Part shown: positions 1 through 58,593 of the stretch, piece after piece | How positions within the stretch are numbered: position 1 is the first letter of the stretch | Layout: every line of letters begins with the position of its first letter | Assembly: GCF_001428025.1 (NCBI RefSeq) | Contig: NZ_LMSC01000007.1 | Coordinates: 382,523 to 441,115 of the forward strand | Direction: 5' to 3' | Length of the DNA: 58,593 nucleotides | From: Phycicoccus sp. Soil748 | GTDB lineage: Bacteria > Actinomycetota > Actinomycetes > Actinomycetales > Dermatophilaceae | Notes under the pieces: model-generated | What the model saw: the letters and a program-made list of their open reading frames with translations, nothing else | The model's database searches: none | What the model was told of the DNA's origin: nothing | Translations under genes and position numbers: made by a program

Positions 1-766
1 GCCAGCTCGCGGCGGCCAGCACGACGACGTACCCGGCGTTCCAGGTCCACGCCGGGAGGTGGGTGAGGCGGGCGAGCACCCCCGGGTCGGAGCCGGGGGA
101 GGGGTGGGCCACGACGGCGCCGAGGTGCCGCCAGGCCCCGACCAGCAGGAAGATGCCCACACCCAGAACCACCGCACCCTGGAGCCTGGCACCGCCCTGC
201 CACCACAGCGCGCCGGTCACCACGGTCAGCGCGACCATGACGACAGCCGTGTAGAGCGACCGCACCCGGACGAGGCAGGCGAGCAGCACCAGTCCGGTCG
301 CGGCCAGGGCGGGTGGCGCCCATCCCGCGCGCGCGGCATGGACCGCGAACGCGCCCACCAGGGCCGGAGCCGGGTACCCCGCCCAGGTCGACAGGACCCG
401 GCCGACGCCCCGCGCCGGGCCGACGGTGACGGCGTGGCCCGACATGTCGCCGCGCAGAACCAGTCCGGTGAACCTTCGCCCGAACAGCATCCCCACGAGG
501 CCGTGCCCGAGCTCGTGGACGACGGTCACCACGACCCGCGACCGCAGCCACAGGGCCGGCACGCCGATGACCACGACCACGGTCACCAGCACCGTCCAGA
601 GCCCGCTCGTGGTCGGGGTCGACAGCGGCTCGGGCTGCAACCGGGCGCTCACCTGGCTCCAGAGGTCGCTGCCGGTGGTCGACGGGGCCAGGGAGGTCGG
701 GTGCACCGGGACATCCTCCCGGTCGAGGCTGTGCAGCCCCCACCGGGCTGGGTGCGGGCGGGGCAT
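1..766 (-). CDS. M50-type (M50B-like) membrane metallopeptidase, 3' end cut by window edge
   Basis: Reading the reverse strand from ATG at 766 gives an uninterrupted frame that leaves the window at base 1, so the C-terminus is missing. After about 50 hydrophilic residues comes a hydrophobic segment (codons near 600-545), then VVHELGHGLVG around 525-495. HELGH is the zinc-binding HExxH motif of site-2-type (M50) proteases. More hydrophobic stretches follow, as expected for a polytopic membrane protein of the peptidase M50B-like family. TACCCC lies 5 nt before the ATG and resembles the -10 boxes of leaderless genes elsewhere in this window, which supports this start. The substrate cannot be inferred. 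The family call is good; the start is moderately certain. Confidence 0.75.
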   Translation of the reverse strand, partial: MPRPHPARWGLHSLDREDVPVHPTSLAPSTTGSDLWSQVSARLQPEPLSTPTTSGLWTVLVTVVVVIGVPALWLRSRVVVTVVHELGHGLVGMLFGRRFTGLVLRGDMSGHAVTVGPARGVGRVLSTWAGYPAPALVGAFAVHAARAGWAPPALAATGLVLLACLVRVRSLYTAVVMVALTVVTGALWWQGGARLQGAVVLGVGIFLLVGAWRHLGAVVAHPSPGSDPGVLARLTHLPAWTWNAGYVVVLAAASW

Positions 767-802
767 CGGGCGGGGTAGCACCCGAGGCGGCGGCGCCCAT
801 AC

Positions 803-905
803 CCCGAAGTCCCAGACCTCGGGGCATGAGCGGGCCTTTGACCCGAAGTCCCAGACCTCGGGGCATGAGCGGGCTTTTGACCCGAAGTCCCAGACTTCGG
901 TGCAA
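803..905. repeat. 39-bp tandem repeat carrying a dyad, 2.6 copies
   Basis: Units begin at 803, 842 and 881 (the last partial). Each contains CCGAAGTC-CCA-GACYTCGG (804-822, 843-861, 882-900). The dyad is perfect in the third copy and has one arm mismatch in the first two. The array lies between the start of the M50 gene and the cimA promoter, with no open frame of its own. An operator array or a set of stem-loops are both possible. Confidence 0.85.
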
Positions 906-1019
906 GGTGCAAGGCGCGGGGGCGGGCATGGGGCCGGGGTGTCGGTCCCGGGTTCGGGGGCGGGGTATGGCCGCCGAGGGCGGGGTATGGCGCGGGGTGA
1001 CCACGATCCGGACCGGGGG
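906..1019. other. non-coding gap upstream of cimA leader
   Basis: G-rich spacer. GGGCGGGGTATGGC occurs twice, near 958 and 980. No gene, tRNA or clear promoter is seen apart from the cimA promoter that starts at 1020. Confidence 0.5.
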
Positions 1020-1048
1020 TTCAACCGGCGGACGTCGCGTGTCACAGT
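1020..1048 (+). promoter_or_regulatory. predicted cimA promoter
   Basis: -35 TTCAAC (1020-1025), 17-nt spacer, -10 CACAGT (1043-1048). The same CACAGT hexamer serves as the -10 in front of amt and glnD in this window. A GTG lies exactly 6 nt downstream, the spacing used by the apparent leaderless genes here. Confidence 0.65.
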
Positions 1049-1054
1049 GCTCTC

Positions 1055-1099
1055 GTGACCTCCTGGCAAATGGCGACCGCCATGGTGATTATCGACTAG
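1055..1099 (+). CDS. cimA leader peptide (branched-chain amino-acid attenuator)
   Basis: A 14-codon frame, MTSWQMATAMVIID, reads from GTG 1055 to TAG 1097. An internal ATG at 1070 would give a 9-residue version. The GTG is 6 nt after the -10 CACAGT, so the message would be leaderless and would start on this peptide. Val-Ile-Ile at codons 11-13 are the control codons expected for an enzyme that feeds isoleucine synthesis, and one of them is ATT, unusual in such a GC-rich genome. Two consecutive stem-loops follow immediately, the second with a T-run, as in classical transcription attenuation. Leader-peptide control of ilv/leu genes is established in Actinobacteria. Its use here is inferred. Confidence 0.7.
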   Translation: MTSWQMATAMVIID

Positions 1100-1100
1100 C

Positions 1101-1150
1101 GCGACGAGACCTCCTCGTCGCGCAGACCTCCCGCACCCGGGGGGTCTTTT
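1101..1150 (+). terminator. cimA attenuator: first stem-loop plus intrinsic terminator
   Basis: Hairpin 1 is GCGACGAG (1101-1108) with CTCGTCGC (1114-1121) around a 5-nt loop. Hairpin 2 is GACCTCCCG (1125-1133) with CGGGGGGTC (1138-1146), followed by TTTT (1147-1150). GACCTCC occurs both in the loop side of hairpin 1 (1108-1114) and in the 5' arm of hairpin 2 (1125-1131), so the two copies can compete for the 3' arm. Ribosome position on the Val/Ile codons just upstream could select between the structures. Confidence 0.7.
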
Positions 1151-1284
1151 GCTTTGTCAGGACCTCCGCCGGTCGCCACCCCCGGCCACGGAGGCGCGGC
1201 GGCGGAGAATGAACCACCAGGACCCACGGCCTGTGAAGCCACCCAGCACCACCCGACTCCGATGACCCGACGGGAACCACCACG

Positions 1285-2865
1285 ATGAGCGACCTGCACG
1301 TCTACGACACCACCCTGCGCGACGGTGCGCAGCAGGAGGGACTCAACCTCTCCGTGTCGGACAAGCTCGCCATCGCGGCGCACCTCGACGAGCTGGGGGT
1401 CGGCTTCATCGAGGGTGGCTGGCCGGGCGCCAACCCGAAGGACACCGAGTTCTTCGCCCGCGCCCAGCAGGAGCTGCGGCTGCGCAACGCCACGCTCGCG
1501 GCGTTCGGGGCCACCCGGCGGGTCGGCGGTCGCGCGGCCGACGACCCGCAGGTCCGCGCCCTCCTCGACTCCGGCGCGTCCGTCGTCACCCTCGTCGCCA
1601 AGTCGCACGTCCGGCACGTCGAGACGGCCCTGCGCACGACGGTGCAGGAGAACCTCGAGATGGTGCGCGACACCGTCTCGTTCCTCACCGCGGAGGGCCG
1701 GCGCGTCTTCCTCGACGCGGAGCACTTCTTCGACGGGTATGCCGCGGACCGCGGCTACGCCCTCGAGGTGGTCCGCGCGGCGATGGAGTCGGGCGCCGAG
1801 GTGGTGGCGCTGTGCGACACCAACGGCGGCATGCTGCCCGACCAGGTGGCCGCGGTCGTCGCCGACACCGTCGGCACCACGTCGGCCCGCGTCGGCATCC
1901 ACTGCCACAACGACACCGGCTGCGCCGTGGCCAACTCGATGGCCGCGGTCGAGGCGGGCGCGACGCACGTGCAGGGGACGGTCAACGGGTACGGCGAGCG
2001 CACCGGCAACGCCGACATCCTCACGGTCGTGAGCAACCTGCAGATCAAGCGCGGGCTGCCGTTGCTGGAGACCGAGCGTCTGCAGGAGGCGACGCGAATC
2101 GCCCATGCCATCAGCGAGATCACCAACGTCCCGCCCTACAGCCGTCAGCCCTACGTCGGCGCGAGCGCGTTCGCCCACAAGGCCGGTCTGCACGCCAGCG
2201 CCATCCGGATCGACCCCGACCTCTACCAGCACACCGACCCCGTCCACGTCGGCAACGACATGCGCATGCTCGTCTCCGACATGGCCGGCCGTGCGAGCAT
2301 CGAGCTCAAGGGCCGAGAGATGGGCTACGACCTGGCCGGCAACGACGAGCTGCTCTCGCGGGTCCTCGCGACGGTCAAGGACCTCGAGCTGCGCGGCTAC
2401 ACCTTCGACGCCGCGGACGCGTCCTTCGAGCTGCTCCTGCGTCGCGAGGTCGAGGGCCACGGCTACGAGTTCTTCGACGTCGAGTCGTGGCGCGTGATCA
2501 CCGACGCCCGAGGCAACGAGGACGCGCTGTCCGAGGCCACCGTCAAGGTGCGCGCAGGGGGTGAGCGCGTCGTGGCCACCGGCGAGGGCAACGGACCGGT
2601 GAACGCCCTCGACCACGCGCTGCGGCAGGCGCTCATGCCGGCCTACCCGGAGCTGGCCAAGCTCGAGCTCATCGACTTCCGCGTGCGCATCCTCGACGCT
2701 GCGCACGGCACGGATGCGGTGACCCGCGTCCTCATCGAGACCTCGGACGGGCAGACCTCGTGGGAGACCATCGGGGTGGCCGGCAACATCCTCGAGGCGT
2801 CCTGGCGGGCGCTCGTCGAGGGGGTCACCTACGGACTGGTCCGGGCCGGGGTGCCCGTCCGGTAG
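1285..2865 (+). CDS. cimA: citramalate synthase
   Basis: 526-aa enzyme condensing pyruvate and acetyl-CoA to (R)-citramalate, the first step of a threonine-independent route to 2-ketobutyrate and isoleucine. It belongs to the HMG-CoA lyase-like/DRE-TIM metallolyase family. The N-terminus carries DTTLRDGAQQEG (residues 8-19, the substrate-binding Arg-Asp pair), IHCHND supplies metal-binding histidine, and NGYGERTGN follows. A C-terminal LeuA-dimer-type regulatory domain begins near residue 390 and is the usual site of allosteric control. The length matches the CimA/2-isopropylmalate-synthase-like family (about 530 aa). The gene lies 135 nt downstream of the attenuator. The most likely alternative, a 2-isopropylmalate synthase paralogue, is less likely given the full-length similarity to the CimA type. 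Confidence 0.9.
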   Translation: MSDLHVYDTTLRDGAQQEGLNLSVSDKLAIAAHLDELGVGFIEGGWPGANPKDTEFFARAQQELRLRNATLAAFGATRRVGGRAADDPQVRALLDSGASVVTLVAKSHVRHVETALRTTVQENLEMVRDTVSFLTAEGRRVFLDAEHFFDGYAADRGYALEVVRAAMESGAEVVALCDTNGGMLPDQVAAVVADTVGTTSARVGIHCHNDTGCAVANSMAAVEAGATHVQGTVNGYGERTGNADILTVVSNLQIKRGLPLLETERLQEATRIAHAISEITNVPPYSRQPYVGASAFAHKAGLHASAIRIDPDLYQHTDPVHVGNDMRMLVSDMAGRASIELKGREMGYDLAGNDELLSRVLATVKDLELRGYTFDAADASFELLLRREVEGHGYEFFDVESWRVITDARGNEDALSEATVKVRAGGERVVATGEGNGPVNALDHALRQALMPAYPELAKLELIDFRVRILDAAHGTDAVTRVLIETSDGQTSWETIGVAGNILEASWRALVEGVTYGLVRAGVPVR

Positions 2866-3256
2866 GGCGTGAGGCCGGCGGTCGTCCATCGCCGTGTCCC
2901 GAAAAGGGGACGAGCACCGATCGGCCCCGGTTGCAGGGGGGTAGGGCCGAACGGTGCTCGTCACGCGAGCTCCGGTGCGCATGACGCGAGGGGGACCACC
3001 CGAGCTCTTGGCACCAGTCTGGCCGGTGTCGCAGGGGGGTGAACCGATGCCTGCGTCGCATCTCCACTAGTACATCGACACCAGGAACGGTGTCGGGAGG
3101 TCGAGCGCCGGCCGGCCCTCAGGGGACGCAGGCCGACCGGCGTACCACCACGATGCGCCAGCGTTCACCTGCCGTCACGGTGCCCCCGCCCCAGCCCCTC
3201 TAGTGCGCGCGCACCCTACGGTGCCCCACCCCGCGTGTCCCGCGCCGTGTGGTGCC
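2866..3256. other. 391-nt gap between cimA and the histidine kinase
   Basis: The two flanking genes converge here. Apart from the long hairpin at 2909-2962, nothing recognisable is seen. The short open frames have residue compositions that do not look like protein. Confidence 0.6.
2909..2962. terminator. long hairpin after cimA
   Basis: A 19-nt arm (2909-2927, beginning GACGAGCACCG) pairs with 2944-2962 with one mismatch around a 16-nt loop. No T-run follows. It sits between convergent genes and probably ends transcription from one or both sides. Confidence 0.6.
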
Positions 3257-4819
3257 TCAGCCACGGGCGGCGGTGGAGGTCGACGCGTCCGGAATGCCTT
3301 GGGCGAAGCCGAGACTCGTGCTCCGGCTCGCCGCGAGGGTGAGGCCGAGACCCGCCCCGAGGCCCGGAGCCGCCGCTGGTGCTGCCGTCGGGCCGGGGAG
3401 CCAGAGCGACACGAGCGTGCCACCCAGCGGGCTGTCCCCGACCGTGCAGTGGCCGCCTGCGAGCGTGGCGCGGTCGCGCATGCCGGAGACACCCCGGTGT
3501 CCGGGGGCCGAGGCGCCGAGGGCATCCCCGGGGCCGACGCCGTCGTCGTGGACCTCGACCTGCAGGCCACCGTCGACCGCGGCGAGCGCCACCTGCACCT
3601 GAGTGGCCCGGGCGTGCTTGAGGACGTTGACGAGGGCCTCTTTGGTGATGCGGTAGGCGACTGCCCGGGTCGCCTCCGGCATCACCGGCTCGGAGCTGCC
3701 GTCCACACGGGCCCGCACGCCGGTGCCCTCGTAGATCTCCTCGGTGGCCCGCTGGAGCGCTCCGGCGAGCCCGCTGACCGAGAGCTCGGGGGGCTCGAGG
3801 TCGAACAGCAGTGACCGCAGCCGGTCGGTCGCCGCTCCCAGGGTCTCCTGCAGCCCGTCGAGCTCGGACATCAGCGAGGGGGCCTGTTCACGAAGTCGCT
3901 TGCGCAGCAGGCCCATGCGCAGGTCGACGGCCGCGACGGCCTGCACCGGGTCGTCGTGCACGTCGGCTGCGATCCGCGCGCGCTCGGCGTCCTGGGCGTC
4001 CACGAGCCGGGTGAGGAGCGCGGTCCGCTGCTCGAGGAGGTCGGCCATGGCCCGGTCGGCGGCGACCCGATCGCTGATGTCGCGCTGCACGGTGGCGAGG
4101 GCGAACGGGGCGCCGGTGGCCACGTCGAACATGAGGAAGCTGGCGACGGCCACCGGGATCGCGTGCCCGTCCTGGTGCTTGAGCGTCGTCTCGCCCTCGA
4201 AGTGGCCGTCGCGGACGACCGCGGGCTGCTCGACCTCCACGGACAGCTCGAGCCCTTCCGGCGTGAGGTAGTCGGAGATCGTCGTCGCGGACACGTCGGC
4301 GTCTAGGGCCATGCCGATGAGCTTGCGCCCACCGGGGTTGACGTACTCCACGGCGCCGTCGAGGCCGGCGATGGCGATGAAGTCGGGGGAGGCCTCGACG
4401 AGCGCCTTGAAGCGGCTCAGGTCAGCGGCCAGCTCGAGGGTGCGACGAGCCTGTGCGCGCGCCTGGGCCTCGGCGCGACGTTGCTCCGTCACGTCGGTCG
4501 CGATGCCCACGGCCCCGGTCAGCACCCCGGCCTCGTCGTGGATCGGCTCGAAGTACAGCGCCAGCCGGCGCCCGAGGTACTCGCGCTCGCCGTGGTATCG
4601 CTCGCCGGACAGTGCCGCGTCGAGCGCCTCCGTGCCCAGCGGGTCGTCGCGGTAGACCTCGCGCAGGTTCTGGCCGACCAGCTCGCCCGGGGCGAACCCG
4701 AGGGCCGCCAGGCCGGGGCCGACCGAGGTCGTGCACGTCCCGTTCGCGTCCATCCCGAAGACGACCTGCGGGCCGACCTCGATCCCGTCCTCGGCCGACA
4801 GCCACTTGTCCTGTGTCAT
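3257..4819 (-). CDS. cytosolic PAS-domain sensor histidine kinase (NarX/LiaS-like HisKA_3)
   Basis: 520 aa without a membrane segment, so it should sense an internal signal. Two PAS folds are visible: residues about 15-115, ending in a PAC-like TDVTEQRRAEA linker, and about 135-250, ending RDISDRVAADRA. The dimerisation/phosphoacceptor helix has AERARIAADVHDD with His288. An HATPase_c domain follows: EALVNVLKHA for the N box, DDGVGPG for the G1 box and GVSGMRDRA for the G2 box. The last 40 residues are low-complexity. A lone receiver gene on the same strand ends 111 nt upstream and a NarL-type regulator diverges from that, so these three probably form one signalling unit. No haem or cofactor ligand can be assigned by eye. 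Confidence 0.88.
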   Translation of the reverse strand: MTQDKWLSAEDGIEVGPQVVFGMDANGTCTTSVGPGLAALGFAPGELVGQNLREVYRDDPLGTEALDAALSGERYHGEREYLGRRLALYFEPIHDEAGVLTGAVGIATDVTEQRRAEAQARAQARRTLELAADLSRFKALVEASPDFIAIAGLDGAVEYVNPGGRKLIGMALDADVSATTISDYLTPEGLELSVEVEQPAVVRDGHFEGETTLKHQDGHAIPVAVASFLMFDVATGAPFALATVQRDISDRVAADRAMADLLEQRTALLTRLVDAQDAERARIAADVHDDPVQAVAAVDLRMGLLRKRLREQAPSLMSELDGLQETLGAATDRLRSLLFDLEPPELSVSGLAGALQRATEEIYEGTGVRARVDGSSEPVMPEATRAVAYRITKEALVNVLKHARATQVQVALAAVDGGLQVEVHDDGVGPGDALGASAPGHRGVSGMRDRATLAGGHCTVGDSPLGGTLVSLWLPGPTAAPAAAPGLGAGLGLTLAASRSTSLGFAQGIPDASTSTAARG

Positions 4820-4930
4820 CCCGGGGTCCCCTCACGTCGTCCTGCACGAGCCACGCGGCCACCCACCCCGGCCACTCGTGGCCCATCGTAGGCATGACGC
4901 GGTGCAGGCACCACGGTGCGACGCAGGGCG

Positions 4931-5356
4931 TCAGCGGTCCAGCAGCAGCCTCAGGGCGCCGGCGCCGGACCCGGTGGCGAGGACGACCTCGCCCGCGGCG
5001 CAGCGCGCCAGCACCTCGGGCAGGGTCTCCCCGATCCTGCCCTTGGCCAGGTAGCCGACAGCGCCCGCCCGCACCATGGCAGCCACCGTGCCGGCGGACG
5101 TCTCGGCCGACACCGCCACCACGGCTGGCGGGGAGGGCAGGGCGTGCAGGGCCCGGACCGCGGCCGGGCCGCCCCCGGGCATGCGCACGTCGAGCAGGGC
5201 GACGTCGACGTCCATCTCCCCGGCGAGGCGGATGGCGTCGTCCCCGGTCGTCACGGTGCCGACGACGGTGAAGCGGTCGTCGGAGTCGACGACGTGGGCC
5301 AGGGCCCCGAGCATCTGGGGGTGGTCGTCGGCGATGAGCACACGAACCGCTGACAC
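4931..5356 (-). CDS. single-domain response regulator (receiver only)
   Basis: From GTG at 5356 the product is 141 aa and consists of one receiver domain: acidic pair D10-D11, phosphoacceptor D56 in ALLDVRMPGG, and conserved K105 in GYLAKGRIGE. No DNA-binding domain follows the receiver, so it may act by protein contact or as a phosphate sink. A longer frame opens at 5422, but its extra 22 residues are Pro/Gln-rich and unlike a receiver N-terminus, so the internal GTG directly before SAVRVLIADDH is preferred. It lies upstream of, and on the same strand as, the PAS kinase. Confidence 0.8.
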   Translation of the reverse strand: MSAVRVLIADDHPQMLGALAHVVDSDDRFTVVGTVTTGDDAIRLAGEMDVDVALLDVRMPGGGPAAVRALHALPSPPAVVAVSAETSAGTVAAMVRAGAVGYLAKGRIGETLPEVLARCAAGEVVLATGSGAGALRLLLDR

Positions 5357-5470
5357 GTGCCTGCCTGTCTGTCCTGGAGGGGGGCGCGGGGACGGCTGGG
5401 TCGACGACACCTGGAAGGTCAATGGTCGCGCTCGCGGGCCCCGGCCGGGCAGTGCGCGCGCGCCGGGGGG

Positions 5471-5490
5471 CCTAGTGCATGGATACTAGG
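5471..5490. promoter_or_regulatory. dyad in the divergent regulator promoter
   Basis: CCTAGT (5471-5476) and ACTAGG (5485-5490) form an inverted repeat 20 nt before the ATG of the NarL-type gene, in the space it shares with the divergent receiver gene. It overlaps the -10-like GATACT. A binding site for the adjacent regulator is plausible but unproven. Confidence 0.4.
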
Positions 5491-5510
5491 CGCGGAGGAG
5501 GGGCCCATCC

Positions 5511-6191
5511 ATGAGTGAAGCCGACGGTGCGCACCGCATGCACCGGACCGACCAGCCGATCAGGGTGCTGATCGTCGACGACCACGAGGTGATGGCGGCG
5601 AGCCTTGCCCGTGTGCTGGAGGACGAGCCCGACATCGTCTCCGTCGGCGTGGCCGCAACCCTGGCCCAGGCCCGCGCGCGGGTGCAGTCCAGCGCGCCCG
5701 ACGTGCTCGTCCTCGACCGGCGGCTGCCCGACGGCGACGGTGTCGACGCCATCGCCGACCTGAAGGCCCTGCGCCCCAGCATGAACGTCCTGGTGCTCAC
5801 GGGGTCGAGCTCGGACGACGTGCTCGTGCGGGCCCTGCAGGCCGGTGCGGCAGGCTTCCTCTCCAAGACCCGTAGCCTCGCCGAGGTGACGTCGGCGGTG
5901 CGCGCGGCGTCGCAGGGTGAGGCCTCGGTCTCGGCCGAGATGCTCGCGCGGCTGCTCCCACGGCTGACGAGGGTCAACGCGCCCGCCCCCACGCTCACGC
6001 GTCGGGAGGAGGAGGTGCTGGCGATGCTCGCCCAGGGCCTGTCCAACGCGGCGATCGCGGAGGAGCTGACGGTGAGCGTCAACACGGTCCGCAACCACGT
6101 CGCCAACCTGTCGGCGAAGCTCGGCGCCCACAGCAAGCTGGAGGCGATGTCGATCGCGATCCAGCGCGGCCTGCTCTCGCCGCCGCAGTAG
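5511..6191 (+). CDS. NarL/FixJ-family response regulator
   Basis: 226 aa. The N-terminal receiver has VDDHE, phosphoacceptor D69 in LVLDRRLPDG and SKTRS for the conserved lysine loop. A LuxR-type helix-turn-helix occupies about residues 160-215 (LTRREEEVLAMLAQG, then NTVRNHVANLSAKLG). This is the standard layout of a DNA-binding regulator paired with HisKA_3 kinases such as the one at 3257-4819. GAGGAGGGG lies a few bases upstream as ribosome-binding site. The dyad at 5471-5490 suggests autoregulation. The signal and targets are not visible from sequence. Confidence 0.9.
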   Translation: MSEADGAHRMHRTDQPIRVLIVDDHEVMAASLARVLEDEPDIVSVGVAATLAQARARVQSSAPDVLVLDRRLPDGDGVDAIADLKALRPSMNVLVLTGSSSDDVLVRALQAGAAGFLSKTRSLAEVTSAVRAASQGEASVSAEMLARLLPRLTRVNAPAPTLTRREEEVLAMLAQGLSNAAIAEELTVSVNTVRNHVANLSAKLGAHSKLEAMSIAIQRGLLSPPQ

Positions 6192-6194
6192 CCG

Positions 6195-8563
<2,369 letters not shown>

Positions 8564-8622
8564 CGCCGGCAAGGGTAACCCGCACGGCCGGGCTCCCAGC
8601 AAGGCGTGGCACCGTGGCCCCC

Positions 8623-9561
8623 ATGAGCAGACGGACCCTCGCCGCGGTGGTGACGGTGCTCGTGCTGCTCGTCGGCGCGGGGACCGTCGTCGGCTTCGCG
8701 TCCGGCCGCTTCAGTGACACTCCCCGGGCCGGCGGGACGTCCGCGCCGCCGACGACGTCGGCCGACGTGCCTCGGACCGGGGAGGCCGTCACCACCCCGG
8801 GCCCGGCTCCGTCAGGGGCGGGTTACCACCTCGCCCTGGGGGACTCGCTCGCCGCCGGTTTCCAGAACGGCAGCGACCACCGCACGCAGGGCTACGTCGG
8901 CGCCGTGCGCAAGGCGGTCGAGGTCCGCGACGGCCCGACCGAGCTGGTCAACCTCGCCTGCTCCGGTGAGACGACGACCTCGATGCTGCGGGGTGGCGGG
9001 TGCACCTACGACCGGGGCACGCAGCTGGCCGAGGCGGAGCAGTTCCTGCGGGCCCATGCGGCCGACGTGCGCCTGGTGACCCTCGACATCGGCGGCAACG
9101 ACGTCGCCCGGTGCGGCTTCGGCGGGCTCGAGCCGTCGTGCACGGGGCCGGCACTCGCGACCCTGAGGACCAACCTGCCCCAGATCACGAGCCGGCTGCG
9201 CGCTGCGGCCCCGCACGTGCAGGTCGTCGTCCTCAACTACTACGACCCGTTCCTGGTGCTCGACCTGTTGGGGAACTCGGGTGGCACGGGTCCGGGGCAG
9301 CAGTCGGTGGCCGAGCTCGCCAAGGTCAACGCCAGCATCGCCGGCAGCGCGCGGGCCAGCGGTGCGCGGGTGGCCGACGTCGCGAGCGCCTTCGACACCA
9401 CCGTCACGACCCCGACGGTCGTCAGGGACATCGGCACCCTGCCGACCAACCTCGCCCGCATCGTCACGTGGACGTGGATGGCCCCGCCGCGCTTCGACTT
9501 CCATGCCAATGACGCGGGCTACGCGGTGATGGCGCGAGCTGTGGTGCGCCAGCTGCGCTGA
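8623..9561 (+). CDS. secreted or membrane-anchored SGNH/GDSL hydrolase
   Basis: 312 aa. An N-terminal hydrophobic segment (about residues 5-25) acts as signal or anchor, followed by a Thr/Pro-rich linker of about 40 residues that would span the wall. The catalytic domain has block I GDSLAAG with the nucleophile Ser, block III GGNDV and block V DFHAND (Asp/His of the triad). It is an extracellular esterase or lipase of the SGNH superfamily, substrate unknown. ATG 8623 is preferred over a GTG three codons earlier. It diverges from the putative glycosylase gene. Confidence 0.85.
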   Translation: MSRRTLAAVVTVLVLLVGAGTVVGFASGRFSDTPRAGGTSAPPTTSADVPRTGEAVTTPGPAPSGAGYHLALGDSLAAGFQNGSDHRTQGYVGAVRKAVEVRDGPTELVNLACSGETTTSMLRGGGCTYDRGTQLAEAEQFLRAHAADVRLVTLDIGGNDVARCGFGGLEPSCTGPALATLRTNLPQITSRLRAAAPHVQVVVLNYYDPFLVLDLLGNSGGTGPGQQSVAELAKVNASIAGSARASGARVADVASAFDTTVTTPTVVRDIGTLPTNLARIVTWTWMAPPRFDFHANDAGYAVMARAVVRQLR

Positions 9562-9575
9562 GCTCGGGGGGAGGT

Positions 9576-9767
9576 TCAGGCGCGGTGGGCCTCGACGTCG
9601 TGCAGCACGCGGTCGACGTCGTGGTCGAGGTCGATGAAGGCGATCGTGGAGTCTGCGCCGTGCGGTGCGCGGGGCAGCGACCACGTACGGCGGTGGTGCC
9701 GCTCGAGGGCGGCGACGACGGTGGTGACGAAGGCCAGGAGCAGGAGAATGGTCATGTCAGTAATCAT
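9576..9767 (-). CDS. small single-span membrane protein
   Basis: 63 aa from ATG 9767, or 59 aa from ATG 9755. One hydrophobic helix (TILLLLAFVTTVVAAL) is followed by a basic patch, ERHHRR, and a charged tail with FIDLDHDVDRVLHDVEAH. Neither start has a clear ribosome-binding site. No family is recognised. It diverges from the GlxA-type regulator, a position that would suit regulation by it. Confidence 0.45.
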   Translation of the reverse strand: MITDMTILLLLAFVTTVVAALERHHRRTWSLPRAPHGADSTIAFIDLDHDVDRVLHDVEAHRA

Positions 9768-9784
9768 GCGCTCGGCAAGATCCA

Positions 9785-9827
9785 GCCACGAGTGGCAGAA
9801 CTGACGCACAAGGCTCTCTTTCTGCCA
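9785..9827. promoter_or_regulatory. inverted repeats between the small membrane protein and the GlxA-type regulator
   Basis: GCCACGAGTGGC (9785-9796) is a perfect palindrome with a 2-nt centre. TGGCAGA (9793-9799) and TCTGCCA (9821-9827) form a second dyad. Both lie in the divergent intergenic space and are candidate operators for the neighbouring AraC-type protein. Confidence 0.4.
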
Positions 9828-9841
9828 TGTGACGTGGCACC

Positions 9842-10804
9842 ATGGACGGTATGGCGCTCACGACGGTCGCAGCCCTGGCCTCCAACCCCATGGCCATGTT
9901 CGAGATGTCGGTGGCGTGCGAGGTCTTCGGCCTCGACCGCACCGACGACGGGGTGCCGCCCTTCACCTTCCTCACCTGCGGCGAGCGCGCGGGCGCACCG
10001 GTGGACACGACCAGCGGCGGCCAGTTCGTCCCCAGCCACGCGTGGGCCGACGCCGTCGACGCCGACCTGGTGGTCATCCCCGCCGGGGGCGTCCGCGACG
10101 AGTACCCCGAGGCGCTGCTCGAGACGATCCGCGAGGCGCACCGCCGGGGCGCCACCATCCTGTCCATCTGCACGGGCGCGTTCGTGCTGGGGGAGACGGG
10201 CCTGCTGGACGGACGCAGCGCCGTGACGCACTGGCGCTACGCCGACGAGTTCGCCCGGCGCTTCCCCCGCACACGGGTCTCGATGGACGTCCTGTATCTC
10301 GACGAGGGGTCGATCATCACCGGCGCCGGGACCGCCGCCGGCATCGACGCCTGCCTGCACCTCGTACGCCGCGAGCTCGGCTCCGCGGTCGCGACCCGGA
10401 TCGCGCGCCGGATGGTGGTACCGCCCCAGCGCGACGGCGGCCAGCGCCAGTACGTCGAGTCGCCGCTGCCCGAGACCAGCTGCGAGAGCATCCAGCCGGT
10501 GCTCAACCACATCACCGAGAACCTCGACGAGCCGCATACCGTGCCCGACCTCGCGCGGCTGGCGATGATGTCCGAGCGCACCTTCGCCCGGCGGTTCGTC
10601 GCCGAGACCGGGACGACGCCGCACCGCTGGATCGTGCAGCAGCGCGTGCTGCGTGCCCGCGAGCTGCTGGAGCAGACGGACCTCCCGGTCGACTCGGTGG
10701 CCACCCACAGCGGCTTCGGCTCGGCGGCACTGCTGCGCACGCACTTCCAGTCCGTCGTCGGCACCTCGCCCCAGCGCTACCGCCGGGAGTTCTCCGCGCG
10801 GTAG
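9842..10804 (+). CDS. GlxA-family AraC-type transcriptional regulator (DJ-1/PfpI domain plus HTH)
   Basis: 320 aa. The N-terminal class-I glutamine-amidotransferase-like/DJ-1 domain (about residues 1-180) has a nucleophile-elbow-like SICTGAFVLGE. The C-terminal AraC helix-turn-helix pair (about 225-315) has LARLAMMSERTFARRF and THSGFGSAALLRTHF. This is the standard GlxA arrangement, in which the amidotransferase-like domain binds an unknown ligand. ATG 9842 and ATG 9851 are both possible starts. The gene diverges from a small membrane-protein gene and is followed by the FAH-family gene. Confidence 0.87.
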   Translation: MDGMALTTVAALASNPMAMFEMSVACEVFGLDRTDDGVPPFTFLTCGERAGAPVDTTSGGQFVPSHAWADAVDADLVVIPAGGVRDEYPEALLETIREAHRRGATILSICTGAFVLGETGLLDGRSAVTHWRYADEFARRFPRTRVSMDVLYLDEGSIITGAGTAAGIDACLHLVRRELGSAVATRIARRMVVPPQRDGGQRQYVESPLPETSCESIQPVLNHITENLDEPHTVPDLARLAMMSERTFARRFVAETGTTPHRWIVQQRVLRARELLEQTDLPVDSVATHSGFGSAALLRTHFQSVVGTSPQRYRREFSAR

Positions 10805-10822
10805 GCGGTTAGTCTCGGGTGC

Positions 10823-11593
10823 ATGCGCATCGCGAGATTCACGACGGGTGAGGACCCGGTCTTCGGGCTGGTCGACGGGGCAGGGGAGAAGATCGCCGAG
10901 ATCACCGGCGACCCGCTCTACACGAAGATCGAGCTGACCGGGGTGACACACCTCGTCGAGGACGTGCGGCTGCTCGCGCCGGTCATCCCGCGCAGCAAGG
11001 TCATCGGCATCGGCAAGAACTACGCCGACCACGCCAAGGAGATGGGTGGCGAGGCGCCGGCCGAGCCGCTGATGTTCCTCATCCCCAACACCGCGGTCGT
11101 GGGCCCCGGCGAGCCCGTGGTCATCCCCGACCTGACCACCGAGGTCCACTACGAGGGCGAGCTCGCGGTGGTGATCGGCCGGCTGTGCAAGGACATCGAG
11201 CCGCAGGAGGTCCCCAAGGTCGTCTTCGGCTACACCTGCGCCGACGACGTGACCGCGCGCGACCTGCAGCGTGGCGACGGCCAGTGGGCGCGCGCCAAGG
11301 GCATGGACACCTTCTGCCCGATCGGGCCCTGGATCGAGACCGACCTCGACCCTGCCGACCTGAGGCTGCGCACGCGCCGCGACGGCGAGGTCGTCCAGGA
11401 CGGCACGACGGCTGACATGGTCCACGACGTCGCTGCCCTGGTCTCCCACGCCTCGAAGGCGTTCACCCTGCTGCCCGGTGACGTGATCCTCACCGGCACG
11501 CCGGCCGGGGTCGGCCCGGTCGAGGAGGGCCAGCGGGTCGAGGTCGAGATCGAGGGCATCGGCACCCTGTCCAACCCGTTCGTCCGCCGCTGA
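10823..11593 (+). CDS. fumarylacetoacetate hydrolase (FAH)-family protein
   Basis: 256 aa with the C-terminal FAH fold: GIGKNYADHAKEMG near residue 60, the metal-ligand stretch VHYEGELAVVIG near 110, and DVILTGTPAGVGP near the end. Members hydrolyse or decarboxylate acylpyruvates and oxaloacetate-like diketo acids. The exact substrate is not readable. The start at ATG 10823 is supported by TAGTCT (10810-10815) 7 nt upstream, so the mRNA is probably leaderless and independent of the regulator gene before it. Confidence 0.85.
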   Translation: MRIARFTTGEDPVFGLVDGAGEKIAEITGDPLYTKIELTGVTHLVEDVRLLAPVIPRSKVIGIGKNYADHAKEMGGEAPAEPLMFLIPNTAVVGPGEPVVIPDLTTEVHYEGELAVVIGRLCKDIEPQEVPKVVFGYTCADDVTARDLQRGDGQWARAKGMDTFCPIGPWIETDLDPADLRLRTRRDGEVVQDGTTADMVHDVAALVSHASKAFTLLPGDVILTGTPAGVGPVEEGQRVEVEIEGIGTLSNPFVRR

Positions 11594-11603
11594 GGCGAGG
11601 TGT

Positions 11604-11625
11604 GGCGTGGGGCCGGCCCCGCGCC
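11604..11625. terminator. hairpin between convergent FAH-family and DUF2306 genes
   Basis: GGCGTGGGGCC / GGCCCCGCGCC form an 11-bp self-complementary stem with one mismatch and no T-run. It is the likely bidirectional terminator for the converging genes. Confidence 0.45.
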
Positions 11626-11645
11626 GTACCCCTCACCTGACCGGC

Positions 11646-12365
11646 TCACCCGTCGAGGGCGGGGGTGCGGCGCAACCACCACTCGGCGAACGCCACGTGC
11701 ATGGTCAGCCCCAGCCAGAACGCCACACCGAAGGTGGCTCGCAGCGGCATCGTGCGGTCCTGCATACCCAACAGGCCGAGCTCGATCCCGGTGAACACCC
11801 CCACCCAGATGCGGATCGTGGCCACGCCCACCCCGACGGCGAACGCACGCACCATCCACCGGCGGTGCTGCGCCACGTGTCCGCCCCGGATGGCCAGGAA
11901 GGCCAGCACCAGGCACGCGACGAACCACGACCCGAACACCAGGGTTGCCGTCGTCTCGGCGCCGCCGCCCCAGGCGAAGACGATGCCGAGGACGACGGAC
12001 AGCGCGCCCGACAGCAGGGCGCACCCGAGCAGCACCCGACCCAGCCGCCGGTGCAGGGTGTAGTGCCGGCTCCTGAAGCGGTGCGACAGCTGGAGCGGCG
12101 CCCCGAGCAGGTACACGACGCCCGGCACCATGTGCCCGTAGGCCAGCCACGGGTGCGCGACGTACTTCTCGGCGAGGTCGTCGTCCGGCACGGTGCCGTC
12201 GAGGACGTGGGGCACGTCCGTGACGAGGCGTCGGACGAAGAACACCAGCACGATCGTCACCAGGACGCCGATCACGACCGCCACCGGCCGCGGCCGTCCC
12301 GTGCGCCCCTGCTGCGCCACCCCCGCCACGCTGGCAGTCTGGGCCGGTCCGCCCCGGAAAGCCAC
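11646..12365 (-). CDS. DUF2306-type polytopic membrane protein
   Basis: About 239 aa from GTG 12365; starts at 12329 or 12401 are also possible. At least six hydrophobic segments can be followed, beginning with AVVIGVLVTIVLVFFV. Histidine-bearing motifs HPWLAYGHMVPG, HRFRSRHYTLHRRLGR and HRRWMVRAF are typical of DUF2306. No function is established for the family. It diverges from gltX, and a start at 12401 would overlap the gltX start codon, so a start further inside is preferred. Confidence 0.7.
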   Translation of the reverse strand: MAFRGGPAQTASVAGVAQQGRTGRPRPVAVVIGVLVTIVLVFFVRRLVTDVPHVLDGTVPDDDLAEKYVAHPWLAYGHMVPGVVYLLGAPLQLSHRFRSRHYTLHRRLGRVLLGCALLSGALSVVLGIVFAWGGGAETTATLVFGSWFVACLVLAFLAIRGGHVAQHRRWMVRAFAVGVGVATIRIWVGVFTGIELGLLGMQDRTMPLRATFGVAFWLGLTMHVAFAEWWLRRTPALDG

Positions 12366-12399
12366 CCCCTGCGGTTCGCTCCCTAGAATCGGGTCCACC

Positions 12400-13922
<1,523 letters not shown>

Positions 13923-13926
<4 letters not shown>

Positions 13927-14396
13927 GCCGGGTCGTCTCGTCGTCCATCGACGTCGACGCCCCGGCCGCGACCGTGTTCGCGATCCTGGCCGACCCGCGC
14001 CAGCACGCCCGCATCGACGGTTCCGGCTCGGTGCGCGACACCGTGTCAGGGCCGCAGCGGCTGGAGCGCGGGGCGACGTTCGGTGTCGACATGAAGCTGG
14101 CCGGGGTGCCCTACCGCATCAGCAACCGGGTCGTGGAGTTCGAGGAGGGCCGGCTCATCGCCTGGCGGCACTTCGGCGGCCACCGCTGGCGCTACGAGCT
14201 CGAGCCGACCGCCGAGGGCGGCACCCGCGTGACGGAGTCGTTCGACTACTCCATGTATGCCGCGCCGCAGCGACTGCTCATCGAGGCGCTCGGCTTCCCT
14301 GCGCGCAACCGTCGCGGCATCGAGCAGACGCTGGTCACGCTGAAGTCCGTCGCCGAGGCCGACGCCCGCACCGCTCGAGAAGGAGATCGCCGATGA
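13923..14396 (+). CDS. SRPBCC-family (START-like) protein
   Basis: 157 aa. SIDVDAPAATVFAILADPRQHARIDGSG is the usual beginning of a Polyketide_cyc2/SRPBCC fold, a hydrophobic-ligand-binding cup. WRYELEP and TRVTESFDYS are typical of its later strands. No catalytic residues are evident and the ligand is unknown. Its ATG overlaps the gltX stop by four bases and its own stop overlaps the next start, so the three genes are very likely one transcript. Confidence 0.8.
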
Positions 14397-14605
14397 GCCT
14401 GCGCAAGGGAAGCTCCGTCTCCTGGTCCTGGGGCCAGGGGACGGCCGAGGGGACCATCGCCGAGGTCCACCACGACAAGGTCACGAGGACCGTCAAGGGG
14501 TCCGAGATCACCCGCGACGGCAGTGATGACGACCCTGCCTACGTCATCGAGCAGGAGGACGGCACGACCGTCCTCAAGCTGCGCAGCGAGCTCCGCGAGT
14601 CCTGA
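14393..14605 (+). CDS. DUF2945 / hypervirulence-associated TUDOR-like small protein
   Basis: 70 aa. RKGSSVSWSWGQGTAEGTI, KGSEITRDGSDDDPAYVI and VLKLRSEL match the small beta-barrel DUF2945 family. AAGGAG lies 8 nt before the ATG, which overlaps the previous stop. It is the third gene of the gltX transcript. Function unknown. Confidence 0.82.
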   Translation: MSLRKGSSVSWSWGQGTAEGTIAEVHHDKVTRTVKGSEITRDGSDDDPAYVIEQEDGTTVLKLRSELRES

Positions 14606-14629
14606 CCGCAGTGGCCGGCGGGAGCCGAT

Positions 14630-14658
14630 TTGGGCAGGGTCCGGCCGACCGGTAGTAT
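14630..14658 (+). promoter_or_regulatory. promoter of tRNA-Gln
   Basis: -35 TTGGGC (14630-14635), 17-nt spacer and -10 TAGTAT (14653-14658), about 55 nt upstream of the mature tRNA. Confidence 0.65.
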
Positions 14659-14712
14659 CGCTTCTCGGTTCACCCCCTGAAGGCCTTCGGGCGCGCGGGG
14701 CGTGATACCCCT

Positions 14713-14784
14713 TGGGGTATGGTGTAATTGGCAACACTACGGTTTCTGGTACCGTCATTCTAGGTTCGAGTCCTGGTACCCCAG
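14713..14784 (+). tRNA. tRNA-Gln (anticodon CTG)
   Basis: 72 nt. Acceptor stem TGGGGTA/TACCCCA, D-arm with AATTGGCA, anticodon stem ACGGT/ACCGT around TTCTGGT (anticodon 14746-14748, reading CAG) and a TTCGAGT T-loop. No CCA is encoded. It lies between the gltX cluster and tRNA-Glu. Confidence 0.95.
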
Positions 14785-14891
14785 CTCAGGCGCAAGTCTC
14801 TTGGGACACACGCCGATTCGGAGAAATCCCCAACCTTTCGGTAAGGTTCTCTCCGCTGCCCGGAGCCGCAAGGCGCCGGGCGACCAGCTAG

Positions 14892-14967
14892 GGCCCCGTT
14901 GTGTAGCGGCCTAGCACGCCGCCCTCTCAAGGCGGTAGCGCGGGTTCGAATCCCGTCGGGGCTACCA
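14892..14967 (+). tRNA. tRNA-Glu (anticodon CTC)
   Basis: Acceptor GGCCCCG/CGGGGCT (G-U closing pair), anticodon stem CCGCC/GGCGG around CTCTCAA (anticodon 14926-14928, reading GAG) and a TTCGAAT T-loop. CCA (14965-14967) is encoded. A strong terminator follows. Confidence 0.95.
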
Positions 14968-14973
14968 GTTCGC

Positions 14974-15005
14974 GAAGGCCCCCGCCCAGTAGGGCGGGGG
15001 CCTTC
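14974..15005 (+). terminator. terminator after tRNA-Glu
   Basis: A perfect 14-bp stem, GAAGGCCCCCGCCC (14974-14987) with 14992-15005, and a 4-nt loop AGTA, followed by TAT. It also faces the end of the convergent MerR gene. Confidence 0.85.
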
Positions 15006-15020
15006 TATGTCTGCCCCGGC

Positions 15021-15623
15021 TCATCCGCGTCGGGCGCTGACCGACTCCTGCGCGAGCCGCCGCAGCGCGACGAGCACGGGGTCCACCATCACGGTGCCGA
15101 CCACGACGGTGTGCATCGCTGCGGCCGGGCTCTCGGCGGCCAGCGCCACGTCGAGGTCCACCGCGGCGACGTCGGCCATCGCCGCGGCGTAGCGGTGCAG
15201 CGACCCGGTGGACAGCTCCACGCCGGCGGCGCGCGCCGCGGCCACCGCTGCGCTCAGCGCCCGCAGGGCCGGCGCCTCGGGCCACACCGGCCAGCCGAGG
15301 TCGTCCACCAGCGCGCCGACCTCCTCGCTGACCGGCCCCTGGTCGCCCGGCGTCGGCAGCGCGCAGTGGGCGACCCCCAGCAGCTCGTGGTGCGAGGGCG
15401 GGGGAGCGGCGAGGGCCGCGAGGATCGAGTGCACGCCGGCGATGCCCACCCCGCTGTGCTCGACGAGCGCGCGCACCAGGCGCACCCGCTCCACGTGCTC
15501 GGCGCCGTACTCCGCGCGGGTGCGGCTCGTCGCCTCGCCGGGCATGAGCAGCCCCTCGCGCAGGTAGTACTTCAGGGTGTGCACGGGCACGCCGGTCGTC
15601 TCGGCGAGCTCGGAGATGCGCAT
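15021..15623 (-). CDS. MerR-family transcriptional regulator
   Basis: 200 aa. The N-terminal winged helix-turn-helix MRISELAETTGVPVHTLKYY is the MerR signature, followed by the dimer helix. The C-terminal part (about residues 90-200) is an Ala-rich helical effector domain without the cysteines of metal sensors. ATG 15623 is chosen because AGGAGC lies 11 nt upstream and homology begins there. It diverges from the DUF4188 gene, with an inverted repeat between them, and probably controls that gene and itself. Confidence 0.85.
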   Translation of the reverse strand: MRISELAETTGVPVHTLKYYLREGLLMPGEATSRTRAEYGAEHVERVRLVRALVEHSGVGIAGVHSILAALAAPPPSHHELLGVAHCALPTPGDQGPVSEEVGALVDDLGWPVWPEAPALRALSAAVAAARAAGVELSTGSLHRYAAAMADVAAVDLDVALAAESPAAAMHTVVVGTVMVDPVLVALRRLAQESVSARRG

Positions 15624-15640
15624 CGGGACCGCTCCTGGTC

Positions 15641-15702
15641 TTGACATCGGATAGTGCTGCTGCCCAATATGGCAGAAGCGTCAATGGACAGCGGCACTAT
15701 CC
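15641..15702. promoter_or_regulatory. DUF4188/MerR divergent promoter with dyad operator
   Basis: On the + strand, -35 TTGACA (15641-15646), an 18-nt spacer and -10 CAATAT (15665-15670). GGATAGTGC (15649-15657), inside the spacer, is repeated inverted as GCACTATCC (15694-15702), directly before the AAGGAG of the DUF4188 gene. TGCCCAATATGGCA at the -10 is also a dyad. Confidence 0.6.
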
Positions 15703-15714
15703 AAGGAGAACGTC

Positions 15715-16209
15715 ATGGTCGAGCGCGTCACCCACGCCTACGAGGGCCCCCTGGCGGTCTTCCTCATCGGCCTGCGGGTCCACAAGCCGTGGCGGGTGGG
15801 CGTCGTCGGCTCCGCGGTGCGGGCGATGCCCAGGATGATCGTCGAGCTCGAGCGCAACAAGGCCGCCGCTGCCCGCGGCGAGGCCGAGTCGCTGGGCTAC
15901 CTCGGGAGCCGGTCGACCGTGCACGGCCTCGGCACGACGATGATCCAGTGGTGGCGCAGCGTCGACGACATCTACGCCTACGCCAACGCGACCCCGCTCG
16001 AGCACCGGCCGGCATGGCTGGCCTTCTACCGCGCCGCCGGCACCGATCCGTCGGCCGTGACGATCTGGCACGAGACGTATGCCGTGTCGTCGGCGGAGAG
16101 CATCTACGCCGGGCCCGCGCCGTTCGGGCTCGCGGCCATCTCCGGCACCGTACCCGTCGGCCGCAGGGGTGATAGCGCGCACGAGCGGATCGCAGCCCCC
16201 GGGCGGTAG
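15715..16209 (+). CDS. DUF4188-family protein
   Basis: 164 aa. [23 protein letters not shown] and [15 protein letters not shown] followed by HRPAW are characteristic of DUF4188, a ferredoxin-like family related to phenylacetaldoxime dehydratase and monooxygenase-like proteins. HETYAV lies near the end. No catalysis has been shown for this group. AAGGAG (15703-15708) sits 6 nt before the ATG. The divergent MerR regulator suggests induction by a small molecule. Confidence 0.78.
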
Positions 16210-16217
16210 GGGAGCCC

Positions 16218-16961
16218 TCAGGCGTGGTTCTGCTGCTGCTGCTGGGCGTGGTGGCGGGCGAGGACCTCGGTGAGCTTGTTGGCGCCGGCGATGACCGTGG
16301 CCGCGTGCAGGCGTCCCGGCTGGCGGGACAGGCGCTCGATGGGACCCGAGATGGAGACGGCAGCCACGACGCGGCCCGAGGGCCCCCGCACCGGCGCCGA
16401 GACCGAGGCGACCCCGGCCTCGCGCTCGCCGACGCTCTGGGCCCAGCCGCGGCGACGGACGCCCGAGAGGGTCGTGGCCGTGAACTTGGCCCCGTGGAGC
16501 CCGCGGTGCAGCCGGTCCGGCTCCTCCCAGGCGAGGAGCACCTGGGCGGCGGAGCCGGCGAGCATCGACAGCGTGGCGCCGATCGGGATGGAGTCGCGCA
16601 GGCCGACCGGGCGCTCGGCGGCGGAGACGCAGATGCGGTGGTCGCCCTGGCGGCGGAAGAGCTGGGCGCTCTCGTTGGTGTGGTCGCGCAGGGCCCCGAG
16701 GACGGGGCCTGCGGCGGCGAGCAGCCGGTCCTCGCCCGCGGCGGCAGCGAGCTCGGCGAGGCGCGGCCCCAGCACGAAGCGGCCCTGCAGGTCGCGGGTG
16801 ACGAGCCGGTGGTGCTCGAGGGCGACGGCCAGCCGGTGGGCCGTCGGGCGGGCGAGACCGGTGGCGGTCACCAGCTGCGCAAGGGTCGACGGCCCGGCCT
16901 CGAGGGCGCCCAGGACGATGGCCGCCTTGTCGAGAACGCCGACTCCACTCGTGTTGTCCAT
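16218..16961 (-). CDS. IclR-family regulator, LtbR/NdgR-like
   Basis: 247 aa. The N-terminal winged HTH (about residues 8-65) has [25 protein letters not shown]. The C-terminal IclR effector domain has [26 protein letters not shown] and a closing SISGPIERL. Its position divergent from leuCD is that of LtbR in Corynebacterium glutamicum and NdgR in Streptomyces, which control leucine and other amino-acid genes. Residues before ATG 16961 do not resemble the family, so that start is chosen. The tail ends in a glutamine run (QQQQQ). Its promoter overlaps a perfect palindrome (16976-16992). Confidence 0.88.
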
Positions 16962-16967
16962 GGGATG

Positions 16968-16999
16968 ATATTGCCGTCTCATCGGATGAGACGCAAATC
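16968..16999. promoter_or_regulatory. symmetric IclR/leuC operator-promoter
   Basis: GTCTCATCGGATGAGAC (16976-16992) is a perfect palindrome around one central G. On the - strand, TTGCGT (16996-16991) and CAATAT (16973-16968), 17 nt apart, bracket it for the IclR gene. On the + strand, TTGCCG (16971-16976) and CAAATC (16994-16999), also 17 nt apart, bracket it for leuC. One bound dimer could block both. Confidence 0.65.
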
Positions 17000-17102
17000 C
17001 GTGGGCGTGTCGTGCGTGCCAACCTCGGAGAACCGCGCGGCGTGGCGCCCCCAGGCGCACGCGCGCGTGCAGCACGCAGGACGCGACGGAGGAGTGGGAG
17101 AC

Positions 17103-18548
17103 GTGTCAGGAACTTTGGCCGAGAAGGTGTGGGACGCCCACGTGGTGCGTCGGGCGGAGGGTGAGCCCGACCTGCTCTACATCGACCTCCACCTCGTCCA
17201 CGAGGTCACCTCGCCCCAGGCCTTCGACGGCCTGCGGCTCGCGGGGCGCCCGGTGCGCCGGCCCGACCTGACCCTCGCCACTGAGGACCACAACGTCCCG
17301 ACGACCCCCGGACCCATCACCGACCTGGTCAGCAGGACCCAGGTGGAGACCCTGCGCCGCAACTGCGAGGAGTTCGGGGTCCGCCTGTTCCCGATGGGTG
17401 ACGCCGAGCAGGGGATCGTGCACGTGGTCGGGCCCCAGCGCGGCCTGACCCAGCCGGGCATGACCATCGTCTGCGGGGACAGCCACACCTCGACCCACGG
17501 GGCGTTCGGCGCGCTGGCGTTCGGCATCGGCACCTCCGAGGTCGAGCACGTCCTGGCCACGCAGACGCTGCCGCTCAAGCCCTTCCGCACCATGGCCATC
17601 AACGTCGAGGGCGAGCTCCAGCCGGGCGTGACCGCCAAGGACATCGTCCTCGCCGTGATCGCCAAGATCGGCACCGGCGGGGGACAGGGCTATGTCCTGG
17701 AGTTCCGAGGCAGCGCCATCCGCGCGCTGTCCATGGAGGCCCGCATGACGGTGTGCAACATGTCGATCGAGGCAGGTGCGCGCGCGGGCATGATCGCCCC
17801 CGACCAGACGACCTTCGACTACCTGCAGGGCCGCGACCACGCCCCGACCGGCGCCGACTGGGACGCCGCCGTCGCCGAGTGGTCGCAGCTGCGCAGCGAC
17901 GACGACGCGGTGTTCGACGCCGAGGTCCACCTCGACGCCGACGCCCTGACGCCGTTCGTCACCTGGGGCACCAACCCCGGTCAGGGCCTGCCGCTGAGCG
18001 CCGCCGTCCCCGACCCCGAGACGATGGGCGACGACAACGAGAAGGCCGCCGCTCGCCACGCCCTCGAGTACATGGGACTCACGGCCGGCACGCCGCTGCG
18101 CGAGATCAAGGTCGACACGGTCTTCGTCGGCTCCTGCACGAACGGCCGTATCGAGGACCTGCGCGCCGCCGCCGAGGTGGTCAAGGGCCGGCGGGTGGCC
18201 GACGGCGTACGGATGCTCGTCGTCCCCGGCTCGGCCCGCGTGCGGGTCCAGGCCGAGCAGGAGGGGCTGGACCGGGTCTTCACCGCGGCCGGCGCCGAGT
18301 GGCGCCTGCCCGGGTGCTCCATGTGCCTCGGCATGAACCCCGACCAGCTCGCCCCTGGGGAGCGCAGCGCCTCCACCTCCAACCGCAACTTCGAGGGCCG
18401 GCAGGGCAAGGGCGGTCGGACCCACCTGGTCAGCCCGCTGGTCGCCGCCGCCACCGCCGTGCGCGGCACGCTGTCCAGCCCCGCCGACCTCGTCGAGGTC
18501 GGTGCCACCGCAGGTGCCCCGGGCGCCTCGAGCGAGGGGAGCAAGTGA
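17103..18548 (+). CDS. leuC: 3-isopropylmalate dehydratase, large subunit
   Basis: 481 aa aconitase-type [4Fe-4S] enzyme that isomerises 2- to 3-isopropylmalate in leucine synthesis, together with LeuD. Family motifs: [40 protein letters not shown], the first cluster cysteine in FVGSCTNGR, and the last two in [11 protein letters not shown]. The start GTG 17103 follows GGAGGAG by about 10 nt. The open frame continues upstream but that part is not homologous. The stop shares a base with the leuD start. Confidence 0.95.
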
Positions 18549-19141
18549 TGGAGGCCTTCACCACCCACACCGGGATCGGCGTGCCGCTGCGGCGCAGCAA
18601 CGTCGACACCGACCAGATCATCCCCGCGGTCTACCTCAAGCGGGTCACCCGCACCGGTTTCGAGGACGGCCTCTTCGCTGCCTGGCGGCGCGACGAGACG
18701 TTCATCCTCAACAACCCTGCGTACTCCGCCGGGTCGGTGCTCGTGGCCGGCCCCGACTTCGGGACGGGCTCGTCGCGCGAGCACGCGGTCTGGGCCCTGA
18801 TGAACTACGGCTTCCGGGTCGTGCTGTCATCCCGGTTCGCCGACATCTTCCGGGGGAACAGCGGCAAACAGGGCCTCCTGACCGCGCAGCTGGCCCAGGA
18901 CGACATCGAGCTCATCTGGAAGTACCTCGAGAACGAGCCGGGCGCCTCGGTGACCGTCGACCTCGTGTCCCGGAGCGTCACGGCGGGCGACATCGTGGCC
19001 CCCTTCGAGGTTGACGACTACACCCGGTGGCGCCTCCTCGAGGGCCTCGACGACATCAGCCTGACGCTCCGTCACGAGCAGGACGTGACCGACTTCGAGG
19101 CTCGTCGACCCTCCTGGAAGCCGTCGACCAAGGCGGGCTGA
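18548..19141 (+). CDS. leuD: 3-isopropylmalate dehydratase, small subunit
   Basis: 197 aa swivel-domain subunit. Recognisable stretches are [29 protein letters not shown] (substrate loop) and [14 protein letters not shown]. It pairs with LeuC. TGATG overlap means the two are translationally coupled. A strong terminator follows at 19201-19229. Confidence 0.95.
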
Positions 19142-19200
19142 GGTCCGGCGCGCCGACACGGCGACGAAAACCTTTGGCGGACCGGCTGGTTCGCCGTCGC

Positions 19201-19229
19201 AGGGCCCGGGCGGGGTGTGCCCGGGCCCT
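19201..19229 (+). terminator. leuCD terminator
   Basis: AGGGCCCGGGC (19201-19211) pairs perfectly with 19219-19229 around a 7-nt loop. No T-run follows. Confidence 0.75.
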
Positions 19230-19275
19230 CTCGGCGTCGCGGTACGGTGTCGCCGACTCCACTTGGGTGGGCGAA

Positions 19276-19296
19276 TTGCGTTGCCTCGCAACGCAA
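19276..19296. promoter_or_regulatory. perfect dyad upstream of hup
   Basis: TTGCGTTGC-CTC-GCAACGCAA, with 9-nt arms and a 3-nt centre, about 240 nt before the hup start and just after the leuCD terminator. It is in the size range of a regulator-binding site. No owner can be named. Confidence 0.45.
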
Positions 19297-19536
19297 CTGC
19301 ATGGCCGTCTGGTCTGGCGCGAGGCACATCCCTCCAACGGTGCGCGACGCGCCTACTGAGCCTCGCGGAGTACTCCCGAGCGCCTGAATCCGTTGCGACA
19401 CAATGGATCAGCTGGTCCGGATGGTGGACGGGGCCCCCGTTGCGCCCTAACGTCAGACTCAAGTCGGGCACAGGCTCGGCCGCCCACCGCGTCGGACCCA
19501 GGGGTCCGGCACCACCAACCCTGTGGAGGGGAAGCC

Positions 19537-20346
19537 GTGAACAAGGCAGAACTGATCAAGGAGCTCGAGTCGCGACTCGGCAGCCGCAAGGCTGCCAGCG
19601 AGGCGCTGACCGCCGTCGTCGACGTGGTCATCCGTGAGGTCGCCAAGGGCGGCAGCGTGGCCATCACCGGCTTCGGCACCTTCGAGCAGGCCGCTCGGGC
19701 CGCCCGCACGGGCCGCAACCCCCGCACCGGCGCCGCCGTGAAGATCAAGAAGACCGTCGTCCCCAAGTTCCGCGCGGGCTCGGCGTTCAAGGATGTCGTG
19801 AAGAACCCCCGCTCGCTGCCCAAGACGGCGGTGGCGGGTGCTCGTGCCGCAGCCGGCACGGCCAAGACGACGACGGCGAAGTCGGCCACCGCCGCGAAGA
19901 AGACGGCCACGAAGGCCGCCCCCGCGAAGAAGGCAGCCACCAAGGCAGCCACCACCAAGTCGGCCGCCGCGAAGTCGACGACCGCCAGGAAGACGACCGC
20001 CACCAAGGCGGCGCCGGCCAAGAAGGCCACCGCCACCAAGGCGACCACGACCAAGGCCGCCGCCCGGAAGGCGACCGCGACCAAGGCCACCACCGCCAAG
20101 GCCACCACCGCCAAGGCCGCGACCACCCGGAAGTCGACCGCCACGAAGGCGGCCCCGGCCAAGAAGACCACGCCCGCCAAGAAGACGACGGCCACCAAGG
20201 CCGCCACGAAGGCCACGACCACCCGGAAGACGACCGCCACGAAGGCGGCGCCGGCCAAGAAGGCGGCCCCGCCCAAGAAGGCGACGGCCACGAAGGCGGC
20301 TCCCGCCAAGAAGGCCGCGACCAAGCGCACGGCCAAGCGCGCCTGA
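19537..20346 (+). CDS. hup: HU nucleoid protein with long histone-H1-like tail
   Basis: 269 aa. Residues 1-93 form a standard HU fold: [19 protein letters not shown], and the DNA-clasping arm around [14 protein letters not shown]. Residues 94-269 are almost entirely Lys, Ala and Thr in [16 protein letters not shown] units, like the H1-type tails of mycobacterial HupB and streptomycete HupS. At about 175 residues the tail is longer than HupB's roughly 115. The start GTG 19537 follows GGAGGGG. The tail DNA is internally repetitive, so copy number may vary between strains. A hairpin terminator follows. Confidence 0.93.
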
Positions 20347-20364
20347 CCCGGCGCACGCCCGTGG

Positions 20365-20392
20365 GGCCGGCACCCCCCTCGGGGTGTCGGCC
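20365..20392 (+). terminator. hup terminator
   Basis: GGCCGGCACCCC (20365-20376) pairs with GGGGTGTCGGCC (20381-20392) with one G-T pair and a 4-nt loop, followed by the pyrimidine-rich TCTTCGGCTCTTT. Confidence 0.75.
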
Positions 20393-20419
20393 TCTTCGGC
20401 TCTTTGGGATGCTTGCGCC

Positions 20420-21736
20420 ATGGCAGACATCCTCACCGTGAACGGTGGCTCACCGCTGGTCGGAGACCTCGAGGTCCGCGGGGCCAAGAACCTGGTCTCG
20501 AAGGCCATGGTGGCGGCCCTGCTGGCCGAGGGACCCTGCCGACTGCGCAACGTCCCGGAGATCTCGGACGTCAAGATCGTCTCGGGTCTGCTCGAGCTCC
20601 ACGGCGTCAAGATCGACTCCACCGACCGCGACGGCGAGCTGCTGCTCGACCCGACCAACGTCGAGCAGGCGCACGTCGCCGACATCGACGCCCACGCCGG
20701 CTCGTCCCGGGTCCCCGTGCTCCTGTGCGGCCCCCTCCTGCACCGCCTCGGTGAGGCCTTCATCCCCGACCTCGGCGGCTGCCGCATCGGTGAGCGACCG
20801 ATCAACTACCACCTCGACGTGCTGCGCCAGTTCGGCGCCGACGTCCAGAAGCGTCCCGAGGGACTGCGCCTCACCGCGCCGGAGGGCCTCAAGGGCACCC
20901 GTATCCAGCTGCCCTACCCCAGCGTCGGCGCCACCGAGCAGGTCCTCCTGACGGCGGTCCGCGCCCAGGGCGTGACCGAGCTGCGCAACGCCGCCGTCGA
21001 GCCCGAGATCCTCGACCTCATCGCCGTCCTGCAGAAGATGGGGGCGATCATCAGCGTCGAGACCGACCGCGTCATCAAGATCGAGGGCGTCGACCGCCTC
21101 GGCGGCTACGACCACCGGGCCATCCCGGACCGCATCGAGGCCGGCTCCTGGGCCTGCGCCGCGCTCGCGACCCGGGGCGACGTCTACGTCCGCGGGGCCC
21201 AGCAGCTCGCGATGATGCCGTTCCTCAACGTGTTCCGGAAGATCGGCGGCGACTTCGACGTCGACGACGAGGGCATCCGGTTCTGGCACGCGGGGGGCAC
21301 CCTCAACTCCCTGGTCCTCGAGACCGACGTCCACCCGGGCTTCATGACCGACTGGCAGCAGCCGCTCGTCGTCGCCCTGACCCAGACCACGGGCCTGTCG
21401 ATCGTCCACGAGACGGTCTACGAGAACCGTCTGGGGTTCACCGAGGCGCTGGGGGAGATGGGCGCCGTCGTCCAGCTCTACCGCGAGTGCCTCGGCGGCT
21501 CGCCCTGCCGGTTCGGGCGGGCGAACTTCCGGCACAGCGCCGTCATCTCCGGCCCGACCCCGCTGCGGGGCGCCGAGATCACCGTGCCCGACCTGCGCGG
21601 TGGCTTCAGCTACCTCATCGCGGCCCTCGCCGCGGAGGGGCAGTCCAAGGTGCACGGCATCGAGCTCATCTACCGCGGCTACGAGCGGTTCTCCGAGAAG
21701 CTCGACGCGCTGGGCGCCGACTACCAGGTCGGCTGA
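20420..21736 (+). CDS. murA: UDP-N-acetylglucosamine 1-carboxyvinyltransferase
   Basis: 438 aa, EPSP-synthase fold. It transfers enolpyruvate from PEP to UDP-GlcNAc, the first committed step of peptidoglycan synthesis. The N-terminal GAKNLVSKAMVAALL contains the substrate-binding Lys-Asn pair. The active-site loop reads PDLGGCRIGERPINYH, with Cys121 in the position alkylated by fosfomycin. Mycobacterial MurA has Asp there and is resistant. The start is ATG 20420, with GATGCT 6 nt upstream as possible leaderless -10. Location next to hup is shared with Streptomyces. Confidence 0.9.
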   Translation: MADILTVNGGSPLVGDLEVRGAKNLVSKAMVAALLAEGPCRLRNVPEISDVKIVSGLLELHGVKIDSTDRDGELLLDPTNVEQAHVADIDAHAGSSRVPVLLCGPLLHRLGEAFIPDLGGCRIGERPINYHLDVLRQFGADVQKRPEGLRLTAPEGLKGTRIQLPYPSVGATEQVLLTAVRAQGVTELRNAAVEPEILDLIAVLQKMGAIISVETDRVIKIEGVDRLGGYDHRAIPDRIEAGSWACAALATRGDVYVRGAQQLAMMPFLNVFRKIGGDFDVDDEGIRFWHAGGTLNSLVLETDVHPGFMTDWQQPLVVALTQTTGLSIVHETVYENRLGFTEALGEMGAVVQLYRECLGGSPCRFGRANFRHSAVISGPTPLRGAEITVPDLRGGFSYLIAALAAEGQSKVHGIELIYRGYERFSEKLDALGADYQVG

Positions 21737-21808
21737 CCGGGGCGGCTGACCGGGGCGGACGACTCTCCGACGGGACAGCAGGAGGGCTTCCGGACCGGTC
21801 GGACGGCG

Positions 21809-22027
21809 TCAGCCGATGGGCTGGTCGTCGCCGATGCCGACGATCCACAACCGCTCGACGGCCCTGCCGCCGGCGTCGAGGTCGAGGCTGAGCCGCTGAC
21901 CGGCGCGCAGGTGGCGCAGGGCGCTCGCGCCGAACACCTCGGCCGTGAAGGGCACCTCGCGACCGTCGTCCAGCAGCACCGAGCCCGCACCGGAGTGCTC
22001 GTCGAAGGTGTGCACGCTGCCCTGCAT
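21809..22027 (-). CDS. small cold-shock-domain-like protein
   Basis: 72 aa. GSVHTFDEHSGAGSVLLDDGREVPF resembles the first strands of a cold-shock domain, a small OB-fold, but the RNP1/RNP2 aromatic motifs are degenerate. The end, ERLWIVGIGDD, is hydrophobic. RNA binding is therefore uncertain. It is on the same strand as, and 49 nt downstream of, cofC, so cotranscription is likely. Confidence 0.65.
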   Translation of the reverse strand: MQGSVHTFDEHSGAGSVLLDDGREVPFTAEVFGASALRHLRAGQRLSLDLDAGGRAVERLWIVGIGDDQPIG

Positions 22028-22076
22028 GCCCGGCAGCGTAGCCCGCAGCCGCAGGACCCGGTCGAGCCCCGGTCGG

Positions 22077-22736
22077 CTACCGGGCCGGGTCGCCCGCGAG
22101 CTCGAGCACCGCGGAGGTCAGGGGGCCCAGGCCCAGCCGCGCAGCTGCGGCGAGGTCCACGTCCTCGTCGACGTCGGTGCGCAGGCGCGGCAGGTCGACG
22201 TCGAGCCTGGTGTGACCTGCCTGCTCGTGTGCCCGCACCGAACCGGGCCCGAACCTCGGCACCAGTGCGCCGGCCTCGCGAGCCGTGAGCAGGACCGTCC
22301 CCTGGCCCGAGGCGTCGGGCACGACGGCGAGCCGGTGGTCGGTCGCCGCGCCGAGGGCGGCCACCAGGTCCTGCGGCCGCAGGGCCGGCAGGTCGCCGAG
22401 CAGGGCCGCCAGCGGTGCCCCCGGCGACGTCGACACGACGTGGTCCCGGCCGGCCACGACGGCGGCGTTCAGCCCGCGGCCCGGGTCGGCGACGAGCGCC
22501 GTACCGAGCCGGGTCGCCACAGCGACCACGCGGGGGTCGGACGTGACGACCACGACCTGCGACGCCGGGAGCGCAAGACAGCAGGCGGTGAGGCAGTCGC
22601 CGGCCAAGGCCAGGGCGAGGTCCTCGCGGGCCACGCCCGCGGGCGGGTGCAGGCGTGACTTGGCTGCCGTGCCACCCTTCACGGGCACCACGAGGTGCCA
22701 GGGCAGACCGGCTGGTCCGGGGCTCGCAGAGGTCAT
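22077..22736 (-). CDS. cofC: 2-phospho-L-lactate / phosphoenolpyruvate guanylyltransferase
   Basis: 219 aa nucleotidyltransferase-fold enzyme (CofC, called FbiD in mycobacteria). It activates a phosphorylated three-carbon acid with GTP for coenzyme F420 synthesis. LVVPVKGGTAAKSRL is the N-terminal nucleotide-binding motif, followed by DLALALAGDCL. PLAALLGDLPALRPQDL is the metal-binding GDLP region and GQGTVLLTA the later motif. ATG 22736 is chosen because upstream residues do not match. It implies an F420-using host. The other F420 genes are not in this window. Confidence 0.87.
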   Translation of the reverse strand: MTSASPGPAGLPWHLVVPVKGGTAAKSRLHPPAGVAREDLALALAGDCLTACCLALPASQVVVVTSDPRVVAVATRLGTALVADPGRGLNAAVVAGRDHVVSTSPGAPLAALLGDLPALRPQDLVAALGAATDHRLAVVPDASGQGTVLLTAREAGALVPRFGPGSVRAHEQAGHTRLDVDLPRLRTDVDEDVDLAAAARLGLGPLTSAVLELAGDPAR

Positions 22737-22841
22737 CGACCCGATCGTCGCAGTGGTGGCGCGGTCGCTCGACACCGACCCCCTGAGCCGCGAGGATGCA
22801 CACTCGACCCGTCGCCCCCGACCTGACCACGGAGACCCCAC

Positions 22842-23603
22842 GTGACCGCCAGCGGCACACGCACCCTGCCCTTCGCCTACCGCCTCGCGGTGGCGATCGT
22901 GCGTCCCCTGATGCTGCTGCTGACCAAGCGGACCTGGCGTGGGACCGAGAACCTCCCGACGTCCGGTGGGTTCATCGTCTGTCCCAACCACCTGTCCTAC
23001 GCCGACCCGTTCACGTTCGCGCACTTCCTCTACGACAGCGGGCACCCGCCCTACTTCCTGGGCAAGGAGGCGGTCTTCCGGATCCCCGTCGCGGGCGCGA
23101 TCCTGCGCGGGGCGCAGCAGATCCCGGTCTACCGCAACACCGGTCGTGCGGCGGACGCCTTCCGCGCGGCGGTGGCGGCGGTCAACGAGGGCAAGTGCGT
23201 CGGGGTCTACCCCGAGGGCACACTCACGCGGGACCCCGAGCTGTGGCCGATGGTCGGCAAGACCGGCGCCGCGCGCATCGCCCTGACGACCCGCTGCCCC
23301 GTCATCCCGGTGGCGCAGTGGGGACCCCAGGAGATGCTCGCGCCGTACTCGAAGAAGCCGAAGCTGTTCCCCCGCACGCGGGTCGTCATGTCCGCCGGTC
23401 CGGCCGTCGACCTGAGCGACCTCTACGACCAGCCGGTCACCGGTGCCCTGCTTCGACAGGCGACCGACCGCATCGTCGATGCGATCACGGTGCAGCTGGA
23501 GGCGATCCGCGGTGAGAAGGCCCCGCTGGAGCGCTTCGACTCGCGCAAGCACGGGCTGCCGGAGACGGGCAACTTCCACCGGCGCAAGGGTGGCGGCCAG
23601 TGA
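22842..23603 (+). CDS. plsC: lysophospholipid (1-acylglycerol-3-phosphate) acyltransferase
   Basis: 253 aa. Catalytic NHxxxxD motif as NHLSYAD near residue 50, with YPEGTLTRD as the conserved PEGT substrate-binding motif. One hydrophobic stretch near the N-terminus would attach it to the membrane face. It acylates lysophosphatidate in phospholipid synthesis. The start is GTG 22842, with CGGAG upstream. Its stop overlaps the gpsA start, placing two glycerophospholipid steps in one operon. Confidence 0.88.
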   Translation: MTASGTRTLPFAYRLAVAIVRPLMLLLTKRTWRGTENLPTSGGFIVCPNHLSYADPFTFAHFLYDSGHPPYFLGKEAVFRIPVAGAILRGAQQIPVYRNTGRAADAFRAAVAAVNEGKCVGVYPEGTLTRDPELWPMVGKTGAARIALTTRCPVIPVAQWGPQEMLAPYSKKPKLFPRTRVVMSAGPAVDLSDLYDQPVTGALLRQATDRIVDAITVQLEAIRGEKAPLERFDSRKHGLPETGNFHRRKGGGQ

Positions 23604-24598
23604 CCAGGGCTGCAGTCTTCGGGACCGGCAGCTGGGGCACCGCGTACGCCGCCGTGCTCGCCGACGGTGGCACGCCCGTGACGATGTGGGGCCGTCGCCA
23701 GGCGATGGTCGACCAGGTCAACGCCGGCTGCAACGAGGACTACCTGCCGGGTATCGCGCTGCCGCCCGGGATCAGGGCCACTGCCGACCCGGCCGAGGCG
23801 GCCGCAGGTGCCGACATCGTCGTCCTCGCGGTGCCCTCGCAGACCCTGCGCACCAACCTCGCCGAGTGGGCGCACGTCCTGCCCCGTGAGGCCGCGGTCG
23901 TCTCCCTGATGAAGGGCGTCGAGCTCGGCACCACCAAGCGGATGAGCGAGGTCATCGCCGAGGCCGGGGGCGTGCAGCCGGGTCGCATCGTCGTGGTCTC
24001 GGGACCCAACCTGGCCAAGGAGATCGCGCAGAAGCAGCCCGCTGCCAGCGTCGTGGCGTGCGTCGACGAGCGCGTCGCCGAGATGGTCGCCGAGGCATCC
24101 AACCCGCCCTACTTCCGCCCCTACACCTCCAGCGACGTGATCGGCGTCGAGCTCGGTGGAGCGGTCAAGAACGTCATCGCCCTCGCGGTTGGCATGGCCG
24201 AGGGCCTGGGCATGGGCGACAACTCCAAGGCGTCGATCATCACCCGCGGCCTGGCCGAGACCTCGCGCCTCGGCATGAAGCTCGGGGCCGACCCCGTGAC
24301 CTTCTCGGGGCTCGCGGGCGTCGGCGACCTGATCGCCACCTGCATGTCGCCGCTGTCACGCAACCGCACCTTCGGCGTCAACCTCGGCAAGGGGATGAGC
24401 GTCGAGGAGGTCGTTGCCGTGACCCGGCAGACGGCCGAGGGCGTGAAGTCGTGCGAGTCGATCCTGCAGCTCGCCCACGACCACGGGGTGTCGGTCCCGA
24501 TCATCGAGCAGGTGGCAGCCGTGGTGCACGACGGCCGCAGCCCGCAGGAGGTCGTGGGCGCGCTCATGCTGCGCGCGCTGAAGAACGAGGCCGAGTAG
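23600..24598 (+). CDS. gpsA: NAD(P)-dependent glycerol-3-phosphate dehydrogenase
   Basis: 332 aa. It reduces dihydroxyacetone phosphate to sn-glycerol-3-phosphate for phospholipid synthesis. The N-terminal Rossmann motif is FGTGSWGTAYAAVLADGG. The catalytic region has ELGGAVKNVIALAVGMAEGLGMGDNSKA with the conserved Lys. GVGDLIATCMSPLSRN is also typical. The GTG start overlaps the plsC stop (GTGA). It converges on the Cys/Met-type PLP gene, with a short GAGCC-GTC-GGCTC stem (24610-24622) between them. Confidence 0.95.
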   Translation: MTRAAVFGTGSWGTAYAAVLADGGTPVTMWGRRQAMVDQVNAGCNEDYLPGIALPPGIRATADPAEAAAGADIVVLAVPSQTLRTNLAEWAHVLPREAAVVSLMKGVELGTTKRMSEVIAEAGGVQPGRIVVVSGPNLAKEIAQKQPAASVVACVDERVAEMVAEASNPPYFRPYTSSDVIGVELGGAVKNVIALAVGMAEGLGMGDNSKASIITRGLAETSRLGMKLGADPVTFSGLAGVGDLIATCMSPLSRNRTFGVNLGKGMSVEEVVAVTRQTAEGVKSCESILQLAHDHGVSVPIIEQVAAVVHDGRSPQEVVGALMLRALKNEAE

Positions 24599-24643
24599 CC
24601 CAGACCCGAGAGCCGTCGGCTCCGTTCCCTCGCTCGCGTTCTG

Positions 24644-25717
24644 TCAGCCGCGGAGGGCCTGGTCGAGGTCGCGCCAGAGGTCCTCGACGTCCTCGATGCC
24701 GACCGACAGCCGCAGCAGGTTCTCCGGCACGGTCCGCGGTTCCGCCGGGTGCCGGCGGCGCCGCTCGATCTGGGACTCCACCCCACCGAGGCTCGTCGCG
24801 TGGGTCCAGAGCTCCGTCGCGGCGGCGACGCGCTCCGCGCCCTCGGCTCCACCGGGTACCTCCACCGCGATGATCGCCCCGAACCCGGGGTAGCGGGCCG
24901 TCTCGACGCCGGGGTGGCTCTCGAGGCGGCCGGCGAGCTCGCGGGCGTTGGCCGTTGCGCGCTCGAGGCGCACGTGCAGCGTCCGCAGGCCGCGCAGGGC
25001 CAGCCACGTCTCCATCGGGCCGGCGATCGCGCCGCCCAGCAGGCGGGCCGTCGCCAGCCGGGCCCGGAGCTCGCGTCCGGCCTCGGTCGCGCCCGTGACC
25101 AGGGCGCCGAGGATGACGTCGCTGTGGCCGGAGAGGTACTTGGTCACCGAGTGGAGGACGACGTCGACGCCGTCCTCCAGGGGCCTCTGCACCAGGGGCG
25201 TCGCGAACGTGTTGTCGCACACCGTGACCGCGCCCGCCTCACGGGCCATGGCCGCCAGGGCGCGCAGGTCCGACACCTCGAGCATCGGGTTGGTCGGCGA
25301 CTCCAGCCACAGCATGGCCGCGCCCTCGAGCGCGGTCCGCACCGCCGCCTGGTCGGTGGGGTCGACGCGCCGCACGACCGCGGCGCCGGCGCCGGCCAGC
25401 TGGTCGAGCAGGGCGGTGGTCCCGTTGTAGGCGTGGTGGGGGACCACGACCGCGCCACCGTGGGGGAGCAGCGACACCGCCGCCGAGACCGCGGCCATGC
25501 CCGAGGCGAAGACCAGCGCGTCACCACCCTCGAGGGACCCCAGCGCCTCCTCGAACGCGGTCCACGTCGGGTTGCCGCCGCGCGCGTAGTTGACCGGGCC
25601 GTCGGCGATGTAGGTCGACGACAGCTCGAGCGGCGCGTTGACGCCGGCACCGGGGGTGCGCGGCTGGCGGCCGAGGGCGACGACGCGGGAGGCGGGGGAG
25701 AGGTGCTCGTGGGTCAC
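24644..25717 (-). CDS. Cys/Met-metabolism PLP-dependent enzyme (cystathionine gamma-synthase/lyase type)
   Basis: 357 aa, fold type I. PLP Lys193 lies in HSVTKYLSGHSDVILG. The phosphate-binding ASGMAAVSAA is near residue 72 and CDNTFATP, with the ring-stacking Asp, near 168. The family includes cystathionine gamma-synthase, beta- and gamma-lyases and methionine gamma-lyase. The exact reaction cannot be chosen from sequence alone, and it is shorter than the usual 380-400 aa. GTG 25717 is preceded by TACGCT at 6 nt on the reverse strand, a leaderless pattern. It diverges from ddl. Confidence 0.8.
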   Translation of the reverse strand: MTHEHLSPASRVVALGRQPRTPGAGVNAPLELSSTYIADGPVNYARGGNPTWTAFEEALGSLEGGDALVFASGMAAVSAAVSLLPHGGAVVVPHHAYNGTTALLDQLAGAGAAVVRRVDPTDQAAVRTALEGAAMLWLESPTNPMLEVSDLRALAAMAREAGAVTVCDNTFATPLVQRPLEDGVDVVLHSVTKYLSGHSDVILGALVTGATEAGRELRARLATARLLGGAIAGPMETWLALRGLRTLHVRLERATANARELAGRLESHPGVETARYPGFGAIIAVEVPGGAEGAERVAAATELWTHATSLGGVESQIERRRRHPAEPRTVPENLLRLSVGIEDVEDLWRDLDQALRG

Positions 25718-25790
25718 CCGGCCAGCGTAGGCGGCGTGCTCCGCGAGCCGTGTCCGTGCCCGGCCGGTGGGCCGGATACGCTCGTCCGCG

Positions 25791-26921
25791 ATGACCACCG
25801 ACCAGCCCGCAGCCCGTAAGCCCCGAGTTGCCGTCGTCTTCGGCGGACGTTCCTCCGAGCACGCGGTCTCCTGCGCCACCGCAGCTGGGGTGATGCGGGC
25901 CATCGATCGCGACGCCTACGACGTCGTGCCGATCGGCATCTCCCGCGACGGGCACTGGGTGCTCACCGACGGCGACCCCGACCGCCTCGAGCTGACCTCG
26001 ACGCGCACCCCCGAGGTCGCGGCCGACGGAGCGGGCGTGGTCATCCCGCTGGCCACCACCGACCGCACCCTGGTGACCCTCGAGCCGCGTGAGGTGCCGA
26101 GGTCGCTGGGTGAGGTCGACGTCGTCTTCCCGCTGCTGCACGGGCCGTTCGGTGAGGACGGCACCATCCAGGGACTGTTCGAGATGGCCGACATCCGTTA
26201 CGTCGGCTCAGGGGTGTTCGCCTCCGCGGCCGGCATGGACAAGCACCACATGAAGGTGATCTTCGCCGGCGCCGGCCTGCCCGTCGGGCCGTACGTCGTC
26301 ATCACCGACGCACAGTGGCAGCGCGACAAGGCCGCGGCCATGGACGCCGTCGGGGCGCTGACCTTTCCCGTGTTCGTCAAGCCCGCCCGGGCAGGCTCCA
26401 GCATGGGCATCTCCAAGGTGTCGACCCCGGAGGCCCTCGAGGGGGCGATCGAGCTCGCGCGCACGCACGACCTCAAGGTCGTCGTCGAGCAGGGCATCGT
26501 CGGCCGGGAGATCGAGTGCGCAGTGCTCCAGGGCCGCGGCACCGACGAGCCGCGGGTGTCGCACGTCGGCGAGATCGAGGTGACGGCCGGCGGCGGCCAC
26601 GAGTTCTACGACTTCGAGGCCAAGTACCTCGACGACGGGGCGGTGCTCTCGTGCCCTGCAGCGGTCCCGGACCACGTCGCGGCCGAGGTGCAGCGGCTCG
26701 CGCGCGCGGCGTTCGAGGCGCTCGGGTGCGAGGGACTCGCGCGGGTCGACTGCTTCTACACCGACAGCGGTGAGGTCGTCGTCAACGAGATCAACACGAT
26801 GCCCGGGTTCACCCCGCACTCGATGTACCCGCAGATGTGGGAGGCGACCGGGCTCTCCTACCCCGACCTCATCGACGAGCTCCTCCAGCTCGCCCTCACG
26901 CGCCCCGTCGGTCTTCGATAG
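25791..26921 (+). CDS. ddl: D-alanine--D-alanine ligase
   Basis: 376 aa ATP-grasp ligase making the D-Ala-D-Ala dipeptide for peptidoglycan. VFGGRSSEHAVSC is the N-terminal signature and HGPFGEDGTIQG the second. FVKPARAGSSMGISKV is in the ATP-binding region. The third signature runs from ARVDCFY to VNEINTMPGFTPHSMYP. ATG 25791 follows TACGCT (25777-25782) by 8 nt, so the mRNA has no room for a normal ribosome-binding site. Length is that of long-type Ddl. Confidence 0.95.
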   Translation: MTTDQPAARKPRVAVVFGGRSSEHAVSCATAAGVMRAIDRDAYDVVPIGISRDGHWVLTDGDPDRLELTSTRTPEVAADGAGVVIPLATTDRTLVTLEPREVPRSLGEVDVVFPLLHGPFGEDGTIQGLFEMADIRYVGSGVFASAAGMDKHHMKVIFAGAGLPVGPYVVITDAQWQRDKAAAMDAVGALTFPVFVKPARAGSSMGISKVSTPEALEGAIELARTHDLKVVVEQGIVGREIECAVLQGRGTDEPRVSHVGEIEVTAGGGHEFYDFEAKYLDDGAVLSCPAAVPDHVAAEVQRLARAAFEALGCEGLARVDCFYTDSGEVVVNEINTMPGFTPHSMYPQMWEATGLSYPDLIDELLQLALTRPVGLR

Positions 26922-26936
26922 GTCCCGACCCCCGGG

Positions 26937-26978
26937 CCTCCGGCCTCCGGCCTCCGGCCTCCGGCCTCCGGCCTCCGG
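26937..26978. repeat. 7-bp tandem repeat CCTCCGG x6
   Basis: Six exact copies of CCTCCGG, directly after ddl and before the long hairpin. A slippage-prone microsatellite outside coding sequence. Confidence 0.9.
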
Positions 26979-27003
26979 CCCGCGGCCCGCGCGCTCCCGA
27001 CGC

Positions 27004-27082
27004 CCCCCTCTTGTTGCCAGCTCGTCGTCACGGGCGGGCCGCGAAAGGCCCTTCGTGACCATCAGCTGGCAACAAGAGGGGG
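27004..27082. terminator. long compound hairpin between convergent ddl and DUF3515 genes
   Basis: The outer 19-nt arm 27004-27022 (CCCCCTCTTGTTGCCAGCT) matches 27064-27082 perfectly. Inside, GTCACG (27027-27032) pairs with CGTGAC (27054-27059), and a GGGCC/GGCCC stem lies within. It is probably a bidirectional terminator; the length is remarkable. Confidence 0.7.
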
Positions 27083-27116
27083 ATGGGCGGCGGCGGGGGG
27101 CGGGGGCTGGGGGTCG

Positions 27117-27605
27117 TCAGCTGCAGGTGCGGCCGGTGGCGGGGAGGGACTTGGCGGCGGGGCCGAGGGCGGGGAGCAGGAGGGGCGCGGGGTCGTAGGC
27201 GTGGGGGACCAGGACCTCGATCGCGGGGTCGCGGCCGAACGTCGTGAACCGGACGCCGTCGCTCAGGGGCTCGGCGACCCAGTCGACGCCGTCCACGTCG
27301 AGGCACTGGTCGGGAGTGGGGCCGAGGGGTGGCCAGCCGCAGGTGGCGATGATGGCGGGGTCGCCCCAGACGCGGATGTCGCGGGGGTCGCCGCGCTCGG
27401 CGACGAACGCGTCGGAAGCGGCCTGCCCACCGACGGTGGAGGGCATGAGCGGCATGGCGACCTCGCAGTCGGCGCGGTGCGGCGGGGCCGCGACCTCCAC
27501 GCCGTGGTGCCGTACGGCATACAGCACTCCGCCGGCCACCCCGAGGAGGAGGAGGAGGCCGGCGGCTGCGACGATCAGGCGACGCCGACGGGCGGCGCGG
27601 TGCAC
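27117..27605 (-). CDS. DUF3515 membrane-anchored protein
   Basis: 162 aa. One N-terminal transmembrane helix (LIVAAAGLLLLLGVAGGVLYAV) follows an Arg-rich start, giving an extracellular domain. CEVAMPLMPSTVGG and a Cys-Gly-Trp-Pro segment with further cysteines are typical of DUF3515, an actinobacterial family commonly found between ddl and thiL. Function unknown; the cysteines may form disulfides outside the membrane. GTG 27605 nearly abuts the stop of the upstream Lrp-type gene, so they are cotranscribed. Confidence 0.8.
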   Translation of the reverse strand: MHRAARRRRLIVAAAGLLLLLGVAGGVLYAVRHHGVEVAAPPHRADCEVAMPLMPSTVGGQAASDAFVAERGDPRDIRVWGDPAIIATCGWPPLGPTPDQCLDVDGVDWVAEPLSDGVRFTTFGRDPAIEVLVPHAYDPAPLLLPALGPAAKSLPATGRTCS

Positions 27606-27606
27606 C

Positions 27607-27843
27607 TCAGACGTGGACGACGGTGCAGGTCAGGGTGCGGGTGATCCCCGGGACGTCCTGGATCTTGGCGATCACGAGCTTGCCCAGCTCGTCGACCGTG
27701 TTGGCCTCGACGCGGGCGATGACGTCGTAGGGGCCGGTGACGTCCTCGGCCAGCACCACCCCGGCAATGCCGGCGATGGCCTCCGCGACGGACGCCGCCT
27801 TGCCGACCTCGGTCTGGATCAGGATGTAGGCCTGGACCACCAC
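27607..27843 (-). CDS. stand-alone Lrp/AsnC ligand-binding (RAM) domain protein
   Basis: 78 aa consisting only of the alpha-beta RAM domain (QAYILIQTEVGKAASV, GPYDVIARVEA, GITRTLTCTVVHV), without the HTH of Lrp regulators. Such proteins assemble into Lrp-like oligomers and bind amino acids, so it may sense one or modulate a full-length Lrp. The start at GTG 27843 has GAGG about 7 nt upstream; a GTG at 27855 is possible but adds non-homologous residues. It is the first gene of a pair with DUF3515 and diverges from thiL. Confidence 0.82.
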   Translation of the reverse strand: MVVQAYILIQTEVGKAASVAEAIAGIAGVVLAEDVTGPYDVIARVEANTVDELGKLVIAKIQDVPGITRTLTCTVVHV

Positions 27844-28006
27844 TGAGCACCTCACGTCTGTCGAAGATGGAACATGTCTTGTCCGGTCGGCCGGGACTTC
27901 GGCCTGCCGGGAGAACCCGACCGCGGCGCAGCGCCACGGCCTTGCCAGACGCTACCGTGCCGGTGTCCCGGCCGTCTCCCCCGGGCCGTCACGAGGAGGT
28001 CAAGTC

Positions 28007-28978
28007 ATGGTCACGGGCCCGCGCACGCTGGCACAGGTGTCGGAGGGGGCCCTGCTGGCCGAGATCTTCCCGTACTTCGCCGCCCACGACGGCCTGCTCA
28101 TCGGGCCGGGCGACGACGCTGCCGTCATCGCGACGAGCGGCTCGGTGGTGGCCACCACCGACGCGATGGTGCGCGGCCGGGACTGGGTCGACGAGTGGTC
28201 CACGGCCGCCGACGTGGCCAGCAAGGCGTTCACGCAGAACGTCGCGGACGTCGCCGCCATGGGGGCCGTCCCGACCTCGCTGCTCGTGACGCTCGTGGCC
28301 GACCCGCAGACGCCCGTGCAGTGGGCCGTCGACTTCGCCCGCACGCTGGGGCGGCTGGCGCAGCAGTCGTCGGTCGCGGTGGCCGGGGGAGACCTGTCGT
28401 CCGCACCCACCGGCACGCTGATGATCTCGATCGCTGCGCTGGGCGACCTGGGCGGCCGGGCGCCGGTGCTGCGCAGCGGAGCCCGGCCCGGCGACACGAT
28501 CGCGGTCTGTGGCACCCTCGGCCGCTCTGCCGCTGGTCTTGCCCTGCTACAGGCCGATGCGGCAGCGCTCACCGAGGCTGACGGGGTGGGCGCCGAGTGC
28601 GTGGCCCACCACCTGCGGCCGACCGCTCCCGTGGAGGCGGGCCCGCGCGCCGCGACCGCCGGAGCCACGGCGATGCTCGACCTGTCCGACGGGCTGCTGC
28701 GCGACGGCGACCGCATCGCCCGGGCCAGCGGGGTACGGCTCGCGCTGGACTCGGCGCTGCTGCGGCCGGACACCGAGGTCCTCGAGCCGGTCGTCGGAGG
28801 CGCGGAGCCGGCGCTCGAGTGCGTGCTGGCGGGTGGGGAGGAGCACAGCCTGCTCGCGACGTTCGCCGGTGAGCTGCCTACCGGGTGGCGGCCGCTGGGC
28901 CGTGTCGACAAGGGGGAGGGCGTCACCCTCGACGGCGTGCCCCAGGCACCGCGCGGCTGGGACCACTTCGCCGGCTGA
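28007..28978 (+). CDS. thiL: thiamine-monophosphate kinase
   Basis: 323 aa, AIR-synthase/PurM fold. It phosphorylates thiamine phosphate to the diphosphate cofactor. IGPGDDAAVI carries metal-binding aspartates near residue 35. Further motifs are AMGAVPTSLLVTL, GGDLSSAPTG, MLDLSDGLLRDG and a Gly-rich GGEEHSLLATF segment. GGAGG lies 8 nt before the ATG. No TPP riboswitch was recognised upstream, consistent with its role on salvage rather than synthesis. Confidence 0.93.
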   Translation: MVTGPRTLAQVSEGALLAEIFPYFAAHDGLLIGPGDDAAVIATSGSVVATTDAMVRGRDWVDEWSTAADVASKAFTQNVADVAAMGAVPTSLLVTLVADPQTPVQWAVDFARTLGRLAQQSSVAVAGGDLSSAPTGTLMISIAALGDLGGRAPVLRSGARPGDTIAVCGTLGRSAAGLALLQADAAALTEADGVGAECVAHHLRPTAPVEAGPRAATAGATAMLDLSDGLLRDGDRIARASGVRLALDSALLRPDTEVLEPVVGGAEPALECVLAGGEEHSLLATFAGELPTGWRPLGRVDKGEGVTLDGVPQAPRGWDHFAG

Positions 28979-28987
28979 CGCGCAAAG

Positions 28988-29080
28988 CCCGCCCTCTGCC
29001 CCCCGCCCCCCTTCGCATTTGGGGGCAGCAGGGTGAACCACTGCTCACCCTCATGCCCCCAAATGTCAGGAGAGGGCGGG
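28988..29080. terminator. long compound hairpin between thiL and rpmB
   Basis: Three nested pairings: CCCGCCCTCT (28988-28997) with AGAGGGCGGG (29071-29080), CATTTGGGGGCA (29016-29027) with TGCCCCCAAATG (29054-29065), and AGGGTGA (29030-29036) with TCACCCT (29045-29051). thiL and rpmB converge here. Confidence 0.65.
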
Positions 29081-29152
29081 GAGGGGAGGGACGGGGAGAG
29101 GGCGGGGAGGGGACTGGGTATGGCGCGGCGTCGGCGCCGTACCTGGGAACGA

Positions 29153-29188
29153 CGAAGCCGACCGTCCCGCGAGGGGAGGTCGGCTTCG
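29153..29188 (-). terminator. rpmB terminator
   Basis: CGAAGCCGACC (29153-29163) pairs perfectly with GGTCGGCTTCG (29178-29188) around a 14-nt loop, 21 nt beyond the rpmB stop on the reverse strand. Confidence 0.75.
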
Positions 29189-29209
29189 GTCAGTGCCGGT
29201 GGGGCAGGG

Positions 29210-29404
29210 TCAGCGCTTGACCTTGCCGGCCTTGAGGCACGAGGTGCAGACGTTGAGACGCTTCGGGGTCACACCTGCGTCGCCCACCAGCGCCTTGACG
29301 CGCTGGATGTTGGGGTTCCAACGACGCTTGGTGCGGCGGTGCGAGTGCGAGATGTTGTGACCGAAGCTCGGTCCCTTGCCGCAGACGTCGCAGTTGGCAG
29401 CCAC
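29210..29404 (-). CDS. rpmB: ribosomal protein L28, zinc-binding form
   Basis: 64 aa 50S subunit protein. CDVC (C5, C8) and CTSC (C53, C56) make the four-cysteine zinc site of the C+ form. [14 protein letters not shown] is the RNA-binding core. The GTG start follows AGGAG at 7 nt. A cysteine-free paralogue, if the genome has one, would normally be under Zur control. It stands alone and diverges from the DAK2 gene. Confidence 0.95.
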
Positions 29405-29571
29405 GGGTGTTCTCCTGAATTCGATGTGACAAGACTTGGATCCCCGCAGTGGTCCGGGCGCGGGCACAGGCCAGCACCAACACGGTCCACGGGAACCGGT
29501 CAAGAGTAGCCGAGGAGGGGTGCTGCGACCAAAACGGGTCCGCTGACGTCGGTGGGCACTAGCCTGCCACC

Positions 29572-31260
29572 GTGCTCGAAGCCCTCTCCGCCGTGGATGC
29601 GCGGCGGTGGGCCGTGCTCACCCGGGCGGCGTTCGCCGCGCGCAGGGCGGAGATCGACGCGCTCAACGTCTTCCCCGTGCCCGACGGCGACACCGGCACC
29701 AACCTCTACCTCACCCTCGACGCCGCGCTCGACTCCGTCCGGACCGAGCACGAGGCCGCCGGCATCCTCGGCACCGCGACGCTGGAGCAGGAGTGCACGG
29801 CGCTCTCGCGCGCGATGCTGCTGACGGCGCGGGGCAACTCGGGCGTCATCCTCAGCCAGCTCGTCCGGGGGTTCGCCGAGGCGATCGCCGACAGCGGCCT
29901 GCCAGAGGTGGGTGCCGAGGTCGTCGCCGACGGGCTTGCGCGGGCGAGCCGCCGTGCCTACGCGAGCGTCACCCGGCCCGAGGAGGGCACCATCCTGACG
30001 GTGGCGAAGGCTGCCGCCGGCGCCGGTGGGTCCGCCGTGTGCCGGGGCCTGGCCGCCGTGGTGGAGGCGGCCCTCGACGCCGCGACCGACGCGCTGCGTG
30101 CGACCACCGAGCAGCTGCCGGCCCTCACCCGGGCCGGCGTGGTCGACGCCGGCGCCGCCGGGTACCTCCTGCTGCTCGAGGCGCTCGCGCGGGTGGTGCA
30201 CCAGGACGGGGCCCACGTGGGCGAGCGCATGGAGCCGTTTGCCGAGGACCCCTCCATGCGCCGCCGCGAGGGCTGGAGCAGCCACGGTGGGGTCGTCGAG
30301 CCCACCGGGCACCACGGCGGGCCACCCGCCAGCCTGGCCGACGGGACCGACGGCGGGCCCGGGTACGAGGTGATGTACCTGCTGCGCGACAGCGACGAGG
30401 AGCGCGCAGCCACGCTGCGTACGGTGCTCGACGGGCTGGGGGACTCGCTCCTGGTCGTGGGCGGCCCGGACCTGTGGAACGTCCACGTGCACGTGGACGA
30501 CGTCGGCGCCGCCATCGAGGCGGGGCTCGACGCCGGCCGCCCCTACCGCGTCCGCGTGACCCACTTCGCCGACCAGGCGTCGCACCGCCAGCCCTCGAGC
30601 GGGGTCGGGGTCGTCGCCTGCGCCGCGGGCCCGGGCCTGGCCGCGGTGTTCGAGGAGGCCGGCGCGGTCGTGGTCACCAGCGGGCCCGGTCAGCGCGCCT
30701 CGGCCGGCCAGCTGCTCGACGCCATCCGCGCGTGTCACACGCTCTCGGTGATCCTGCTGCCCAACGACCGCGACACCGAGCTCGCGGCCCAGGCCGCGGC
30801 CAGCGCCGCCGAGCAGGACGGCCTCGACGTCCACCTCGTGCGCTCGCGGACCGCGGTGCAGGGACTGGCCGCGTTCGCGGTGTTCGACGCCTCGGCAGGG
30901 GTCGCCCGCAACGCCGCGGAGATGAGCCACGCCGCGGCCGCCACGCGGCACGGGGCCGTCGCGGTCGCGAGCAAGCAGGCCCTCACCAGTGCCGGGCCCT
31001 GCGAGGAGGGGGACGTCCTCGGCGCCGTCGGGGGAGACGTGGTCGTCGTGGGCACCGACCTCGCCGAGGTGGCCCTCGAGGTGGTCGCGCGCCTGCTGTC
31101 CAGCGGTGGCGAGCTCGTCACCGTCATCGGCGGCGGGCAGGCGCCCGACGGGCTCGTCGCCGACCTCGGCCAGCGGGTCGAGCGCCACCACCGCGACGTG
31201 ACCGTCACCCTCATCGACGGCGGCCAGCCGCACTATCCCCTCCTGCTGGGAGTCGAGTAG
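29572..31260 (+). CDS. DAK2-domain protein (FakA/YloV-like)
   Basis: 562 aa. The N-terminal DAK2 domain (about residues 1-200) has [13 protein letters not shown], which binds Mg-ATP, and [12 protein letters not shown]. The C-terminal DegV/FakB-like and dihydroxyacetone-kinase-type part contains YEVMYLLR, the HVHVDD segment and [12 protein letters not shown]. Relatives phosphorylate fatty acids bound to FakB. Here a Pro/Gly/His-rich linker (about 225-260) joins the halves. GTG 29572 is 6 nt after TAGCCT (29560-29565), a leaderless arrangement. It is followed after 2 nt by recG. Confidence 0.85.
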
Positions 31261-31262
31261 GC

Positions 31263-33494
31263 GTGGTCGACGAGGGCACCAAGCTCGACAAGCTCCTGGG
31301 GGCGCGCACCGCCGGCACCCTGGCCAAGCACCGCGACCTGCACACCGTGGGCGACCTGCTGGAGTTCTGGCCGCGGCGCTACCTCGAGCACACCTCCGAC
31401 CTGTCCGACCTGCACGTCGGCAAGTACGTCGTCGCCGTGGCGGAGGTGAAGACAGCCGTCACCCGGCGCATGCAGAAGCGTCGCGGGGAGATGCTCAACG
31501 TCACCATCACCGACGGTCGCAACGACGTGGACCTCGCGTTCTTCAAGGCGTGGGGGCACAAGGACGCGCTCGTCCCCGGCGTGCGCGCGGTCTTCGCCGG
31601 TGAGGTCGGGATGTACCGCGGCCGCTGGCAGCTGACCCACCCCGCCTACCAGGTCGTCGAGGGCGGCCTCGGCGCTGCGGCGACCGAGCGCGGGCCGATC
31701 CCCGTCTACCTCCAGGTGAAGGGGCTGCAGAACTGGTCCGTCGCCGAGTGCGTCCGCATCGTCCTCGACCAGCTCGAGGACGTGCCCGAGCCGGTCCCCG
31801 CCACCCTGCGCTCACGACACGGGCTGCCGGGGCGGCTCCAGGCGCTGCGCGGGATCCACGTCCCTGCGGCATACCCCGAGGTGCAGCGGGCCAGGCACCG
31901 CCTGCGCTACGAGGAGGCCCTGGTCTTCCAGGTGCTGCTGGCCCGGCAGCGTGCCCGGCGCGCGGCCGACCGCACGACCGGTCGCACGCCGCGGGAGGGT
32001 GGGCTGCTCGCGGCGTTCGACGCCCGGCTGCCGTTCGAGCTCACGGCCGGGCAGCGCGAGGTCGGCGAGACGCTCGCCCGGGAGATGGCCCAGGACGTGC
32101 CCATGAACCGCCTGCTGCAGGGCGAGGTCGGCTCGGGCAAGACGGTCATCGCGCTGCGGGCCATGCTGGCCGCCGTCGACTCGGGTGGGCAGGCGGCGCT
32201 GCTCGCGCCCACCGAGGTCCTCGCGGCCCAGCACCACCGCTCGATCACCACGATGCTCGGCGACCTCGCGGAGAGCGGGATGCTCGGCGGCAGCGCCATC
32301 GGCACCCGCGTGGCCCTGCTCACCGGCAGCCAGTCCACCGCGGCCCGCCGCGAGAACCTCCTCGCTGCCGCGAGCGGCGACGCGGGAATCGTGATCGGCA
32401 CCCATGCCCTCATCCAGGACAAGGTGCAGTTCCAGGACCTCGCCCTGGTCGTCGTCGACGAGCAGCACCGGTTCGGCGTCGAGCAGCGGGATGCGTTGCG
32501 CGAGAAGGGATCCCAGCCTCCGCACGTGCTGGTCATGACGGCCACGCCGATCCCGCGCACCGTCACCATGACCGTGTTCGGCGACATGGAGACGTCGACC
32601 CTCTCCGAGCTGCCACGGGGCCGCTCGCCGATCACCACCCACGTCGTGCCGGCCGAGCGCGCCGCCTGGGTGCAGCGCACCTGGGAGCGCGTCGCGGAGG
32701 AGGTGCGCGCCGGCCGCCAGGCGTACGTCGTGTGCCCCCGGATCGGCGACGACGGCACGGGCTCTGCGGGCAGCGCCGTGTCGGCCGACGACGAGGAGGT
32801 CGCCGCCGTGGTGGCCCCCTCCGACGACGACGAGACAGCCCCGGCCGCCGCGCCCAAGGAGCTCGCGAGCGTGTATGCCGTGGAGGCCGTGCTGCGCGAC
32901 AACCCGGCCCTCGCCGGCCTCACCATCGCCGTCCTGCACGGCCGGATGGCCCCGGAGGACAAGGACGCCGTGATGCTGGCGTTCACCCGCGGCGAGGTCG
33001 ACGTCCTGGTGTCGACCACGGTCATCGAGGTCGGGGTCGACGTGCCCAACGCCACCGTCATGGTGGTGGTCGACGCCGACCGCTTCGGGGTCTCCCAGCT
33101 GCACCAGCTCCGTGGCCGTGTCGGGCGTGGGGAGCACGCAGGGCTCTGCCTGCTCATGACGTCGTCCGACGCCGAGTCGTCGGTGGAGCGGCTCGAGGCG
33201 GTCGCCGGCACGAGTGACGGGTTCGAGCTCGCGCGGCTCGACCTCGAGCTGCGGGGGACCGGTGACGTGCTCAGCGGCAGGCAGAGCGGTGGCGGCCGGT
33301 CGGGTCGCGCGATGGGCCGGGGCAGCTTCCGGTTCCTGTCGCTCGTGCGCGACGAGGAGGTCATCCTGCAGGCGCGTGACGACGCGGCCGCCCTGGTGGC
33401 CGCAGACCCCGAGCTCACCGAGCACCCGGTGCTCGCGGCCGCGGTGGACGAGCGCGTGGACGAGGAGCAGGCCGCCTTCCTCGAGCGCGGCTGA
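31263..33494 (+). CDS. recG: ATP-dependent DNA helicase RecG
   Basis: 743 aa. It remodels stalled forks and branched DNA. An N-terminal wedge/OB region, with HLGK-type elements around residues 40-120, precedes the helicase core. Walker A is GEVGSGKTV, the DEAH-type box is VVDEQHRFGVEQR, and TATPIPRT is motif III. Motifs V and VI appear as VSTTVIEVGVDVPNATVMV and QLRGRVGRGEHAGLC. An acidic insertion (about 500-535) is found between motifs IV and V. It starts at GTG 31263, two bases after the DAK2 stop; that gene pair is common in bacteria. Confidence 0.95.
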   Translation: MVDEGTKLDKLLGARTAGTLAKHRDLHTVGDLLEFWPRRYLEHTSDLSDLHVGKYVVAVAEVKTAVTRRMQKRRGEMLNVTITDGRNDVDLAFFKAWGHKDALVPGVRAVFAGEVGMYRGRWQLTHPAYQVVEGGLGAAATERGPIPVYLQVKGLQNWSVAECVRIVLDQLEDVPEPVPATLRSRHGLPGRLQALRGIHVPAAYPEVQRARHRLRYEEALVFQVLLARQRARRAADRTTGRTPREGGLLAAFDARLPFELTAGQREVGETLAREMAQDVPMNRLLQGEVGSGKTVIALRAMLAAVDSGGQAALLAPTEVLAAQHHRSITTMLGDLAESGMLGGSAIGTRVALLTGSQSTAARRENLLAAASGDAGIVIGTHALIQDKVQFQDLALVVVDEQHRFGVEQRDALREKGSQPPHVLVMTATPIPRTVTMTVFGDMETSTLSELPRGRSPITTHVVPAERAAWVQRTWERVAEEVRAGRQAYVVCPRIGDDGTGSAGSAVSADDEEVAAVVAPSDDDETAPAAAPKELASVYAVEAVLRDNPALAGLTIAVLHGRMAPEDKDAVMLAFTRGEVDVLVSTTVIEVGVDVPNATVMVVVDADRFGVSQLHQLRGRVGRGEHAGLCLLMTSSDAESSVERLEAVAGTSDGFELARLDLELRGTGDVLSGRQSGGGRSGRAMGRGSFRFLSLVRDEEVILQARDDAAALVAADPELTEHPVLAAAVDERVDEEQAAFLERG

Positions 33495-33520
33495 CACCGT
33501 CACGGCGCCGAGGTTGCCGA

Positions 33521-33538
33521 CCGGCCTGCGCGGGCCGG
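33521..33538 (+). terminator. recG terminator
   Basis: CCGGCC (33521-33526) and GGCCGG (33533-33538), 6-nt loop, followed by AAAA on the + strand. Short stem, moderate support. Confidence 0.5.
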
Positions 33539-33582
33539 AAAACGTGGCGACCGGCCGCCGCCGCGGTCCTAGGGTGGGCCGC

Positions 33583-34359
33583 ATGCTGCTCGCCCATGAC
33601 GACCAGGGGACGGGTCCCGCCGTCCTGCTGCTGCACTCCGGTGTCACCGACCGCCGCATGTGGGACGCGCTCGTGCCCGCCCTGAGCCACAGCTTCCGGG
33701 TGGTGCGGCCCGACTTCCGCGGCTACGGCGACTCGCCGCTGCCGTCGGGGGAGTACGCCGACGCCGACGACCTCGACGAGCTACTGGACCACCTCGGCAT
33801 CGCCGACGCGGCCGTGGTCGGGTCGTCGTTCGGCGGCCGGGTGGCTCTCGAGCTCGCCACGCTCCACCCCGGTCGGGTGTCGTCGCTGGTCCTGCTGTGC
33901 TCCGCGCTGCGCGGAGTCGAGCCCACCCCGGACGCTGCGGCGTACGGCGAGGAGGAGGACCGCCTGCTCGAGGGCGGCGACGTCGACGGGGCGGTCGCGC
34001 TCAACGTCCGCACCTGGCTGGGCCCGGACGCCGACGACGCGACCCGCGACCGGGTGGCGCAGATGCAGCGGCACGCGTTCGAGGTGCAGCTCGAGGCCGA
34101 CGCGCGTGAGCCGGGCCCGCAGCCGCGGCGGGTCGAGGTCGACCTGTCGGGCATCGCGGTGCCGACCCTGGTGGTCTCGGGGGCCAAGGACCTCGAGCTC
34201 TTCCGTCAGACCGCCGCCGTGATCGCGCAGGAGGTCGCGGGGGCCGAGGCGGTCGAGCTCGGCTGGGCCGGCCACCTCCCGTCGTTGGAGCGGCCGGACG
34301 CCGTGCTCGCGCTGCTGCTCGACGTCCTGCGCGACGACCCCGCCGTGCACCAGCCCTGA
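33583..34359 (+). CDS. alpha/beta-hydrolase-fold protein
   Basis: 258 aa. LLLHSG supplies the oxyanion-hole region, VVGSSFGGRVALELA the nucleophile elbow with its serine, VSGAKDLELF the acid, and GWAGHLPSLERP the catalytic histidine. These are typical of hydrolases acting on small esters or lactones, but the substrate is unknown. ATG 33583 comes 7 nt after TAGGGT (33570-33575), so it is probably a leaderless single-gene transcript. Confidence 0.85.
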   Translation: MLLAHDDQGTGPAVLLLHSGVTDRRMWDALVPALSHSFRVVRPDFRGYGDSPLPSGEYADADDLDELLDHLGIADAAVVGSSFGGRVALELATLHPGRVSSLVLLCSALRGVEPTPDAAAYGEEEDRLLEGGDVDGAVALNVRTWLGPDADDATRDRVAQMQRHAFEVQLEADAREPGPQPRRVEVDLSGIAVPTLVVSGAKDLELFRQTAAVIAQEVAGAEAVELGWAGHLPSLERPDAVLALLLDVLRDDPAVHQP

Positions 34360-34432
34360 CCCCACTCGCACGGGTGCCGGCCGCGCCCGGGACGCGCACC
34401 GTCCAGCCCCTCCGCGCTGCTACGTTGCCGCG

Positions 34433-35008
34433 GTGACGCGGATCATCAGTGGACGAGCCGGCGGGCTGCGGCTGGCGACACCGCCGGGTGCGGGCACGCG
34501 CCCGACCAGCGACCGCGTCCGCGAGGCCCTGTTCTCGCGGCTCGAGCACCTCGAGGTGCTTGCCGGCGTCCGGGTGCTCGACCTCTACGCCGGTTCCGGC
34601 GCCCTGGGGCTCGAGGCGCTCAGCCGTGGCGCCACAGACGTCCTGCTCGTCGAGGCCGACCAGGCAGCGGCGAAGGTGACCGAGGCGAACGTCCGCGCCC
34701 TCGACCTGCCCGGGGCCGTCGTCCGCCGTGCTCCGGTCGCCAAGGTGCTCGCCACGGCCCCGGCGGCGCCGTACGGGCTGGTGTTCAGCGACCCTCCCTA
34801 CGCGCTGTCGGAGGACGACCTCGCCGGTGACCTCGCACTGCTCGCCGAGCACCGTTGGCTGACCCCGGACGCGCTCGTGGTCGTGGAGCGGTCGTCGCGC
34901 TCGCCGGAGCCGCGCTGGCCGGCGGCGTGGGAGTGCGAGGGGGAGCGGCGTTACGGCGAGACGCGCATCTGGTTCGCTGGGCCGCAGGTCCCGGAGGAGA
35001 CGGCCTGA
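34433..35008 (+). CDS. rsmD: 16S rRNA m2G966 methyltransferase
   Basis: 191 aa SAM-dependent Rossmann methyltransferase. RIISGRAGGLRLATPPG and RPTSDRVREALFSRL are RsmD signatures. LDLYAGSGALGLEALSRGA binds SAM and SDPPYA is the catalytic DPPY motif. GTG 34433 follows TACGTT (34421-34426) by 6 nt, so it is leaderless. coaD, its usual partner, lies 1.2 kb downstream after two unrelated genes. Confidence 0.93.
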   Translation: MTRIISGRAGGLRLATPPGAGTRPTSDRVREALFSRLEHLEVLAGVRVLDLYAGSGALGLEALSRGATDVLLVEADQAAAKVTEANVRALDLPGAVVRRAPVAKVLATAPAAPYGLVFSDPPYALSEDDLAGDLALLAEHRWLTPDALVVVERSSRSPEPRWPAAWECEGERRYGETRIWFAGPQVPEETA

Positions 35009-35054
35009 CGGGCCGACGGCCTTGACCGTCGCCGCAGGAGTCGCTCTGGACGTG

Positions 35055-35090
35055 CGAGGGCCCGGACCACCGTGGTGGTCCGGGCCCTCG
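35055..35090. terminator. bidirectional terminator between rsmD and HesB-like gene
   Basis: A perfect 16-bp stem, CGAGGGCCCGGACCAC (35055-35070) with 35075-35090, and a 4-nt loop, between the two convergent genes. Confidence 0.8.
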
Positions 35091-35145
35091 CCGTGCGGTG
35101 CCCGCGGGCAGACCCTCGTCCGGGTCTCCACACGGGCCGCGGTCG

Positions 35146-35442
35146 TCAGGTCGTCGGCGCCGCCGACGGGATGATGCTGAACTGCACCGCCCCTGCCTGG
35201 TCCACGCTGGCGTCGAGCACCTGGTCGCTGAGGGCGACGGCGGCGGTCTCGTCGAGGAAGACCTTCGCGCCGTCGTGCTCGACGACGGCGTCTCCCGGCT
35301 GGGCCTCCCCGGCCGTGGCGACGGTGAGGGCACCCGCGGACGGGTCCTCCTGGCTGAAGCGCAGACCGGCGTCGTCACCGGGCTCGGTCTGGTCGACCAG
35401 GGTCTTGACGATCGTGCTGGCGTTCTCGGTGAGGGTGAGCAT
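35146..35442 (-). CDS. HesB/IscA-like protein lacking cysteines
   Basis: 98 aa. LTENASTIVKTLVDQ, AGLRFSQ and the KVFLDETAA segment follow the HesB/IscA fold. The three cluster-binding cysteines of A-type Fe-S carriers are absent, and there is no Cys at all. It therefore cannot bind an Fe-S cluster in the usual way. Such cysteine-less members occur in Actinobacteria with unknown role. ATG 35442 is preceded by a purine-rich AGAGAG. It diverges from the hemerythrin gene. Confidence 0.75.
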   Translation of the reverse strand: MLTLTENASTIVKTLVDQTEPGDDAGLRFSQEDPSAGALTVATAGEAQPGDAVVEHDGAKVFLDETAAVALSDQVLDASVDQAGAVQFSIIPSAAPTT

Positions 35443-35586
35443 TGCTCTCTCTTCCCTAGAGGTCAGGACCCCTCCACCGTCACGCAGCCTGCCGGGACGA
35501 CGCAAACCGGGCGTCCGGTGGGTGGGACCTGGTCGCGCGCCGCCCCCGGAAGTGTGCAGACACCGCAGGTGAGAGAGGGTGTCGCC

Positions 35587-36138
35587 ATGACGGACTACGA
35601 GATCCCCCGCCCCACCTCCGGTGACGTCGTCGAGCTCATCCTCGAGGACCACCGCCTGTTCGAGTCCCTCCTGCGCGACCTGCGCGACGCCACCGCCGAC
35701 CGCGAGGCCGCCCGCGCAGCGCTGTCCGCCGTGCTCATCGCCCACGGCGAGGCCGAGGAGTCGAAGGTCTACCCGAACCTCGAGCGCAAGGACGCCATCA
35801 CCGAGCACGAGGCCGAGCACGGCGAGGAGGAGCACGCCGAGGGCAACGAGGCCCTGCTCGCGCTGCTGGAGTGCAAGGGGACCGACACCCAGAAGTTCGA
35901 CGACGCCGTCGAGGACCTGGCGACGGCGCTCAACCACCACATCGGCGAGGAGGAGCAGACCATCCTCAACCCCGCCCGCACCGACGTCTCGGACGAGGTC
36001 CGCGCCGACCTCGGCGAGAAGTGGGCGACCGAGCGCAACCGTCTCCTCGACGCGGATGCCGGCTCGATCGACAACGTCCGCTCCATCGTCGCCAAGGCCC
36101 ACAAGGAGGGCCTGCTGCCGGCTGACGACGACGAGTGA
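35587..36138 (+). CDS. hemerythrin-domain protein
   Basis: 183 aa, all-helical. Iron-ligand candidates are in ILEDHRLFESLL, AHGEAEESKVYP, EAEHGEEEHAEG and ALNHHIGEEEQTI. This HxxxE/HHxxEE pattern fits a di-iron hemerythrin domain for O2 or NO sensing or handling. The last 50 residues are a charged helix. The start is ATG 35587, with GAGAGAGGG before it. Divergence from the HesB-like gene may reflect shared iron or redox control, though no operator is evident. Confidence 0.85.
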   Translation: MTDYEIPRPTSGDVVELILEDHRLFESLLRDLRDATADREAARAALSAVLIAHGEAEESKVYPNLERKDAITEHEAEHGEEEHAEGNEALLALLECKGTDTQKFDDAVEDLATALNHHIGEEEQTILNPARTDVSDEVRADLGEKWATERNRLLDADAGSIDNVRSIVAKAHKEGLLPADDDE

Positions 36139-36142
36139 CCCC

Positions 36143-36181
36143 GGCCTGACCTCGCCGTGAGGTCGCGCGCGAGGTCAGGCC
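36143..36181 (+). terminator. terminator after hemerythrin gene
   Basis: GGCCTGACCTCG (36143-36154) pairs perfectly with CGAGGTCAGGCC (36170-36181) around a 15-nt loop. Confidence 0.7.
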
Positions 36182-36224
36182 TGAGGTGAGGGAGCCGGGG
36201 CTGCGCCGCTGCTAGCGTGCCGCT

Positions 36225-36710
36225 GTGACCAGACGGTGTGTGTGCCCCGGCTCCTACGACCCGGTGACGCTCGGTCACGTCGACGCCATCCGGCGCGCGG
36301 CCTCGCTCTTCGACGAGGTGGTCGTGGCCGTCCTGCACAACCCGGCCAAGCAGGGGGTCTTCACCCCTGACGAGCGCCGGGCGCTCATCGAGGACGCGCT
36401 CGGTGACCTGCCCGGGGTGAGCGTCGAGGTGTTCGGCGGCCGGCTGCTCGTCGACGTCTGCCGGGAGGTCGGGGCCGACGTGGTCGTCAAGGGCCTGCGC
36501 AGCGACACCGACTTCGCCTACGAGCTCCCCATGGCCCTGATGAACCGGCACCTCACCGGTGTCGAGACGGTGTTCCTGCCTGGTGAGCCCAGCCTCGCCC
36601 ACGTGTCGAGCTCGCTGGTCAAGGAGGTGGCCCGGTACGGCGGTGACGTCAGCGGCCTGGTCACCGACCGGGTGCGCGACGAGCTGGCCGCCCGCCTCAC
36701 CCCGCGCTGA
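36225..36710 (+). CDS. coaD: phosphopantetheine adenylyltransferase
   Basis: 161 aa nucleotidyltransferase making dephospho-CoA from 4'-phosphopantetheine and ATP. GSYDPVTLGHVD holds the (T/H)xGH motif, VVKGLRSDTDFAYE follows, and HVSSSLVKEVA is the C-terminal ISSTxVR equivalent. GTG 36225 is 6 nt after TAGCGT (36213-36218), so the transcript appears leaderless. Length is typical. Confidence 0.95.
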   Translation: MTRRCVCPGSYDPVTLGHVDAIRRAASLFDEVVVAVLHNPAKQGVFTPDERRALIEDALGDLPGVSVEVFGGRLLVDVCREVGADVVVKGLRSDTDFAYELPMALMNRHLTGVETVFLPGEPSLAHVSSSLVKEVARYGGDVSGLVTDRVRDELAARLTPR

Positions 36711-36827
36711 CCGGCACCGACGCCGTACCCCGCGCATTTGGGGAGTGCGCCGCGCTCCGGTAACCTCGTGCGTCGGTCTACGTCCTCGCCCGAGGTACGG
36801 ACCGAACCACTCGACTGCGCTGGAGCC

Positions 36828-37424
36828 ATGGAACACCTCAACCCCCGATCGCCGCTGGTCTTCGACACCACGGACCTCGGTCGGCGACCCGGTTCCATGG
36901 TGCGGGTCCAGCGCACGGTCGAGGCACCTGCCGACTTCGGCACGGAGGTCATCGCGGTGCCGCAGGGCGCCCCGATGGAGATCGAGCTGCGGCTCGAGTC
37001 CGTGGTCGAGGGCGTGCTGGTCACCGGTTCGGTCCACGCCACGGCAACCGGCGCCTGCGTGCGGTGCCTGGACCCGGTCACCCACGAGGTGGACGGGCAC
37101 TTCCAGGAGCTGTTCGCCTACGCCGACCGTGCCGCCCACCACCGCGAGGTGGGGGCGGACGACGACGAGACCGAGGAGCACACCCTCGAGGGCGACCTGT
37201 TCGACCTCGAGCCCGTGCTCCTGGACACGGTGGTGCCAGCACTGCCGTTCCAGCCGGTGTGCCGGGAGGACTGTCCGGGTCTGTGCTCCGAGTGCGGAGC
37301 GCGCCTGGCCGACGATCCCGACCACCAGCACGACGTGATCGACCCCCGGTGGTCCGCGCTCTCCGCGCTGTCCGCCGACGCCAGCACCACCACCCCGAGC
37401 ACCATCGAAGAGAAGAGGAACTGA
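36828..37424 (+). CDS. DUF177 (YceD-like) protein
   Basis: 198 aa. [16 protein letters not shown] and [12 protein letters not shown], with their CxxC pairs, are typical of DUF177/YceD, found next to rpmF in most bacteria and tied to 23S rRNA accumulation or L32 expression in some. An acidic stretch lies in the middle and a Ser/Thr-rich tail at the end. ATG 36828 is chosen from the conserved start; TAACCT about 60 nt upstream may be the promoter -10. It is followed by rpmF after one base. Confidence 0.87.
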
Positions 37425-37425
37425 C

Positions 37426-37620
37426 GTGGCTGTCCCGAAGCGGAAGACGTCGCGCTCCAACACCCGTTCGCGTCGCGCGAACTGGAAGACGACGGCGACC
37501 ACGCTCACCACGTGCCCCCAGTGCAAGGCCCCGACGCAGCCGCACCTCGCGTGCCCGTCGTGCGGCACCTACAAGGGCCGTCACTACACGACCGCCGAGC
37601 GCACCGAGCACCAGGGCTGA
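37426..37620 (+). CDS. rpmF: ribosomal protein L32, zinc-binding form
   Basis: 64 aa. [19 protein letters not shown] is the invariant start. The zinc ribbon CPQC...CPSC uses C30, C33, C43 and C46. GTG start, with AAGAGAAGAGG upstream inside the end of DUF177. Cotranscribed with DUF177 and rnc. Confidence 0.96.
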
Positions 37621-37636
37621 CCGGTCTGACCACCGC

Positions 37637-38416
37637 GTGAGCTCCACTCCGACTCCTACCGGGGGCAGCGCGACGCAGCGGCCCGTCGACGAGTTCCTGC
37701 AGCACCTCACCGAGGTGGTGCAGGCGCCGATCGACGAGCCGCTGCTCCAGCGTGCCCTGACCCACCGCTCGTACGCGTACGAGAACGGTGGGCTGCCCAA
37801 CAACGAGCGCCTCGAGTTCCTCGGCGACTCGGTGCTGGGCCTCGTCGTCACCGACACCCTCTACGCCACGCACCCCGACCTGCCCGAGGGCCAGCTGGCC
37901 AAGCTGCGGGCTGCGGTCGTCAACATGCGCGCGCTCGCCGAGGTGGCCCGCACCATCGGGCTGGGCGACCAGGTCATGCTCGGCCGGGGCGAGGAGAGCA
38001 CCGGCGGCCGCGACAAGGCCTCGATCCTCGCCGACACGATGGAGGCGGTCATCGGCACCGTCTACCTCTCGGCCGGCATGGAGGCCGCGGCGACGTTCGT
38101 GCACCACCTGCTCGACCCGCTGATGGCCCAGAGCGCCACCCTCGGCGCCGGCCTGGACTGGAAGACGAGCCTGCAGGAGCTGTCCGCGGCCACGTCCTCC
38201 GGCGTCCCCGAGTACCAGGTGGACGAGGAGGGCCCGGACCACGAGAAGACGTTCCACGCGCGAGCGGTCGTGGGCGACGAGGTCCTCGGCACCGGCACCG
38301 GCCGCTCCAAGAAGGAAGCAGAGCAGAAGGCCGCCGAGCTGGCCTGGCGCGCCCTCACGGCCCGCGCCGCCAGGCTCACCCCGCAGGAGGACGGGGCCGG
38401 TACGGCGAGTGCCTGA
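37637..38416 (+). CDS. rnc: ribonuclease III
   Basis: 259 aa dsRNA endonuclease for rRNA processing and antisense turnover. [14 protein letters not shown] is the catalytic signature with the Glu/Asp metal ligands, and [12 protein letters not shown] holds the second acidic pair. A double-stranded-RNA-binding domain covers about residues 175-245 ([10 protein letters not shown], then the [12 protein letters not shown] helix). GTG 37637 lies 16 nt after rpmF. Its end overlaps mutM by 8 bases. Confidence 0.95.
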
Positions 38417-39278
38417 GCTGCCTGAGGTCGAGGTCGTCCGCCGCGGCCTCGCCGACCACGTCGTCGGGCGCACCATCGAGCGCGCCGAGTTCTTCGGCAC
38501 CCGGGTCGCGCGACGCCACCTGCCCGGGCCGCAGGACCTCGCCGACCGCCTCGCCGGCAACCACGTCGAGGACGCCCGTCGCCGCGGCAAGTACCTCTGG
38601 CTGGTCCTGTCGGCGGCCGACGGCTCCCGCCAGGGGCTCGTGACCCACCTCGGCATGAGCGGGCAGCTCCTCGTCGAGCAGGCGGACGCCCCGCGGGAGA
38701 AGCACCTGCACGCGGTGGTGGACTTCGCCGACGACGGGCCGCAGCTGAGGTTCGTCGACCAGCGCACGTTCGGCGGCATGGCCCTGGCCGAGCTGACGCC
38801 CGACGACGTCCCCGAGCCGGTGGCCCACATCGCCCCGGACCCGCTCGAGGGCGGCTACGACCAGGCTGCCGTCGTCCGCCGGATGAAGGCCAAGGACGTC
38901 GCCGTCAAGCGGGCTCTGCTCGACCAGACGCTGGTCTCGGGCGTCGGCAACATCTACGCCGACGAGGCCCTGTGGCGGGCACAGGTCCACGGCGGCCGGT
39001 TGTGCTCCGCCCTGACCCGGCCGACGCTGGCCCGGGTGCTGGACCACGCCCGGGAGGTGATGCTCGAGGCACTGGGGCAGGGCGGCACGAGCTTCGACGC
39101 CCTCTACGTCAACGTCAATGGCGCCTCCGGCTACTTCGACCGCTCGCTGCACGCCTACGGGCAGGAGGGGCGTCCCTGCGACCGGTGCGGCACCCCCATC
39201 CGCCGCGAGGCGTTCATGAACCGGTCGTCGTACTCGTGCCCGCGCTGCCAGCCCCGCCCGCGGGCCCGTCGCGGCTGA
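38409..39278 (+). CDS. mutM: formamidopyrimidine-DNA glycosylase
   Basis: 289 aa repair enzyme removing 8-oxoguanine and FapyG. After the initiator the sequence is [13 protein letters not shown], with the catalytic N-terminal Pro and Glu. KYLWLVL holds the conserved Lys. The C-terminal zinc finger has [10 protein letters not shown] and CPRCQ. The start codon is GTG inside the end of rnc, so translation is coupled. Confidence 0.95.
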
Positions 39279-39294
39279 CAGCGGCCCCTCCGCG

Positions 39295-39304
39295 GTTGTA
39301 CAAC
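39295..39304. promoter_or_regulatory. palindrome before the acylphosphatase ribosome-binding site
   Basis: GTTGTACAAC, a perfect 10-bp palindrome immediately before AGGAGG. AT-richer than its surroundings. Possible small operator; no regulator is nearby. Confidence 0.3.
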
Positions 39305-39316
39305 AGGAGGGAGAGG

Positions 39317-39622
39317 GTGGTGCAGATGGATCGAGAAGGACCAGCCAGGGCGGTCGTGTGGGTGCACGGCCGGGTCCAGGGCGTCGGTTTCCGCTGGTGG
39401 GTGCGCGCCCGGGCCCTTGAGCGCGGCCTCGTCGGCCACGCCCGCAACGCCACCGACGGCCGCGTGGAGATCGTGGCCCAGGGCGACCCCGACCAGCTGC
39501 GCGATTTCGTGGAGCTGCTGGAGGAGAAGCCGAGCCAGCACCTGCGGCCCGGCGACGTCGAGGTCTGCGTCACGGCCTGGGGTGCGCCGCGTGACGGCGT
39601 GACGGGGTTCGTGGAGAAGTAG
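39317..39622 (+). CDS. acyP: acylphosphatase
   Basis: 101 aa from GTG 39317, with AGGAGG 6 nt upstream; ATG 39326 would give 98 aa. VWVHGRVQGVGFRWWVRARA contains the phosphate-binding loop with the catalytic Arg, and GHARNATDGRVEIVAQG includes the catalytic Asn. It hydrolyses acyl phosphates. The family is often found between mutM and smc in Actinobacteria. Confidence 0.88.
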   Translation: MVQMDREGPARAVVWVHGRVQGVGFRWWVRARALERGLVGHARNATDGRVEIVAQGDPDQLRDFVELLEEKPSQHLRPGDVEVCVTAWGAPRDGVTGFVEK

Positions 39623-39655
39623 GCGCCGGACCACAGCAGTGACGAGGTGCGTCCA

Positions 39656-39684
39656 TTGACCCGGCGTGGGCTGGATGTCACCCT
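39656..39684 (+). promoter_or_regulatory. promoter of the small coiled-coil gene
   Basis: -35 TTGACC (39656-39661), 17 nt, -10 CACCCT (39679-39684), giving a leader of about 60 nt before ATG 39752. Confidence 0.5.
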
Positions 39685-39751
39685 GAGAGACGGCCCCCTA
39701 CCGGCATCTCGACGACATCTCACGACCGAGAGTCGTCCCCGAGGAGACATC

Positions 39752-39979
39752 ATGGCCAAGGCCCTCGTCGGCTACCGCGTCGCCTACGACCAGCGACTCA
39801 TGCACGAAGCCCTGGAGCTGCGCCGCCGCGTCGCCGACCTGGAGCACCTGGTCGACCGCCTCCAACGGGACAACGACCAGCTGCGCGAGGACCTCAGGGA
39901 GGACCTGCCCGAGGAGCTCGCGGAGGATCTGAGACGGCCGGACGTCGTCGGCGCGGGCGCGCCTACGATTGCCGGGTGA
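39752..39979 (+). CDS. small coiled-coil protein, function unknown
   Basis: 75 aa. MAKALVGYRVAYDQRLMHEA leads into a heptad-like helix (LELRRRVADLEHLVDRLQRD) and an acidic region. Similar short 'MAKAL-G' coiled-coil proteins are widespread in Actinobacteria without assigned function. GAGGAG lies 6 nt before the ATG. Its last codons contain the promoter and start of the chorismate mutase gene. Confidence 0.65.
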   Translation: MAKALVGYRVAYDQRLMHEALELRRRVADLEHLVDRLQRDNDQLREDLREDLPEELAEDLRRPDVVGAGAPTIAG

Positions 39980-40341
39980 CCCAGCCCGCACAGCCCTTCG
40001 CCCAGGAGCCCGGTCCGACCCCACTCACCCGTCCCACCCCGTCGGCCACCCCGTCCGACACCGCGACGGCCGACCTGCAGCGCCTGCGCGCGAGCATCGA
40101 CAACATCGACGCCGCCCTCATCCACCTGCTCGCCGAGCGCTTCAAGTGCACCCAGCGGGTGGGGGAGCTCAAGGCGCGGGAGGGTATGCCGCCTGCGGAC
40201 CCGGCGCGCGAGGAGGTCCAGGTCGCGAGGCTGCGTGAGCTCGCCGACGCCGCGGGGCTCGACCCGACGTTCGCGGAGAAGTTCCTCAACTTCGTCATCG
40301 CGGAGGTCATCCACCACCACGAGGCCATCGCCCGCGACTGA
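39976..40341 (+). CDS. chorismate mutase (AroQ type)
   Basis: 121 aa. After a Pro/Thr-rich N-terminal extension of about 30 residues, the AroQ helical domain has LRASIDNIDAALIHLLAERFK, the K/R-bearing VGELKAREGMPP and a closing EVIHHHEAI helix. It converts chorismate to prephenate for Phe/Tyr synthesis. GTG 39976 is 6 nt after TACGAT (39964-39969), so it is apparently leaderless, with its promoter inside the preceding gene. A close homologue, isochorismate-pyruvate lyase, is less likely without siderophore genes nearby. Confidence 0.85.
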   Translation: MTQPAQPFAQEPGPTPLTRPTPSATPSDTATADLQRLRASIDNIDAALIHLLAERFKCTQRVGELKAREGMPPADPAREEVQVARLRELADAAGLDPTFAEKFLNFVIAEVIHHHEAIARD

Positions 40342-40344
40342 GGC

Positions 40345-40373
40345 GGAGCCGACGCGGGGCTCGTCGGTGCTCC
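40345..40373 (+). terminator. terminator after chorismate mutase gene
   Basis: GGAGCCGACG (40345-40354) pairs imperfectly with the segment ending TGCTCC (40373) around GGGGCT. Moderate. Confidence 0.45.
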
Positions 40374-40531
40374 TCGATGGCGTTCACCGGCACTGCCGTC
40401 ACACCAGCCACACCTGTCCCTGATCGCCGGGCCGACCCGGCGTGGCGGCCCGCGCGCACCCCGGGGCGCCACGGGCGCGCCGGTACAGTGAGCGCGATCC
40501 GGACCACCCGACGAGAGACGACCTCCAAGGC

Positions 40532-43500
40532 ATGTACGTCAAGAGCCTGACCCTGAAGGGCTTCAAGTCCTTCGCCTCGGCGACCACGATGCGCCTCGAG
40601 CCCGGCATCACCTGCATCGTCGGCCCCAACGGCTCCGGCAAGTCCAACGTCGTCGACGCGCTCGCCTGGGTCATGGGGGAGCAGGGCGCCAAGAGCCTGC
40701 GCGGCGGCAAGATGGAGGACGTCATCTTCGCCGGCACCGCCGGCCGCGCGCCGCTCGGTCGCGCCGAGGTGGCCCTGACCATCGACAACTCCGACGGTGC
40801 GCTGCCGATCGACTACACCGAGGTCACGATCGCGCGGACGATGTTCCGCAACGGTGGCTCCGAGTACGCCATCAACGGCACCTCCTGCCGCCTGCTCGAC
40901 GTGCAGGAACTGCTCTCGGACTCCGGCATCGGCCGCGAGATGCACGTCATCGTCGGACAGGGCCAGCTCGACGCCGTGCTGCGCGCGACGCCCGAGGAGC
41001 GCCGGGGCTTCATCGAGGAGGCCGCCGGGGTCCTCAAGCACCGCAAGCGCAAGGAGAAGGCGCTGCGCAAGCTGGAGTCGATGGAGGCCAACCTCACCCG
41101 GGTCAACGACCTCACCGGCGAGATCCGCCGCCAGCTCGGCCCGCTCGGCCGCCAGGCCGAGGCAGCCCGCAGGGCCGCCGTCATCCAGGCCGACGCCCGC
41201 GACGCGCGCCTGCGCCTGCTCGCCGACGACCTCGTCCAGCTCACCTCCACCCTCGAGCAGGAGGTCGCCGACGAGTCGGCCCTCATCGCGAAGCGCACCG
41301 AGGTCGAGGAGGGGCTGACCACGCTGCGCAGCCGCCTCGCCACCCTCGAGCAGCAGGCGCAGGACGCCGCGCCCGAGCTCACCCGCGCGCAGGAGCGCTG
41401 GTTCAGCCTCCAGCAGCTGCGCGACAAGCTGTCCTCCACCGAGTCGCTCGCCGCCGAGCGCGTCCGGCTGCTGAGCCAGGACAGCCAGGACGAGCAGACC
41501 ACCGGCCGCGACCCCGAGGAGCTCAAGGCGCAGGCCGCCGAGGCTCGACGCCAGGAGGAGTCGCTGCTCGCCGAGGTGCGCGAGGCCTCCGCCCGGCTGG
41601 AGGCCGCCGTCGCCGCCCGCACCGAGGCTGAGCAGGCGTATGCCGCGGAGCAGCAGCGCCTCCAGCGCCTCGTGCGCGCCGCGGCCGACCGCCGCGAGGG
41701 GCTGGCGAAGCTCGCCGGCCAGGTCGGTGCCCGCCGCAGCCGCATCGAGGCCGGCGAGGCCGAGATCGGCCGCCTGCGGGGCATCGTCGCCCAGTCGCTC
41801 GAGCGCGCCGCCGCGGCGGAGCAGGAGTTCACCAGGCTCGAGGCGTCCGTGGCCGTCGACGAGGAGGGCGAGGAGGGCCTCGACAGCGCCTACGAGAAGG
41901 CCGCGGCCGTCCTCGAGCAGGCCGAGGCCGAGGTCGAGAAGCACCGCGAGGCCGAGCGATCCGCCGAGCGCGACCGCACCGCCTCCGCCGCCCGGCTCGA
42001 GGCGCTCGAGCTCAGCCTGTCTCGCAAGGACGGAGCGGCGACGCTCCTCGCGGCCGCCGACACGCGGCACGGCATCGTCGGCTCGGTCGCCTCGCTGCTG
42101 CAGGTCCAGGGCGGTCACGAGGCCGCCATCGCCGCGGCCCTGGGCTGGGCCGGGGACGCGCTCGCGGTGGAGTCCGTCGACCACGCCGCCAGCGCCCTGG
42201 TGACGCTGCGCGAGGACGACGCCGGCCGAGCCGCGTTCCTCGTGGGCCAGACCGCGAGCTCGAGCGACCCCGCCGGCTGGCCGCAGCTCGAGGGCTCGGC
42301 GGTCTGGGCGCGCGAGGTCGTGCAGGCTCCGGCCACGGTGCGGCCTGCGGTCGAGCAGCTGCTCGACCGCGTCGCCCTGGTGTCCGACCCGGCGCTCGCC
42401 GCAGCCCTCGTCGCCCGCGGCGAGGGCATCACCGCCGTCACGGCCGACGGAGACGTCTTCGCCCCCGGGTTCGTGCGCGGTGGCAGCAGCCACGCCCCCA
42501 GCCTCATCGAGATCCAGTCCGCGGTCGACGAGACCCGCGACCGCGTCGCCGACGCCACCCGCCGGGGCGAGCAGGCGCGGTTCGCGCTCACCAGCGCGCA
42601 GGAGCGCCACCGGGCTGCGACCGAGGAGGTCGAGGCCGCGCTCGAGGCGCTGCACGACTCCGACGCGAAGATGGCAGCGGTCGCCGAGCGGCTCGGGCAC
42701 CTCGGTGCCACGGTCCGGGCGGCCAAGGCCGAGTCCGAGCGCACGGAGCGCAGCATCGCCGACGCCACGACGGCGCTGGAGGCCGACCGGGCCGAGCTGG
42801 CCGCGCTGACCGAGCGCCTCGACGAGGCGAGCGCCGAGCCCACCGAGGCCCAGGACCCGAGCACCGACGAGCGCGACCGCCTCGAGGCCGAGGCCAGCCG
42901 CGGCCGGGCGACCGAGACCGAGCTGCGGCTCACGCTGCGTACGAAGGAGGAGCGCGCCCGCGCCCTCAAGGGCCGCGCCGACTCCCTCGAGGGTGCCGCG
43001 CGCAACGAGCTGGCCGCACGGCAGCGGCTCGCCGCACGCCAGGAGCGCCGCAAGCGCGAGGCCGCGGTGGCCGAGGCGGTCCGTCGAGGGGCTGCCTACG
43101 CGGTCTCGCTCGTGGCGGGGACGCTCGACACCGCCGCCAAGCAGCGGGCGGCGGCGGAGACCGCGCGGACCGAGCGCGACCAGGCGCTGGCGCAGGTCCG
43201 GCGCGAGGTCAGCACCCTGCAGGACGAGCTGCGCGAGCTCACCGACACCGTCCACCGCGACGAGGTCGCCCGCACCCAGCAGCGGCTGCGCATCGAGGCC
43301 ATGCAGGCCAAGGCCGTCGAGGAGCTGGGTATGGACCCGGCCGTCCTCATGGAGGACTACGGCCCGCACCAGCTCGTGCCCCACATCGCAGGCCCGGACG
43401 AGGACCCGGACGCCCAGCCGGAGCCGGCGCCGTTTGTGCGCGACGTGCAGGAGAAGCGGCTGCGCAAGGCCGAGCGCGCGCTGAACGCCCTCGGCCGGGT

Positions 43501-44104
43501 CAACCCGCTGGCGCTGGAGGAGTTCGCGGCGCTGGAGGAGCGGCACAAGTTCCTCACCGAGCAGCTCGAGGACCTCAAGAAGTCCAAGCGCGACCTGCTC
43601 GACATCGTCCGCGAGGTCGACGAGCGGGTCGAGCGCGTCTTCACCGAGGCCTACCACGACACGGCGGCCCAGTTCGAGCAGGTCTTCGGCCGGCTCTTCC
43701 CCGGTGGCGAGGGGCGGCTCACCCTCACCGACCCGGCCAACATGCTCACCACCGGCATCGAGGTCGAGGCCCGCCCGCCCGGCAAGAAGATCAAGCGGCT
43801 CTCGCTCCTGTCCGGCGGCGAGCGGTCGCTGGTGGCCGTGGCGCTGCTGGTCTCGATCTTCAAGGCGCGCCCCAGCCCCTTCTACATCATGGACGAGGTC
43901 GAGGCGGCGCTCGACGACGCCAACCTCGGCCGCCTCATCACCCTGTTCGAGGAGCTGCGCGACTCCAGCCAGCTCATCGTCATCACGCACCAGAAGCGCA
44001 CCATGGAGGTGGCCGACGCGCTGTACGGCGTCTCCATGCGCGGCGACGGCGTCACCACCGTGGTCTCCCAGCGCATTCGCGACGTCGCTGCGCAGAGCGC
44101 CTGA
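40532..44104 (+). CDS. smc: chromosome segregation protein SMC
   Basis: 1190 aa condensin ATPase. Walker A GPNGSGKSN is at residues 31-39. Long coiled coils flank a hinge domain (about residues 500-640; GIVGSVASLLQV, GIT and HVFAPGFVRGGS-like strands). At the C-terminal head, LSGGERSLVAVALL is the ABC signature and FYIMDEVEAALDDAN carries Walker B and the D-loop. ATG 40532 begins MYVKSLTLKGFKSFA, the invariant start. TACAGT, about 45 nt upstream, is a possible -10. ScpA/ScpB are not in the window. Confidence 0.96.
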   Translation: MYVKSLTLKGFKSFASATTMRLEPGITCIVGPNGSGKSNVVDALAWVMGEQGAKSLRGGKMEDVIFAGTAGRAPLGRAEVALTIDNSDGALPIDYTEVTIARTMFRNGGSEYAINGTSCRLLDVQELLSDSGIGREMHVIVGQGQLDAVLRATPEERRGFIEEAAGVLKHRKRKEKALRKLESMEANLTRVNDLTGEIRRQLGPLGRQAEAARRAAVIQADARDARLRLLADDLVQLTSTLEQEVADESALIAKRTEVEEGLTTLRSRLATLEQQAQDAAPELTRAQERWFSLQQLRDKLSSTESLAAERVRLLSQDSQDEQTTGRDPEELKAQAAEARRQEESLLAEVREASARLEAAVAARTEAEQAYAAEQQRLQRLVRAAADRREGLAKLAGQVGARRSRIEAGEAEIGRLRGIVAQSLERAAAAEQEFTRLEASVAVDEEGEEGLDSAYEKAAAVLEQAEAEVEKHREAERSAERDRTASAARLEALELSLSRKDGAATLLAAADTRHGIVGSVASLLQVQGGHEAAIAAALGWAGDALAVESVDHAASALVTLREDDAGRAAFLVGQTASSSDPAGWPQLEGSAVWAREVVQAPATVRPAVEQLLDRVALVSDPALAAALVARGEGITAVTADGDVFAPGFVRGGSSHAPSLIEIQSAVDETRDRVADATRRGEQARFALTSAQERHRAATEEVEAALEALHDSDAKMAAVAERLGHLGATVRAAKAESERTERSIADATTALEADRAELAALTERLDEASAEPTEAQDPSTDERDRLEAEASRGRATETELRLTLRTKEERARALKGRADSLEGAARNELAARQRLAARQERRKREAAVAEAVRRGAAYAVSLVAGTLDTAAKQRAAAETARTERDQALAQVRREVSTLQDELRELTDTVHRDEVARTQQRLRIEAMQAKAVEELGMDPAVLMEDYGPHQLVPHIAGPDEDPDAQPEPAPFVRDVQEKRLRKAERALNALGRVNPLALEEFAALEERHKFLTEQLEDLKKSKRDLLDIVREVDERVERVFTEAYHDTAAQFEQVFGRLFPGGEGRLTLTDPANMLTTGIEVEARPPGKKIKRLSLLSGGERSLVAVALLVSIFKARPSPFYIMDEVEAALDDANLGRLITLFEELRDSSQLIVITHQKRTMEVADALYGVSMRGDGVTTVVSQRIRDVAAQSA

Positions 44105-44198
44105 GCCCGGCGCACCGGGACGTCCGACCCGGCGCAGCGGGTGTCCACGAGCGGGGTGTCGATTTGGCCAGCCGTGCTCGGCAGGGCACCCTAGACCC

Positions 44199-44468
44199 AT
44201 GGTTGCGCTGATCATCGGAATGGTGCTGTGCGTCGGGCTGGCGGTCGCCGTCGTCGCCGTCGTCGCCGTCCCGGCACGTCGGGAGGGCCGCGTGCTGCTC
44301 AGCCCCCAGGGCGAGGAGATCGTGGCGTCGGTCAAGGAGAAGACCGAGGCCACCCTCGAGGCCACCGTGGAGAAGACGAACGACGTCATCAGCGCCACCC
44401 GCGACAAGGTGGGCGAGACCGTGCAGCGCGACAGTGCGGAGGACGCAGGCCGGCACCGCGCCGGCTGA
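44199..44468 (+). CDS. small single-pass membrane protein
   Basis: 89 aa. One N-terminal helix (ALIIGMVLCVGLAVAVVAVVAV) followed by a charged, helical cytoplasmic tail, with EEIVASVKEKTEATLEATV and a further amphipathic repeat. CACCCT lies 6 nt before the ATG, again the leaderless spacing. No family recognised. It sits between smc and the BNR protein. Confidence 0.6.
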   Translation: MVALIIGMVLCVGLAVAVVAVVAVPARREGRVLLSPQGEEIVASVKEKTEATLEATVEKTNDVISATRDKVGETVQRDSAEDAGRHRAG

Positions 44469-44483
44469 CCCCACGCACGTCAG

Positions 44484-44529
44484 GGGGCGTTCACTGAACC
44501 CCCAACTGAACGCCCCGTGACAAGTGTCA
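44484..44529 (+). terminator. hairpin pair before the BNR-protein gene
   Basis: GGGGCGTTCA (44484-44493) pairs with TGAACGCCCC (44507-44516), and TGACA-AG-TGTCA (44518-44529) follows at once. Could end the upstream transcript or structure the leader of the next gene. Confidence 0.5.
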
Positions 44530-44607
44530 TGGGGCGTCCTCATCTGTTCAGCCGATGCTGGGCCGGGCCCGACCGGGCCCGCCCCCGTGTCGGAGGAGAC
44601 AAACACG

Positions 44608-47298
44608 ATGAGATCCCCCACTGCCCGCACCCGCCGGCTCGTCGCCGGAGGCGTGGGGCTCGCCCTGGTCGTCGGCGGTTCCGCCGGCTTCCTCGGACGC
44701 CACGAGCTCAACGAGGCCTGGCTGAAGTACCAGTGGCGCGACCGGCACTACAACGGCGCGGTCATGGAGAAGGCCCTCATGATCGCCGGCGGCAACCCTG
44801 GCGAGGCGCAGAAGGAGTCGAAGGAGGCCCTGACCATCGCCGACCAGTTCGCGCAGGCACGGACTGCTCCCGGCATCGTGGCCCCCGGCGCCTACGGCAA
44901 CGCCTACACCCAGATCCAGGCACTGCCCGCCACCGGAGGCACCTGGCACGAGGTCACCAAGGTGCCCTACAACGCCGACGACCCGCGCTACCGCGACTAC
45001 TACTCCAACTCCTCCGGCGGCGCCGGCTACGTCACGGGCCGCGTCACTGGCCTGGCGGCCGACACGGCCAACCACGTGTACGCCGCGGGTGCCGACGGCG
45101 GCGTGTGGCGCTCCTCCACCGGCGGCGGCGCGTGGACGCCGATCGCCGACGCCCTGCCCTCCCTGAGCGGCGGCGACCTGCAGCTCGCCGGCTCCGACGG
45201 GTCGCTGTGGTTCTCCACCGGCGAGGCGAACACCGGCGGCACGTCGTACGTCGGTGCCGGCGTCTACCGCCTCGCCAACCCCGCGACGGGCAGCTTCGCG
45301 CCCACCGACCGGGTCGGCGGCAAGGAGCTCGAGTCGACCACCATCGGCCGGCTGCGCTGGGGCGGGGGCTCGACGGTGTTCGCGGCCACCAACCGCGGCA
45401 TCTGGTACCACGCCGCAGGTGCGGCGAAGGGTGACTGGACGTTCGGCTTCGCGCCGAACATGTCGTGGATGCCGGAGATCAAGGACGACGCGGGCAAGGT
45501 CCTCGTACCCGCGGGATCGAACCGGAGCGGCAACACCTCCTCCGGTGCCACCGACGCGGCGTACAAGAACATCGTCAACGACGTCGCGGTGGACCCGAAG
45601 AACCCCAAGCACGTCGTCGCGGCCATCGGGTGGCGCTCGGGTGACACCTACAACGGCTTCTACGAGACGAACGACTTCACCCAGGGCCCCTCGAGCTGGC
45701 ACAAGCTGTCGGTGACCCTCGGCGGCATCACCAACGGCAGCGACGTGGGCTACACGACGTTCGCGTTCAGCAAGACCGGTGACCGCCTCTACGCGATGGT
45801 GCAGCAGCCGAGCAAGATCAGCTCTGCGTCCTCGCTGGCCGGCATCTTCGTCTCCAAGACGGGCTCTCCCACCGGCCCGTGGAACAAGATCGCCGACTCG
45901 GCCCAGCTGCACAACAGCGGCTCGGCCCTGGACCGCAAGGGGTACGCCGTCGGCGTGCAGGCCTGGTACAACCAGTTCCTGCAGGTCGACCCGGCGAACT
46001 CCGACCACGTGTGGGCGGGGCTGGAGGAGGTCTTCGAGACCAAGGACGCCGGTTCGCACTGGGCGGCCGTCTCCCCGTACTGGAACTTCTACTTCCCGTG
46101 CTGGAACATCGACAGCGCCAAGAACACCTGCCCCTTGGCCGGGCACCCCGACCAGCACTCGGTGACCGTCGGCACGTCGGGCGGTGAGCCCGTGGTCCTG
46201 TTCGGCAACGACGGTGGCGTGTACCGCCGGCCGGTCAACGGCGCGGTCAACGCCAACGGCAACGCCACCGACCTCGAGTCGGTCTCGCGCGACGGCACCC
46301 TCGGCGCGCTGCAGTACTACTCCTCGTCGGTCGGCACGGACCCGTCCGGCACCGGCGTGGTCGTCTCCGGGGGCCTGCAGGACAACGGCGTCTCCAACCT
46401 GCGCAAGGTCGCCCCGAACGGGACCAACGGCGACACCGAGATGGGATCCAACTTCGGTGGTGACGGTGGTGACGGTGCGGCGGACCCGCGCAACGGCTGC
46501 AACCAGCTGCAGGAGTACACCAACCTGTCGGTCTACGTGACCAACAACTGCGCGACGAACCCCGGCGCCACCAGCACGGCGACGGCGACCTCGTGGTCGC
46601 TCGACCCGGGTGACCCCAACGCACGCTTCATCGCCCCCATGGGTCTGGACGGCGGCAACCCGGACGACGCCATCTTCGGCGGCCAGTACGTCTACACCGC
46701 CTCCAAGGTCTGGGCGGCCCGTGACTCCAGCGCCCTGAAGAAGGTCTTCGACCTCGGGGCGGGGCACTCGGCGACGGCGGTGTCGATGCAGGACGGCACG
46801 GCCTACGTCTCGTGGTGCGGCCCGTGCAACAACAGCGGGTTCACCCGGGGCATCGCCACCAACGCCGGCGGCACGTGGCACCAGCTGACCCTGGACTCCG
46901 CGTTCCCCAACCGGTTCGTGCAGGGCCTGGCCATCGACCCGACGTCCAAGGGCCAGCACGCGTACGCGGCGATCAACGGCTTCTCGCGCAGGTTCACCGA
47001 GGGCCCGGGTGCCGGCGTCGGTCACCTCTACGAGACGACCGACGGTGGCGCGCACTGGACCGACACCAGCGGCAACCTGCCCGACGTGCCGGCGAGCAGC
47101 GTCAAGCGGCTCTCCAACGGTGCGCTCGTGCTGGGCACCGACCTCGGCGCCTTCTACCGGGCAGCAGGGTCCACCTCGTGGCAGCGGCTCGGCTCGGGCC
47201 TGCCGCTCACGGTGGTGATGGACCTCGAGGTCGCGCCGGACGGCAACCTCTACGCCGCGACCCACGGCCGTGGCATGTGGAGCATCCCGCTCCCGTAG
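44608..47298 (+). CDS. large secreted BNR/sialidase-like beta-propeller protein
   Basis: 896 aa. A basic start and one hydrophobic helix (LVAGGVGLALVVGGSAGFL) act as signal or anchor. The rest is an extracellular propeller with Asp-box/BNR-type turns: WRSSTGGGAWTP, ETKDAGSHWAA, ETTDGGAHWTD. Several Trp/Gly-rich blades end in THGRGMWSIPLP. The fold resembles VPS10/sortilin-like and xyloglucanase-type two-propeller proteins, but no glycosidase catalytic pair can be assigned. A few cysteines may form disulfides. GGAGGAG is 10 nt before ATG 44608. It is unusual between smc and ftsY, which are normally adjacent. Confidence 0.75.
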   Translation: MRSPTARTRRLVAGGVGLALVVGGSAGFLGRHELNEAWLKYQWRDRHYNGAVMEKALMIAGGNPGEAQKESKEALTIADQFAQARTAPGIVAPGAYGNAYTQIQALPATGGTWHEVTKVPYNADDPRYRDYYSNSSGGAGYVTGRVTGLAADTANHVYAAGADGGVWRSSTGGGAWTPIADALPSLSGGDLQLAGSDGSLWFSTGEANTGGTSYVGAGVYRLANPATGSFAPTDRVGGKELESTTIGRLRWGGGSTVFAATNRGIWYHAAGAAKGDWTFGFAPNMSWMPEIKDDAGKVLVPAGSNRSGNTSSGATDAAYKNIVNDVAVDPKNPKHVVAAIGWRSGDTYNGFYETNDFTQGPSSWHKLSVTLGGITNGSDVGYTTFAFSKTGDRLYAMVQQPSKISSASSLAGIFVSKTGSPTGPWNKIADSAQLHNSGSALDRKGYAVGVQAWYNQFLQVDPANSDHVWAGLEEVFETKDAGSHWAAVSPYWNFYFPCWNIDSAKNTCPLAGHPDQHSVTVGTSGGEPVVLFGNDGGVYRRPVNGAVNANGNATDLESVSRDGTLGALQYYSSSVGTDPSGTGVVVSGGLQDNGVSNLRKVAPNGTNGDTEMGSNFGGDGGDGAADPRNGCNQLQEYTNLSVYVTNNCATNPGATSTATATSWSLDPGDPNARFIAPMGLDGGNPDDAIFGGQYVYTASKVWAARDSSALKKVFDLGAGHSATAVSMQDGTAYVSWCGPCNNSGFTRGIATNAGGTWHQLTLDSAFPNRFVQGLAIDPTSKGQHAYAAINGFSRRFTEGPGAGVGHLYETTDGGAHWTDTSGNLPDVPASSVKRLSNGALVLGTDLGAFYRAAGSTSWQRLGSGLPLTVVMDLEVAPDGNLYAATHGRGMWSIPLP

Positions 47299-47317
47299 GC
47301 ATCCACGCTGCAGGGCC

Positions 47318-47353
47318 ACGGTGCCCCGTCGACCACGGTCGGCGGGGCACCGT
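47318..47353 (+). terminator. terminator after the BNR-protein gene
   Basis: ACGGTGCCCCG (47318-47328) and CGGGGCACCGT (47343-47353) are perfect 11-nt arms. CCGTCGTGTCCGGCG is then repeated directly at about 47351 and 47382. Confidence 0.65.
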
Positions 47354-47424
47354 CGTGTCCGGCGACCCCGGGGCGGGCGCCGTCGTGTCCGGCGCGGATC
47401 GGCGCAGGTGAGAGGATGGCGCGC

Positions 47425-48639
47425 GTGATTGATCAGCTCTGGGAATGGATCGCCATCGCCGTCGGGCTCCTCGTGGTGTTCGGCGCACTCGTCGTCGGCC
47501 TCCTGCGCGGGCGCGGGGGGAGGACCCGTCAGGCGCCGCCGTCGGGTCGCACGGGCGGCACCGACGTGCTGCCCGGGGTCGGCGACGACGCCACCCCACC
47601 GAGGGACGCGCCCAAGCGCTCGGTCGAGGACGTCGGCAGCGTCGACACCCTGCCCGCGCCCGGCCAGCCGGAGACCCTGCCTGAGCCCGAGCCCACCCCG
47701 ACGCTCGAGCGGCCGGCCTCGGCCCAGGGCCGTCTGACCCGACTGCGCGCCCGGCTGTCCCGCTCCAACTCGGCCCTCGGCAAGGGCCTGCTCGCGCTGC
47801 TGTCCCGCGGGCACCTCGACGAGGCGGCGTGGGAGGAGGTCGAGGACACCCTCATCGGGTCCGACCTCGGCGTCGAGGCCACGACCGAGCTCGTCGACCG
47901 CCTGCGCACCCAGGTCGCGGTCGAGGGCACCACCGACGAGGCGACGGTCCGCGGGTGGCTGCGGGAGGACCTGCTGCGCCTGGTCGACCCGTCGATGGAC
48001 CGCGCCGTGGCGAGCAGCCGCGTCGAGGGCCGACCCGCCGTCGTGCTCGTCGTCGGCGTCAACGGCACCGGCAAGACCACGACCGTGGGCAAGCTCGCGC
48101 GGGTCCTCGTCGCCGAGGACAAGGACGTCGTGCTCGGCGCCGCCGACACGTTCCGCGCCGCGGCCGCCGACCAGCTCGAGACCTGGGGCGCCCGTGTCGG
48201 CGTGCCCACCGTGCGGTCCGACCGTGACGGCGCCGACCCGGCGGCGGTCGCGTTCGACGCGGTCAAGGCCGGCGCCGAGATGGAGGCCGACGTCGTCATC
48301 GTCGACACCGCGGGCCGGCTGCACAACAAGGTCGGCCTCATGGACGAGCTCGGCAAGGTCAAGCGCGTCATCGAGAAGCAGAGCCCCATCGACGAGGTGC
48401 TGCTGGTCCTCGACGCCACCACGGGCCAGAACGGCCTGCGCCAGGCCGAGGTGTTCGCCCAGGTCGTCGACGTCACGGGCATCGTGCTCACCAAGCTCGA
48501 CGGCACCGCCAAGGGCGGCATCGTCGTCTCCGTGCAGCGCAAGCTCGGCGTGCCGGTCAAGCTCGTCGGCCTGGGGGAGGGCCCGGACGACCTGGCCCCC
48601 TTCGACCCCGAGGCGTTCGTCGACGCGCTGCTCGACTGA
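47425..48639 (+). CDS. ftsY: signal recognition particle receptor FtsY
   Basis: 404 aa. An N-terminal membrane helix (IDQLWEWIAIAVGLLVVFGALVVGLL) replaces the acidic A-domain of E. coli, as in other Actinobacteria; a Pro-rich linker follows. The NG domain has G1 GVNGTGKTTTVGK, G3 DTAGRLHNK and G4 TKLDGTAKGG. It targets ribosome-nascent chains to SecYEG with Ffh. GTG 47425 is preferred because AGAGG lies 9 nt upstream, whereas it directly abuts the alternative ATG 47416. Confidence 0.94.
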   Translation: MIDQLWEWIAIAVGLLVVFGALVVGLLRGRGGRTRQAPPSGRTGGTDVLPGVGDDATPPRDAPKRSVEDVGSVDTLPAPGQPETLPEPEPTPTLERPASAQGRLTRLRARLSRSNSALGKGLLALLSRGHLDEAAWEEVEDTLIGSDLGVEATTELVDRLRTQVAVEGTTDEATVRGWLREDLLRLVDPSMDRAVASSRVEGRPAVVLVVGVNGTGKTTTVGKLARVLVAEDKDVVLGAADTFRAAAADQLETWGARVGVPTVRSDRDGADPAAVAFDAVKAGAEMEADVVIVDTAGRLHNKVGLMDELGKVKRVIEKQSPIDEVLLVLDATTGQNGLRQAEVFAQVVDVTGIVLTKLDGTAKGGIVVSVQRKLGVPVKLVGLGEGPDDLAPFDPEAFVDALLD

Positions 48640-48641
48640 GG

Positions 48642-49712
48642 GTGCCCTCGGCCACGGCACGCCCTGCGCTCGCCGCAGCCCTGCTCACCACGGGGCTGCT
48701 CGGCGTCGGGTGGGGTGCGGCGGCGTCACCAGCCGGTGCGGCCGGTGGCGACTTCCAGCTGCTCGACGCCCGGGTCGCCGAGTCGTCCGGCCTGGCGCTG
48801 AGCCGGCGCCACCCGCACACCGTCTGGACCACCAACGACTCGGGCGACAGCGCACGGCTCTTCGCCGTCGACACCCGCACCGGGCGGACCACGGGCGTGC
48901 ACCAGTACGGCGCCCCGGTGCGTGACGTCGAGGCGCTCGCCATCACGCCGCAGGGACGGGTCCTGGTGGGCGACCTCGGCGACAACACGACCAGCCGCAG
49001 CGTGGTGCGGGTCTTCTGGTTCGACGAGCCCGACCTCGGTGACACCGCGGGTGGCTGGGCGTCCTGGGAGCTCGAGTACCCCGACGGCCCGCACGACGCT
49101 GAGTCGCTGGCCGTCGACCCGCGCAGCGGGCGCGTCTACGTCGTGACCAAGGGCGCGAGCGGCGCCGTCTACGCCCTGCCCCGCGTCCCGAGCCGGCGCG
49201 GGGTCAACCGGCTCGTCCGTGTCGCCACGGCCCCCGCGGTCGCGACCGACGCGGTGTACCTGGCCGACGGGTCCGCCCTCCTGGTGCGCACCTACACCCA
49301 GGTCGTCCGGCTCGACGCCACCACCTTCGACGAGGTCGGCTCGGCCTTCCTGCCCCTGCAGCGGCAGGGCGAGACGATCGCCCTGGCGCCGGGTGGCAGC
49401 CGGCTGCTGGTCGGCAGCGAGGGGGTGCGCTCGTCGGTCCGCGTCGTCGACGTCCCGTCGGCCCTCGCCGCGCCGACCACGCGGGCGACCGCACCCGCCA
49501 CGGGCACGGTGACGTCGCCCCCTGCCGCCACGTCCACAGCGCCACCCACGGCTGCGTCGGCAACCACCGCGCCGAGCACCTCGGCACGCCCTGGTTCGCC
49601 GCCGGTCAGCGCGCGGCAGGTCGTCTGGGGCGCCTCCGCGTCGGTGGGGCTGGTGGCCTTCGCCCTTCTCAGCACCTGGCTCGCCCGGCGGGCAGCGGGC
49701 GGGCACCGCTGA
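48642..49712 (+). CDS. secreted beta-propeller protein with C-terminal membrane anchor
   Basis: 356 aa. Signal peptide (LAAALLTTGLLGVGWGAAASPAGA), then a propeller-like domain of about 240 residues (SSGLALSRRHPHTVWTTNDSGDSARLFAV, VLVGDLGDNTTSRS, ESLAVDPRSGRVYVV). A Pro/Thr/Ala-rich wall-spanning linker follows (about 280-325), and then a terminal helix (VWGASASVGLVAFALLSTWLA) with basic residues. Surface-displayed; ligand unknown. It begins two bases after the ftsY stop, so it may be read from the ftsY transcript. Confidence 0.72.
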   Translation: MPSATARPALAAALLTTGLLGVGWGAAASPAGAAGGDFQLLDARVAESSGLALSRRHPHTVWTTNDSGDSARLFAVDTRTGRTTGVHQYGAPVRDVEALAITPQGRVLVGDLGDNTTSRSVVRVFWFDEPDLGDTAGGWASWELEYPDGPHDAESLAVDPRSGRVYVVTKGASGAVYALPRVPSRRGVNRLVRVATAPAVATDAVYLADGSALLVRTYTQVVRLDATTFDEVGSAFLPLQRQGETIALAPGGSRLLVGSEGVRSSVRVVDVPSALAAPTTRATAPATGTVTSPPAATSTAPPTAASATTAPSTSARPGSPPVSARQVVWGASASVGLVAFALLSTWLARRAAGGHR

Positions 49713-49749
49713 CGCGGATCGACCGGCTCAGCGTCGGGGACCGACCCGC

Positions 49750-51177
49750 TCAGCGCCGACGGCCGGCCAGGGTCTGCGGCGGCCCGAACCGGCTCACGGC
49801 CTCGCGGTGCCACCAGGCGCCGGTCCCGCGTCGCTCGGCGCGGCTCGTGAACCGGTACTGGTAGAGCATCGCCCGGACGACCACGGGTGGCTGGTCCGGG
49901 AAGGGGTTGTGCCGCAGCAGCCGCAGGGTCGACCGGTCTCCCTCGAGCAGACGCTGCAGCAGCCGCGGGAACCACGGCTCGGCATACCGGGGCGAGATGG
50001 CGGCGAACCACAGCAGCCAGTCGAGCCGCAGGTGGTACGGCGCCCACTGCGGCGGCATCCGCCCGACCGCGCCCGGCTTGCCCTTGAACTCGTACTCCAG
50101 CCACGGCGACCCGGGCTCGCCCGCGGCGCCCTCCACCACGACCTCGTACCGGGTCCGGGTCACGCTGCCGAACGCGCCGTAGGTGTTGACGAGGTGGAGG
50201 ACGTCGAACGAGGCGTTCATCGCCTGCTGCGAGGAGATGAGGTTGAGCACCGGCCGCCGGCTGAGCACCACCACCAGCAGCACCACCGCCAGGCAGGCGA
50301 CCTCCCACCACAGCGGCGTGGCCGTCACGCCGGTGTCGGGGTGGAGCGGGAGCACGCGCGTCCAGAACGCGTCGGGCACGACGGCCACCCCGAGGACGAT
50401 GGCGCTCCAGTTGAGCCAGGCGAAGTTGCCGCTGAGCACGAGCCACAGCTGGGTCACCACCATGACGACGGCGCAGCCGCCGGCGACCGGTTGCGGCAGG
50501 AACAGCCCGAACGGCAGGACGAGCTGGGTGACGTGGTTGGCCGCCACCTCGACCCGGTGCAGCGGCCTCGGCAGGTGGTGGAACCACCACGACAGCGGCC
50601 CCGGCATGGGCTGGGTCTCGTGGTGGAAGTAGAGGCAGGTCAGGTCGCGCCAGCACGGGTCGCCCCGCCACTTGATCAGGCCCGCGCCGAACTCGAGCCG
50701 GAAGAGCACCCACCGCAGGGCCAGCAGGACTGGCAGCGGTGGGGCCGTCGCAGCGTTGCCGAGGAAGACAGCGAGGAACCCCATCTCGAGCAGCAGCGAC
50801 TCCCAGCCGAACCCGTACCAGCGCTGCCCCACGTTGACGATCGACAGGTACAGGCCCCACAGGACCAGCCACACCGCCATCGAGAGGGGCAGCGGCAGCC
50901 GCTCCGTGACGCCCCCGACCGTCAGCCCGGCCAGCCCGACCCCGGCCCACGCCACGGTGGCGAACAGCCCGTCGGTGTAGCGCCAGTGGAACAGGCTGGG
51001 GGAGCGGCGGAACGGCACGCGGGCGACGAACTCCGGCACCGGCAGGAGTCCGCGGCTGCCGAGCAGAGCCCGGAACTGCAGTGCCGCGGCGAGGAACGCC
51101 ACGAGGTAGAGGCCACCCAGCCCCCGCTGGAACAGCAGGCGCGAGACCCGGTAGCCCTCGGCGGCGAACCAGTCCAT
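49750..51177 (-). CDS. lipase-maturation-factor-like polytopic membrane protein
   Basis: 475 aa. About eight hydrophobic segments in the first 350 residues. WRYTDGLFATVAWAG, YGFGWESLLLEMGFLAVFLGN, LRWVLFRLEFGAGLIKWRGDPCWRDLTCLYFHHETQPMPGP in overlapping pieces, and HLRLDWLLWFAAISPRY are characteristic of the LMF family. Vertebrate LMF1 matures lipases in the ER; bacterial members have no known role. ATG 51177 with GGGGGAC upstream is chosen over an upstream ATG. It diverges from the phosphotransferase gene. Confidence 0.82.
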   Translation of the reverse strand: MDWFAAEGYRVSRLLFQRGLGGLYLVAFLAAALQFRALLGSRGLLPVPEFVARVPFRRSPSLFHWRYTDGLFATVAWAGVGLAGLTVGGVTERLPLPLSMAVWLVLWGLYLSIVNVGQRWYGFGWESLLLEMGFLAVFLGNAATAPPLPVLLALRWVLFRLEFGAGLIKWRGDPCWRDLTCLYFHHETQPMPGPLSWWFHHLPRPLHRVEVAANHVTQLVLPFGLFLPQPVAGGCAVVMVVTQLWLVLSGNFAWLNWSAIVLGVAVVPDAFWTRVLPLHPDTGVTATPLWWEVACLAVVLLVVVLSRRPVLNLISSQQAMNASFDVLHLVNTYGAFGSVTRTRYEVVVEGAAGEPGSPWLEYEFKGKPGAVGRMPPQWAPYHLRLDWLLWFAAISPRYAEPWFPRLLQRLLEGDRSTLRLLRHNPFPDQPPVVVRAMLYQYRFTSRAERRGTGAWWHREAVSRFGPPQTLAGRRR

Positions 51178-51268
51178 GACGTCCCCCGGGTCACCCGCCG
51201 CGCGCGCGGGTCGGCCACCCTGACCTGCGGTTCCCGGCCATGGCCCCATCATGGCCTACCCTGACCGC

Positions 51269-52117
51269 GTGGCCGCCGGCGAGAACGAGCGGGTCGGGGC
51301 GCAGGAGGAGGTCCTGCACGGCGGCAACACCGGCCACGTGGTCCGTGTGGCCGACACCGTGCGGCGACGGGCGGGCCACTGGACCCCGGCTGTGCACGCC
51401 CTCCTCGAGCACCTCGCCGAGGCGGGCTTCGACGCCGTACCGAGGCCGCTGGGCACCGACGAGCAGGGCCGCGAGGTGCTCACCTACGTCGAGGGGGTCG
51501 CGGGCGCACTGGGACCGCAGCGGCTCCCGGCAGCGTTCCAGACCCTCGACGCGTGCCGCGCCATCGGCGCCTGGCTCCGGGGGTTCCACGACGCGCAGGA
51601 GGGGTTCCTCCCCGATCCCGCCCTGCCGTGGCGGGTCTCGCCCGGGCGTCCCCTCCGGCCGGGGGAGGTCGTCGTCCACCACGACGTGGGCACCTACAAC
51701 ACGGTGCTGCGCCCGGACGGGTCGTTCGCGGTGATCGACTTCGACTTCGCCTCGCCGGGCGACCCGCTCGAGGACCTCGCCTACATCCTGTGGTCGTGGA
51801 CGCCGCTGTGGCACGACCCCCGCGCCGTCCGCCGCGAGATGGGCGAGGTCACGATGGCCGACCGGCTCCACAAGTTCGCCGCCCTCGTCGACGGGTACGG
51901 CGCCGACGCCGGCCAGCGCGCCCGCGTCATCGACGCCGTGCCCGAGTGCATGGAGGGCCATGCCCGGACCGTCGAGGAGCTGGCTGCCGAGGGCGACCCG
52001 GCCTTCGTGCGCATGCACGCGGAGGGGCACGCGGACCGGCCGCGGCGTGACGCCGCCTGGTTCGTCCGTCGACGCGACCTGTTCGCTGCGGCCGCGGCGC
52101 CCGACGCCACCCGCTGA
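51269..52117 (+). CDS. aminoglycoside-phosphotransferase-family kinase
   Basis: 282 aa APH/choline-kinase fold. GNTGHVVRV starts the nucleotide-binding lobe. The catalytic loop is HHDVGTYNTVL (HxDxxxxN pattern) and the metal-binding segment is VIDFDFAS, with the second Asp. The substrate is unknown; many relatives are not resistance enzymes. An ATG at 51251 opens the frame earlier, but it lies in the promoter: TACCCT (51257-51262) is 6 nt before GTG 51269, so the GTG is the likely leaderless start. Confidence 0.8.
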   Translation: MAAGENERVGAQEEVLHGGNTGHVVRVADTVRRRAGHWTPAVHALLEHLAEAGFDAVPRPLGTDEQGREVLTYVEGVAGALGPQRLPAAFQTLDACRAIGAWLRGFHDAQEGFLPDPALPWRVSPGRPLRPGEVVVHHDVGTYNTVLRPDGSFAVIDFDFASPGDPLEDLAYILWSWTPLWHDPRAVRREMGEVTMADRLHKFAALVDGYGADAGQRARVIDAVPECMEGHARTVEELAAEGDPAFVRMHAEGHADRPRRDAAWFVRRRDLFAAAAAPDATR

Positions 52118-52123
52118 GCACCT

Positions 52124-52183
52124 GCTGGGCCACGCGCCGAGCCACCCGCTGGACCACGCGCCGAGCCACCCGCTGGGCCACCC
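52124..52183. repeat. 24-bp tandem repeat, 2.5 copies
   Basis: Units start at 52124 and 52148 (GCTGGGCCACGCGCCGAGCC then ACCC), with a partial third from 52172. They fill the gap between the kinase gene and the next promoter. Confidence 0.85.
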
Positions 52184-52216
52184 GTTCGGCCGGCCGCCAT
52201 GGCCTACCCTGTGGGC

Positions 52217-52678
52217 GTGGAGACCGGGGCGGGGCAGCTGGGCGCCGCGGCGAAGGCCTGGCGTGTCGCCGTGGTCCTGGGGCTCACGGTCCTGTTCTGC
52301 GCGGGCTCCCTCGTCGGCCAGGACGACTGGTGGCCGTTCAGCCCGTGGCGGATGTTCTCGACCTCGCAGGCCTCGACGGGCTCGGTGATCTCCACCGGCA
52401 TCGAGGTGCAGACCGCCGGCGACCCAGGCCGCTGGGTCCCCGCGCCGCTCACGCCCGAGAACACCGGCCTCAACCGCGCCGAGATCGAGGGCCGCATACC
52501 GCAGATCGCCGCCGACCCCGAGCGGCTCGGCACGCTCGCGCGCAGCCACGCGCGCCTACGCCCCGAGGCCCCCGCCTGGACCGCCTTGCGGGTCGTCCGG
52601 CGCCAGATCGTCGTCGTGGACCGCAGGCCCACGGGCGAGGTCCGCACCCAGGTCCTCGCCGAGTGGGGGGCGCGGTGA
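52217..52678 (+). CDS. conserved partner protein of HTTM genes
   Basis: 153 aa. One N-terminal membrane helix (VAVVLGLTVLFCAGSLVG) and then DDWWPFSPWRMFSTSQASTG, a Trp/Pro-rich motif often seen in small proteins encoded just upstream of HTTM membrane proteins. The remainder looks extracytoplasmic. GTG 52217 is 6 nt after TACCCT (52205-52210); the ATG at 52199 lies upstream of that -10 box. The stop overlaps the HTTM start (GTGA), so the two are coupled. Confidence 0.65.
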   Translation: METGAGQLGAAAKAWRVAVVLGLTVLFCAGSLVGQDDWWPFSPWRMFSTSQASTGSVISTGIEVQTAGDPGRWVPAPLTPENTGLNRAEIEGRIPQIAADPERLGTLARSHARLRPEAPAWTALRVVRRQIVVVDRRPTGEVRTQVLAEWGAR

Positions 52679-53547
52679 ACCGGCTGGCGGCCTGGCTGTT
52701 CGCCCCGATGCCGCTGGCCCGGGTGGCCGTGCTCCGCCTGCTCGTCTTCGCCTTCGTGGTCGTTGACGTGCTGCTCCTGCACACGTCCGGCTGGTACCAC
52801 GGCTATGCGGACCCCGTCTGGTACGAGCCGCTGGTCATGGGCCGCGTCCTGCACCTGCCCGCCGCGACGGTGCTGCTCGTCGAGACCCTGAAGTGGGGGT
52901 GCGTCGCGGCCGCGGTGGCCGCGATGACCGGCCGCGCGCCGCGGCTGCTCGGCTGGGCCGTGGCCGTGGGGTGGACCTGGTACCAGTACGTCGCCTTCAG
53001 CTACGGCAAGGTCGACCACGACCGGGCCGACTTCGTCGTCGCCCTGGTCCTGCTGCCGACCGTCGGACTGGCCCACCTGTCCGACCAGCGACGCAGCGAG
53101 GCAGCCGGGTTCGCGCTGCGCGCGGTCCAGCTGGCCGCGGTCGCCACCTACTTCCTGTCGGCGTGGGCCAAGGTCCGGTTCGGCGGCTGGGAGTGGGTCA
53201 ACTCGGCCACCATGGTCCGCGCGGTCGTCCGCCGGGGCACCCCGTGGGCGCAGTGGCTGCTGGAGGTGCCGTGGACCCTGCACTGGTTCCAGTGGGTGCT
53301 GTTCACCGCCGAGCTCACCTCCCCGGTGATCTTCCTGCTGTCCGAGCGGTGGAGGCGACGGGTCGTGGCCGGCTGGTTCGTCTTCCACGCCATGACGTAC
53401 GCAGCCATCACCATCGCCTTCTGGCCGCACCTGGTGATGATGCTCGCCTTCCTGCCGCTCGAGCAGTACGCCGCCCGGTTGCGTGCACGCCGAGAGCCTC
53501 TGGGTAGCCCTCGACCCCGGGTCTTTGAGCGGTTGACCCGGTCCTGA
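52675..53547 (+). CDS. HTTM-domain membrane protein (vitamin-K gamma-carboxylase-like)
   Basis: 290 aa with at least seven hydrophobic segments. LARVAVLRLLVFAFVVVD, SYGKVDHDRADFVVAL, KVRFGGWEWVNS and FHAMTYAAITIAFWPH match the HTTM family, relatives of the vitamin-K-dependent carboxylase membrane domain. The bacterial function is unknown. Translation is coupled to the 153-aa partner. The last 11 codons and the stop lie inside the left arm of a 24-bp perfect inverted repeat (53520-53569), so terminator and coding sequence overlap. Confidence 0.83.
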   Translation: MNRLAAWLFAPMPLARVAVLRLLVFAFVVVDVLLLHTSGWYHGYADPVWYEPLVMGRVLHLPAATVLLVETLKWGCVAAAVAAMTGRAPRLLGWAVAVGWTWYQYVAFSYGKVDHDRADFVVALVLLPTVGLAHLSDQRRSEAAGFALRAVQLAAVATYFLSAWAKVRFGGWEWVNSATMVRAVVRRGTPWAQWLLEVPWTLHWFQWVLFTAELTSPVIFLLSERWRRRVVAGWFVFHAMTYAAITIAFWPHLVMMLAFLPLEQYAARLRARREPLGSPRPRVFERLTRS

Positions 53548-53569
53548 CCGGGTCAACCGCTCAAAGACC
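53520..53569. terminator. 24-bp perfect inverted repeat overlapping the HTTM stop codon
   Basis: Arms 53520-53543 (GGTCTTTGAGCGGTTGACCC then GGTC) and 53546-53569 are perfectly complementary, with only CT between them. The TGA stop sits at the centre. Long enough to extrude as a cruciform or to form a very stable RNA stem. Confidence 0.8.
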
Positions 53570-53631
53570 TGCCGGACCGCAGCGCACGTGAGCCGGAGGC
53601 GGCGGTGCGGGGTGCTGGCTAGCATCGCGGG

Positions 53632-54276
53632 ATGAGCCGTGCCGACCACGTCGCCGCCTTCCTCGCCGCCGTCGACCTCACCTGGGAGCTCGCCACCACG
53701 CCGCAGGTGCGTGACGCCTGGGCGCAGGAGAGCAGCTGCGCCGGGATGACCGTGGGTGGGCTGACCCACCACCTGCTCAACCAGGCGGGCCACACCGCCA
53801 AGGGCCTGGCCGCAGATCCGCGGACCGATGAGCCGATCCCGCTGCTGGCCCACTACGAGAGCGCGGCGTGGGTGCGCGCCGACCCGGACGACGAGGTCAA
53901 CGTCGGCATCCGGGAAGCCGACAACGAGCAGGCCCTGGCGGGCCCGGACGCGGTGCTGGCGGCCGCCCGAAAGGGCATCGACGCACTCCCGGACCTGCTG
54001 ACCCGCCCCCGCGACCCCGACACCATCTACATCCCGTGGCAGGGCTGGGCCCTCACGACCGACGACTTCCTGACCACGCGGATGATGGAGATGGTCGTGC
54101 ACGGCGACGACCTGGCGAGCAGCGTGGGGCTGGACACGCCGACCTACCCCGAGGGCGTCATCGCCCCGGTGCTCGGGCTGCTCACCGGGGTCGCGGTGCG
54201 TCGGCACGGCCAGGCTGCGGTGGTCCGGGCGCTCAGCCGTCCCCAGCGGGCGCCTGCGGTCGTCTCCGCCTTCTGA
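53632..54276 (+). CDS. DinB/MDMPI-fold (maleylpyruvate-isomerase N-terminal-like) protein
   Basis: 214 aa helical bundle. MTVGGLTHHLLNQAGH places the metal-type histidine of the DinB superfamily, and MMEMVVHGDDLASSVG the second conserved His. Related actinobacterial proteins include mycothiol-dependent maleylpyruvate isomerase and many uncharacterised members, so thiol-dependent chemistry is possible but unproven. ATG 53632 is 6 nt after TAGCAT (53620-53625), a leaderless pattern. Confidence 0.75.
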   Translation: MSRADHVAAFLAAVDLTWELATTPQVRDAWAQESSCAGMTVGGLTHHLLNQAGHTAKGLAADPRTDEPIPLLAHYESAAWVRADPDDEVNVGIREADNEQALAGPDAVLAAARKGIDALPDLLTRPRDPDTIYIPWQGWALTTDDFLTTRMMEMVVHGDDLASSVGLDTPTYPEGVIAPVLGLLTGVAVRRHGQAAVVRALSRPQRAPAVVSAF

Positions 54277-54312
54277 GGTGGTGGTCCCACCATCCGGGAC
54301 GCAGACGCCCCC

Positions 54313-54397
54313 TTTACCTGATGCTTACGGTCCCGCTGATCCGCTAACACGCCCGTAACACGCGCCGCGCACTCCGGAAACGCGCCGTCGGCACAGT
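54313..54397 (+). promoter_or_regulatory. GlnR-type boxes and promoter of amt
   Basis: CTAAC-n6-GTAAC (54344-54359) and GAAAC (54377-54381) match GlnR half-sites of Actinobacteria. Further upstream TTTAC-n6-CTTAC (54313-54328) is the same pattern in inverse. The -10 CACAGT (54392-54397) lies 10 nt after GAAAC and 6 nt before the ATG. The layout is repeated before glnD. Confidence 0.75.
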
Positions 54398-54403
54398 TCT
54401 GGC

Positions 54404-56070
<1,667 letters not shown>

Positions 56071-56093
56071 CCGACCACACCCACCCACCCATC

Positions 56094-56130
56094 GGGCCGG
56101 CGCCCGGGACCACGTCCCGGACGCCGGCCC
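56094..56130 (+). terminator. amt-glnK terminator
   Basis: GGGCCGGCG (56094-56102) pairs with CGCCGGCCC (56122-56130), with an inner GGGAC/GTCCC stem. It separates glnK from the glnD promoter. Confidence 0.7.
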
Positions 56131-56146
56131 TCCTGCCGCCGACGCG

Positions 56147-56200
56147 CTAACACGGACGTAACACGCGTGCGCACTGCGCGAAACGCCATACGGGCACAGT
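56147..56200 (+). promoter_or_regulatory. GlnR-type boxes and promoter of glnD
   Basis: CTAAC-n6-GTAAC (56147-56162), 17 nt, GAAAC (56180-56184), 10 nt, -10 CACAGT (56195-56200), 6 nt, ATG. Every spacing equals that in front of amt. Confidence 0.75.
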
Positions 56201-56206
56201 GAACCC

Positions 56207-58582
56207 ATGACAGTCGAGCAGACCGACCTGGCGGCCCGTCGCCTCGACCTGGCGGGGGCGCGCGGATTCGACGCACCGGGGGCCGGGCAGGCGCGCCGCG
56301 CCGCGATCGCGGCCCTGACGCGCGACTGGCTGGGGCAGGCGTGGGAGCACGCGCTCGACGGCCGCAGCAGCGAGGGCATCGCGCTCGCCGCCGTCGGCAG
56401 CCTCGCGCGGGGCGACGCGGGACCCCTCAGCGACGTCGACCTGGTCCTGCTGCACTTCGGGCGCTCCCTGAGTGGGGAGGACCTGCGCGGGCTCGCCGAC
56501 CGGATCTGGTACCCGGTGTGGGACGCGGGCATCCGCCTCGACCACGCGGTCCGGACCGTCAACCAGTGCCGCACCGTCGCCTCGGGCGACCTCGCTGCCG
56601 CGGTCGGCCTGCTCGACCTGACGTGCGTGGCCGGGGACCCCGAGGTCGTCACCGCTGCACGCTCCACCGTGGCCCACGACTGGCGGGCCAACGCGCGCAA
56701 GCGGCTGCCGCAGCTCGTCGAGGGCCTGCGGGCCCGGCACGCCCGCCACGGTGACCTCGCCCAGAGCCTCGAGGCCGACCTCAAGGAGGCGCACGGGGGG
56801 CTGCGCGACATGACGGTGCTGAACGCTCTCGTGGCGGCGTGGCTCACCGACCGGCCCCACGGTGGCGTCGACGAGGCCCACCGCACCCTGCTCGACGTGC
56901 GCGACGCCGTGCACGTCGTCACCGGCAAGGGCCGCGACCGCCTCACCCGCGAGGACCACGACGCGGTCGCGGCCCTGCTGGGCCACCAAGACGCCGACGA
57001 GCTCCTCACCGGGGTCGCGACCGCCGGCCGCACCATCGCCTACGCCCTCGACGGCACGGTACGGCGCGCGGGCCAGTCCCAGCGTGCCCGCACCCTGCGG
57101 GTGGGTCCGCGCCGACCGCAGCTGAACCCACTGGGGTTCGGCATGTTCGAGCACGACGGGGAGGTGGTCCTCGGGCCGCGCAGCACGCTGTCGAGCGACC
57201 CCCTGCTGCCACTGCGGGCCGCTGTCGTCGCCGCGCGCCACAACCTGCCGATCGCACCCACGACGCTGGCCAACCTCGCCGGCCAGCCGCCGTCGCTGCA
57301 GGAGCCGTGGCCGGAGATCGCCCGCGACCTGTTCGCCGACCTGCTGGCCACCGGTCCGGGGCTCATCGGGGTGTGGGAGGGCCTGGACCAGGCCGGCATC
57401 GTCGACCGCTGGCTGCCGGAGTGGGCCGCGGTGCGCTCGCGGCCCCAGCGCAGCCCGGTGCACCGGCACACCGTCGACCGCCACCTCGTCGAGACCGTGG
57501 TCATCGCCGGGGGACTGGTCCGCGGCGTCAGCCGGGCCGACCTGCTGCTGCTCGCGGCCCTGCTGCACGACATCGGGAAGGTGGCCGGTGCCCACGACCA
57601 CAGTGCGACAGGGGCGCCGCTGGCCACGGCCATCGCCACCCGGCTCGGCTACCCGGCGGCCGACGTGGAGGTCGTGACGACCCTGGTGCGCGAGCACCTC
57701 ACCCTCATCGACCTCGCCACCCGGCGCGACCACCAGGACCCCGGCACCGTCACGGCCGCCCGGGCGTGCGTCGGCGGGTCGCGCGAGGTGTTCGACCTGC
57801 TCGTGGCCCTCACCGAGGCCGACGCCTCCGCCGCGGGCCCGCAGGCCTGGACCGACTGGCGCGCCACCCTGCTGCGCCAGCTCGCCGACGCCGCCCGCAC
57901 CGGGTGGGAGGAGGGCAGCGTGCCGCCACCGGCCGAGCCCACCGCGGTCGACCCGGCCGACCTGGAGTCCGTCGCCGCGGGGGAGCCGCGCGTGGTGGTG
58001 CGCCCGCAGGGCGGGTCCTACCGGATCGACGTCTTCGACCGCGACCGGCTGGGACTGTTCGCCGACACGGCCGGCCTGCTCGCGGCGTACGGGCTGGTCG
58101 TGCGGACCGCCATCCTGCGCACCGTCGACGGCGTCGCGGCCAACGAGTGGCACGTGGAGAGCCCGAGCACCGAGGCCCCGGACGAGGAGCGCATCGTGCG
58201 CGGGCTGGAGCGCCTCGCGCAGGGTGACCGGGGCCCGCTGGGCCTGCTCGACCGCCGGCGGCAGTTCGCCTCGCGACCGAGCGGGCAGGCCGGCACCGGG
58301 TCCCCCGGGCAGGCAAGGGCGCTGGTGGTGCCGCACGCCTCGCAGGAGGCGACAGTGATCGAGGTGCGCGCCCAGGACCGCCCGGGGCTGCTCCACGAGC
58401 TCGGTATGGGGTTCGCGAAGGCGGGCCTGTCGGTGCGCTCTGCACACATCGCGACGTATGCAGGGCAGACCCTCGACACGTTCTACGTCACCGAGTTCGG
58501 CGGCCGGCTGCTGTCGCCGGCCAAGGTGGCGCAGACCGTGGCCATGGTCATCGACACCTGCGACGGCGCGGCGGGCCCGTGA
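56207..58582 (+). CDS. glnD: [Protein-PII] uridylyl/adenylyltransferase
   Basis: 791 aa bifunctional enzyme modifying and demodifying PII according to glutamine. The N-terminal nucleotidyltransferase domain has GSLARGDAGPLSDVDLVLL (the GS and DxD catalytic residues), then ADLKEAHGGLRDM. The HD domain shows LLAALLHDIGKVAGAHDHS. Two ACT domains sit at the C-terminus (about residues 600-665, RIDVFDRDRLGLFADTAGLL, and 705-775, EVRAQDRPGLLHELG) and bind glutamine. In Actinobacteria the modification is usually adenylylation. The stop lies 11 nt before the window end. Confidence 0.94.
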   Translation: MTVEQTDLAARRLDLAGARGFDAPGAGQARRAAIAALTRDWLGQAWEHALDGRSSEGIALAAVGSLARGDAGPLSDVDLVLLHFGRSLSGEDLRGLADRIWYPVWDAGIRLDHAVRTVNQCRTVASGDLAAAVGLLDLTCVAGDPEVVTAARSTVAHDWRANARKRLPQLVEGLRARHARHGDLAQSLEADLKEAHGGLRDMTVLNALVAAWLTDRPHGGVDEAHRTLLDVRDAVHVVTGKGRDRLTREDHDAVAALLGHQDADELLTGVATAGRTIAYALDGTVRRAGQSQRARTLRVGPRRPQLNPLGFGMFEHDGEVVLGPRSTLSSDPLLPLRAAVVAARHNLPIAPTTLANLAGQPPSLQEPWPEIARDLFADLLATGPGLIGVWEGLDQAGIVDRWLPEWAAVRSRPQRSPVHRHTVDRHLVETVVIAGGLVRGVSRADLLLLAALLHDIGKVAGAHDHSATGAPLATAIATRLGYPAADVEVVTTLVREHLTLIDLATRRDHQDPGTVTAARACVGGSREVFDLLVALTEADASAAGPQAWTDWRATLLRQLADAARTGWEEGSVPPPAEPTAVDPADLESVAAGEPRVVVRPQGGSYRIDVFDRDRLGLFADTAGLLAAYGLVVRTAILRTVDGVAANEWHVESPSTEAPDEERIVRGLERLAQGDRGPLGLLDRRRQFASRPSGQAGTGSPGQARALVVPHASQEATVIEVRAQDRPGLLHELGMGFAKAGLSVRSAHIATYAGQTLDTFYVTEFGGRLLSPAKVAQTVAMVIDTCDGAAGP

Positions 58583-58593
58583 ACGCCCCCCCC

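Follow-up and report, generated by a model that had tools for sequence, protein, structure and literature searches.

In the attenuators of E. coli trp, his and ilvGMEDA, a hairpin survives when the ribosome stands at the control codons and is destroyed when the ribosome stands at the stop codon. T-box riboswitches sense amino acid supply in front of the same kinds of genes. Leader peptides without an untranslated 5′ end have reportedly been described for C. glutamicum attenuators by Neshat et al. in 2014. The citramalate made by CimA is the entry to a threonine-independent route to isoleucine, and it is a leader in front of cimA that we describe here.

In the C. glutamicum ilvBNC leader, transcription starts one nucleotide from the start codon (PMC11857589, in the sections available). 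As at the cimA locus, this leader (ilvL; the ilvB-II motif) carries branched-chain codons, a hairpin and then a terminator (excerpts of PMC11857589 and PMC10272879); its terminator and antiterminator have mutational tests behind them in the same sections of PMC11857589, whereas no overlapping pairing was detected in the cimA leader. The ilvB-II motif of Corynebacterium also has reporter data (PMC10272879, same excerpt). In S. lividans, the leader peptides ilvL, leuL1/2, trpL1/2 and others likewise precede amino acid genes with hairpins between, and several of them are reported to be transcribed leaderless, but the table of eight leaders does not include cimA, and the main text, as available, contains neither “cimA” nor “citramalate” (PMC8079986). 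Leaders of ilvB, leuS and trp were predicted in Actinobacteria by Seliverstov et al. (2005), and those of ilvB and leuS likewise combine short Ile/Val/Leu frames with terminators; the portions available of that paper contain neither “citramalate” nor “cimA” (PMC1262725). The main texts of PMC8632094 and PMC2965389 mention neither cimA nor citramalate, and no account of attenuation at cimA turned up in the literature searched, subscription papers being outside its scope. An earlier note on this DNA knew of no description of citramalate synthase attenuation by a leader peptide that itself begins at the mRNA 5′ end; leader peptides of that kind are in themselves already on record, in the C. glutamicum ilvBNC leader and several S. 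lividans leaders. Taken as a whole, the element in front of cimA is, on comparative grounds, very probably an isoleucine-responsive, ribosome-mediated transcription attenuator.

The leader upstream of cimA in Phycicoccus sp. Soil748

The window analyzed is a stretch of 58,593 nucleotides from Phycicoccus sp. Soil748, at positions 382,523–441,115 of contig NZ_LMSC01000007.1, and the features of the leader region are collected in Table 1. Among the matches listed, the closest named relative of its cimA is that of Pedococcus cremeus, with 88% identity. The promoter proposed in the earlier note, TTCAAC and CACAGT separated by 17 nt, stood up to a re-check of the sequence, with CACAGT at 1043–1048 and the GTG at 1055, 6 nt past it, and the 14-codon frame is likewise present from that GTG; that reading had not included the TGT at 1040–1042 directly before the −10, the invariant Ile codon, or the contact between the hairpin (P1) and the terminator (T). 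Since a simple scan of 780–1290 gave no match to the sigma-70 consensus, the promoter call in the window rests on conservation. At the −35 place, TTCA recurs by eye in 8 of 11 members of the genus (L001–L011), a weak agreement.

Table 1. Features of the cimA leader region, in positions of the window
Feature	Positions	Strand	Basis
−35-like hexamer TTCAAC	1020..1025	+	sequence; weak
Extended −10, TGT + CACAGT	1040..1048	+	sequence; −10 conserved across copies
Leader peptide VTSWQMATAMVIID and TAG stop	1055..1099	+	14 codons; frame conserved in relatives
Putative regulatory codons ATT ATC (Ile-Ile)	1088..1093	+	conservation in aligned copies
Hairpin P1 (GCGCGACGAG/CTCGTCGCGC), thought to be ribosome-sensitive	1099..1123	+	fold; covariation
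Intrinsic terminator T with T-run	1124..1150	+	fold, terminator scan, covariation
cimA, (R)-citramalate synthase, downstream gene	1285..2865	+	TIGR00977, 629.1 bits (cut-off 450)

At their curated thresholds, Rfam families matched only two tRNAs in the whole window, and a search of 1000–1290 returned one match far below threshold, to which no family was assigned. Although T-box riboswitches precede the same kinds of genes, the cimA leader has no T-box match, and a search for the ilvB leader motif found none in the window. Two further observations concern the surroundings of the leader. A 39-bp unit is repeated 2.6 times at 803–904, upstream of the leader promoter, and by eye contains an inverted repeat; and an open frame on the minus strand (2–1069) carries an HELGH motif and by eye is of the M50 peptidase kind, with no NCBIfam match.

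Distribution of the leader in front of cimA

A protein search of 29 genomes, the genome under study and its relatives, found 20 complete cimA genes, and 19 of these have the leader upstream; the 400 nt searched ahead of the twentieth (L018) contain none. From these leaders we built a covariance model (R1), which in the order matched 123 of 297 genomes (E 0.001) and in the class 169 of 296 (E 0.01); a second model (R2) matched 79 of 296 genomes of the phylum. We examined subsets of these matches, comprising 110 loci from the order, 76 from the class and 29 from the phylum. The gene directly downstream is cimA at 105 of the 110 order loci, and 66 of the 76 class loci also lie before cimA, so that the arrangement proposed in the earlier note, a leader peptide with codons matched to the pathway and a terminator in front of cimA, proves to be widely conserved. 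The 29 phylum loci comprise 5 before cimA, 19 before ilvB (assigned by eye), 2 before leuB, 1 before leuA, and 1 each before prephenate dehydratase and isocitrate lyase (L321, L346), these last two being matches that may be fortuitous or may have a gene in between that was overlooked. The association of the element with cimA becomes looser beyond the class. At three loci (L058, L141, L151), short contigs mis-set the coordinates and gave negative distances.

The element is carried by 34 of 80 named cimA loci, in genera that include Cellulomonas, Demequina, Nocardioides, Nonomuraea, Amycolatopsis, Kutzneria and Pseudonocardia; among these 34 are two loci that carry the labels Ilumatobacteraceae and Acidimicrobiaceae (L289, 21.6 bits; L291, 35.9 bits). 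A scan for leaders with Ile runs found none at the 46 named cimA loci that the model did not match, the same scan recovering 28 of the 34 known leaders and nothing in 680 shuffles. In the order, 169 of 297 genomes carry cimA-like genes at E 1e-60. We examined the DNA upstream of 20 cimA genes that the model did not match. By eye, 16 of them follow an ilvE-like gene, at close range or with a gap between; the leader of one more (L232) escaped the model, and for three (L230, L234, L233, the last cut by the contig end) the stretch examined shows neither a leader nor a gene like ilvE. This suggests that the leader accompanies those cimA genes that head their transcripts, though exceptions occur. 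Within the genome under study, the search for a second copy gave only a weak R2 match (L317, E 3.9), which we rejected because by eye it looks like a gyrase-type coding sequence.

Conserved isoleucine codons and a probable leaderless start

Because the model rewards the bases of the Ile codons, the 19 leaders found by protein search serve as the unbiased check of codon conservation. In all 19 the last-but-one residue is Ile, and 18 of them end in Ile-Ile-X. The alignment of 100 loci used for the wider comparison (A2) omits L058, L126–L140 and six loci from a genus that was over-represented, and it gives the same picture: the last-but-one codon encodes Ile in all 100 copies (ATC in 54, ATT in 46), a count to be read in the light of A2 having been fitted to R1, which includes the Ile columns, so that both codons and structure are favoured. 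The preceding codon is Ile in 84 copies, Leu in 10 and Val in 4. Of the Val/Ile codons that the earlier note named for comparison with relatives, it is the Ile that is conserved; many copies have Leu or Ile in place of the Val before it. The third base varies synonymously, and this, together with replacements among branched-chain codons, points to a coding constraint on the leader, and codons matched to the pathway are conserved as codons, which is what is asked of a leader-peptide attenuator.

Among the Ile codons of the leaders, ATT accounts for 109 of 184 (59%), compared with 70 of 1464 (5%) in the longest downstream frame, cimA (Fisher p 1e-71, for copies that are not independent). This excess perhaps slows decoding or keeps the site unstructured. 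As a separate observation, one lineage has a single Ile codon (L020, L047, L052, L064) in leaders that are rich in Arg, His or Cys, and the amino acid sensed there may have shifted.

An in-frame RTG with xAnnnT 6–7 nt upstream is present in 91 of 100 copies, compared with 0 and 1 in the other two frames; this contrast flatters the leaderless start, because the −10 helped to choose among start codons and the other frames may be closed by stops. TGTG precedes the −10 in 50 of these 91 copies, as counted from the listed contexts, and 2 of the 91 matches, with the hexamer GACTGT, probably arose by accident. We inspected eight of the nine exceptions by eye, and all eight have a −10-like box 9–10 nt before the start, so that their mRNA would begin a few nucleotides ahead of the start codon. 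The −10 is therefore placed, in most copies, where a leaderless mRNA requires it, for transcription starting at the start codon, and the leader peptide is probably translated from the very 5′ end of the mRNA.

Hairpin P1 lies flush against the terminator

In the window, P1 folds as a perfect 10-bp hairpin (−20.4 kcal/mol, z −6.1), and T has 10 pairs over 1124–1147 followed by TTT. Folded jointly, the two have a z of −6.5, with none of 200 shuffles equally stable, and a simple scan of 780–1290 returned three overlapping terminator-like sites, all within T, where 0.2 were expected. The two stem-loops of the earlier note, the second with its T-run, are thus confirmed by folding, shuffles and terminator scan, and an intrinsic terminator lies between leader and gene, as an attenuator requires. 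Across A2, 96.3% of the cells in P1 and T are paired, 14 pairs have changes on both sides, and the covariation score is 0.380, against 0.152 for shuffled and at most 0.076 for slid alignments. The compensatory changes that had been anticipated in related genomes are therefore present in both stems among the 100 copies; within P1, the lowest five pairs (GCGCG) are nearly invariant and the upper pairs covary.

The spacing of these elements is also conserved. P1 and T abut with no nucleotide between them in 80 of 100 copies and are 1 nt apart in 18, with P1 itself ranging from 22 to 64 nt, and in 20 folded copies located before other genes the distance is 0–4 nt. The spacer from the first Ile codon to P1 is 8 nt in 90 of 100 copies, and the stop codon shares a single base with P1 in 82 and falls within it in 8.

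A proposed model for control of cimA and its alternatives

From the codons, the frame, P1, T, the spacings and the gene, all seen by comparison of copies, we infer a start site, a response to starvation and a last step as follows. Transcription would begin at the GTG or right beside it, and the leaderless 5′ end would be where a ribosome initiates. With ample Ile-tRNA, the ribosome would reach the TAG, which shares the first base of P1 (some families would have it read into P1), and with the ribosome over the 5′ arm of P1, T would form and transcription would stop. With scarce Ile-tRNA, the ribosome would wait at Ile12/Ile13, where the 8-nt spacer would leave P1 free to form, allowing readthrough into cimA. 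Given the size of a ribosome, P1 would be free or almost free while Ile-tRNA is awaited, and would be opened by a ribosome that has reached the stop codon or reads on into P1. The stalling logic is that of E. coli trp, his and ilvGMEDA, with P1 as the hairpin of the hungry state, which should therefore oppose T; in those systems, however, the spared hairpin shares a strand with the terminator, and P1 does not. Because P1 seems not to pair with T, we propose for the last step that P1, flush with T and with its alternating G-C foot, would block the closing of the lowest pairs of T, a block that we would place inside the exit channel of RNA polymerase. That the flush position of P1 hinders closure of T in this way is a tentative proposal, which we hold at somewhat less than even confidence.

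The classical last step would be an antiterminator that overlaps T by base pairing, and the earlier note had the two stem-loops compete for one 3′ arm through a repeated GACCTCC. This motif occurs in the window at 1057, 1108, 1125 and 1161, and so lies in both P1 and the 5′ arm of T, but it is found in P1 of only 5 of 100 copies (CCTCC in 14), and neither folds, covariation nor duplex energies gave an alternative pairing with T, so that the competition does not hold for the family. We folded nine loci with a ribosome masking the Ile codons or the stop, at four positions, and in all seven whose sequence reached the end of T (the long-P1 loci L107 and L113 ended before it) T was kept in the minimum-energy fold. 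By mutual information over 96 distinct rows, all the highest-scoring pairs are internal to P1 or to T, and the best pair between leader and T (columns 17–139) scores 0.128 against 0.621 for the top pair, with columns less than 80% filled, and hence most of the P1 loop, excluded. Duplex energies, each compared with 60 mononucleotide shuffles, put the complementarity between the leader plus P1 5′ arm and the T 5′ arm below that of shuffles (mean z +1.27), with z 0.04 for the loop plus 3′ arm of P1 in the same test and +0.54 for the leader, 5′ arm and loop against the T 3′ arm; the positive controls gave −4.47 for the arms of P1 and −3.72 for those of T. Some room for pairing is left by the P1 loops, 26 of 100 of which could form at least 6 pairs with the T 3′ arm. 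A pseudoknot between the P1 loop and T was considered and rejected, the loops of L007 and L017 looking too short by eye. The antiterminator that pairs with part of the terminator in a classical attenuator was not found here, which is why the classical last step is missing from our model, and we regard such a step, through GACCTCC or any other pairing, as very unlikely. With a foot of alternating G and C in P1 and runs of C and G in T, the pair looks built against mutual pairing.

Two other last steps do without an antiterminator. P1 and T may act as cooperative tandem hairpins, in which P1 aids T and a ribosome stalled at Ile opens the foot of P1, lowering termination; hairpin clusters have been proposed as termination units (PMC8355165, in the part available), and a P1 that is flush with T in 98 of 100 copies and nearly invariant at its base would suit such a unit. 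The Ile codons, however, lie 5–8 nt upstream of P1, outside its arm, and in the 8 copies whose leader extends into P1 the hairpin would be opened by the well-fed ribosome itself, so that we think this arrangement unlikely, if worth keeping in view. Quite unlikely, in our judgment, is a P1 that serves as a pause hairpin for RNA polymerase, with control exerted through the coupling of ribosome and polymerase and not through RNA folding: taking pause spacing from general knowledge, the position of P1 would put the polymerase in T, but a gap of 0–1 nt that is held in 98 of 100 copies despite the variable length of P1 is left unexplained. The strength of T in free RNA would also fit a constitutive terminator or insulator behind a non-regulatory short frame, a reading of the whole element that we consider highly improbable, since the conserved Ile codon varies synonymously with a bias to a rare codon, and the leader codons change with the downstream gene. 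Against the attenuator family more generally, codon substitutions in the S. coelicolor ilvB leader were without effect on regulation according to Seliverstov et al. (PMC1262725, portions available), which is a warning for this family. Also weighing against the attenuator reading are the lineage whose leaders keep a single Ile codon, the looser link to cimA beyond the class, and the three cimA genes, one of them cut short, with neither leader nor ilvE-like gene.

The same cassette precedes other amino acid genes

The leader, P1 and T also occur as a cassette before ilvB, at L133, L134, L177, L178, L192, L194, L201, L203 and 19 of the 29 loci L318–L346, assignments made mostly by eye, with L133 and L177 passing the NCBIfam cut-off. 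There the leader codons are often for Ile, Leu and Val, in ILVLP- or LVLIT-like runs. An LLLT leader precedes leuS (L132) and leuA (L319), and a cassette with Ile codons precedes leuB at L342 and at L332 (by eye; an ilvE-like frame follows); L319 and L342 pass the NCBIfam cut-off, and L132 and L136 (incomplete leuS) match below it. LeuB has a part in the citramalate route, and an Ile-codon leader in front of leuB fits that part. At L169, a cassette with one Ile codon followed by Thr lies before a threonine ammonia-lyase-like gene that scores below the curated cut-offs, and by eye L170 and L171 are of the same form; threonine ammonia-lyase is the other entry to isoleucine. Elsewhere (L174), the leader MFTPRIII and its cassette precede a frame of 103 aa that by eye looks like an ACT-type small subunit and had no NCBIfam match at E 1e-10.

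These copies raise the possibility, which we think rather doubtful as a general rule, that Actinomycetota use an interchangeable cassette in which a spared P1 blocks T by sterics without pairing and codon swaps retune the leader for its gene. The codon sets that this would entail, Ile for cimA, the ilvA-like gene and leuB, Ile/Leu/Val for ilvB, and Leu for leuA and leuS, are put forward with the same reserve.

Implications

Our comparison strongly supports the observation as real, a probable isoleucine attenuator of cimA that is widely conserved. What looks new is cimA as a target, the breadth of the family, and a P1 that abuts T without overlapping it: the architecture departs from that of the textbook attenuator, and the element represents a known kind of control with a new target. 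It supplies about 100 natural variants of an attenuator in which no textbook antiterminator was detected, and, because none was found, how a ribosome switches two hairpins that touch and do not overlap becomes directly testable. Some of the genera concerned are known for antibiotics. In many actinobacteria, the citramalate route to isoleucine, for which such control is unreported in the literature searched, thereby gains a plausible control point.
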